46,735 nucleotides of DNA from Vallitaleaceae bacterium (GTDB taxonomy: Bacteria; Bacillota; Clostridia; Lachnospirales; Vallitaleaceae): the NCBI GenBank assembly GCA_029935405.1, contig JAOZKH010000004.1, positions 5,299 to 52,033 of the forward strand. The letters are read 5' to 3'. Shown here piece after piece: positions 1 to 46,735 of this stretch; within the stretch, counting starts at the first letter, position 1, and every line of letters starts with the position of its first letter. The position numbers and the translations under genes are program-made. Below the pieces are notes generated by a model that was not told the origin of the DNA, did no database searches, and saw nothing but the letters and a program-made list of their open reading frames with translations.

Positions 1-1
1 T

Positions 2-157
2 CGATATAGTTGTCAAGCAAGCTATGGAGCCGAAGTGAATTTTAATGATTTAAAAGGTAGCGAATGGTACTACAATAATGTAAAGATATTAGTAGAGGAC
101 ACTAGAAGTATAATTATAGATCAGATATACATTGATGATGTTCTGATTGTAGAATAA
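2..157 (+). CDS. C-terminal fragment of an unknown CDS (truncated by window edge)
   Basis: Frame 2 is open from the window edge: RYSCQASYGAEVNFNDLKGSEWYYNNVKILVEDTRSIIIDQIYIDDVLIVE*; followed by a terminator-like hairpin. Confidence 0.6.
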   Translation, partial: RYSCQASYGAEVNFNDLKGSEWYYNNVKILVEDTRSIIIDQIYIDDVLIVE

Positions 158-174
158 AAAAATACTGTACATAT

Positions 175-216
175 AAGAGTCCAACTCTTCTGTACTATAA
201 GATAAGTTGGACTCTT
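175..216. terminator. Bidirectional intrinsic terminator-like hairpin
   Basis: Perfect 12-bp arms aagagtccaact / agttggactctt between convergent genes. Confidence 0.75.
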
Positions 217-268
217 TAAGTATGCTCTTAAATTGTTAGCTAAGGTTCAAAAACTACATTTTGCTATC

Positions 269-1345
269 TTAATCATTATTGATAAGACTTAACATTTTTA
301 GTGCAATGTTTTTGGTATCGTTTTCATATTGAGGCCTTGCACAAGAGCGGGATTTAATGTTTAGTTCTTGTATATGAAATTCTCGAAGCTCTTCTTCTGT
401 GATTTGAAATGCATATTTACGTTCAAAAAGTTTTTCAACTAGTTCTTCATCTTCTGTATCATCTTGAACGAGAATGCCAAATGGTATATCAAGAATCAAA
501 CACTCAGAAACAGAAGACCAACCTCCCTTGATTAGTGCAAAGGAGCAAGCAGCTATATAATCTTGTGTGTGGGAAACTCTTTTTGGTAACTTAACAACGT
601 GGACATTTCCTTCAATAACTACGTTACCGGTTGTGAATATATTACCAGATGGGAAGTTAACCTTAAAGACTTCTTGTTTTTTCTCAACTTGACCAACGCT
701 CATATAAACTGCAGGCCAATAGGTTCTTTTAAGATCAGAAGTTGCCATATTGTTTACAAGGCGACAGACTAGGCCAACATCTTCCATAGGACAGTCAATA
801 CCTTCCATAGAATCTGAAAGTTCATATCTATACAATAAATCAAGTTGATTATAGAAATCTTTATAAATATTAAGAAGATCTTCTTGAAGGCCCATGGATT
901 TAAACCTGTTATACCAAGTATAGTTTGAGATGCCAATAACTTTTACACCTAACTTTTTACCAACCATGATTCCAAGAATGCTTATATCTGTAATGACAAT
1001 AGCTATATCCATAGCCTTCAACAGATTATGTTGATTCTTAACGCGACGTGGTAGTTCTCTTAGGTATTCACGAATGTTTTCTTCTGTTTCTTTGACGTTG
1101 ACTTTTAACGAGTTTTCGTAAAATGCTGAATTAGCATCAGTATCAACATCTATAAAAATAAGGCGTTCTTCATATTTTCTTAACCCTACTTTGGCATGAT
1201 CATTCTGATTTTTGTTACATGCAATCAAAACATTGTAGTCGCTGCTTTCAAGTATTTGTTCAATAATAGCCATACTTCTTGTCAAATGACCAAAGCCACT
1301 ATCTGTAATGTAATAAGCAATTGTTTTCATTAGTTGACCTCCCAA
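269..1345 (-). CDS. Glycosyltransferase-like protein (GT-B/MurG-like fold guess)
   Basis: 358 aa; N-terminal YYITDSGFGHLTRSMAI and C-terminal LIKGGWSSVSECLILDIPFGILVQDD resemble UDP-sugar glycosyltransferases. Confidence 0.6.
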   Translation of the reverse strand: MGGQLMKTIAYYITDSGFGHLTRSMAIIEQILESSDYNVLIACNKNQNDHAKVGLRKYEERLIFIDVDTDANSAFYENSLKVNVKETEENIREYLRELPRRVKNQHNLLKAMDIAIVITDISILGIMVGKKLGVKVIGISNYTWYNRFKSMGLQEDLLNIYKDFYNQLDLLYRYELSDSMEGIDCPMEDVGLVCRLVNNMATSDLKRTYWPAVYMSVGQVEKKQEVFKVNFPSGNIFTTGNVVIEGNVHVVKLPKRVSHTQDYIAACSFALIKGGWSSVSECLILDIPFGILVQDDTEDEELVEKLFERKYAFQITEEELREFHIQELNIKSRSCARPQYENDTKNIALKMLSLINND

Positions 1346-1354
1346 TCAATTGTT

Positions 1355-1413
1355 GGTTAGTGTGTCAAAACTGAGTTTCTCTAATTCTAATATGTAGTTT
1401 CGATACCTTAACC
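1355..1413. repeat. Short (59 bp) MITE-like inverted-repeat element, divergent copy of the 12213-12329 element
   Basis: ggttagtgtgtcaaaactgagtttctctaattcta...agtttcgataccttaacc; both ends match the termini of the 12.2 kb element. Confidence 0.6.
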
Positions 1414-1784
1414 ATTGTTAGATATATAAAATTATAGCATATTTTCATATGATTAATAAGGAAAATATTAACAAAATACTTTTGGCACTCTACTATAGTT
1501 GGTTTAATATAATTTAATGGTGCGTAGTATCCGCATAAGCAATTCGACCTACTGTTTGACAAATAGATAGGGCTATGGTACTATAATCATGATTTGGTCA
1601 GTAGGACAAAAATATTTGCCACTGAAAATCCAAGAAGAAATTCTTGACGAAGAAACAAAAGAAGAGCTTGGGGAAGCTTATATATCAAAGCACCATGGCT
1701 AGAAATATGTCGTGGTGCTTTAATGTACCTTATGAAATGTGGCTTTACATAAAAATAGAAGTATGTTACTATTACACTAGTAAA

Positions 1785-1801
1785 TGTTACAGAATTGTTA
1801 C
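1785..1801 (+). promoter_or_regulatory. WalR-type box TGTTAC-agaat-TGTTAC
   Basis: Exact match to TGTWAH-N5-TGTWAH, 70 bp upstream of the M23 peptidase start. Confidence 0.65.
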
Positions 1802-1870
1802 AAATATTCAAAATTATTACAGACATACAGAATAATTACAGATATGTATAGATATTAATCGGAGGAAATT

Positions 1871-3559
1871 ATGTACGGAGTCCCAAAGTTTCGTGAGAAT
1901 TTTTTTATGAAATATAAGAAAGAAGTGCTTTTGTCAGTAGGTGCAGTTATAACTATTGCAACGGTAGTTAGATTTGTTCCAGGTCAAGATGCTTCAAAAA
2001 CGCAAGAAGATAATCTAAGTAATGCAATTGTTATAGAAGAAGTTAAACCAATAATCGGTTATAGAATAGTTATTAACGGAGCTGAAGTTGGCGTTATAGC
2101 CGATGAAGCTTCTATAGATGATTTAGTAAATAAAGCGTATAATAAACTAGTTAAAGAAATAGGTTATGACCCTGAGATTACTGTTAAACCTGCGCTAATA
2201 CCGACTAGTGATGGAGAATTAACACTAGATACTTCAGATATAATTGAAGGATTAAAATCAGAATTATACTATACACTGGGTGATGTTAAACAAAAAGCAT
2301 ATGTTATGCGTATAGGTGATGATTTTACTGTTGCTCTTGAGAGTATAGAAGCAGTGAAACAAGTTCTTTGTAATGCACAAGAAAAGATTATTAACACAGA
2401 TATGGCTTTTGAAATTGATTTTGATAATAACGAGCATAATTCTATGGTAATGACACCAAAGGTACTTATGATAGAGCCTGAAGAAGCTACACTAAACTTA
2501 TCAACAGCAGCAGGTGAAGCGGCTGAAGTTACCATAAAGGAAGAAAAAGCAGTAGAAATAGAAAATGCAGAAGATGAAGATGAAGATGAAGAAAATGCAG
2601 AAGATGCAGTAGATTCCGATATTGAAGAGGAGCCGGTAGATAATGGTGTTCTCAAGGAAATTGAATTTGCAGAAGATATTGCAATAGTAGAAGTTTTTGT
2701 TGATCCGTCAGAATTAGTTGATGTTGAAACAGCAACAGAATTAATAACAAAAGAAAATGAAGAAGAAAAGATCTATTTTGTTGAAAGTGGAGATAGTCCA
2801 TGGCTAATAGCTAATCAAAACGATATGTCATTAAAAGATTTATATAAGATGAATCCGGGGCTAGAAGAACAAGAAAAATCAATACACATTGGTGATGAAG
2901 TAATTATTATGGTTCCTGAACCAGAGCTTAAGGTTGAGACAAAGATAGAAATTATTTATTCTGAACCGATTTATAGAGAGACGACTTATGTTAAGGACGC
3001 TAATACTTATGTAGGCAGACAAACTGTCATTGATAATGGTAGTGATGGTGTTATGGAAATTACAGCTATTTTGACAAAATTAAATGGCGAAGAGATAGAG
3101 AGAGAAATTATTAACAAAGAAAAATTAGTTGATCCTGTAAATAAAATTGTTTCAAAAGGTTCTAAACCATTTCCAGTAAAAGGAGCAACAGGTAGTTATA
3201 TTTTTCCTGTGTCAGGTTATGTTATCACTAGCCCTTTCGGGTATAGATGGGGATCATTTCATCATGGTGTTGATTTAGCATTAGCAACTGGTAATCCTGT
3301 TGTAGCTGCTGATGGAGGCACGATAATCTTTGCAGGATGGAAGAATACATATGGTTATATGGTGGATATAGATCATGGGAATGGTGTTACGACGAGATAC
3401 GCTCATAATTCAAAGATATTAGTTTCGGTGGGGCAAGCGGTTTCAAAAGGTGAAGATATTGCTGAGGTAGGTAGCACAGGCAGAAGTACAGGACCTCATG
3501 TTCATTTTGAAATCAGATTTGACGGGGTTGCAGCAAATCCAATGAATTATTTAGAATAA
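1871..3559 (+). CDS. Membrane-anchored LysM/G5-domain M23 family metallopeptidase
   Basis: N-terminal TM; LysM-like YFVESGDSPWLIANQNDMSLKDLYKMNPG; G5-like segment; M23 motifs HHGVDLA and HVHFEI; RBS ggagg. Confidence 0.9.
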   Translation: MYGVPKFRENFFMKYKKEVLLSVGAVITIATVVRFVPGQDASKTQEDNLSNAIVIEEVKPIIGYRIVINGAEVGVIADEASIDDLVNKAYNKLVKEIGYDPEITVKPALIPTSDGELTLDTSDIIEGLKSELYYTLGDVKQKAYVMRIGDDFTVALESIEAVKQVLCNAQEKIINTDMAFEIDFDNNEHNSMVMTPKVLMIEPEEATLNLSTAAGEAAEVTIKEEKAVEIENAEDEDEDEENAEDAVDSDIEEEPVDNGVLKEIEFAEDIAIVEVFVDPSELVDVETATELITKENEEEKIYFVESGDSPWLIANQNDMSLKDLYKMNPGLEEQEKSIHIGDEVIIMVPEPELKVETKIEIIYSEPIYRETTYVKDANTYVGRQTVIDNGSDGVMEITAILTKLNGEEIEREIINKEKLVDPVNKIVSKGSKPFPVKGATGSYIFPVSGYVITSPFGYRWGSFHHGVDLALATGNPVVAADGGTIIFAGWKNTYGYMVDIDHGNGVTTRYAHNSKILVSVGQAVSKGEDIAEVGSTGRSTGPHVHFEIRFDGVAANPMNYLE

Positions 3560-3616
3560 TTGATATAAAGATGTAGGACAAAGCATCTATTGATAAAAGG
3601 GAATATTATCTAGTAA

Positions 3617-3643
3617 GAAAAAGCCGGTTAATCTGGCTTTTTT
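3617..3643 (+). terminator. Intrinsic terminator
   Basis: aaaaagccggttaatctggctttttt hairpin plus T-tract after the M23 gene. Confidence 0.75.
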
Positions 3644-3698
3644 CTTGCTAAGTAATAGATAATTCTGTTATTATGTATGAATAGGAAGGTGTGATGCA

Positions 3699-4388
3699 AT
3701 GAATGGCAAGATATTAGTGGTAGACGATGAAAAGGCAATTGTAGATATACTAAAATTTAATTTAAAAAGAGAAGGATTTGATGTTGTGACAGCATATGAT
3801 GGAGAAGCTGGTCTAGAGGCGTTTCATTATGAGAATCCTGATTTGATGCTACTTGATATTATGATGCCTAAAATGGATGGCTTAGCGCTGTGCAAAAAAG
3901 TGCGCGAAACATCAAGTGTGCCTATTATTATGTTAACGGCAAGAGCAGAAGAAGTGGATAAAGTTCTAGGACTTGAGTTTGGAGCTGATGATTATATAAC
4001 AAAACCATTTGGTGTAAGAGAACTTGTTGCAAGAGTGAAAGCTAATCTTAGAAGACAAGCTATGGATAAACCTGTGGAAGATAATAGTCAAGTTCTTAAA
4101 TTTGGAAGCTTTGTTATTGATATTAATAAATATGAAGTTACTAAGGATGGCAAGGTTATTGAACTTACAATACGTGAATATGAGCTGCTTAAATTTTTGG
4201 CGAGTCAGAAACATCAAATATTCTCAAGAGAGCAGTTGCTTGAACAGGTTTGGGGATATGAATATTATGGTGATGTAAGGACAGTGGATGTTACGGTTAG
4301 AAGACTTAGAGAAAAAGTTGAAGATGTGCCAAGTAAACCGAAACTTATTTTAACAAAGAGAGGTATTGGATATTATTTTAAAGGTTAA
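3699..4388 (+). CDS. walR: OmpR/PhoB-family response regulator, WalR/YycF-like
   Basis: Receiver DD...D...K motifs (VVDDE, LLDIMMP, ITKPFG) and winged-helix GYEYYGDVRTVDVTVRRLREK; next to WalK, YycH-like and YycI-like genes. Confidence 0.88.
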   Translation: MNGKILVVDDEKAIVDILKFNLKREGFDVVTAYDGEAGLEAFHYENPDLMLLDIMMPKMDGLALCKKVRETSSVPIIMLTARAEEVDKVLGLEFGADDYITKPFGVRELVARVKANLRRQAMDKPVEDNSQVLKFGSFVIDINKYEVTKDGKVIELTIREYELLKFLASQKHQIFSREQLLEQVWGYEYYGDVRTVDVTVRRLREKVEDVPSKPKLILTKRGIGYYFKG

Positions 4389-4400
4389 GGATGCTAAGAT

Positions 4401-6179
4401 ATGAGTAGAAGTATACGCTGGAGGATGGTTACGATTTTTGTGTTACTTGTTGTTATTGTTATGATGGTAAGTGGTACTTGGATTGTTTTTCGAACCAGAG
4501 ATTATGAGCAAAATTTAATAGAAGAAGCTTTGCTTGATGCAGTAAATGGGATACAGGTTTCTGTGAAAACAGATCAACCGATAACTGAAATTAAGTCAGA
4601 TGCTATTGAAGTAATATCACAAAATGAAGCGACCCTTAAAAATATGAGTATTTATTTGCTTGATAATCAGGGAGCAGTGGTATATACACAGGCACAAGCA
4701 ACTGCGGAAGAAGGATTCTACACCTTCCAGGTTATGAGTGCATTAGCAGGTAATGATAGTGTGAAGTTTGATGAATTGCATCCTTCAGGGGAAGGCAACT
4801 ATATTGGCTGTGCAAGAAGTATTAGTAAAGACGAGGAAGTTGTATTTGTAGTTTATTTAGTTGCTTCAACTCAAATCGTACAGCAAAAAATAAATAACAC
4901 TGTTATAATCATTACTATTGCAGTTTTATTAGCAATAGTTTTATCAGTAATATTAGCGTTTGTTTTTAGCAATTTTTTAACAAAACCTCTTTATGCATTG
5001 TCGTTGAAAGCAAGGGAAATGGCAACAGGGGAGTTAGATAAACCGATGGAAGTTATTTCAAATGATGAAATAGGTGCGCTGACGACTAACTTTAATAAGA
5101 TGGCTTTTTCTCTTAATGAAACACTAGGAGAGATAGCTAGTGAAAAGAATAAGATGGAAACAGTGATTACACATATGACGGACGGAATATTAGTGTTTGA
5201 TAACTTCGGGATTGTAATTCATAAAAATCCTGCGGCGATAAGAATGTTAAAATTAGGCCATTTCATGTCCTATAAAGATATTTTTGGAGAGAAAACTGAT
5301 GTTGAGTATTTAGAACTTCTTAAAGATACGGAATTTACAACTAAAAAGATAAATATATTTCTTGATGAAGAGTATTTTGGAGTAGATTTTGCAAAGTATA
5401 TAGATAATGACGGTACAGTTCTTGGAGTAATAAGCGTAATACAAGATATTACTGAGCATAAAAAACTTGAAAAGATACAAAAGGATTTTGTGGCAAATGT
5501 GAGTCATGAGCTAAGAACGCCATTAACTACAATAAAAAGTTATACCGAGACATTGTTAGAAGGTGCAGTTGATGATTTTGAAACAACAAATCAATTTCTT
5601 AAAGTTATTAATAATGAGAGTGATAGAATGACTGATTTGGTTCAGGATTTACTAGAGTTATCTAAAATCGATAATCAAAAAGAAATAATCGAAGAAGAAA
5701 TTGTTGATTTGACAAAACTAGTGAGTAGAAGTGTTGAAAATTACAAAATTCATACAGACAAGAAGTATCAGGAACTTGCAATGGAAAGTACTCATGGAGA
5801 ATATATTGTGATTGGAGATGCTAAGAAAATTGAACAAGTTCTTAAAAATATTTTATCAAATGCAGCAAAGTATAGTGAAAATCATGCTTCTATCAATGTA
5901 AAGCTATCATCTAATCTAAGATATCATAAAATAAGTGTTTCAGACACAGGTTTAGGTATTCCTGAAGATGATTTAGAGCATATTTTTGATCGCTTTTATC
6001 GAGTTGACAAAGCTAGGTCAAGAGAAATGGGCGGTACGGGTCTAGGACTTGCAATTGCCAAAGAAATCATGGAACTACATAATGGGAAACTAACAGTTAA
6101 GTCTAAGTTAAATGAAGGCACAACTTTTACACTGTATTTCCCTATACATCATTTTGATGATGAACTTAATGTTATATAA
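4401..6179 (+). CDS. walK: Sensor histidine kinase WalK/YycG-like (TM, extracellular domain, HAMP, PAS, HisKA, HATPase)
   Basis: FVANVSHELRTPLTTIKSYTETLLEGA; N-box NILSNAAKYS; DTGLGIPEDDLEHIFDRFYRVDKARSREMGGTGLGLAI. Confidence 0.88.
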   Translation: MSRSIRWRMVTIFVLLVVIVMMVSGTWIVFRTRDYEQNLIEEALLDAVNGIQVSVKTDQPITEIKSDAIEVISQNEATLKNMSIYLLDNQGAVVYTQAQATAEEGFYTFQVMSALAGNDSVKFDELHPSGEGNYIGCARSISKDEEVVFVVYLVASTQIVQQKINNTVIIITIAVLLAIVLSVILAFVFSNFLTKPLYALSLKAREMATGELDKPMEVISNDEIGALTTNFNKMAFSLNETLGEIASEKNKMETVITHMTDGILVFDNFGIVIHKNPAAIRMLKLGHFMSYKDIFGEKTDVEYLELLKDTEFTTKKINIFLDEEYFGVDFAKYIDNDGTVLGVISVIQDITEHKKLEKIQKDFVANVSHELRTPLTTIKSYTETLLEGAVDDFETTNQFLKVINNESDRMTDLVQDLLELSKIDNQKEIIEEEIVDLTKLVSRSVENYKIHTDKKYQELAMESTHGEYIVIGDAKKIEQVLKNILSNAAKYSENHASINVKLSSNLRYHKISVSDTGLGIPEDDLEHIFDRFYRVDKARSREMGGTGLGLAIAKEIMELHNGKLTVKSKLNEGTTFTLYFPIHHFDDELNVI

Positions 6180-6191
6180 TAGTTAATGTTT

Positions 6192-6208
6192 TGTAACATT
6201 ACTGTAAT
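6192..6208 (+). promoter_or_regulatory. WalR-type box TGTAAC-attac-TGTAAT
   Basis: Exact match to TGTWAH-N5-TGTWAH between walK and the next gene. Confidence 0.6.
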
Positions 6209-6257
6209 ACTTGATTGATATACTACTTGTAGTTATGTAAGAATAGGAGAGTTAGCG

Positions 6258-7013
6258 ATGAATATCAGTCGTAGAATATTATTGGCAATTTCATTATGTT
6301 TCATATTTGCTCCATTATTTGGGTTTTCGATTTATGCAACTGATGGAAATTCTGATTATTTGAATTTTGGTGATTATATCTGGCAACAAGAGGATAAGGA
6401 ATCAGATGATTTTGTTGAAGAAAATGTTAAGATGACAACAGAAGTAATAGATTACTTTGAATTAACAAATGCTGACTTGCGCAAGATGGTTGAAGCTAAT
6501 GAAATGTCAACTTATATGTTGCCAACCTTCAAAATATATGAACTTGAGAACCAAAATAAAGAACTCCTTAAAGATTTAGGAAGTCTTAGAATAACAACCG
6601 GGTTTGCAAGAAGTAAAGTCACCACTTTTTCAAAAACAAAGTACATTGAAGGATTTGGAATAGAAGGAACAATAATTGGCTTGTATGTTTTTCACTATAA
6701 AAATGCGACAAACCTTATTGACGAATCAATTGATAAACAACTTGTAGTAACTCAAGATGATTTGATTGAGTTAGGTGCATCAGGGTTATATAGTGAAACT
6801 ATTAATCTTAATTATATCGGATCTAATTATGTATTACTTACTATTAAAGAACCTATTTCAGAAAAGGTAGTATATAGATTGTATAATGTTTACCGCGAAG
6901 AAGCAATTAAGCGCGAACTGTTAGAGAACGTTAATATTAATTTTTTTGAAGAAGAGGTTGAAGGTCCAACATTTAAAGAATTTGTACCAAAAATTATAGA
7001 TTTTGGCTTATAG
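6258..7013 (+). CDS. Secreted/anchored protein of unknown function in the wal operon
   Basis: 251 aa, signal-like N-terminus MNISRRILLAISLCFIFAPLFGFSIYA; RBS aggaga; no family recognised. Confidence 0.7.
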   Translation: MNISRRILLAISLCFIFAPLFGFSIYATDGNSDYLNFGDYIWQQEDKESDDFVEENVKMTTEVIDYFELTNADLRKMVEANEMSTYMLPTFKIYELENQNKELLKDLGSLRITTGFARSKVTTFSKTKYIEGFGIEGTIIGLYVFHYKNATNLIDESIDKQLVVTQDDLIELGASGLYSETINLNYIGSNYVLLTIKEPISEKVVYRLYNVYREEAIKRELLENVNINFFEEEVEGPTFKEFVPKIIDFGL

Positions 7014-7016
7014 AAG

Positions 7017-8408
7017 GTGAATGTTATGCCCAAAGCAATTGTTAAGACGATTATATTAGTCGCATTAGTTGTATTAAGTATTTATCAAATAGCTATGTTA
7101 TGGTTTGATTACCCGTCAGACCGTAACTTTTTTTATAGTATTATTGATTCGGAAAGTTCTTTAACAGAACCAAATGAAAATGAAGGATTTGAGTTGTTTT
7201 ATCCTATTCGCGTGGCTACGTATCAAGGCATTAGCAGTAATTATGAATTAATGGAGCTAAGTAGTAACGATGGAGTAGATATTGCTGCTAATGGATTGGC
7301 AGTTATTCGTAGAGCGTTTATTAAAGGCCGTCATGACAATGAGTATATTAGAGAAGAAGAATTATGGGACAAGCAGCATGTGCTACTTGAGTTACCTTTT
7401 ACATTTGAATATAAAATAATTAATAACAATTTGAATGTTGATAGTTCTTGGCTTACTGAAACAATGAGCTTTGATAGGGTATATATATACCCTGCTCAAT
7501 TTGCAGATGAGTATATGAAGGTGATATTTGCTGATAAAACCCTTGATAAACGTTTTGCATGTACTATTTTGATTGATGATATAAAAGTGCTTAATGAAGC
7601 TATGGTAAAGTATAATGACCAAGATAATACTATAGGTAAGGCAACTAATAAGATATTATATGCTTCAACTAAGCAAAAGCACCTTAATATGTTTAACGAA
7701 GATCTGCTATTGCCGATTAATGGTCAATATTATGACTTGCTTAAAAACTTATATGGAGATATGTATTTTTACGATGGAATTAAACGTAATAAAGAAGCAA
7801 TTGAAGAATTTGTAAACTATTTTTTTGCAAATCCTGAAGTGGCATGGAATACTGAAACGTCGGAAGTAATTAGATTTGGTGACTTAGAAGTAGTGGTGAG
7901 TTATGATGATACAGGGTTGTTTGTCTATGAATTAATAGAAGAAATGGACATAAAGGAAACTTCTCTTAATAATGCATATGTAGTTGCTAGTGAATTTTTA
8001 AAGCGAGATACCATATTAAATCAAATAGAATATGAATTAGCTGGGTATCAAGTGAATGATGAAGGTGTTACATACTATTATGATTATTATTATAGAGGAA
8101 TACCAATTATATTTGGGAATATGTACAAAGATTATGGGCAATATTATCCTATGGAAATAACAGTAAATAGTAGTACGGTTAAGTCTTATAAAAGGCTACT
8201 ATGGAAATCGCAGGAAGTGGTTATTCAAGGGAATCCTTTTGAAGTAAGGTATCAAAAACCATTGGATTTTCTATTGTCTATAGAAGGTAATGATGTGAAA
8301 ATTGATAAAATGTACTTAGGTTATTATAATCTTACAATAAGTGATGGAGCATACTTGCAATGGATTATTGAACTTCCAAACGGAAGGAGAGCCTATGAAT
8401 TGGAATAA
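7017..8408 (+). CDS. YycH-like WalK accessory protein
   Basis: N-terminal TM plus large extracellular domain; position walRK-X-yycH-yycI; RPLDFLLSIEG-like C-terminal context. Confidence 0.7.
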   Translation: MNVMPKAIVKTIILVALVVLSIYQIAMLWFDYPSDRNFFYSIIDSESSLTEPNENEGFELFYPIRVATYQGISSNYELMELSSNDGVDIAANGLAVIRRAFIKGRHDNEYIREEELWDKQHVLLELPFTFEYKIINNNLNVDSSWLTETMSFDRVYIYPAQFADEYMKVIFADKTLDKRFACTILIDDIKVLNEAMVKYNDQDNTIGKATNKILYASTKQKHLNMFNEDLLLPINGQYYDLLKNLYGDMYFYDGIKRNKEAIEEFVNYFFANPEVAWNTETSEVIRFGDLEVVVSYDDTGLFVYELIEEMDIKETSLNNAYVVASEFLKRDTILNQIEYELAGYQVNDEGVTYYYDYYYRGIPIIFGNMYKDYGQYYPMEITVNSSTVKSYKRLLWKSQEVVIQGNPFEVRYQKPLDFLLSIEGNDVKIDKMYLGYYNLTISDGAYLQWIIELPNGRRAYELE

Positions 8409-9294
8409 AGTTATAAATGTATTTATACTTATTTTTATAGTTGTTAATATGCTTCTTTTTGCATATCAAAAATCTTATGAGAGCAAAAAATATACATTAC
8501 CAGATGAAAAGAATGCCCAACTCCAGACAACGCTTAACAATAAAGGTATAATTATATATGATTTTAATGCTAAGTATTACCCCATGTATCAACTTCAGTT
8601 AAATGTACCTCAGAATGATAAGGAACAAATTGTTAATAATATACTTATTGAAAACTACCGAATTCAAATAGATCCTACGACTTTGGGCGAACGAGTTTAC
8701 ACTGAAGATGAGTCTTTGATATTTTATGTTGGGGAACAGGAAGGGTATATATATTACAATAGTGAAAATTCACATTATATACCAGAAGATATGACGATAG
8801 ATAATGTTTATAAAGTAATTGATGAATTTGCAAAGGACTTATTTGGTGATGATATTAATATGGTTGTGACTCACCGAACAAGTATCGAAGATACTTCTGA
8901 CAGAGGTTATAGAATAGAAATGAACGAAGTGTTTGGTAGTGATAACAATGTTGTGTTTCAATCAGTAATAAAACTTCACATTACTGAAAAGGGAATAAAA
9001 GAAGCATTAGCGGTACGTTATATACCAGTGGATTATATAGGTGATATTCGTAATATATATCCCTTTGATGAGGCGTTATATAGTTTGATGTACTTTATTG
9101 AAGATGAACGTAAAACCAATGTATTAGAAGAGAATCAAGAAAAAATAATTAGAAATATAGAAGTAGGATATTACTTCGTTGATTTAGATAGTAAAAGACT
9201 ATCTTATCAACTAGACCCTCACTATCGTATTATATTTAAAAATGGTGAAACCTATTATGTTAATGCTTATACAAACATAGTTATTAAGCCATAG
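8395..9294 (+). CDS. YycI-like WalK accessory protein (start moved from 8341 to 8395)
   Basis: MNWNKVINVFILIFIVVNMLLFAYQ is YycI-like; RBS ggaaggaga precedes ATG 8395; 14-nt overlap with the upstream gene. Confidence 0.75.
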   Translation: MNWNKVINVFILIFIVVNMLLFAYQKSYESKKYTLPDEKNAQLQTTLNNKGIIIYDFNAKYYPMYQLQLNVPQNDKEQIVNNILIENYRIQIDPTTLGERVYTEDESLIFYVGEQEGYIYYNSENSHYIPEDMTIDNVYKVIDEFAKDLFGDDINMVVTHRTSIEDTSDRGYRIEMNEVFGSDNNVVFQSVIKLHITEKGIKEALAVRYIPVDYIGDIRNIYPFDEALYSLMYFIEDERKTNVLEENQEKIIRNIEVGYYFVDLDSKRLSYQLDPHYRIIFKNGETYYVNAYTNIVIKP

Positions 9295-9419
9295 TAGAGT
9301 AGCGTTTGGCGTGTTTAACTTGTTGATTTAGAGAGCAATCTATGTTATACTCACTTTGGTCTGTAAAAGAGGCTAAAAAATTTGATTAAATATGTCGGAA
9401 ACGGCTTTGAGGTGTATAG

Positions 9420-10706
9420 ATGGATCAATTGATTATTAATGGAGGCAATGCCCTTCATGGACGAGTTGAAGTTAGTGGAGCTAAAAATGCCGCTCTTGGA
9501 ATTATTGCAGCAGCATTATTAGCAGATGGTATAAGTACAATAGAGAATGTCCCTTGCGTTAATGATGTTCGTGTTTTAATAGAATCAATACAGGATTTAG
9601 GTGTTAAAGTAGAATATTTAGATCAACATACTATTAAAATTGACAGTACAAAAGTTGATAAATTAGTAGTTGATTATGAGCATATCAATAAAATCAGAGC
9701 ATCTTATTACTTATTAGGTGCACTACTTGGAAGATTCAATCATTCAGAAGTTGCAATGCCTGGGGGATGTAATATTGGACAGCGTCCGATAGATCAACAT
9801 ATTAAGGGTTTTGAGGCACTTGGAGCAACTGTTGATTTAGAACATGGAATGGTAAAAGTTACTGCAAACAAACTAATAGGAACTAATATTTATTTAGATG
9901 TAGTTAGTGTAGGTGCTACAATTAATATTATGATGGCAGCTTGTATGGCAGAAGGTGTAACACATATTGAAAACCCAGCTAAAGAGCCGCATATTGTTGA
10001 TGTTGCTAATTATTTGAATTCAATGGGTGCTGATATTAAAGGTGCTGGTACAGATTTGATAAAAATTCATGGTGTTAAAGGAATGCATGGTTCTGAATAC
10101 ACTATAATTCCTGATCAGATTGAAGCAGGAACATATATGATTGCTGCTGCAATTACTGGTGGAGACGTAACTGTTGGAAATTTAATTCCTAAGCATATGG
10201 AAGCTATTTCTGCAAAGATGCAGGAGATGGGTGTTGTTATTACTGAGGAACTTGATACCCTTAGAGTTACAGCAAAACATCCTCTAAAAGGAATTAATGT
10301 TAAGACATTACCCTATCCAGGATTTCCGACTGATATGCAACCTCAAATGACAGCGCTTTTATCTATTGCAGAAGGAACTGGAGTAATAACAGAAAGTATC
10401 TTTGAAAACAGATTTTCTTATGTAGATGAGTTGAGCCGTATGGGTGTTAATATTAAAGTGGAAGGCAATACAGCCATTGTAACAGGTGTGACGGAATTAG
10501 AAGGTGCAAAAGTGTCTGCAACTGACTTAAGAGCAGGTGCGGCTCTCGTACTAGCGGGTTTATTTGCTAATGGTGAAACGATTGTCAATCATGTTGACTA
10601 TATTGATAGAGGTTATGAATTTATTGAGAATAAGTTAAAAGCTCTTGGTGCCGATATTGTTAGAAAAACAGACAATATGGATAAATCAATGTTTAAAGTT
10701 GTATAA
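9420..10706 (+). CDS. murA: UDP-N-acetylglucosamine 1-carboxyvinyltransferase
   Basis: [61 protein letters not shown]. Confidence 0.95.
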
Positions 10707-10753
10707 TAAAGCGTAAATAAATAATCAAATCTTAAGGAGATTATACGAGAAAT

Positions 10754-11539
10754 ATGGATATGTCATATACATTTAGTCAATTGCTTGATATAATAAAAGT
10801 TCTTCGGAGTGATAATGGATGTCCATGGGATAGAGAACAAACTCATGATTCTATTAAGAATGACACCCTCGAAGAGGTATATGAACTTATTGATGCAATT
10901 AATAATAAAGATGACGAAAATATAATTGAAGAACTTGGAGATTTGCTTTTACATGTTGTTTTTCACAGTCAAATTGGTGCAGATGAAGGACGATTTACCA
11001 ATGAAGATGTTCTTGAGAGCATTATAACCAAAATGATACGTAGACATCCACATGTTTTTGCAACTGAAGTTGCTAATAATTCAGATGAAGTTTTAAAACA
11101 GTGGGATGAAATCAAAAAAGTAGAAAAAAATCACAAAACTCATACTCAAGTTTTGAGGAGTGTGCCAAAAGCAATGCCGGCATTAATGCGTGCATCAAAA
11201 GTGGGTAAAAAAGCATCAAAAGTTGGATTTGATTTTGAGAATAAAAAGCAATTGATAGACAAATTACAAGAGGAACTAGATGAGACAAAAAAAGCATTAA
11301 AAACAGGTGATTTGGTGCATTTGCAGGAGGAAATTGGTGATTTGTTGTTCCAAATCGTTAATATATCCAGATTTTTTGAAATAAATCCTGAAAATGCCTT
11401 GACAAATGCAACAGAAAAGTTTATAAATAGATTTGAGGGAATTGAAAAGCTAACTTTAGTTGATGGTCTTAATCTTAGCGATTTAACCCTAGAACAAATG
11501 GATGGATACTGGAATATAGTTAAACAACATAATGTTTAA
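10754..11539 (+). CDS. mazG: Nucleoside triphosphate pyrophosphohydrolase
   Basis: CPWDREQTHDSIKNDTLEEVYELIDAI; EELGDLLLHVVFHSQIG; second MazG repeat. Confidence 0.93.
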   Translation: MDMSYTFSQLLDIIKVLRSDNGCPWDREQTHDSIKNDTLEEVYELIDAINNKDDENIIEELGDLLLHVVFHSQIGADEGRFTNEDVLESIITKMIRRHPHVFATEVANNSDEVLKQWDEIKKVEKNHKTHTQVLRSVPKAMPALMRASKVGKKASKVGFDFENKKQLIDKLQEELDETKKALKTGDLVHLQEEIGDLLFQIVNISRFFEINPENALTNATEKFINRFEGIEKLTLVDGLNLSDLTLEQMDGYWNIVKQHNV

Positions 11540-11570
11540 TATAATCAAACAAAATTTCGAGGAGGAACGT

Positions 11571-11846
11571 ATGAACAAATCAGAATTAGTGAGCGCAATG
11601 GCAGCAAAAACAGAATTAAGTAAAAAGGATGCAGAGAAAACTTTAAAAGCATTTATCGATGTAGTAACAGATGAATTAGCAGCAGGTGGAAAAGTTCAAT
11701 TAGTTGGATTCGGTACATTTGAAGTTAGCGAAAGATCAGCAAGAACTGGTAGAAACCCTCAAACTGGTAAAGAGATGAAAATTCCTGCTTCAAAAGCACC
11801 AAAATTTAAATCTGGAAAAGCTTTAAAAGAAGCTGTTAATAAGTAA
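11571..11846 (+). CDS. HU family DNA-binding protein (start moved from 11532)
   Basis: MNKSELVSAMAAKTELSKKDAEKTLKAF...GFGTFEVSERSARTGRNPQTGKEMKIPASKAPKFKSGKALKEAVN; RBS gaggagg before ATG 11571. Confidence 0.95.
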   Translation: MNKSELVSAMAAKTELSKKDAEKTLKAFIDVVTDELAAGGKVQLVGFGTFEVSERSARTGRNPQTGKEMKIPASKAPKFKSGKALKEAVNK

Positions 11847-11861
11847 TATAATCTAACGATA

Positions 11862-11893
11862 AAAAAAGTCTGCATACATATGCAGACTTTTTT
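11862..11893. terminator. Intrinsic terminator (bidirectional shape)
   Basis: aaaaaagtctgca-tacata-tgcagactttttt. Confidence 0.85.
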
Positions 11894-11916
11894 GAGTATA
11901 AGTAGAGGTGAAAAGA

Positions 11917-12156
11917 ATGAGACTTGACAAGTTTTTAAAGGTATCAAGATTAATTAAGCGACGTACGGTTGCTAACGATGCTTGTGATGCAGGCAGAGTA
12001 ACGGTAAATGATAGAGTTGCGAAGGCGTCTGTAAAGGTGTCTGAAGGTGATGTTATAGAAATTTCCTTTGGAAATAATAATGTAAAAGTTCAGATAGAAG
12101 CTATTAAAGATACAACTAAAAAAGAAGATGCAAAAGATATGTATAAGTATATTTAG
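11917..12156 (+). CDS. rqcP: S4-domain RNA-binding protein RqcP/YabO (start moved from 11908)
   Basis: MRLDKFLKVSRLIKRRTVANDACDAGRVTVNDRVAKASVKVSEGDVI. Confidence 0.88.
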   Translation: MRLDKFLKVSRLIKRRTVANDACDAGRVTVNDRVAKASVKVSEGDVIEISFGNNNVKVQIEAIKDTTKKEDAKDMYKYI

Positions 12157-12212
12157 AAAACAGTCAAAAAGTGCTATACTATTATTGATAATTACCGATA
12201 TATAAAATGATG

Positions 12213-12329
12213 GTTAAGGTGTCAAAACTAAGTATCTCTAATTCTACCACTATATGTAGTACTCGGTTGAAGACTCCAAGCATACATATAGTGGTAGAAA
12301 GTTCAACTATATAGTTTTGACACCTTAAC
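12213..12329. mobile_element. MITE-like palindromic element (117 bp), 18-bp perfect terminal inverted repeats plus 16-bp perfect inner stem
   Basis: GTTAAGGTGTCAAAACTA...TAGTTTTGACACCTTAAC; inner tctaccactatatgta / tacatatagtggtaga; flanked by direct ATGGTTAAGG (12210-12219 and 12332-12341). Confidence 0.65.
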
Positions 12330-12340
12330 TAATGGTTAAG

Positions 12341-12409
12341 GAAGTTTCGTAATTGTACATGAATATAACCAAATATGGTTAATTGTACATGAAGAGTATG
12401 AGAAACTTC
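12341..12409. repeat. Second palindromic/direct-repeat element
   Basis: GAAGTTTC (12341-12348) / GAAACTTC (12402-12409) enclosing two copies of TAATTGTACATGAA (12350-12363, 12380-12393). Confidence 0.55.
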
Positions 12410-12438
12410 ATAATGAATATAGGATATGGCGGTGTAAT

Positions 12439-12723
12439 ATGAATAAGAAGAGGCATAAATCCATATACTTTCTTATGTTTGTCTTAGCGTTGCTGATAGG
12501 AGTTGTTTTTTTTCAAATGTTATCAGCAAGTGCGAAAAAGGTGTATAAAGAGAAAGAATTAGTAGCATTACAAGAAGAATTAATTAATGAAAAAGAGAAA
12601 CATATTAAGCTTGAAGAGGATAAATTATATATTCAGACAGACGAGTTTATCATAAAAAAAGCCAGAGAAGAATTCAATCTTATACAGGATGGAGAAATAA
12701 TTTTTATAAAAGAAGATGAGTAG
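12439..12723 (+). CDS. Septum formation initiator DivIC/FtsB family protein
   Basis: 94 aa; single TM then coiled coil; syntenic position rqcP...tilS; C-terminal IIKKAREEFNLIQDGEIIFIK. Confidence 0.82.
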   Translation: MNKKRHKSIYFLMFVLALLIGVVFFQMLSASAKKVYKEKELVALQEELINEKEKHIKLEEDKLYIQTDEFIIKKAREEFNLIQDGEIIFIKEDE

Positions 12724-12725
12724 GT

Positions 12726-12758
12726 GAGATTTAACTTTGTTGTTAAGTCTCTTTTTTT
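12726..12758 (+). terminator. Intrinsic terminator after divIC
   Basis: gagatttaac-tttgtt-gttaagtctc + T7. Confidence 0.8.
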
Positions 12759-12771
12759 CAGAAAGGCTATT

Positions 12772-14214
12772 ATGGATAAGAAATTAAAAACGATTAAAAA
12801 TTTTATAAAAACCTATGATTTAATAATGTCTAAAGATAAAATTATTGTTGGTTTATCAGGTGGCGCAGATAGTGTTGCCCTTTTGATTATTCTAGATATG
12901 CTTTATAAAAGCAGCGAAGTGAAATTATATCCTATATATGTGCATCATCAGTTAAGAGATGATGCGGATTTAGATATCTCTTTTTGTAAAGAATTGTGTA
13001 ATAGATTATCTCTTGAATTAAAGGTAGTATATGTTGACGTTAAAGGAGAAGTTAATAGATCAAAAAAATCTGTCGAAGAAGTTGCTAGAGATCTTAGATA
13101 TAATGCATTTAATAATTATTCGCTAGAGGTTAAGGCTAATAAAATAGCAGTTGCTCATCACATGGATGATCAAGCTGAAACGATTATTCATAGAATAATT
13201 CGTGGGAGTGGGACATTAGGACTTTCAGGTATGAAACCTCTTAATAAAATGATAATTAGACCACTTCTTGCAGTTAGTAAAAAAGATTTGTATGAAATTC
13301 TTGAAACGAAAGAACAGAATTTTATGGAAGATTATACGAATGCGCTAAATGATTATACCAGAAATAAAATTCGTAATCAGTTAATTCCGCTTCTTAAAGA
13401 TGAGTATAATGAAAATATTATTGTTGCAATTAATAGACTAGGACAAATACTTAGAGATGAAGATGATTATATGGAACAAGAATCAGCGAAAATATTTAAA
13501 TTGGCAATGATTTGTGAAACATCAACTAAAATCATTTTTGATATTAATGTGTTATTAGATGTTCACAAGGCCATGCTAAATAGAGTTTTGAGATATGGTA
13601 TTAAGAGATTAAAAGGCGATTTGAAAAATATAGAATTTGCTCATATACAAAGAATTATTAATTTAATTATGAAACAATCGGGAAAAGAAGTTCCAATTGT
13701 AAAAAATTATATTGCAAAAAAAGAATATAGCCAATTGATAATTATGAATAATTCAGAATCAAATAAAACATCTCAAAAGTATAGTATTCTTCTTGACAGG
13801 ATGCCAATTAAAGGGTATATTCAAAATGCTAATATTGCCTTTAGCGCAAAAGTATATAGTAGAGATGAGTATAACGATTTATTAAAATATAAAAATTCTT
13901 TTAAAAAAACACAAAACGTATACACTAAATGGTTTGACTATGATAAAATAGAGACTAATTTAGTTCTTAGAACAAGAAATACTAGTGATCGTATTCAAAT
14001 TAATAGAAACGGAGACACAAAGACACTAAAAAAGTATTTTAGTGACGAGAAAATTTCAAGTTCTATAAGAGAAGAAATTCCTCTGTTGGCAAAAGGTAGT
14101 GAATTACTTTGGATTGTCGGACATAGAGTGAGTACTAAATACAATGTTGATAAAGACACTAAATGTGTCTTAGAAGTGAATTTGATCAAGGAGGACGAAT
14201 GTGGCAAAAATTGA
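12772..14214 (+). CDS. tilS: tRNA(Ile)-lysidine synthetase (start moved from 12724 to 12772)
   Basis: IIVGLSGGADSVALL; AVAHHMDDQAETIIHRIIRGSGTLGLSGM; GTG 12724 start would encode the terminator hairpin. Confidence 0.93.
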   Translation: MDKKLKTIKNFIKTYDLIMSKDKIIVGLSGGADSVALLIILDMLYKSSEVKLYPIYVHHQLRDDADLDISFCKELCNRLSLELKVVYVDVKGEVNRSKKSVEEVARDLRYNAFNNYSLEVKANKIAVAHHMDDQAETIIHRIIRGSGTLGLSGMKPLNKMIIRPLLAVSKKDLYEILETKEQNFMEDYTNALNDYTRNKIRNQLIPLLKDEYNENIIVAINRLGQILRDEDDYMEQESAKIFKLAMICETSTKIIFDINVLLDVHKAMLNRVLRYGIKRLKGDLKNIEFAHIQRIINLIMKQSGKEVPIVKNYIAKKEYSQLIIMNNSESNKTSQKYSILLDRMPIKGYIQNANIAFSAKVYSRDEYNDLLKYKNSFKKTQNVYTKWFDYDKIETNLVLRTRNTSDRIQINRNGDTKTLKKYFSDEKISSSIREEIPLLAKGSELLWIVGHRVSTKYNVDKDTKCVLEVNLIKEDECGKN

Positions 14215-14725
14215 GGTATTGATTTCAGAAGAGGATCTAATAAAACGTATTAAGGAACTGGGAGTAGAAATCTCAGAAGACTATAAGGATAAAGAAATCA
14301 GCATGATATGCGTACTTAAAGGTGGGGTTATGTTTATGACTGACCTAGCAAAAGAAATAAAACCTTTAATGTCAATGGGGTTCATGGCGATATCAAGTTA
14401 CGGGAATCAAACATCTAGTAGCGGAATCGTAAAAATCGAAAAGGATTTAGATGAACCTATTGAAGGTAAAGATGTATTGATTGTTGAAGATATTATAGAT
14501 TCAGGTAGAACACTAAATTATCTGATTAAAGTATTAAAAGATAGAAATCCAAATAGTGTTAAGATAGTTACATTGTTAGATAAGCCAGACCGCCGTATTA
14601 TGAATGTCGATGTTGAGTATGTTGGATTTACAATTCCAGATGAATTTGTATTAGGATATGGTCTTGATTATTTACAAAATTATAGAAATTTACCTTACAT
14701 AGGAATTATGAAAGGTTTAGAGTAG
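14201..14725 (+). CDS. hpt: Hypoxanthine phosphoribosyltransferase
   Basis: VLIVEDIIDSGRTLNYL PRPP motif; GTG start; RBS ggagg. Confidence 0.93.
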   Translation: MAKIEVLISEEDLIKRIKELGVEISEDYKDKEISMICVLKGGVMFMTDLAKEIKPLMSMGFMAISSYGNQTSSSGIVKIEKDLDEPIEGKDVLIVEDIIDSGRTLNYLIKVLKDRNPNSVKIVTLLDKPDRRIMNVDVEYVGFTIPDEFVLGYGLDYLQNYRNLPYIGIMKGLE

Positions 14726-14755
14726 TCATAGACTACTTATAGAAAGGAGATACGT

Positions 14756-16630
14756 ATGAAAAAGTATATGCGTGGATTTAGCTTCTATGCCCTTCTAGTT
14801 CTAATATTGTTATTTGCTTTATTATTATCTAATCAGGGGAATAATACTGAGACTACAAGTTATGGTCAATTAGAATTAACACAGGATATAAAAGCTGATA
14901 GAGTCACGAGATTAGAAGTATCTAAAAATGCAGAAATACCTACGGGAAATGTAACAGTTCATTTTATGGATGGGACACAAGTGTTTCCAATATCAAATAC
15001 CTTTGAATTTTCACAGTTTGCACTAGAAAATGGTATTTATGTTTATGAAACTGATGTTCCACAACCAAATATTTTTATGAGTATTTTACCGTCAATTATA
15101 ATATTGATAGCAGTAGTATTCTTACTAATATTCATTATGAACCAATCACAAGGTGGCGGTGGTGGAAACCGAGTAATGTCTTTTGGTAAAAGTAAAGCTA
15201 AATTGGTTGGCGACGGAGAGACAAATGTTACATTTGACGATGTGGCAGGTTTAGAAGAAGAAAAAGAAGAGCTTGAAGAAATTGTTGAATTTCTAAAAAG
15301 TCCTAAGAAGTTTGTTGAACTTGGCGCTAGGATCCCTAAAGGTGTTGTACTTGTCGGACCTCCAGGAACTGGTAAAACATTAATAGCAAAAGCTGTTGCA
15401 GGTGAAGCGGGAGTACCTTTCTTTAGTATATCTGGTTCAGACTTTGTAGAGATGTTTGTTGGTGTTGGTGCATCAAGAGTAAGAGACTTGTTTGAACAAG
15501 CTAAGAAAAACTCACCTTCTATTATTTTTATTGATGAGATTGATGCAGTAGGTCGTAAGAGAGGTGCTGGTTTAGGTGGAGGACACGATGAACGTGAGCA
15601 AACACTTAATCAATTACTTGTAGAAATGGATGGATTTGGAGTTAATGAAGGTGTTATCGTTGTAGCAGCAACAAACCGAGTTGACATTCTTGACCCTGCA
15701 TTACTTAGACCAGGTCGTTTTGATAGAAAAGTTTATGTTGGTCGTCCTGATGTTAAAGGACGTGAAGAAATTCTTAAAGTACATGCCAAAGGAAAACATC
15801 TATCAGATGATGTTAATCTTAAGGAAACAGCAAGAACAACAGCTGGATTTACAGGTGCAGACTTAGAAAACCTAATTAATGAAGCCGCAATATTTGCTGC
15901 AAGATCAGACAAGAAAGTTATTGAACAAGCTGATCTTCGTAGAGCATTTGTTAAAGTTGGTATAGGTACTGAGAAGAAAAGTCGTGTTATCAGCGATAAA
16001 GAAAAGAAAATTACAGCTTATCATGAAGCTGGACATGCGATTATACACCATGTATTACCGGAAATTGATTCAGTACACAGTATTTCTATTATTCCAACAG
16101 GTATGGCAGGAGGATACACAATGCCACTGCCAGGAGAAGATCAAATGTATATGACTAAGAGTAAAATGCTTTGTGAAATCGCGGCTCTTTTAGGAGGACG
16201 TGCGGCTGAGAAATTAATTCTTGACGATATAACAACAGGTGCTTCAAATGATATTGAACGAGCAACTGGAATTGCAAGAGATATGGTAGTTCGTTATGGT
16301 ATGAGTGATGTTGTTGGACCGATTCAATATGGTGAAGATAGTAATGAAGTATTCATCGGACGTGATTGGGGACATACAAGAAATTATGGTGAAAATATTG
16401 CTGGAGTTATTGATAGCGAGATTAAGAGGATTGTTGGAGATGGATATGATGAAGCGGTGCAGTTATTAGAAAAGCATATAGATGTTCTTCATGCTACAGC
16501 AAAACTTCTAATAGAGAAAGAAAAAATCGTCGGGGAAGAATTTGAAAAGTTATTTCCAGATTATGAACCTAAAGATGATGAAGGTAAAAATGATGAATCT
16601 GAATTAACACCGGAAGCAATTCCAACATAA
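14756..16630 (+). CDS. ftsH: ATP-dependent zinc metalloprotease FtsH
   Basis: GPPGTGKT Walker [22 protein letters not shown] zinc motif; two N-terminal TMs. Confidence 0.97.
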
Positions 16631-16710
16631 TTGATTTATTGCATGTATAATACAAAACCCCATTCGTAGTTAGTTTGGTTCTTTCTGAACTTTGGGTACA
16701 CATAGTATAA

Positions 16711-16750
16711 AAAAAGCTGACAGTGTAAAATTAACTGACAGCTTTTTTTA
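16711..16750. terminator. Intrinsic terminator between ftsH and DUF1189 gene
   Basis: aaaaaaagctgacagt...aactgacagcttttttt. Confidence 0.75.
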
Positions 16751-16826
16751 TAGTAAAGCAGATAAACTAAAGTTTAGAAAGAATCTAAGTTTTACAAAAG
16801 GGGGTTTTTATTAAAATTATTCCACC

Positions 16827-17651
16827 TTATTTAGGATTTTCGAGTTCCTCTTTAACTTTTATTAATCTAAATGATTTTGAAAGGATTGTTGTTGTAGGTA
16901 TATAGAATAATACAACGCTACCAAAAGCATAGAATAATTGACTTATAGTAGATGAAGGAAATAGTTGGGGAAGTATGGTGCCTAATTCATAAAGAATTAT
17001 TCCAATCGTTGAAGAATATAGAACCATTTTATAAACCTGCGAGCTCTTAATATCATTTAAAGCTAACATTTTACGAAGTATACTTGCAATAAGAAGTAGT
17101 ATTAGTGACCTGAATCCATATGAGAATAATGCCATAAAAATATTGCCTACAGTATATAAAAACAGACCGAACTTAGCTGTAAATGTTAAGCTTTGCACAA
17201 ATTCATCTTTATTTAAATCGTACCAGTTAAACATATCAAGATCCATATAATTTGTGTCCTTACCACCTGCGGTGATAATTAGGGTTGAATCTGTTAAAAG
17301 GTATCCAACAGGGTATCTTGCAATATCGTTAATGGTTGTTTCACCTGATGTATCGATTACAAAGAAAAAATCTTCACCGTCTATAATAATAGGTTTTGTA
17401 GAATCTATAGTGAAGGTACCTTTAGATAAATAAAAATCTGGGAAATCTGGGGCTTCTACAACTTCGAGTACGTAGCTTACATAATTGGTAAAAAAGAGTC
17501 CTTTTACTAATCCACTTATTGACGAAAACAATAATATGAGAATAAGTATGTATAGTACAACTGAACCAATTTTATGATGGATAGATTCTGTTATAAAATC
17601 AAGGTCTTTGATTGATTTTATAATCTTATGATGAAATGGAATTTTATTCAT
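16827..17651 (-). CDS. DUF1189-like multi-TM protein
   Basis: N-terminal TM, extracellular domain, several C-terminal TMs; resembles DUF1189. Confidence 0.65.
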   Translation of the reverse strand: MNKIPFHHKIIKSIKDLDFITESIHHKIGSVVLYILILILLFSSISGLVKGLFFTNYVSYVLEVVEAPDFPDFYLSKGTFTIDSTKPIIIDGEDFFFVIDTSGETTINDIARYPVGYLLTDSTLIITAGGKDTNYMDLDMFNWYDLNKDEFVQSLTFTAKFGLFLYTVGNIFMALFSYGFRSLILLLIASILRKMLALNDIKSSQVYKMVLYSSTIGIILYELGTILPQLFPSSTISQLFYAFGSVVLFYIPTTTILSKSFRLIKVKEELENPK

Positions 17652-17807
17652 AGTATGCCTCCTAGCTTATATTCCATACTATTGTATCTCTGTTTTGTAA
17701 AAGTTACAAGGATTATTACAATTATTAATCCAATAGCATTGTTTATAATTGACATGTAACGTATAATAGGGAGAAGAATAAGAATATTAAGTTAGGTCGG
17801 TATAGAA

Positions 17808-18953
17808 ATGAGTAATTATCAGTTAACAGCTCCATGTATGTTTGGACTTGAAGCATTAGTAAAAAGAGAAGTTAAAGATTTAGGATATAATATTATTAAA
17901 GTGACGGATGGTCGTATTACTTTTGAAGGTGATGCAATGGCTATTTGTCGAAGCAATTTATGGCTAAGAGTAGCTGAAAGGGTATTGCTTGATGTTGATG
18001 AATTTAAAGCAACTAGTTTTGAAGATTTATTTCAAGGAATTAACAATATTCCATGGGAGAAGTATATTCCGGAGAATGGTAGATTTTGGGTAAAAAAAGC
18101 TACAACTATAAAATCAAAGCTTTTTAGTCAAACTGATATACAGTCGATTGTCAAAAAAGCAGCAGTTGAGAGAATGAAGAAGGCTTATAATACAACAACA
18201 ATTAAAGAAACAGGAGAAGATTATCCTATTCGTATTTTTATCCATAAAGATATTGTATATGTATCATTAGATACATCTGGTAATGGTCTTCATAAGAGAG
18301 GCTATCGTAAGATGATTGCAAAAGCGCCAATTAGGGAAACTTTAGGTGCAGCGCTTGTTATGCTTTCACCGTGGAAACCAGATAGAGTACTTGTTGATCC
18401 TTTTTGTGGTACTGGTACCATATTAATTGAAGCTGCCATGATTGGAGCTAATATTGCACCTGGATTAAATAGGGAGTTTGATGCAGAAAATTGGAAAAAT
18501 CTAGTGCCTCGTAAGTTATGGATGGAAGCGGCTGATGAAGCCAATAATGCTATAAAAACCGATATTGAGCTAAACATTCAGGCATTTGATATTGATTACA
18601 AAGCGGTAAACGTAGCGAGAGACTGTGCGGCAAACGCTTATGTAGATGAGTATATACACTTTCAAGATAGACCGGTACAAGAATTTAAAACTAAAAAACA
18701 TTATGGTGTTGTTGTTACTAATCCGCCATATGGAGAGCGTTTAGAGGATGCAGAATCAGTAAAAGAAATATATAAAGATATGGGAAGTGTCTTTGGAAAA
18801 CTTGAAGATTGGAGTTTTGTAATTGTAACTTCCTTTGATGAGTTTGAGAGAAATTACGGAAAGAAAGCAACAAAAAACCGAAAGCTTTATAATGGAATGA
18901 TTAAGTCATATATATATACATATCTTGGACCAAGACCTCCACGTAGAGTATAA
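17808..18953 (+). CDS. THUMP-domain class I SAM RNA methyltransferase (RlmL/YpsC-like)
   Basis: VDPFCGTGTILIEAAMI; VVTNPPYGERL; N-terminal THUMP-like region. Confidence 0.92.
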   Translation: MSNYQLTAPCMFGLEALVKREVKDLGYNIIKVTDGRITFEGDAMAICRSNLWLRVAERVLLDVDEFKATSFEDLFQGINNIPWEKYIPENGRFWVKKATTIKSKLFSQTDIQSIVKKAAVERMKKAYNTTTIKETGEDYPIRIFIHKDIVYVSLDTSGNGLHKRGYRKMIAKAPIRETLGAALVMLSPWKPDRVLVDPFCGTGTILIEAAMIGANIAPGLNREFDAENWKNLVPRKLWMEAADEANNAIKTDIELNIQAFDIDYKAVNVARDCAANAYVDEYIHFQDRPVQEFKTKKHYGVVVTNPPYGERLEDAESVKEIYKDMGSVFGKLEDWSFVIVTSFDEFERNYGKKATKNRKLYNGMIKSYIYTYLGPRPPRRV

Positions 18954-18966
18954 GGAGATGTAAATA

Positions 18967-20667
18967 TTGAAAAACAACAAGAGAATAACAACTAACAAAA
19001 CCAGTAATCTAAAATATCTAACATATTTTATGAGCTTGATTTTAACATTGACATTTTTTATGAATCAGCCCGTTATGGCGGCAGATCAAGTTGTCATCGA
19101 ATTAAATGGAGAGCTTATTACTTATGATGAAAACTATGGCTTTCCATTTATTGATGAGAATAGTCGAACACAGGTGCCTTTTAGATTGACAATGGAAAAA
19201 TTTGGAGCTACGGTTAGCTGGGATGGTGAAAACGCCATTGCAACAGCTGTGGTTGACGATATTCGGGTTGATGTTCCAATTGGAGAACAGTATATTCTTA
19301 GAAATGGCGAAAAAATATTAAACGATACAACTTCAAGAATTATTAATTCACGTACATATTTACCTATACGAATTGTTTTTGAAGCATTTGGAGCAGAAGT
19401 GGAATGGGACTATGATAATTATACAGTTAGTATAACCTATGAAGAGGATTTATTTACAAGAATACCTGATAAACTAGATTTAAGGGAGACAGATAGATTG
19501 CCACCTGTTAGAAATCAATTTGACACAGGAGCATGTTGGGCATTTGCATCTTACGGTGCGCTGGAATCCAAATTATTACCTGGTGAGGTGTGGGATTTTT
19601 CAGAAGATCATTTAAGTCTTGGTCATGGGTTCAACCTTGAACAAGCTGATGGCGGTAATGCTGCAATATCACTTAGTTATTTAACAAGATGGGCAGGGCC
19701 CGTTATTGAAGAGGAAGATCCCTTTAATGATGGAATTAATAATCCAGATGCAACAGTCGTGAAACATGTTCAAGAAGTTAGATTTATTCCTAATAAAGAT
19801 AAAACAGGGATTAAAGTTGCACTTATGAGTTATGGTCCAGTTCAAACATCTATTTATATTGATAATAGTACTATCGAAGAAACTAGTATATATTATAATT
19901 CTCTTGTAGCTGCTTATTATTATTTTGGAATAAAAGAATATAATCATGATGTTGTTATAGTTGGTTGGGATGATGAGTATTCTAAAGACAACTTTAAAAT
20001 AGAACCAGAAAATAATGGGGCATACATTGTAAGAAATTCATATGGTCCAGATTTTGGTGAAGATGGATATTTCTACATCTCTTATGAAGATATTAATGTG
20101 GGTCTTAATAATATTGTATTTACAAGAATAGATGAAGTAAATAATTATGATAAAATTTACCAGACAGATTTGTTAGGATATATAGGTAATATTGGTTACG
20201 GTGATGAAACAGCTTATTTTTCAAATGTATATGAAACAACGGAAAAGGAATTACTTGATGCTGTAAGTTTTTATGCAACTGATGAGAACACAACCTATGA
20301 AGTATATGTTGTGGAATCCTTTGATACAGTTGATGATTTTACCGAAATGAAATTAATAGAACGTGGAGGTTTTGAATTTGGTGGTTATTACACTATCGAT
20401 TTTGAAACACCAATTGTTGTGGATGGAAGGTTTGCAGTAGTAGTACGTATTACAACTCCTCAGAGTACATTCCCTGTTGCAGCAGAATTTTGGAGAGATG
20501 AAGAATGGTTAAATAATGTAAATATCAATGATGGAGAAGGTTATATGAGTTATGAGGGTAAGGATTGGGTTCGAACGGAACAAGTTATAAGTGCAAATAC
20601 TTGTCTAAAAGCTTTTACAAAAGATTTTGATATTACACTGATTGAAGAATCAATACCTGCAGAGTAA
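18967..20667 (+). CDS. Secreted papain-like (C1) cysteine protease with copper-amine-oxidase-N-like domain
   Basis: Signal peptide; VPFRLTMEKFGATVSWDG / LPIRIVFEAFGAEVEWDYD repeats; catalytic RNQFDTGACWAFAS, YNHDVVIVGWDD, VRNSYGPDFGEDGYFYISY; TTG start with RBS aaggag. Confidence 0.87.
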   Translation: MKNNKRITTNKTSNLKYLTYFMSLILTLTFFMNQPVMAADQVVIELNGELITYDENYGFPFIDENSRTQVPFRLTMEKFGATVSWDGENAIATAVVDDIRVDVPIGEQYILRNGEKILNDTTSRIINSRTYLPIRIVFEAFGAEVEWDYDNYTVSITYEEDLFTRIPDKLDLRETDRLPPVRNQFDTGACWAFASYGALESKLLPGEVWDFSEDHLSLGHGFNLEQADGGNAAISLSYLTRWAGPVIEEEDPFNDGINNPDATVVKHVQEVRFIPNKDKTGIKVALMSYGPVQTSIYIDNSTIEETSIYYNSLVAAYYYFGIKEYNHDVVIVGWDDEYSKDNFKIEPENNGAYIVRNSYGPDFGEDGYFYISYEDINVGLNNIVFTRIDEVNNYDKIYQTDLLGYIGNIGYGDETAYFSNVYETTEKELLDAVSFYATDENTTYEVYVVESFDTVDDFTEMKLIERGGFEFGGYYTIDFETPIVVDGRFAVVVRITTPQSTFPVAAEFWRDEEWLNNVNINDGEGYMSYEGKDWVRTEQVISANTCLKAFTKDFDITLIEESIPAE

Positions 20668-20691
20668 CTATGTATTAAGTAAGGGGATAGA

Positions 20692-21681
20692 ATGAATAAG
20701 CACTATAATATGATCATAGAAGCAGTTAAGAGACATAAAAAAATATTTATTCAACCACATAATATTCCTGATCCAGATGCTATAGCAAGTAGTTTCGGGC
20801 TTAAAAGTTATTTTGCTACTAAGGGAATTGAATCAGAAATAATTTATGTTGATTCAATTGAAAAAACTAATTCAAAAACTATGGTGGAAATATTTGATAT
20901 TGATATGACACTTAAAGAATCTACATCTCAGTTTTTGGAGGAAGACTTTATTATTCTAATTGATACACAGTTGAGTCATTCGAATGTAACAAATTTGAAG
21001 GCAGATAATATGGGGGTTATTGATCACCATAAATTTATGGGTACAGAAAATTATTCATTCATGGATATACGACCTGATTTAGGGGCTTGTTCCACAATTG
21101 TAGCATCATATTATAAAGAATCTAATATTGAGCCAGATACTAATGTGGCGACAGCGTTGTTATATGCAATTATGACAGATACGGATAATTTGGTTAGAAG
21201 TAATAATATTATGGATTTGGAAATGTTCTATTGGTTATACAAAATATCAGATCTTGATCGAATTAAACATTTAAGAATGAACGAAATTGGATTAGCTGAC
21301 TTGAAAGCTTATACAAGAGCGCTTCAAAATATTGAGATATATGATAGTGCTTGTTTTGTTGATATTGGTGATTGTAATGATTCGCTACTCGGTACAATTA
21401 GCGACATGGTTTTTACTATAGAAAATGTAGATATAATAGTGTCTTATGCTAAACGAAATGATGGTATTAAACTTTCGATTCGCAGTGGTGATAAGAATAT
21501 AAAAGCTAATGATTTGGTAGATTACATAATTGACAATAAAGGCGCAGGTGGTGGACATGATGAGATGGCAGGTGGTTTTATCAGCCAACAAGAAGTAGGA
21601 TTACTACAAAATAAAAATTTTGATACATATGTTAGATATAGAACGATTAAATTTATAGATTATAACTTTTCAGGCAAATAA
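20692..21681 (+). CDS. DHH/DHHA1 phosphoesterase (NrnA-like)
   Basis: QPHNIPDPDAIASSFGL; VIDHHKF; C-terminal GAGGGHDEMAGGFI. Confidence 0.88.
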   Translation: MNKHYNMIIEAVKRHKKIFIQPHNIPDPDAIASSFGLKSYFATKGIESEIIYVDSIEKTNSKTMVEIFDIDMTLKESTSQFLEEDFIILIDTQLSHSNVTNLKADNMGVIDHHKFMGTENYSFMDIRPDLGACSTIVASYYKESNIEPDTNVATALLYAIMTDTDNLVRSNNIMDLEMFYWLYKISDLDRIKHLRMNEIGLADLKAYTRALQNIEIYDSACFVDIGDCNDSLLGTISDMVFTIENVDIIVSYAKRNDGIKLSIRSGDKNIKANDLVDYIIDNKGAGGGHDEMAGGFISQQEVGLLQNKNFDTYVRYRTIKFIDYNFSGK

Positions 21682-21730
21682 TATAATTTTCTTATAAGAT
21701 TATAGATTTATAATAGTAGGGAGGACAATA

Positions 21731-22636
21731 ATGATAAAGGAAACTTTTTCTGTTACTGGAGCAGGTAATCAACAATTATATGTACGTCGTTATGAGGGAG
21801 ATAACAGTAAAAACGGAGTGATTCAAATCCTTCATGGCATGGCGGAATATGGGGACCGATATGATGGGTTTGCAGAATTTTTAACTAAACAAGGATATGT
21901 TGTATTTGTTCAAGATCATAGAAAACACGGTATGAGTATTAGTGGAAGTCAAAAAGTTGGATATTATACAGACGATACGTGGAAACAAATGGTTGAAGAT
22001 ATTGAGTTTGTTCAGAAATATATTTTGGAACGTGAAGCTGTTAATAAGGTATTAATGATAGGACATTCTATGGGATCATTTTTACTTAGAAATTACTTGA
22101 TTGATTTTGGCGAACATGTCAATAAAGCAATTATCATGGGAACAGGTGATACTGATGTTCTAAAATCGAAGATGGGTTTGTTACTTGCTAAAATTATTGG
22201 TAAGTTTTCAGGGCATAAGCCAAGTAAGTTCCTAAATGATTTATCAGTTGGAAACTTAAACAAAGCTTTTGAACCAGGAAAGACCGGTGTAGAATGGTTA
22301 TCAAGAGATGAAGCTATATCGTCTTGGTACGTTAAAAATCCACTTTGTGGATATTCATATACACCTAAATTCTATGAAGAACTCATTAAAGGGATTTTAT
22401 ATATTATTAAAAAGGATGTAATTATAAAAACACCTAAAATTCCATTATTATTTATTTCAGGAGCAATGGATCCTGTGGGAGATATGGGGATTGGAACAAC
22501 AAAAATTCATGATATATACAAAAGATTAGGTTACAACGTGGAACTTACATTATTTGAAGAAGCTCGCCATGAAATATTGAATGAGTTAAATAAAGAAGAA
22601 GTGTACAATCGTATTTTGACTTTTATAAAAGCATAA
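21731..22636 (+). CDS. Alpha/beta hydrolase (monoacylglycerol lipase-like)
   Basis: QILHGMAEYGDRYDGFAEFLTKQGYVVFVQDHRKHG; nucleophile elbow MIGHSMGSFL; C-terminal EARHEILNE. Confidence 0.9.
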   Translation: MIKETFSVTGAGNQQLYVRRYEGDNSKNGVIQILHGMAEYGDRYDGFAEFLTKQGYVVFVQDHRKHGMSISGSQKVGYYTDDTWKQMVEDIEFVQKYILEREAVNKVLMIGHSMGSFLLRNYLIDFGEHVNKAIIMGTGDTDVLKSKMGLLLAKIIGKFSGHKPSKFLNDLSVGNLNKAFEPGKTGVEWLSRDEAISSWYVKNPLCGYSYTPKFYEELIKGILYIIKKDVIIKTPKIPLLFISGAMDPVGDMGIGTTKIHDIYKRLGYNVELTLFEEARHEILNELNKEEVYNRILTFIKA

Positions 22637-22747
22637 AGTTCATAGGTTGTTAATAGGGATTAATCCTATTGACAACCTATTTATAATGAGTGATTTCCTG
22701 ATAGATTTATAAAGAATGATGCCATATAAGACTTAAATGAAGAAAGT

Positions 22748-23131
22748 GTGATTACTATTAAGCTAAAAAAAGGTGACTTACTAATCAGTGTTGTTATACT
22801 GCTTATGGCAGGTGTTTTTATGTTAATTAATTATAGTCGAGGACAAAGCGAAAGTGAACTTATAGTAGAGGTTAGAGTTGATGGTACTATAGTTGATGAG
22901 TTTTCTCTGCATGAAAATATTACTAAAGAGTATTCTACAAAATATGGTAGCAATACATTGATTATAGAAGATGGTAAAATATATATTTCTTCTTCCGACT
23001 GTAATGATCAGATATGCGTAGATACCAAAGCAGGTAGTTTAAATGGTGATGCAATTGTATGCGTTCCTAATCGATTCACAGTTGAAGTGATTGGTGATAA
23101 GGGAGGCGATGTTGATGCGATTGCTCAGTAA
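22748..23131 (+). CDS. NusG domain II-containing protein
   Basis: N-terminal TM; DGKIYISSSDCNDQICVDTKAGSLNGDAIVCVPNRFTVEVIG. Confidence 0.83.
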   Translation: MITIKLKKGDLLISVVILLMAGVFMLINYSRGQSESELIVEVRVDGTIVDEFSLHENITKEYSTKYGSNTLIIEDGKIYISSSDCNDQICVDTKAGSLNGDAIVCVPNRFTVEVIGDKGGDVDAIAQ

Positions 23132-23627
23132 AACTAGAGAGATGGTATTCTTAAGTTTGCTAATAGCTATGGCCATTGTTCTTAGTTATTTTGAACGATT
23201 TATTCCATTTTCTTGGAATATCCCAGGAATGAAATTAGGTTTAGCAAACGTGATAACAATAGCTGCATTTTACTTTTTTAATAAAAAGAAAGTGTTTGCA
23301 ATCGTAGTGATTAGAGTGGTTTTGACTTCTCTTCTTGTAGGCAGTGTAATGAGTTTCTTTTATAGTCTTTTAGGTGGACTACTTAGTTTTATAGGTATGG
23401 CGATTATACATCAATTCTTTTATAAATGGGTCAGTCCGATTGGTATTAGTATTGTAGGAGCAGTGCTTCATAATATAGGACAACTAATTGTTCTTACAAT
23501 TGTAGCTAGGAGTGTAACAATCGCTTTTAGTTATGCACCTTTTATCATAATTGCTGGAGTGGCTACTGGATTATTTGTTGGAGTAACAGCTGGGTTTTTT
23601 ATTCGAAGTATACCAATACAGCAATAA
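23115..23627 (+). CDS. Gx transporter family protein (HepPPS component I-like); start refined from 23091
   Basis: Multi-TM; MKLGLANVITIAAFYFF; RBS aagggagg; overlaps upstream CDS. Confidence 0.8.
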   Translation: MRLLSKTREMVFLSLLIAMAIVLSYFERFIPFSWNIPGMKLGLANVITIAAFYFFNKKKVFAIVVIRVVLTSLLVGSVMSFFYSLLGGLLSFIGMAIIHQFFYKWVSPIGISIVGAVLHNIGQLIVLTIVARSVTIAFSYAPFIIIAGVATGLFVGVTAGFFIRSIPIQQ

Positions 23628-23635
23628 CTTATTTT

Positions 23636-23652
23636 TTTACACTTTTATTACA
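23636..23652 (-). promoter_or_regulatory. WalR-type box TGTAAT-aaaag-TGTAAA (minus strand)
   Basis: Plus strand TTTACA-ctttt-ATTACA; about 27 bp upstream of a TATAAT (23679-23684) before the amidase gene. Confidence 0.6.
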
Positions 23653-23755
23653 ATACCCCTAAAATGCTAAAAATATTGTATAATAATACCGAAATACAAT
23701 TATGATGCAATAAAATAAATATAGTAATAAGTTTTCAAAAGGAGATATAGTAAAT

Positions 23756-26029
23756 ATGTTAAATTTGATAAAACATTCATATAAAAGAATAATCTGTTTA
23801 GGAGTCACAGTAGTGATGGCCTTGAATATTGGGGTGGTACAAGTTGATGCTGGTGATTACACAGATAATTTAGTAATTAAATATAACGAAGGCATCTATA
23901 AGTACCAAGAAAGACTTATAACAATCGATATTGATGGTGTACAATTGCAAACGGGAGATATGCCTGCAGTTCTAATTAATAATACAACGATGGTTCCGGT
24001 TAGGGAAGTTTTTGAAAGTGATGCTATTAATGCTGTCGTAAATTGGAATGGAACAACTAATCAAGTGTTTATTTCCTATGAGGACAAATTTATTGTACTG
24101 AAAATTGATTCAAAAATTGCATATATTAACAATGAGCCTTTTGAGTTATCAGTGCCTGCGATGTTAATTCAGGATATGTCTAAAACATATCCTAAAACTA
24201 TGATTCCACTTCGTTTTGTATCTGAAGCACTAGGATTTGATGTTCAATGGCTTGGTGAAAGTTTTACAGCAGCAATAGATACAAGGAAAAATATTGCTAG
24301 TACACCAGATGATAGTGATATAACTAAAGATAATTCTATCGTGTCAGGAGAGCAGTTAGATAGACTAGAAGGAACAAAAGCTAACAGACCTTTACCAACA
24401 GCACTTCTTAGCAATCCGGTAGTATTTAGCGCGTTAGGAGATATTGATGAAGAAATCGATGCTGATTATTTTGATGTGGAAATCAAGGCCATGGATTTAG
24501 ATACTGTAATGATTGATGACATTGATTATGTGGAGAGTGACGGCAAAATAGGCTTTTCAATCGAAGCAACAGATAAGATTTCAAATGTTGACACTTTCGT
24601 TTGGAACGGCAAATTTATTATTGAAATATATAATTCGAGTTTAAACCTTAATTCTAACACCATTGATTACAATAATAATCCTATCGTTACAGCTATCCGT
24701 AGCGGAGAACATGTTAATGATGAAGGAGTTGCTTATTCAAAGATTGTTTTCGATTTAAAAACTTCAGGATATAAATTTAACGTTAAACTAAGTGATGATA
24801 GAACTAAACTCGAAGTTGAGGCAGTTAATAATTCTATATACAAGATTAAGCTAGGGCAAAACACAACAGGCGATTATATTGATATAACAGGTGTTAATGC
24901 AACAGTTGTTGAAGTATTTAGACTTAGTAATCCTACAAGAATAGTTTTTGATATGCCTAATACAAAAACTATGTTAGGTTACAATGAAAGTGTTGCAAAT
25001 GGACAATATGTTACAGCTATAAGAACTGCACAATTTGAGGCAACTACAGCTAGAATTGTTGTTGAAACAGATGGGCAACCGGATTATCAGGTTATTGAAT
25101 CAAGTGAAGGCGTTACAAGAATTCAAATTCTTGAACCAACTTATGAAAATATTACATATGATCATACAGAGGATATACCAACAATTGTAATTGATAAAGA
25201 TGATACATTGACTATTGATAATATCAAATACGAAGATAACTATTTAAATAGAGAATATATTATTACAATACCAGGCGATTTTACCAGCCACTTTGGTAGT
25301 GGAAATGTTCAAATAAATGACGCTATAATTGATAATATATCAGTAAAATTAGATAATGAAGGTAATACAAAGCTAGTTGTTAAAGCAAAAACAATTAGAG
25401 AATTTAGGGTAGAAGAAACGAATAAAGGCTTGGCAATAAAAGTTTATAAGCCTTCTGAACTATTTTCAAAAGTAATAGTGGTTGATGCAGGTCATGGAGG
25501 TGATGATCCAGGTGCAATAATAGGTTCGTTTTATGAAAAAGATACAACTCTTGGTGTTACACAAGAACTTGAAAAACTACTTGATCAAGATCCTACTATA
25601 AAAGTTTATTATACTAGACTTACTGATTCAAGACCGTCATTGTATGAACGAACAGATTTAGCCAATGAAGTTGAAGCGGACTTTTTCTTAAGTATTCACA
25701 TTAATTCATTTACTAGTAACTTTAACGGTGTTGAAACATTATTCTTACCAGGTCCAAATACTAGTAAACTAAACTCTTTTGAATTGGCAGCAATATTCCA
25801 AGAAGTATTTTCAGCAAATGTTGAAATAGCAAATTATAAAGCAAAAGAAAGAGATAACCTACATGTACTAAATGCAACAGATATGCCAGCGATAATACTT
25901 GAGATGGGATACCTATCTAATGAATATGATCGTGCTTATTTGACTAATCTAGATTATTATGATGACCTTGCAAGGGCAATACTTATGGCAATTAATGAAA
26001 CATTTAGCAAACATCCTACAGGTAGATAA
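23756..26029 (+). CDS. N-acetylmuramoyl-L-alanine amidase (copper-amine-oxidase-N-like, AMIN, Amidase_3)
   Basis: MVPVREVFESDAINAVVNW; AMIN-like repeats; VVDAGHGGDDPGAI...FFLSIHINSF...AIILEMGYLSNEYD. Confidence 0.93.
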   Translation: MLNLIKHSYKRIICLGVTVVMALNIGVVQVDAGDYTDNLVIKYNEGIYKYQERLITIDIDGVQLQTGDMPAVLINNTTMVPVREVFESDAINAVVNWNGTTNQVFISYEDKFIVLKIDSKIAYINNEPFELSVPAMLIQDMSKTYPKTMIPLRFVSEALGFDVQWLGESFTAAIDTRKNIASTPDDSDITKDNSIVSGEQLDRLEGTKANRPLPTALLSNPVVFSALGDIDEEIDADYFDVEIKAMDLDTVMIDDIDYVESDGKIGFSIEATDKISNVDTFVWNGKFIIEIYNSSLNLNSNTIDYNNNPIVTAIRSGEHVNDEGVAYSKIVFDLKTSGYKFNVKLSDDRTKLEVEAVNNSIYKIKLGQNTTGDYIDITGVNATVVEVFRLSNPTRIVFDMPNTKTMLGYNESVANGQYVTAIRTAQFEATTARIVVETDGQPDYQVIESSEGVTRIQILEPTYENITYDHTEDIPTIVIDKDDTLTIDNIKYEDNYLNREYIITIPGDFTSHFGSGNVQINDAIIDNISVKLDNEGNTKLVVKAKTIREFRVEETNKGLAIKVYKPSELFSKVIVVDAGHGGDDPGAIIGSFYEKDTTLGVTQELEKLLDQDPTIKVYYTRLTDSRPSLYERTDLANEVEADFFLSIHINSFTSNFNGVETLFLPGPNTSKLNSFELAAIFQEVFSANVEIANYKAKERDNLHVLNATDMPAIILEMGYLSNEYDRAYLTNLDYYDDLARAILMAINETFSKHPTGR

Positions 26030-26031
26030 CA

Positions 26032-26823
26032 ATGAAGATATCAGAAAAAATGTTATATCAAGACCTTAAAGAAATGGGATTTGAAGTTGTAAAACTTTAT
26101 GATTTAATAGATTCAACAAACCTTGAAGCTAAGAGACTTGCAGATAGTTTTAAAGGTAATGGGTTGCTTGTAGCAAAGAAACAAGTACTAGGAAAGGGTA
26201 GACGCGGCAGAGTATGGATATCACCTAAAGGTGGTGTTTATATGAGCATAATTATAAGGCCTGATATTTCGCCTGCTTTGGCTTCTATGATTACACTTCT
26301 AGCTGGTTTAGCAGTTACTAATACGATTATTGATTTATATAAGGTTAATGCAGCAATAAAATGGCCAAATGATGTTGTAATTGAAGGTAAAAAAGTAGCA
26401 GGAATTTTAACCGAGCTAAGCAGTGAGATTGATATGGTTAATTATGTTGTTGTTGGTATAGGTATCAATACAAGTCAACACGAGTTTCCTGATGAGATTA
26501 AAGATACAGCAACGTCACTTATTCTTGAAACGCAAAAAGCAATTAATCAACATGAATTTATTATCGAAATAATTAGATGTTTTAATAAATATATGAAACA
26601 GTTTGTTGTGACTAAAAATCTCCAATTTGTTAGAGATGAGTATCAGGACTTGTGTGTAAACATAGGTAGTGATCTTAGAATTGAATTACATAAAAAAAGT
26701 TGTGTATGTAAAGGTATAGGTATCTCTGAAACAGGAGGTTTGCTAATTCAAAAAGAAACTGGTGACGTTATAGAAATAAAAACAGGAGAGGCTTCAGTTA
26801 GAGGGATTTATGGATATGTATAA
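26032..26823 (+). CDS. birA: Biotin--[acetyl-CoA-carboxylase] ligase
   Basis: STNLEAKRLA; GKGRRGRVWISPKGGVYMSII; IKWPNDVVIEGKKVAGILTE; VVGIGIN; no clear N-terminal HTH. Confidence 0.92.
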   Translation: MKISEKMLYQDLKEMGFEVVKLYDLIDSTNLEAKRLADSFKGNGLLVAKKQVLGKGRRGRVWISPKGGVYMSIIIRPDISPALASMITLLAGLAVTNTIIDLYKVNAAIKWPNDVVIEGKKVAGILTELSSEIDMVNYVVVGIGINTSQHEFPDEIKDTATSLILETQKAINQHEFIIEIIRCFNKYMKQFVVTKNLQFVRDEYQDLCVNIGSDLRIELHKKSCVCKGIGISETGGLLIQKETGDVIEIKTGEASVRGIYGYV

Positions 26824-26866
26824 CTATTAAGGTAGCAGATAAATAGATTAAGATAGAAGGGGAACT

Positions 26867-27214
26867 ATGAAAAATATTTTTAAAGGATTGGAAAATCAAG
26901 ATTATAGTGAAGGCATTATTCTTGCTGTATCTAATAAATACGCGAAACTATATTACTTTAATGAGGATTTTGAGAAAATTCCAGAAGTTGTTCAACGCGA
27001 ATTACAGGTACTACTTGTAATGCATACAGAAGAAATTGGGGGAATTATCGCAATAGGATTTGATACAGAAGGACAATTATATATTGAATCGACTGCCAAT
27101 GAATTAGATGCATCTTACGATGAAATAGGATCGCATCTAAAGATTAGGGAGTATCAGCGTAATAAAAAAGAATTGTTTGCATCCCTTGAAGCGTTCTATA
27201 ATGAATTTTTTTAG
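26867..27214 (+). CDS. Small uncharacterised protein (DUF6145-like)
   Basis: 115 aa, RBS ggggaac; position between birA and ECF S component. Confidence 0.6.
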   Translation: MKNIFKGLENQDYSEGIILAVSNKYAKLYYFNEDFEKIPEVVQRELQVLLVMHTEEIGGIIAIGFDTEGQLYIESTANELDASYDEIGSHLKIREYQRNKKELFASLEAFYNEFF

Positions 27215-27305
27215 AGTTGCATTATATGTATGATTTGATATAATATCAATGTAACTAAATTTTATATGTCTTGTATCCATTACGGAACGAGAACGGAGGA
27301 AAATT

Positions 27306-27953
27306 ATGAATACATCTTTAAGAACTAGACGTCTAACATTTATGGGCGTTATGCTTGCTGTTACTATCATTCTTGACATGACACCACTTGGAGCTATTCC
27401 ACTTGGAACTGTTAGTGCAACTATTACCCATATTCCAACAATAATTACAGGTATTATTCTTGGACCAATTGCAGGACTTATTATGGGAACTGCCTTTGGT
27501 ATTATTTCGTTACTTCACGCTTTAATGCGTCCAGTGACATTTCTTGATCCACTATTTGTTAATCCGTTATTGTCAGTACTTCCACGTATGATGATTGGAG
27601 TGGTTTCCTATTATGCATATACAGGAACTAGAAAACTTCTTGGATCAATTAAACCAAATAATCAGCTACAAAATACAATTAGCGCAGCTGTAGGTGGAGC
27701 GTTTGGATCTATGACAAACACTGTATTAGTATTATCTATGATGTATATTATCTATGCGCGTCGTATCTTGCAAGGATTTATTGATGCGGGATGGTTTGGC
27801 TCTGATGCTGTTTTAGGTGACTTACGGGGTTGGATAATTGGGATTATAACAAGTAATGCATTATTAGAAGCGGCAGTAGCTACTCTTTTGACTACAGCAA
27901 TTGTTGTTGCGTATAAAAAAGTATTTGGTAATTCTTTAGAAGGGCGTTCATAG
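27306..27953 (+). CDS. ECF transporter S component (possibly pantothenate, by adjacency to coaX)
   Basis: Multi-TM; RRLTFMGVMLAVTIILDMTPLGAIPLG; next gene coaX. Confidence 0.8.
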   Translation: MNTSLRTRRLTFMGVMLAVTIILDMTPLGAIPLGTVSATITHIPTIITGIILGPIAGLIMGTAFGIISLLHALMRPVTFLDPLFVNPLLSVLPRMMIGVVSYYAYTGTRKLLGSIKPNNQLQNTISAAVGGAFGSMTNTVLVLSMMYIIYARRILQGFIDAGWFGSDAVLGDLRGWIIGIITSNALLEAAVATLLTTAIVVAYKKVFGNSLEGRS

Positions 27954-27995
27954 AGGCGCCCATATGAATAATTATAGAAAAAGGAGAGCTAAGCT

Positions 27996-28760
27996 ATGTT
28001 GTTAGCAATTGATATTGGAAATACAAATATTACAATTGGTGTGTTTAAAGGGGATGTAATTGATAACAGATTTAGAATGCGTACTAAGACTGAAAAAACG
28101 TCAGATGAATACGGATTATTTATTGTTACATTGCTTAGAGAAAAAGGTGTTAATCCTAAGGAAATTAAAGCGGTAATAATATCTAGTGTAGTTCCAGATA
28201 TTATGTATTCTTTTGTTAGTGGAATTAATAAATACCTTGATAAGGAACCGATGATTGTTGGGCCAGGAATTAAAACTGGTATATCTATACATACAGATAA
28301 CCCTAGTGAAGTTGGAGCAGATAGAATAGTAGATGCAGTTGGTGCCTATAATGATTATGAAGGAAATCTGATAGTTATGGATTTTGGAACAGCTACAACT
28401 ATTGACTTAATTACAGATAAAGGTGTTTTTGAAGCGGCAATTACAGTTCCAGGAATAAAAATCAGTGCAGATGCATTGTGGAAAAAAGCGGCAAAGCTTC
28501 CCGAAATTGAAATCAAAAAACCAAAAAGTATATTAGGTAAGAATACGGTACAAAGTATGCAGGCAGGTTTAGTATATGGGTACATAGGTCAAATTGAATA
28601 TATAATCAAAAAAATAAAAAATGAGTACGGTAAAGAAGCAACAGTAATTGCAACCGGTGGGCTAGGTAGAATTGTTGTGGAATCTATAGAGAATGTGATT
28701 TATGACCCTGACCTTACACTAAAAGGACTTAAATATATTTTTGATAAGAATAGTGGTTAA
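27996..28760 (+). CDS. coaX: Type III pantothenate kinase
   Basis: [42 protein letters not shown]. Confidence 0.95.
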
Positions 28761-28768
28761 GGAGTATT

Positions 28769-29725
28769 ATGAAATACGGAGATACTGATTTAAAATATGG
28801 TTTGTTTTTGGGACCGATGGCAGGAGTCACAGATATGGTGTATCGCCAACTGTGTCAGGAACAAGGTTGCGAAGTAACCTATACCGAAATGGTCAGTGCT
28901 AAAGCTATATATTATAATAATAAGAAGACGAGTACATTATTAGCAATTGATGATGCAGAATTTAATGTAGGGGTACAGTTGTTTGGAAGAGAGCCTGAAT
29001 TAATGGCTGAGATGATTAAGAAAATTGACAATGATAAAATAACTTCTTATGATGTGAATATGGGTTGTCCTGTTCCAAAGATTGTAAATAACGGTGAAGG
29101 CTCAGCGTTAATGAAAGAGCCTTTATTAATTGGAAAAATAGTGGAAGCTTTAGTTAGAGTCACAAATAAACCGATATCAATTAAAATAAGGTCAGGTTTT
29201 AATGACGAAAGTCTTAACGCTGTTGAGGTTGCACATATAGCACAAGAATCAGGAGCTACCCATGTTGCCATACACGGTCGTACGAGAGAACAATATTATT
29301 CTGGAAAAGCAAATTGGGACATTATTAAAACTGTCAAAGAAGCAGTTACAATTCCAATTATCGGAAACGGTGATGTAGAATGTGGAGAAGATATTCAGAA
29401 AATTATTAAGTATACAAATTGTGATGGTGTTATGATTGGTCGAGGCGCAATGGGAAATCCGTGGATTTTTAAAGAATTAATATATGCTCTTGAAGGAAAA
29501 GAATATACTAGACCAACTACAAAAGAAATTGTAGATACAATTTATCGTCATGGAAATATGTTAGTTGACCATAAAGGTGAGTACATTGCCATGCGGGAAA
29601 TGCGTAAACATGTCTCTTGGTATACAAGAGGTCTTACTAATGCCACTAGACTTAGAAATGATATTAATAGAGTGGAAACAATCGAAGATTTAACTGTATT
29701 AATCAATCAATTTTTAATTGTATAG
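28769..29725 (+). CDS. dusB: tRNA-dihydrouridine synthase
   Basis: LGPMAGVTDMVYRQLC; DVNMGCPVPKIVNNGEGSALM; HGRTREQYYSGKANWD. Confidence 0.92.
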   Translation: MKYGDTDLKYGLFLGPMAGVTDMVYRQLCQEQGCEVTYTEMVSAKAIYYNNKKTSTLLAIDDAEFNVGVQLFGREPELMAEMIKKIDNDKITSYDVNMGCPVPKIVNNGEGSALMKEPLLIGKIVEALVRVTNKPISIKIRSGFNDESLNAVEVAHIAQESGATHVAIHGRTREQYYSGKANWDIIKTVKEAVTIPIIGNGDVECGEDIQKIIKYTNCDGVMIGRGAMGNPWIFKELIYALEGKEYTRPTTKEIVDTIYRHGNMLVDHKGEYIAMREMRKHVSWYTRGLTNATRLRNDINRVETIEDLTVLINQFLIV

Positions 29726-29791
29726 TAATAACCATACATAAATGATTGTGTAAAAAGGTATAAAAAGTTAAGCAAATTGAGGGGTTGTTTG

Positions 29792-29820
29792 TTGACATTA
29801 TATAGAGATTACGATATAAT
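29792..29820 (+). promoter_or_regulatory. Consensus sigma-A promoter for greA-lysS
   Basis: TTGACA-17 nt-TATAAT exact. Confidence 0.85.
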
Positions 29821-29904
29821 CATTTAAAATATTAGATTGCTGTAAATTCACGCTTACCTATAGTTAGGCGTGTTTTATACTACAGGAAAGATGAGGTATG
29901 ACTG

Positions 29905-30384
29905 ATGCCAGACAAGAAAAGAATACTTACTTACAGTGGACTTAAATCAATGGAAAAGGAATTAGAAAATTTAAAGGTTATAAAACGTAAGGAGATTGCA
30001 GAGAAGATAAAAGAAGCTAGAGCACAAGGTGATTTATCTGAAAATGCTGAGTACGATGCTGCTAAAGATGAGCAAGGTGAAATTGAAGCACGTATTGCTG
30101 AACTTGATAAGATTTTAAAAAATGCAGAAGTAATAGATGAAGATGAAGTGGATCTAAGTACTATTAGTATTGGATGTAAAGTTCTTCTCTATGATTATGA
30201 ATATGAAGAAGAAGTTGATTATGCAATTGTTGGTTCTACAGAAGCTGATACATTACATGGTAAGTTATCAGTTGAATCTCCAGTTGGAGCTAAACTTAAG
30301 GGCGCTAAACAAGGCGATGTTGTAGAAGTGCTTACACCTAGTGGTACAAAAATCAAGTTTAAAGTATTGGAAATACATAGATAA
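29905..30384 (+). CDS. greA: Transcription elongation factor GreA
   Basis: [57 protein letters not shown]. Confidence 0.95.
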
Positions 30385-30397
30385 GGGAGTGCTAAAC

Positions 30398-31909
30398 GTG
30401 TCAAAAGATACTAATAATAAAGTGGAAAATGAAATTTTAAGCGGTCAGGAGTTAAACGAATTATTACAAATTCGTAGAGATAAATTAACTGAGTTACAAG
30501 AAAAGGGTAAAGACCCTTTCCAAATCACTAAGTATGATACAACTCATAGAAGTAAAGATATTATTGATAACTTTGAATCGTTAGAAGGTGAAGAAGTTAA
30601 AATTGCTGGACGTATTATGACTAAACGTAATATGGGTAAAGCATCATTTTGTCATATTTCAGATAGAGATGGACAAATTCAATCTTATGTACGCAAAGAT
30701 CAAATTGGTGATGAATCTTATGATGAATTCAAGCACTATGACTTAGGTGATATTGTTGGAATTACCGGTGTGATTTTCAAGACTCAAAAAGGTGAAATTT
30801 CGGTTAAAGCACGAGAAGTTATTCTTCTATCAAAGTCTTTACAGATTTTACCGGAAAAATATCACGGACTCAAAGATATGGATACAAGATATCGTCAAAG
30901 ATATCTAGATCTAATTGTTAATCCAGAAGTTAAAGATACATTTTTAAAACGATCAAAGATTATTAAAGAAATTCGTTCGTTCTTAGATGGAAGAGAGTTC
31001 CTTGAAGTTGAAACGCCAGTGTTGTTGTCAATACCAGGTGGAGCTGCGGCTAAACCATTTGATACACATCACAATGCGTTAGACTTACCAATGCACCTTA
31101 GAATTTCTCTTGAATTACCTCTTAAGAGATTAATTGTAGGTGGATTTGAAAGGGTTTATGAAATTGGTCGCGTGTTTAGAAATGAAGGCCTTTCGATTCG
31201 TCATAATCCTGAGTTTACTCTTCTTGAGTTATACCAGGCTTATACAGATTATTATGGTATGATGGAAATCACAGAAAGTTTAATTCGCTCAGTAGCACAG
31301 AATGTACTAGGTACAACTACTGTGATATATGATGACGTTGAAATTGATTTGGGTAAACCATTTGAAAAATTAACAATGGTTGATGCAATCAAAAAATATG
31401 CTGATATAGATTTTAATACAATTAAAACCGATGATGAGGCACATGCTCTTGCAAAGAAACACGATGTTCATATTGAAAAACACTATAAAAAGGGTGAAAT
31501 AATAGAAGCTTTTTTTGAAAAGTTTGCAGAAGAGAATCTGGTTCAACCTACATTTATCATGGATTATCCTGTGGAAGTTTCTCCACTTGCAAAACGTAAG
31601 CCTGAAGATCCTGCATATACTGAACGTTTTGAATTATTTATTACAAAGCGTGAATTTGCTAATGCGTTTTCGGAACTTAATGATCCAATTGATCAAAGAT
31701 CACGTTTTAAATATCAAGAAGAATTAAAGGCAGCAGGTGATGAAGAAGCTAACTCAGTTGATGATGACTTCTTAATGGCTCTAGAATATGGCATGCCACC
31801 TACAGGAGGACTTGGTATTGGTGTTGATAGATTAATTATGCTATTGACTGATTCATATTCAATTAGAGATGTATTATTATTCCCTACAATGAAGCCGAAG
31901 GCTGAGTAA
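30398..31909 (+). CDS. lysS: Lysyl-tRNA synthetase, class II (GTG start, moved from 30341)
   Basis: [72 protein letters not shown] aagggag. Confidence 0.95.
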
Positions 31910-32000
31910 AGCCTTAGTTTTACAAGATTTTACGGTTTATGCCGATAAAACTTACGACCGATATACGACAACAGTATAGGGATTAATCACAAAATAGATG

Positions 32001-32022
32001 ACGGTAGGAGAAATCCTACCGT
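32001..32022 (+). terminator. Hairpin after lysS (terminator-like)
   Basis: acggtagga-GAAA-tcctaccgt, perfect 9-bp stem with GNRA loop; weak T-tract. Confidence 0.6.
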
Positions 32023-32154
32023 TTCATTGAGTTTGAAATATTAGTATAACTGTTGAAATAAGGTTTCAAATGGTATAATATTATCGTAGCATAGTAGTAA
32101 TAGAAAAATTCTAAAGGATAATATAGACGTGTATTGAAAGAGGAGGATATTAAA

Positions 32155-32550
32155 ATGGCAGTTAGACATATGGATGTTAAATTTGAAAATGGCTTTAACG
32201 GTGTAGCAAAAGCACCTAAGGCAGAACTTAAAATTGGAGTGAATACAGGAGAGGTTCTACCTTATGATATGTTATTTGCTGCATTGGCTTCTTGCTTATA
32301 CGCCACTTTTATGGATATTGTGGAGAAAAAAAAGATAACATATGATTCTTGTACTATAGAAGTAACAGGAGAAAAAAGAGATGAAGTTCCTGCGACACTT
32401 AAATGGGTAAATGTTGGTTTTAATATTGAAAGATTGCAAGAAGGTAAAGAAAAAGGTATTACAAAATCAGCTGAGTTAGCAACAAAGTACTGTTCTATTT
32501 ATCAGACTATTGCACAAGTGGCCAAAATGAGCTTTGAAGTAAAGTTCTAG
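32155..32550 (+). CDS. OsmC family protein (start refined from 32134)
   Basis: DMLFAALASCLYATFMDIVEKKKITYDSCTIEVTGE; RBS gaggagg. Confidence 0.85.
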   Translation: MAVRHMDVKFENGFNGVAKAPKAELKIGVNTGEVLPYDMLFAALASCLYATFMDIVEKKKITYDSCTIEVTGEKRDEVPATLKWVNVGFNIERLQEGKEKGITKSAELATKYCSIYQTIAQVAKMSFEVKF

Positions 32551-32677
32551 ATGATACTTTTAGAAGTAAACTTGTTTAATTCAATTTGTCATAAAATTGT
32601 AAATTGATATTCCTTGTATAAGTGAGTTAATATGATATAATGGGTATGATATAAATCTAGAAATGGGGTGTACCCAA

Positions 32678-33067
32678 TTGATTAACGAAGATAAAATTAA
32701 ATTAATGATTAAACTTGCTTCCTACGAAGAAAACGAAGGAAAGAAAGATTTTAAGATTATGAGAAGAGCAAAATCTGATTATATTTCTATTAATAGTTTT
32801 GTTGCCTGTGTTCTTGCATCTATTGCAGTATTTATAATTTTCATAGCAGATTTTGGATCAAAGTTTATTGAAAATCTAGCTCAGTTTACAGATTATGACT
32901 TTGTCGGTGACGGTATTGAATACCTTACAATTTGGATTTTGATTATGGCAATTTATTCGTTTTTTAGTGGAAGAATGTATCGAAAAGAATATAATGAATC
33001 GGAAAAGCGAATAAAAATATATCAAAAAACTTTAAAAGATTTAGGCAAAATAAGCAAAAACAGATAA
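32678..33067 (+). CDS. Small two-TM protein of unknown function (TTG start proposed, track start 32663)
   Basis: Two hydrophobic helices; RBS ggggtg before TTG 32678. Confidence 0.6.
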   Translation: MINEDKIKLMIKLASYEENEGKKDFKIMRRAKSDYISINSFVACVLASIAVFIIFIADFGSKFIENLAQFTDYDFVGDGIEYLTIWILIMAIYSFFSGRMYRKEYNESEKRIKIYQKTLKDLGKISKNR

Positions 33068-33082
33068 CATGGAGGACTAATA

Positions 33083-34009
33083 ATGGAACGTGTGCTAGAG
33101 ATAAGAGGAATGCTTATCGGACTTTATAAAAAATTCGATAGAATTATCAATCCAATTGGTAAATTTATCATTTCATTAATAATGGTAACAAAGCTCAATA
33201 AATTTTTTGGATATTCACCTTTGTTTGCAAGTTTGATGATTAATATTGTCATGGCGGGATTGGCGGCATTTTTGCCTACGAGTTGGTTTGTATTATTACT
33301 TATGGCAGTAATAACCTTACAGTTATTTGCTGTTTCTATTGAGGCAACAGTGGTAGTTCTTCTAGTAATGTTGGTTGTTTATTTGCTTTTTGCTAGAATT
33401 CAACCAAAATATGCAATGCTTATTTTGTTAGTTCCATGGTTTTATAGTATGCATATAGTATATGTATTACCACTATTTGCAGGATTGTTCTTAGGTGTTA
33501 GCTCGATTATTCCTTTGGCTGTTGGTGTTACTGTTTATTCCTTTACAGCATATTTACCAGGATTATTAGAACTGCATGTACCAAATGCAACACTATTTGA
33601 AAGTCCTGACATACTAATTGAAATGTACAAATATTTATCATTAGCGATTTTAGCAGATCGTAATATGATGGTTATAATTGGTGCGTTTTCAGGTGTAGTA
33701 ATTGTCATGTATTTTGTGAGAAAGTTAGAAATAAATTATATTCATTATATAGCTATTGGCATTGGTGCAATAACAATGATTATTGCAGTTGTAATTGCAA
33801 ATGCTGTATTAAGTGGTACCGTTTCGGTAGGTGGAGTTTTATTAGGCTCTATCGTTGGAATGCTTTTAGTTGCGGCATTTCAGTTTGCCAAATTTAGTTT
33901 AGACTATAATCGTTCTGAAAAACTTCAGTTTGAGGATGATGAATATGTTTATTACGTACGAACAATTCCTAAAATAAAAGCTCCTACACAACAAAAAGAA
34001 CAAAAATAA
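33083..34009 (+). CDS. Multi-TM protein of unknown function upstream of cdaA
   Basis: 308 aa with several hydrophobic helices; RBS ggagg; 15-20 nt gaps to neighbours. Confidence 0.7.
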   Translation: MERVLEIRGMLIGLYKKFDRIINPIGKFIISLIMVTKLNKFFGYSPLFASLMINIVMAGLAAFLPTSWFVLLLMAVITLQLFAVSIEATVVVLLVMLVVYLLFARIQPKYAMLILLVPWFYSMHIVYVLPLFAGLFLGVSSIIPLAVGVTVYSFTAYLPGLLELHVPNATLFESPDILIEMYKYLSLAILADRNMMVIIGAFSGVVIVMYFVRKLEINYIHYIAIGIGAITMIIAVVIANAVLSGTVSVGGVLLGSIVGMLLVAAFQFAKFSLDYNRSEKLQFEDDEYVYYVRTIPKIKAPTQQKEQK

Positions 34010-34028
34010 CACTAATAGAGGTGGCGTT

Positions 34029-34910
34029 ATGACGTCAATACAAGATTTACTAAGTTGGTTTAATGACTTAGCAGTACATTTTCCAACGATTCATCTTCGA
34101 GATATAATCGAGATAGCTCTTATAGCCTTTGTCATCTATCAACTACTCTTGTGGAGTAGAAAAACTAGAGCATGGGTATTATTTAAGGGCCTTGTTGTGT
34201 TGGTCATTGTTAGTGTTGTTGCTACCTTGTTTGAACTTAATACCATATTATGGATATTTAGCAATGCTATTAATGTAGGTATTATTGCTATTATTATTGT
34301 GTTTCAACCAGAACTTAGACGTGCCCTTGAATCTTTAGGACGACGAAATTTCTTTAATAATTTTTTTATTGAAGATGGCAGAGAAAAATTTGAGGGAAGC
34401 GAAACAATTATTAAAGAAATTGTAGAAGCTGTTTATGAAATGTCTCTTGTAAAAACAGGAGCACTTATTGTTATAGAACAACATGAAAACCTTAGTGAAT
34501 ATGAAGGTACTGGAATTGAAATTGGAGCATATGTGACAAGACAAATGCTTGTAAATATTTTTGAACATAATACACCATTACATGATGGAGCTGTTATTAT
34601 TCGAAATAGTCGAATTATTGCAGCCACATGTTATCTACCTCTTTCTGATAATATGACATTAAGTAAGGAACTTGGAACTAGACACCGAGCAGGCGTTGGT
34701 ATTAGCGAAGTTTCAGATGCGGTTGTAATCATTGTATCAGAAGAAAACGGAAAAGTTTCCGTTGCCATTGGTGGTAATCTAGTAAGAGGTGTTGAATCAG
34801 AATACCTTAAAAATAAGCTGTTACACATATACTCAACAGCGGTAGACAAGCCGAGACGTTTTAAACTGTGGAGAGGAAGGCCTAAAATTGATAAAAAAGA
34901 TAACGAATAA
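34029..34910 (+). CDS. cdaA: Diadenylate cyclase CdaA
   Basis: DAC motifs TPLHDGAVIIRNSRIIAATCYLPLS and LGTRHRAGVGISEVSDAVVIIVSEE; N-terminal TMs. Confidence 0.95.
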   Translation: MTSIQDLLSWFNDLAVHFPTIHLRDIIEIALIAFVIYQLLLWSRKTRAWVLFKGLVVLVIVSVVATLFELNTILWIFSNAINVGIIAIIIVFQPELRRALESLGRRNFFNNFFIEDGREKFEGSETIIKEIVEAVYEMSLVKTGALIVIEQHENLSEYEGTGIEIGAYVTRQMLVNIFEHNTPLHDGAVIIRNSRIIAATCYLPLSDNMTLSKELGTRHRAGVGISEVSDAVVIIVSEENGKVSVAIGGNLVRGVESEYLKNKLLHIYSTAVDKPRRFKLWRGRPKIDKKDNE

Positions 34911-36156
34911 TTTTTGGTGGAAAATCTTTTCTGTTTTTCTTGCGTCATTAACATGGCTGATGATTGTTAATACGGAGGATCCACAGATTTCAAGAACCTT
35001 CTACGATGTACAGGTGGAAAAATTAAATATTGAGGCTATAGAATCAGAAAAAAAGGCTATTGAATACCGTGAAGGTGAAACGGTAAATGTTAGAATTCGT
35101 GGCAAAAGATCAATTGTAGATAATATGTCTATTTCTGATATTCAGGCGTATGCTGATCTTGAGAAAAAATCCATAACTGATGCGGTGGATATTGTGGTAG
35201 AGGTACCTGAAAATATATCTGTTGTTGAGAAAGAACCAAATATGATGATGGTTGAACTTGAGAATATTATAACTGTTCAAAAGGGAGTACAGTCTTATAT
35301 GGAAGGGGAACCAAGGGAAGGATACGTGTATCTTGATCCTATTGTAATTCCAAATAATCTTGAAATCGAAGGACCTGAATCAAAAATAGGTTTAATTAAG
35401 AGTGTCTTAGTTCCGGTTAATATTGAAGATGTCACAAGGGATGTAACATTATATGGCTCACCACAAATTATTGATGATTCTAATAACGTTATAAATGGTC
35501 TTTCTATGAGCGCGACTCAAATAAAAATTCAAGTACCTATTGAGAAGCTGAAAATTGTAGAACTTAAACTAGATATAGACGAAACTATAGCACCTGGTTA
35601 CAGACTTCTTGGATTATCATTAAGTCAGAACGCATTACAGGTTAGAGGAAAAGAAGTGACTGTTGATTACCTCGATGCTATTACTATAAGCGGACTTGAC
35701 TTGAAACCATTAGTTCAAGATACTATATTAAATGTTAATGTAAGTACGATTTTACCTAACGGAATTAATGTTTATGAAGATGTTATAGCAATTCAGGTTT
35801 ATGTAGACATTGAACCGATTGTAGAGAAGACAATTAATATTAGTAACGGTGATATCAATGTAAGACATTTAGCTGAGGATCTTCAATTCAGTTACGTTGA
35901 TGAGGAAAGTTATTCTATTACCTATAGAGGAATTGAAGATGACTTAAGCAAAGTTGATATTGAGAGTGTTTCACCTAGTATTTCACTTCGTGGAATTGAA
36001 GAAGGTATTCAAGAAATTGAATTATATTACTTCGTTCCATTAGGAGTTGAAGTAATATCTGAAAAACCTACAGTGACGGTTGAACTTACAAAAGTTGTTG
36101 ACGAAATAGATGAAGATACTGAAGAGGTAGAGGTAGAAACAGATACTGAGAATTAA
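34888..36156 (+). CDS. cdaR: YbbR-domain protein CdaR
   Basis: N-terminal TM NFWWKIFSVFLASLTWLMIVNTEDP; repeated YbbR-like units; overlaps cdaA. Confidence 0.9.
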   Translation: MIKKITNNFWWKIFSVFLASLTWLMIVNTEDPQISRTFYDVQVEKLNIEAIESEKKAIEYREGETVNVRIRGKRSIVDNMSISDIQAYADLEKKSITDAVDIVVEVPENISVVEKEPNMMMVELENIITVQKGVQSYMEGEPREGYVYLDPIVIPNNLEIEGPESKIGLIKSVLVPVNIEDVTRDVTLYGSPQIIDDSNNVINGLSMSATQIKIQVPIEKLKIVELKLDIDETIAPGYRLLGLSLSQNALQVRGKEVTVDYLDAITISGLDLKPLVQDTILNVNVSTILPNGINVYEDVIAIQVYVDIEPIVEKTINISNGDINVRHLAEDLQFSYVDEESYSITYRGIEDDLSKVDIESVSPSISLRGIEEGIQEIELYYFVPLGVEVISEKPTVTVELTKVVDEIDEDTEEVEVETDTEN

Positions 36157-36187
36157 TTTATAAAACTATAATAATAATTATATAAAC

Positions 36188-36249
36188 AAGCCATGCTTTC
36201 ATACCAATTTAACATGTGGTATATACCAATGAAAGTATTGGCTTTTTTT
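36188..36249 (+). terminator. Intrinsic terminator between cdaR and glmM
   Basis: aagccatgctttcat...atgaaagtattggcttttttt. Confidence 0.75.
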
Positions 36250-36366
36250 CTATAAATAAAATATTGAAGTTCTATTTGAAAGTGATACAATAGAACAAAG
36301 AGACTACGGTGAAAACATCAGGTATAAGGTTACCAAAACCTTAATAATGAATAAGGAGTATCTAAG

Positions 36367-37716
36367 ATGGGGAATTTGTTTGGAACAGATGGAGTTAGGG
36401 GTATTGCAAACAGTGAATTAACAGTGGATTTAGCATATAAGCTTGGACAAGCAGGAGCATATGTTTTAACAAAAGAGAAGGCACACAAACCAACAATATT
36501 GATTGGAAGAGATACTAGACTTAGTGGAGAAATGTTAACTGCAGCTCTCGTTGCAGGAATATGTTCAGTTGGTGCAAATGCAATAAGTATTGGTATTGTA
36601 CCAACACCTGCAGTTGCCCACTTGACTCGTGAATATGAAGCTGACGCAGGCGTTGTCATAAGTGCATCTCACAATCCGGTAGAGTATAACGGAATTAAGT
36701 TTTTTAATAACAAGGGTTACAAGTTGTCTGATAAACTAGAAGAAGAAATAGAAGCATTAATTGAAGACGATTGTAAATCCATTGAAACACCAACAGGAAT
36801 AAATATTGGAAGAGTTCAATATAGAACTGAAAGTATTTATGATTATATTCGTTTTGCAAAAAAACGCATTAATCATAGATTTGAAGGAATTAAAGTCGTA
36901 ATTGATTGTGCAAATGGAGCTTCTTATGTATCAGCACCAGAAGCTTTGAGACAATTAGGAGCAGAAGTTGTCATTATTCATAATGAACCAGATGGAACTA
37001 ATATTAATAAAGCTTGTGGATCAACTCACATGGATGATTTAAAGGCATATGTTATACAAGTTGGAGCAGATATTGGTTTTGCATATGATGGAGATGCAGA
37101 CAGATGTTTAGCAGTTGATGAACATGGTCAAATGGTAGATGGGGATCAGCTTATGGCAATCTGTGGTAATTACATGAAAAACCAAGGAACGCTTAACCAA
37201 GATACTATTGTTGGTACAGTTATGAGCAACCTAGGTTTCACTCTAATGGGTAAGGAGCAAGGCATAAATATTGTTCAGACAAAAGTTGGAGATAGATATG
37301 TACTTGAAAATATGCTTGAAAATAATTACAATATTGGAGGAGAACAGTCAGGACATATTATTTTCTTAGATGAAAATACAACAGGTGATGGTCTCTTGAC
37401 TTCGTTACACGTTCTAGAAGTAATGAAAGCAACAGGTAATAAGTTGTCTGAACTTGCTTCTATTATGAATGTTTTACCACAAGTGTTAGTAAATGCAAAA
37501 GTTAGCACATCCAAAAAATACGAATATTTAAATGATGCATTAATTGCAAAGGAAGTTAAAGAATTAGAAGATAAATTTGCAGGAAATGGCCGTGTACTTA
37601 TTAGACCCTCAGGTACAGAACCATTAGTAAGAGTCATGATAGAAGGTAGCAATAAAGCAGAATTAGCAAGAGAAGCGACAAGGTTAGCAGGAATAATTGA
37701 AGAAAGATTAGCATAG
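36367..37716 (+). CDS. glmM: Phosphoglucosamine mutase
   Basis: [58 protein letters not shown]. Confidence 0.97.
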
Positions 37717-37730
37717 AAGGGGAGATAAAC

Positions 37731-39563
37731 ATGTGTGGTATCGTTGGATATATTGGAGACAGAGAAGCAACTCCTATATTAGTTGAAGGATTAAAAACAT
37801 TAGAATATAGAGGTTATGATTCAGCAGGAGTAGCAATATATAATGACAAGATTGATTTGGTAAAAACAAAAGGACGCCTTAAAGATTTAGTAAAAACGCT
37901 AGGTGATTCAAATATGAAAGGTACAATGGGCATAGGTCATACAAGATGGGCAACACACGGAGAACCTTCTTATTTAAATGCGCATCCACATATGAATTCA
38001 GATGTAGATATAGCACTTGTTCATAATGGTATTATAGAAAACTACATTGAACTTCGTGAAGAATTAATTGAAAAAGGATATAAATTTGTATCTGAAACTG
38101 ATACGGAAACAATTGTACATCTTATAACTGAAAGTGAAAAAACAACAGATACTTTTCTTGATGCGATTTTAGCTGCAGCAAGTAGAATTGATGGTTCTTA
38201 TGCTTTAGGTGTAATTTCACATAAAAACCCTGATGAAATTATTGCGGTTCGTAAAGAAAGTCCATTAGTTATAGGAATTGGAGAAGGTGAAAATTTTATA
38301 GCCTCTGATATTCCGGCACTTTTAAAACATACAAGAAATGTATATTTTCTTGAAGATAACGAAATTGCTATACTAAGAAAAGAATCTGTAAAACTTCTTG
38401 ATATGGATAAAAATGAAGTTAAGAAAGAAATATTTAGAGTTACATGGGATATGGATGCGGCTGAAAAAGCAGGATTTAATCATTTTATGTTAAAAGAAAT
38501 TCACGAACAACCAAGAGTTATGCGTGATGTACTTGCTCAAAGAATTGATGAAACTTCAACAGAAATCAAACTAGATCAACTAAAAATTGATAAAGAACTT
38601 TTAAAAAGAGTTAATAAAGTATACCTTGTAGCATGTGGAACAGCTTCATATGCCGCTGAAGTTGGTAAAGAATTGCTTCAAAAAGTCGCGAGAATTCCTG
38701 CGGTTATGGAAACAGCCTCAGAATTTCGGTATAAAGACCCAATTATTGATGAAAACACATTAATGATTGTAGTTTCTCAATCGGGAGAAACAGCTGACAC
38801 GCTAGCAGCCCTTAGAATGGCTAAGAAAAGCGGAGCTTACGTAATAGCAGCGGTTAATGTTGTAGGCTCCACAATGGCTAGAGAAGCGGATGATGTGCTA
38901 TATTTATGTGCTGGACCTGAAATAGCTGTGGCTTCAACAAAAGCCTATTCGGCACAACTTGTAGCAATGTATTTAATAAGTATTAAAATTGGTCGATTAT
39001 TAGGCAAAATAAATGATACTGAATTTATTGAATTAAGAGACGCATTATTAAAACTACCAACACAAATTGAAAAGATTTTGGCAAGAGAAGAAGAAATAAA
39101 AATGCTTGCATATAAACACTTAGATATGAAAAACATTTTCTATATCGGACGTGGTTTAGACTATGCTGCTTCACTTGAAGGTGCTCTAAAAATCAAAGAA
39201 ATTGCATATCTTCATGCAGAAAGTTATCCTGCAGGAGAACTTAAGCACGGCCCCATTGCATTAATTGAAAACGGATCAGTTCTTATGGGCATATTAGGAC
39301 AAGAATATCTAATGGAAAAAACAATAAGTAATATTAAAGAAGTCAAAGCTCGTGGAGCAGAAGTTATAGCAATAGCACTTGAAGGCAATGAAAAAGTCAA
39401 AAAAATTGCAGATGATGTTATCTACGTTCCAGCTACACATTGGATGCTAACAACTTTATTAGTCAATATTCCTCAACAGCTATTTGCATACTATATTGCA
39501 TGTGGTTTAGGACATGATGTGGATAAACCGAGAAATTTAGCTAAAAGCGTTACAGTAGAATAG
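37731..39563 (+). CDS. glmS: Glutamine--fructose-6-phosphate aminotransferase
   Basis: MCGIVGYIGDREATPILVEGLKTLEYRGYDSAG; C-terminal HDVDKPRNLAKSVTVE. Confidence 0.97.
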   Translation: MCGIVGYIGDREATPILVEGLKTLEYRGYDSAGVAIYNDKIDLVKTKGRLKDLVKTLGDSNMKGTMGIGHTRWATHGEPSYLNAHPHMNSDVDIALVHNGIIENYIELREELIEKGYKFVSETDTETIVHLITESEKTTDTFLDAILAAASRIDGSYALGVISHKNPDEIIAVRKESPLVIGIGEGENFIASDIPALLKHTRNVYFLEDNEIAILRKESVKLLDMDKNEVKKEIFRVTWDMDAAEKAGFNHFMLKEIHEQPRVMRDVLAQRIDETSTEIKLDQLKIDKELLKRVNKVYLVACGTASYAAEVGKELLQKVARIPAVMETASEFRYKDPIIDENTLMIVVSQSGETADTLAALRMAKKSGAYVIAAVNVVGSTMAREADDVLYLCAGPEIAVASTKAYSAQLVAMYLISIKIGRLLGKINDTEFIELRDALLKLPTQIEKILAREEEIKMLAYKHLDMKNIFYIGRGLDYAASLEGALKIKEIAYLHAESYPAGELKHGPIALIENGSVLMGILGQEYLMEKTISNIKEVKARGAEVIAIALEGNEKVKKIADDVIYVPATHWMLTTLLVNIPQQLFAYYIACGLGHDVDKPRNLAKSVTVE

Positions 39564-39574
39564 TACTCCCACAA

Positions 39575-39617
39575 TAAAAACAATGTGTTGGCTGTAAGTG
39601 GTCAACACATTGTTTTT
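39575..39617. terminator. Bidirectional terminator
   Basis: aaaaacaatgtgttg...caacacattgttttt. Confidence 0.85.
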
Positions 39618-40022
39618 AACGAATATTGAGATGTCGATACTCTAAAGGGTTTAATGTTGTATAACGTTTAAACATTTTGGAGAAGTTTGAAGAATTGCAT
39701 AGATGTAATTTAGTTGAAATTTCATTAATAGTTAGATTTTCTGTTCCATGTTTATAAATGGTGAGAATAATATTAGAAACAGGATATGAGTATTGAAAAG
39801 TTTTAGATTGACTTATAAGATGAATATAATCATTTACTAATTGAAATTCATAATCGATTAATTTATTTCTATCTGTTTCATTATCAATATAATTTATTTG
39901 AGAATTTCGAAGATCAAATTGGAGAATCCAATATTCTTGACAAATAAGGGGAGATTGGTATAATTATTTGAGGACGAATTTTCTATTGTTGCATCAAAAC
40001 GTAATGATAAATAACTAACCAT
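39616..40022 (-). pseudogene. AraC-family transcriptional regulator remnant (frameshifted, N-terminus degraded)
   Basis: Minus-strand open frame 39616-39963: ...TIYKHGTENLTINEISTKLHLCNSSNFSKMFKRYTTLNPLEYRHLNIR*; no ATG/GTG/TTG start upstream; ATG at 40022 opens a different frame (MVSYLSLRFDATIENSSSNNYTNLPLFVKN). Confidence 0.75.
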
Positions 40023-40049
40023 CAATTAACAGATTCATAAGGAGATAAT

Positions 40050-40988
40050 ATGTTTAAAGTATATGTAGATGGACAACATGGTACTACAGGATTACTGGTT
40101 AATGAACGATTGGAAAATCACTCGCAGGTACAAATTCTCACAATTCCATATAATAAAAGGCATGATAAAGATTTAAGAATTCAATTACTTAATGAAGCTG
40201 AGATTGTATTCTTGTGTTTACCAGATGATGCGGCTAAAGAAGCGGTAGGATTAATAACAAATCCTAATACTAAGATAATAGATGCATCAACAGCGCATAG
40301 AACCAATAGTATATGGACTTATGGATTTTCAGAACTTAGTTATGAACATAAAATGGCAGTTAAACATGCAAAGAGATTATCAAATCCTGGATGCCATGCA
40401 ACAGCAGCTATTGCTGCGTTATATCCGCTAATTGAAGAAGGTATCATTAATTCGGAACTTCAACTAAGCTTGTTTTCAATAACCGGGTACTCAGGTGGTG
40501 GAAAGAAGATGATACATACATATGAACATACCGACAGTATTGATTATAAAGCTCCAAGGCAGTATGCTCTATCACTTAATCATAAACATGTTCCTGAAAT
40601 CATGAAACAAAGTGGATTAACTAAAAAACCATTATTTATGCCAGTTGTAGCAGACTTTGCTAGAGGACTTACCGTATCAATCCCATTTGCAATAGAACAA
40701 ATGGATATTAAGATGACAAAAGAAGAAATTGCTAAGTTTTATAAAAATTATTATAAAGAATCACATTATATTAGAGTACACAAAGCTGATTGTATAGAAT
40801 CTCTTGTTGATAATTGTACTAATATTCAAGGAAACAACAACACTAATTATTTGGATATTTATGTTTATGGTAATGATGAACAAATCCAGATAATATCAAA
40901 GATTGATAATTTAGGCAAAGGTGCATCAGGTGCAGCAATACAGAATATGAATATAATGTTGGGGATCGATGAAACTATAGGATTATAA
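40050..40988 (+). CDS. argC: N-acetyl-gamma-glutamyl-phosphate reductase, type 2
   Basis: VYVDGQHGTTGLLVNERL; FLCLPDDAAKEAV; SNPGCHATAAIAAL; SITGYSGGGKKM. Confidence 0.9.
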   Translation: MFKVYVDGQHGTTGLLVNERLENHSQVQILTIPYNKRHDKDLRIQLLNEAEIVFLCLPDDAAKEAVGLITNPNTKIIDASTAHRTNSIWTYGFSELSYEHKMAVKHAKRLSNPGCHATAAIAALYPLIEEGIINSELQLSLFSITGYSGGGKKMIHTYEHTDSIDYKAPRQYALSLNHKHVPEIMKQSGLTKKPLFMPVVADFARGLTVSIPFAIEQMDIKMTKEEIAKFYKNYYKESHYIRVHKADCIESLVDNCTNIQGNNNTNYLDIYVYGNDEQIQIISKIDNLGKGASGAAIQNMNIMLGIDETIGL

Positions 40989-41164
40989 TTGAGAATAGGA
41001 TTACAATTAAGGCTAAAAAATTCATTAATCTAATTAGGTTGTTTTTTTAATGAATCTTTAATCTTATTAACATATCTATCTAACTTATACACACTATACT
41101 AATAGTATCAGCATTTGGTTTTGAGATTACAAAATAAATCAAAAAGAATATAAGCGAGGTAAAA

Positions 41165-41596
41165 ATGATGAAAAAAAGATTGTATCGTTCTAACAGTGAT
41201 AAAATGTTAACGGGTGTTTGTTCAGGGATTGGCGAATATATTGATCTTGATCCTACACTTGTAAGATTATTGTTTGTATTAGTGAGTTTAGCCTATGGAA
41301 GCGGGGTTATAGCATATATTATTGCTGCAATAGTTATTCCTGAAAAACCAGAAAATTATGAATATGATGATAAAGAAGTTGAAGTCTTTGATAAAGATGG
41401 GAACAAAATTGAATCTGACCCAAACAAGCAAAAAAAAACTAAACAATTAATCGGAATAGTTCTCTTGGGATTAGGCGGTTTCTTATTAGTAGATAATCTA
41501 TTCACGTGGTTTGATAGAGGCGTGATTTGGGCTATTGGAATTATTGCTGTTGGTGGGTTTTTATTATTAAAAACTTCAGAAAAAAAGGAAGAATAA
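41165..41596 (+). CDS. PspC domain-containing protein
   Basis: KRLYRSNSDKMLTGVCSGIGEYIDLDPTLVRLLFVLVSL. Confidence 0.92.
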   Translation: MMKKRLYRSNSDKMLTGVCSGIGEYIDLDPTLVRLLFVLVSLAYGSGVIAYIIAAIVIPEKPENYEYDDKEVEVFDKDGNKIESDPNKQKKTKQLIGIVLLGLGGFLLVDNLFTWFDRGVIWAIGIIAVGGFLLLKTSEKKEE

Positions 41597-41670
41597 AACT
41601 GTGAAAAGGTCTTTTGATATCCATAGTATTTATTAATATAGTAGAAAATATAAAAAAAACATTATAATTA

Positions 41671-41699
41671 TTGAAATTCAATCAAAGTATTGCTATAAT
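41671..41699 (+). promoter_or_regulatory. Sigma-A promoter for the phosphofructokinase gene
   Basis: TTGAAA-17 nt-TATAAT. Confidence 0.65.
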
Positions 41700-41810
41700 A
41701 GCATTATTATGTGATGATTGTATCCTGAAATTATAATAAATTTACTGGTATGTAATCTACTACTATGTTACTTAATTCACCAGTTATTACTGAATGAGAG
41801 GTATTATATT

Positions 41811-43025
41811 ATGGAACTAAAAGGCAAGGTGCTTATTGCACAAGGCGGTGGTCCAACTGCTGTAATTAATCAAAGTCTTGTGGGAGCAGTGTTAGAATCA
41901 AGAAAATTTCCACAGATTACAAAAGTATATGGAGCCATTAATGGTGTTGAAGGAATTGTTAACGAAAGATTTATGGACTTAACTAGAGAGACTACTAACA
42001 ATCTTGAAAAAGTTAGTAAAACACCTGCTTCAGCATTGTTATCAACAAGAGTTAAACCTGACGCAGCATATTGTAAAGAAATTTTCAAAGTATTAAAGGC
42101 ACATGATGTGAGATATTTCTTTTATATAGGTGGTAATGATTCGGCAGACACAGTACGAATTGTTAACGAACAAGCGCAAATTTCTGATTATGAGTTTAGA
42201 GCAATTCATATTCCAAAAACAGTAGATAACGATTTGGTTATTAATGACCATACACCTGGTTATGGATCAGCTGCAAGATATGTAGCAGAAGCATTTATCG
42301 GGTTAAATCTTGATAATAGAGCTTTAGCAGGTGTTTATATTGGTATTATTATGGGAAGAAATGCTGGTTTTTTAGCGGCTGCTTCAGCACTTGCTAAGAA
42401 ATATCCTGATGATGGTCCGCATTTGATTTATCTTCCTGAGAGAGCATTTAGTATAGATAAGTTCTTAAAAGATGTTAAGGAAGTATATCAAAAGTATGGG
42501 CGTTGTATAGTTGCTGTTTCTGAAGGAATCAAAGATGAAGAAGGCAATCCTATTATCGCAAATCTTACTGATAATGTTGAAACAGATGCTCATGGTAATC
42601 TTCAGTTATCAGGATCCGGTACATTAGGTGATATGTTAACTAAGCTTGTTAAAGAACAACTAAATATTACACGTGTACGTTCAGATACATTAGGTTATAC
42701 ACAACGTAACTTTATAGGATCAATTTCAGATATTGACTCACAAGAAGCTCGTGAAGTTGGAGAAAAAGCAGCTCAATATGCGATTTGGGACAATATTGAT
42801 GGTTCTATTGTTTTAGAGAGAACCGGTACGTATAGTGTTAATTATCGATTGGTTAAACTAGAAGAAATTGCAAGAAAAACTAAGTATATGGCCGACAATT
42901 TTATTAATGCAGCAGGTAATAATGTTACACATGATTTTTACTTATATGCAAGACCATTGATAGGATCAGGTTTCTTACAGCCACATCGCTTAAGAGCACC
43001 TATGGCAACGCAATTGTTAAGATAA
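41811..43025 (+). CDS. 6-phosphofructokinase, PPi-dependent type (start refined from 41718)
   Basis: AQGGGPTAVINQSL; FYIGGNDSADT; IPKTVDNDLVINDHTPGYGSAARY; YTQRNFIGS. Confidence 0.87.
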   Translation: MELKGKVLIAQGGGPTAVINQSLVGAVLESRKFPQITKVYGAINGVEGIVNERFMDLTRETTNNLEKVSKTPASALLSTRVKPDAAYCKEIFKVLKAHDVRYFFYIGGNDSADTVRIVNEQAQISDYEFRAIHIPKTVDNDLVINDHTPGYGSAARYVAEAFIGLNLDNRALAGVYIGIIMGRNAGFLAAASALAKKYPDDGPHLIYLPERAFSIDKFLKDVKEVYQKYGRCIVAVSEGIKDEEGNPIIANLTDNVETDAHGNLQLSGSGTLGDMLTKLVKEQLNITRVRSDTLGYTQRNFIGSISDIDSQEAREVGEKAAQYAIWDNIDGSIVLERTGTYSVNYRLVKLEEIARKTKYMADNFINAAGNNVTHDFYLYARPLIGSGFLQPHRLRAPMATQLLR

Positions 43026-43032
43026 TAATAAA

Positions 43033-43086
43033 GTGTAGGCATACGACGCTTGTGGGAGTCCCATTACGCATCACATGCCTACACTT
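43033..43086. terminator. Terminator-like hairpin between convergent genes
   Basis: agtgtaggcat...atgcctacactttcttttt. Confidence 0.8.
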
Positions 43087-43143
43087 TCTTTTTGCATTTA
43101 GTCACAAATATAAGTTTAGGATTTAGTGTAACAGATAGATTTT

Positions 43144-43899
43144 CTACATGATAATATCGCTCATATTGTATAAACCTGGAGTTTTATTAGCTAAGAACAA
43201 AGCGGCGTTAATTGAGCCTACTGCAAAAACATCTTTAGAATAAGCCATATGATTAATTTCAATGACTTCATCTTGTCCAGCAAAAACAACCTGGTGTTCA
43301 CCAACAATGGTGCCACCACGAACTGCGTGGATTCCAATTTCTTTTTGAGCACGTTTTTTTCTATCAATACTTCTATCATATTTATAATTATATTCATTAT
43401 TAAGTGTTTCATTAATTGAATCAGCAATATATAGAGCTGTACCACTTGGTGCATCAACTTTTTGGTTATGATGTTTTTCTATTATTTCAATATTAAAGTT
43501 TGCAGGTGTTAAAACTTCTGCAGCTTTTTGTACTAAGTTAATTAATAGGTTGATTCCAAGAGACATATTAGCGGAGAAGAGAATGGGTAATTTTGTAGAA
43601 GTTTCTTTGATGAAATCTATTTGATCTTCACTAAGTCCTGTGGTACATAATACAATGGGTATATTTAGAGAGATAGCACTTGTTAATAATGAATTAACTG
43701 CACTAGCAATGGAAAAATCAATAATAACATCAGCCTTTACTGTACAGGTTTCTAGACTGCTGAAAACTGGATAATCAAAGTTTTTAGCAGTATTTCTGTC
43801 AATACCGGCTACGATTTTGCAATTAGGGTGGTCAATTACAAGATTAGAGATAGTGTGACCCATTTTACCATTACATCCATGCATAATTATATTAGTCAT
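43144..43899 (-). CDS. dapB: 4-hydroxy-tetrahydrodipicolinate reductase
   Basis: IIMHGCNGKMGHTIS; IIEKHHNQKVDAPSGTAL; HAVRGGTIVGEHQVVFAG. Confidence 0.95.
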   Translation of the reverse strand: MTNIIMHGCNGKMGHTISNLVIDHPNCKIVAGIDRNTAKNFDYPVFSSLETCTVKADVIIDFSIASAVNSLLTSAISLNIPIVLCTTGLSEDQIDFIKETSTKLPILFSANMSLGINLLINLVQKAAEVLTPANFNIEIIEKHHNQKVDAPSGTALYIADSINETLNNEYNYKYDRSIDRKKRAQKEIGIHAVRGGTIVGEHQVVFAGQDEVIEINHMAYSKDVFAVGSINAALFLANKTPGLYNMSDIIM

Positions 43900-44789
43900 T
43901 AGTTCTTTACCTCGATGTTATAAGACAACATTGCATCTCTAAGAAGTTTTACTTTAGTAGGTTCCATTTCATATAATGGTAATCTGCAAGGACCAACTTC
44001 AAGTCCCATTAAGTTCATAGCTTTTTTGATTGGAATAGGATTTGTTTCAGTAAATAGATTATTTATTAAGTTAAGCATACGTAATTGTAAAGCTAAACTT
44101 TCTTTATGTTTTCCCTGCATATACAATTCGACAATATTGTGAGTCTCTTCAGGTAACATATTAGCAACTACTGATATGACACCTTTACTACCAATTCCAA
44201 GAAGTGGAACGATTTGATCATCGTTACCAGAATATAAATCTATATCACCTTGAGTAAGAGCCAACATATTCATAATTGAACCGATATTACCACTAGCTTC
44301 TTTGATTGCAATAATATTATCGATTTTTGATAATTCAGAAGTGGTTTCAGGTGCAATAGCCATACCGGTTCTTGAAGGGACATTATACAATATGATAGGA
44401 ATGTCAACGCTATTTGCGATTGCACCAAAGTGTGCAACTAAACCTCTTTGGCTTGTTTTGTTGTAGTATGGTGTAACTTGTAATAAGCCATCAGCACCTA
44501 ATTGTTGAGCTTTTTTTGATAATGAGATACCGTGTGCAGTATCATTACTACCGGTGCCTGCAATTACTGGAACTCTTCCTTTAGTTGCTTCAACTGCAGT
44601 TTTTATACATTCTAAATGTTCAGCATCATTCATTGTTGAAGGTTCACCAGTAGTTCCACATATAAGTATTGCATCTGTTTTGTTATTTATTTGCCAATCA
44701 ACTAATTCGGATAACCTTGAAAAGTTGACCGATCCATCTTGATTAAATGGTGTTACTATTGCAACACCTGAACCTGTAAATAGTGACAT
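43899..44789 (-). CDS. dapA: 4-hydroxy-tetrahydrodipicolinate synthase
   Basis: GSGVAIVTPFNQDGSVNF; CGTTGEPSTMND; YYNKTSQRGL; YNVPSRTG; AIKEASG. Confidence 0.96.
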   Translation of the reverse strand: MSLFTGSGVAIVTPFNQDGSVNFSRLSELVDWQINNKTDAILICGTTGEPSTMNDAEHLECIKTAVEATKGRVPVIAGTGSNDTAHGISLSKKAQQLGADGLLQVTPYYNKTSQRGLVAHFGAIANSVDIPIILYNVPSRTGMAIAPETTSELSKIDNIIAIKEASGNIGSIMNMLALTQGDIDLYSGNDDQIVPLLGIGSKGVISVVANMLPEETHNIVELYMQGKHKESLALQLRMLNLINNLFTETNPIPIKKAMNLMGLEVGPCRLPLYEMEPTKVKLLRDAMLSYNIEVKN

Positions 44790-44815
44790 AATAATCCTCC
44801 TCTTCTACCTGATTA

Positions 44816-44850
44816 AAATAAAAAATACAGTCAGTAGGAGCCAACTGTAT
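44816..44850 (-). terminator. Riboswitch expression-platform terminator
   Basis: Minus strand: atacagttggctcctactgactgtattttttat. Confidence 0.8.
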
Positions 44851-44867
44851 ATTAATTAATAATAACA

Positions 44868-45036
44868 GTAGCTCTCCATCTTCAAATTAGAACATGACAA
44901 TCATACAGCTTTTAACTGAATGACCAGGATTGGTAATTTCAAGATTACATTCCTTCGGCATATTTCCCTTTCAACTTATTTCAACGATACTTGAATATCT
45001 ATGTAAGTTTACTGATTAAACATGCGCCTCTACCAA
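44868..45036 (-). ncRNA. Lysine riboswitch (L box) upstream of dapAB
   Basis: Minus strand ggtagaggcgcatg...cagtaa...tgaaagggaaatatgccgaaggaatg...tggagagctac; conserved L-box segments in order. Confidence 0.93.
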
Positions 45037-45084
45037 ATATAGGGTTTTTAGTATTGATTTTTCCTAGTAATATATATTTTCGTA

Positions 45085-45113
45085 AGGATAGCATTTTCTA
45101 TAGAAAATGTCAA
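45085..45113 (-). promoter_or_regulatory. dapAB promoter with palindromic spacer
   Basis: Minus strand TTGACA-17 nt-TATCCT; CATTTTCTATAGAAAATG (45092-45109) spans -35 end to spacer. Confidence 0.65.
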
Positions 45114-45138
45114 TACAAAATACGAGAAAAAATCAACT

Positions 45139-45147
45139 TTATCCACA
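45139..45147 (+). promoter_or_regulatory. DnaA box TTATCCACA
   Basis: Exact consensus. Confidence 0.55.
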
Positions 45148-45271
45148 TTTGGAATATTTGAAGGTATAAATAAGTGATATATCTAGTGTATAAAAAATGA
45201 ACAGAGCCTTATAGCACTAAGGTTTAAAGGATAATAAGTATTAGTTAGCAAAAATTATTTAAAAAAAGAAG

Positions 45272-45289
45272 TTATCCACATAATCCACA
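45272..45289 (+). promoter_or_regulatory. Tandem DnaA boxes TTATCCACA-TAATCCACA
   Basis: One exact and one single-mismatch 9-mer directly abutting. Confidence 0.55.
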
Positions 45290-45407
45290 TGCTGCTTTTA
45301 TGCCTCTATGTTATTATAACAGTTTCCCTGTATAAAGTTAAAGAAAAAAACACATATTAAGAAAGTTTTTAAAGAGATCATAGATTTAAGATAGTAGTAT
45401 AAAAAAA

Positions 45408-45436
45408 TTGTAAATTGGGAGTAAATAGTGTAAAAT
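45408..45436 (+). promoter_or_regulatory. Putative promoter of the GGDEF gene
   Basis: TTGTAA-17 nt-TAAAAT. Confidence 0.5.
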
Positions 45437-45449
45437 GAATATTGATGGG

Positions 45450-45488
<39 letters not shown>

Positions 45489-45498
45489 TAGGTGTAAA

Positions 45499-46725
45499 AT
45501 GAAAGATAAAATAAAAATTATATTGACTGTACTTTGTGTGATGATATTACAGGTTTTAGTTATATATTTATCACATACATATATAGCGAATAATAACATA
45601 TATATTAAGATTACTTTTGTAGTGCTAGTAAATTGGATGATTATGGGTTTGAGTATTTTCTATTTGTTCAGAACTCACTTTAATAGTAATACCAGTTTTA
45701 AAGAATTATATGCTAAGTACAAGATAAATACTATTTTGTATAACTTATTAAAGGAACTGACAAGTGTTGAAGAAACTAAGAAAATATATGAAATGATACT
45801 AAAAGCGGCAATTAAGGCTATACCACAGTCTAAATTTGGTAGTATTATAATGAGTCATAATGGTAAAATGCGATTTGATGCATCTTACGGATTTAAACAT
45901 GAGTATCTAGAACTTATTGAACTTGAAGTAGAAGAGCTTGCTTTATATAGGGCAACTAATGGTAAGATGGATCGACCTATAATTGTGCATGATATTAGCG
46001 AGGAGAATACGCATAGGATAGCACAAGAAAAAATAGAATTGTTTGAAAAATCAGGAACAGGATTGATTCGCTCATCAATTGCAGCGCCTATTGTAATAAA
46101 TGACGTAGTTGTTGGAAGCATTAATTTAGATTCAAAGCAGACACATGTATTTAAAGAAGAAGATATTGAAATCCTTGATTTGTTTGCATTAGAAGTAAGT
46201 AAATTTGTGTATTTACATCAAATCCTTGAACAAAATAGAAATATGTCTAGATACGACGAATTAACAAAAATTTTCAATCGAGGATATAGTATTAAGCAAG
46301 TAAAAGCTCTTATGGAAGAGAAGAAACAGTTCATTCTTGTTTCTGCAGACCTTAATAATCTTAAAGTAATCAATGATTTATACGGCCATGATGTAGGTGA
46401 CATATTGATTATTAGCTTTGTTAATAATATGAAGCTATTTTTACCAGATGATGCAATATTTTCCAGATATGGTGGTGATGAATTTGTAATAGTTTTCCCG
46501 AATTCATCTCGTACTGAAGTTGCTGTAATAATGGATGATGTTAGCAAGTTTTGCAGTAATTATGAAATAAAAGAATGCAAAATTCCTATAAATGTTTCAT
46601 TTAGTTATGGTATAGTAGAATATCCAACCGAATCGGGGAACTACGATGAAGTGCTCAAAATAGCTGATGAAAGAATGTATAGACATAAGCGAAATTACAA
46701 GAAAAACATAAAAAAAATGCAATAA
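45499..46725 (+). CDS. Two-TM GAF-GGDEF diguanylate cyclase
   Basis: N-terminal TMs; GAF-like IAAPIVINDVVVGSINLDS; DELTKIFNRGYSIKQ; SRYGGDEFVIVF. Confidence 0.92.
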   Translation: MKDKIKIILTVLCVMILQVLVIYLSHTYIANNNIYIKITFVVLVNWMIMGLSIFYLFRTHFNSNTSFKELYAKYKINTILYNLLKELTSVEETKKIYEMILKAAIKAIPQSKFGSIIMSHNGKMRFDASYGFKHEYLELIELEVEELALYRATNGKMDRPIIVHDISEENTHRIAQEKIELFEKSGTGLIRSSIAAPIVINDVVVGSINLDSKQTHVFKEEDIEILDLFALEVSKFVYLHQILEQNRNMSRYDELTKIFNRGYSIKQVKALMEEKKQFILVSADLNNLKVINDLYGHDVGDILIISFVNNMKLFLPDDAIFSRYGGDEFVIVFPNSSRTEVAVIMDDVSKFCSNYEIKECKIPINVSFSYGIVEYPTESGNYDEVLKIADERMYRHKRNYKKNIKKMQ

Positions 46726-46735
46726 AATAGCAATA

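Follow-up and report, generated by a model that had tools for sequence, protein, structure and literature searches.

The window, by which we mean the whole 46,735-nucleotide stretch of DNA that was analysed, carries two copies of a short palindromic element, a 119-bp copy in the leader of divIC and a 59-bp copy elsewhere (Table 1). In the long copy, the outer arms at 12213-12230 and 12312-12329 are complementary at 18 of 18 positions, so the palindrome with perfect 18-bp terminal inverted repeats (TIRs) that an earlier note had read from this DNA is real. Other copies add one base per side to the palindrome, which extends the element to 12212-12330. The ends of the family are GG...CC, and this copy terminates in CT. 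The perfect inner stem described in the note is also real but is one base longer than the 16 bp given there, with arms at 12242-12258 and 12283-12299 that are complementary at all 17 positions. The folding energy of the palindrome lies 10-12 SD under that of dinucleotide shuffles on both strands. The direct ATGGTTAAGG flanks to which the note had drawn attention are not a target duplication, because the left flank is part of the element, forming its end, and the right flank falls beyond it. The target duplication that the note proposed to look for is present around the long copy as AATGAT and AATGGT, which agree at five of six bases. Adjoining the right duplication, GGTTAAGG at 12334-12341 may be the leftover end of a second copy; adjacent or tandem copies with a spacing of approximately 120 bp are present elsewhere (L151, L167, L159, L194).

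Table 1. Coordinates in the window of the two element copies, their repeats and stems, and the flanking target duplications
Feature	Position	Strand	Remark
Full-length 119-bp MITE copy	12212..12330	+	sits in divIC leader; bounds set by comparing copies
Left terminal inverted repeat, 19 bp, GGTTAAGGTGTCAAAACTA	12212..12230	+	
Right terminal inverted repeat	12312..12330	-	differs from consensus only at its last base (T for C)
Inner stem left arm, 17 bp	12242..12258	+	complementarity and covariation
Inner stem right arm, 17 bp	12283..12299	+	complementarity and covariation
Left target duplication AATGAT	12206..12211		5/6 match to right one
Right target duplication AATGGT	12331..12336		5/6 match to left one
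59-bp internally deleted copy, same family	1355..1413	+	both ends shared with 119-bp copy
Left target duplication ATTGTT	1349..1354		exact
Right target duplication ATTGTT	1414..1419		exact

The divIC leader, which runs from an S4-domain gene to divIC, measures 285 bp with the element in the window's genome and 88-96 bp without it in three congeners, and a TGCTATACTAT stretch upstream is conserved. The 108 bp 3' of the element (12331-12438) are unique in the genome and contain two repeats, one inverted with arms of 8 bp (GAAGTTTC/GAAACTTC) and one direct of 14 bp (TAATTGTACATGAA); this segment lengthens the leader relative to the congeners, the element aside. The 59-bp sibling at 1355-1413 was rightly recognised in the note: it keeps both ends and is flanked by an exact ATTGTT duplication. 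The statement that it lacks the inner stem is correct for most of the stem, not for all of it, and the copy is an internal-deletion derivative. The gene neighbouring it was not found in the congeners' loci that were compared.

The element belongs to a large dispersed family. The window's genome (G000) is a draft of 2.92 Mb in 250 contigs, in which blast with the 119-bp element returned at least 40 copies at 85-100% identity, the short copies forming a separate class. The TIR core TTAAGGTGTCAAAAC occurs there at 195 sites with at most one mismatch, against none for the reversed control, and the 19-base end at 212 sites with at most two mismatches, which corresponds to about 100 elements. Four genomes of the genus Petrocella, which the NCBI taxonomy places in Vallitaleaceae, Lachnospirales, carry 84-161 ends each: G009, which is a single 3.52-Mb contig, HGW-Firmicutes-3 (G010), HGW-Firmicutes-2 (G011), and Petrocella sp. 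FN5 (G012). The three congeneric species have at most two relic ends apiece, and one relic TIR lies at the same place (position 1501) in two of these congeners (L093/L094 in G002 and G003), indicating that the genus already carried the family before the two diverged. The 19-base end is absent from the remaining genomes of the family, beyond the window's genus and Petrocella, and among 295 genomes sampled from the order, those outside both genera gave at most one chance-level match each. Exact-TIR matches in Shewanella and in a roe-deer MAG look like chance, and the only exact match in IMG/VR falls in a sequence that reads as coding. Among plasmids and phages the window copy had no match, and a Paraclostridium plasmid weakly matched a Petrocella copy over 51 bp. 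Two further TIR-bearing contigs are probably mis-binned: PGXL01000028.1 (L200), binned as HGW-Tenericutes-2, shares its assembly prefix with the HGW-Firmicutes-3 bin, and PHAB01000051.1 (L223), binned as HGW-Firmicutes-14, shares its prefix with the HGW-Firmicutes-2 bin. Six contigs of G000 (C190, C108, C112, C176, C145, C193) start or stop no farther than about 50 bp from the end of an element, and the palindromes may break the assembly.

The flanks of the copies record insertion. Duplications were read from the bases flanking GG...CC, and left and right flanks re-paired at random served as the control. Among 104 distinct elements, an exact 6-bp duplication was found in 29 (0.95 expected) and an exact 7-bp duplication in seven (0.3 expected). 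About a third of the copies thus retain an exact duplication, as expected of old insertions. The outermost bases of the element vary among copies. Only five of 212 elements lie inside an open reading frame of at least 70 amino acids, though 86% of the DNA is coding, so insertion is almost entirely intergenic. The genes around the elements show the background mix of tandem, divergent and convergent arrangements, and where a full-length copy lies between tandem genes neither orientation is preferred (30 vs 36). Unoccupied orthologous sites were found at divIC in three of three congeners and also between Petrocella species, where the occupied L232 and the unoccupied L239 align without gaps over 297 bp once the element and one duplication are omitted. 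The duplications, the unoccupied sites and the size variants support the dispersed non-autonomous family that the earlier note had suggested. The opposite outcome, in which there would be no other copies and both loci would be fixed in relatives, is contradicted by the roughly 100 copies and the empty divIC site.

The copies fall into size classes of 117-119, 83-86, 59-65 and 35-40 bp in a list of 227, some of whose entries are nested or overlapping pairs. Internal deletions with approximately 31 distinct junctions account for the short forms, and despite this variety almost no copies measure 66-82 or 87-115 bp. Microhomology at the junctions averages 3.1 and 3.7 bp, compared with 2.0 and 1.6 bp in random deletions of the same length. 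Three insertions common to different Petrocella species, with corresponding flanks, have the full 119 bp in one species but only 83, 85 or 35 bp in the other, showing that deletion of the hairpin can occur in place. Together, these data show that short forms can arise in place when part of the inner hairpin is deleted, in many cases between short direct repeats. Certain 37-bp forms (L073 17645-17681, L077 11233-11269) consist of the two ends only, joined head to head in a nearly perfect palindrome, and some such forms retain exact duplications.

The family preserves its double-hairpin shape as the sequence changes. Three lineages (G000, Petrocella and the congener relics L062/L092) have the 119-bp layout in common with a nearly constant position and length of the inner stem, whose sequence differs between them. 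Covariation was scored as a count of named base pairs; the RNAalifold consensus was set aside, since the position of the inner stem differs by one base from lineage to lineage. Across 42 sequences, 13 of 31 pairs have changed on both sides, with 63 doubly changed cells compared with 19 in shuffles and 4-17 with slid partners. Among 30 near-identical G000 copies, the inner stem shows nine double changes, all still paired (0.67 expected), and the equally palindromic TIR stem shows two (0.67 expected). In full-length insertions common to species, which amount to about five independent sites, inner-stem changes are six single and none double. Pairing kept in lineages that are still moving, rather than corrected in place, is weakly favoured. 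Some of these common insertions (L186/L195/L218, L103/L245, L162/L180) have diverged between species less than the flanking DNA has, in one case at 0 of 119 positions compared with 11 of 200; constraint might be the reason, or gene conversion among copies. In most copies the better fold is that of the minus strand, and the strand-specific wobble bias that a transcribed RNA would be expected to show is not significant (35 vs 22 changes). The idea of a mobile RNA-structure module, also raised in the earlier note, gains from the compensatory conservation of the hairpin and loses from the lack of a significant strand preference and of a gene-orientation bias. No terminator-like site was found at the element, and the best Rfam match over it scored 29.7 bits where the cut-off is 100, which places it in no family.

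The note had recommended a search for a transposase with matching TIRs; five genomes, including the single-contig G009, yielded none. In G009, all 84 TIR sites with at most two mismatches were surveyed with their surroundings: no autonomous element lies within 4.5 kb of any of them, and no transposase lies between two TIRs that are 600-4500 bp apart and have a duplication. The pairs at this distance enclose dnaA, a transporter or a chemoreceptor-like protein and are attributed to chance. The solo ends of the other carrying genomes (46 of 283) have no common interior except the MITE itself or overlapping or orthologous stretches. The family-level search covered PF01609 and PF01797. DDE_Tnp_1 (PF01609) transposases in genomes with the element lack matching ends and have unrelated surroundings, and no matching ends (at most three mismatches) lie near those Y1 (PF01797) transposases that are present.

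Four of the five MITE features tested were found, namely length, TIRs, target duplications, and dispersed copies with unoccupied sites; at 119 bp and less, the element is well under the approximately 500 bp of a MITE and too short for a transposase. We are confident that it is a non-autonomous MITE with a conserved hairpin, presumably moved in trans by a DDE-type transposase. We infer the DDE type from the target duplications and general knowledge, not from a gene. Such an enzyme, supplied in trans, would cut at the GG...CC ends, and the cut ends would be joined to staggered cuts in AT-rich targets. It may have been lost from the carrying genomes, may belong to an element with ends only weakly like those of the MITE, or may be hidden in a gap of the draft assemblies. 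The inner hairpin would matter to those lineages that keep moving, as suggested by arm changes that are compensated family-wide whereas common insertions in place carry uncompensated changes only. A more specific proposal is that cut-and-paste mobility depends on the internal hairpin as well as the ends, that selection on transposition preserves the hairpin through compensatory change, and that stalled insertions lose it by in-place deletion; we regard this as rather unlikely. A somewhat doubtful but serious possibility is that the inner stem is kept paired by arm-to-arm template switching (quasipalindrome correction) and not by selection, which would still make the element a MITE, with a hairpin that has no role. 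The frequency of double changes even between near-identical copies speaks for template switching, and so does the non-significant wobble bias, which is expected of a process on double-stranded DNA. The comparison of common insertions in place speaks against it, with small numbers, as does the scarcity of double changes in the equally palindromic TIR stem.

Two other readings differ on what the element is. The palindromic hairpin with frequent compensatory changes, the constant length and the extragenic location are as described for REPINs (PMC3116915), and the element could on this account be a hairpin unit that a RAYT, a Y1 tyrosine transposase, copies as single-stranded DNA. The carrying genomes G010 and G011, whose drafts are incomplete (G010 86%), gave no match to Y1 genes, and where such genes exist no end lies nearby. 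The clear 6-7 bp target duplications weigh further against copying by a RAYT, which we consider very improbable: Y1 transposases, which use the IS200 mechanism, are not known to make target duplications. Regulatory RNA or terminator structures that are fixed at conserved loci could be argued from the strong hairpins in gene leaders, the compensatory changes, and the low divergence of common full-length insertions relative to their flanks. Against them stand the missing divIC copy in congeners, the background gene arrangement without orientation bias, the non-significant wobble bias, and the lack of both a terminator-like site at the element and an Rfam family. We give this explanation almost no credence, and as the origin of the element it is already refuted.

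As a MITE, the element resembles prokaryotic examples reviewed previously (PMC10969869), such as QMITE1/2 in Coxiella and Chunjie in Geobacter, in being short, AT-rich and intergenic, with TIRs, flanking direct repeats, full-length and truncated variants, and stable predicted stem-loops. It differs from described prokaryotic MITEs in having an inner hairpin under compensatory change, a target duplication of 6-7 bp, no Rfam family, no known parent IS, and ends for which a literature search with the TIR string returned no paper. REPINs, which are mobilised by RAYTs, are palindromic hairpin units with compensatory changes, conserved length, extragenic location and high copy number (PMC3116915). 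The element resembles them in each of these respects, hairpin conservation included, and fails two of their defining features: it has target duplications, and it is accompanied by no consistent Y1 transposase, with no Y1 gene flanked by the element. By description, not by sequence, its build is also similar to that of repeats in different hosts. Among these, bcr1 of the Bacillus cereus group and the ERIC/Correia-type repeats are structured, intergenic and roughly 100-160 bp in length, and several of them carry TIRs and target duplications.

The family is a large and apparently unreported group of MITEs, with about 100 copies in the window's genome, in a little-studied family of Clostridia, and its insertion puts strong hairpins into leaders of ordinary genes, divIC among them. 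It also provides natural pairs of species that share an insertion, complete in one of them and without its hairpin in the other, and these make it testable how bacterial genomes delete palindromes and why short mobile elements retain hairpins. That the hairpin matters for mobility is a testable suggestion; hairpin-dependent mobility, if true, would amount to REPIN-like structural selection through a different transposition chemistry.
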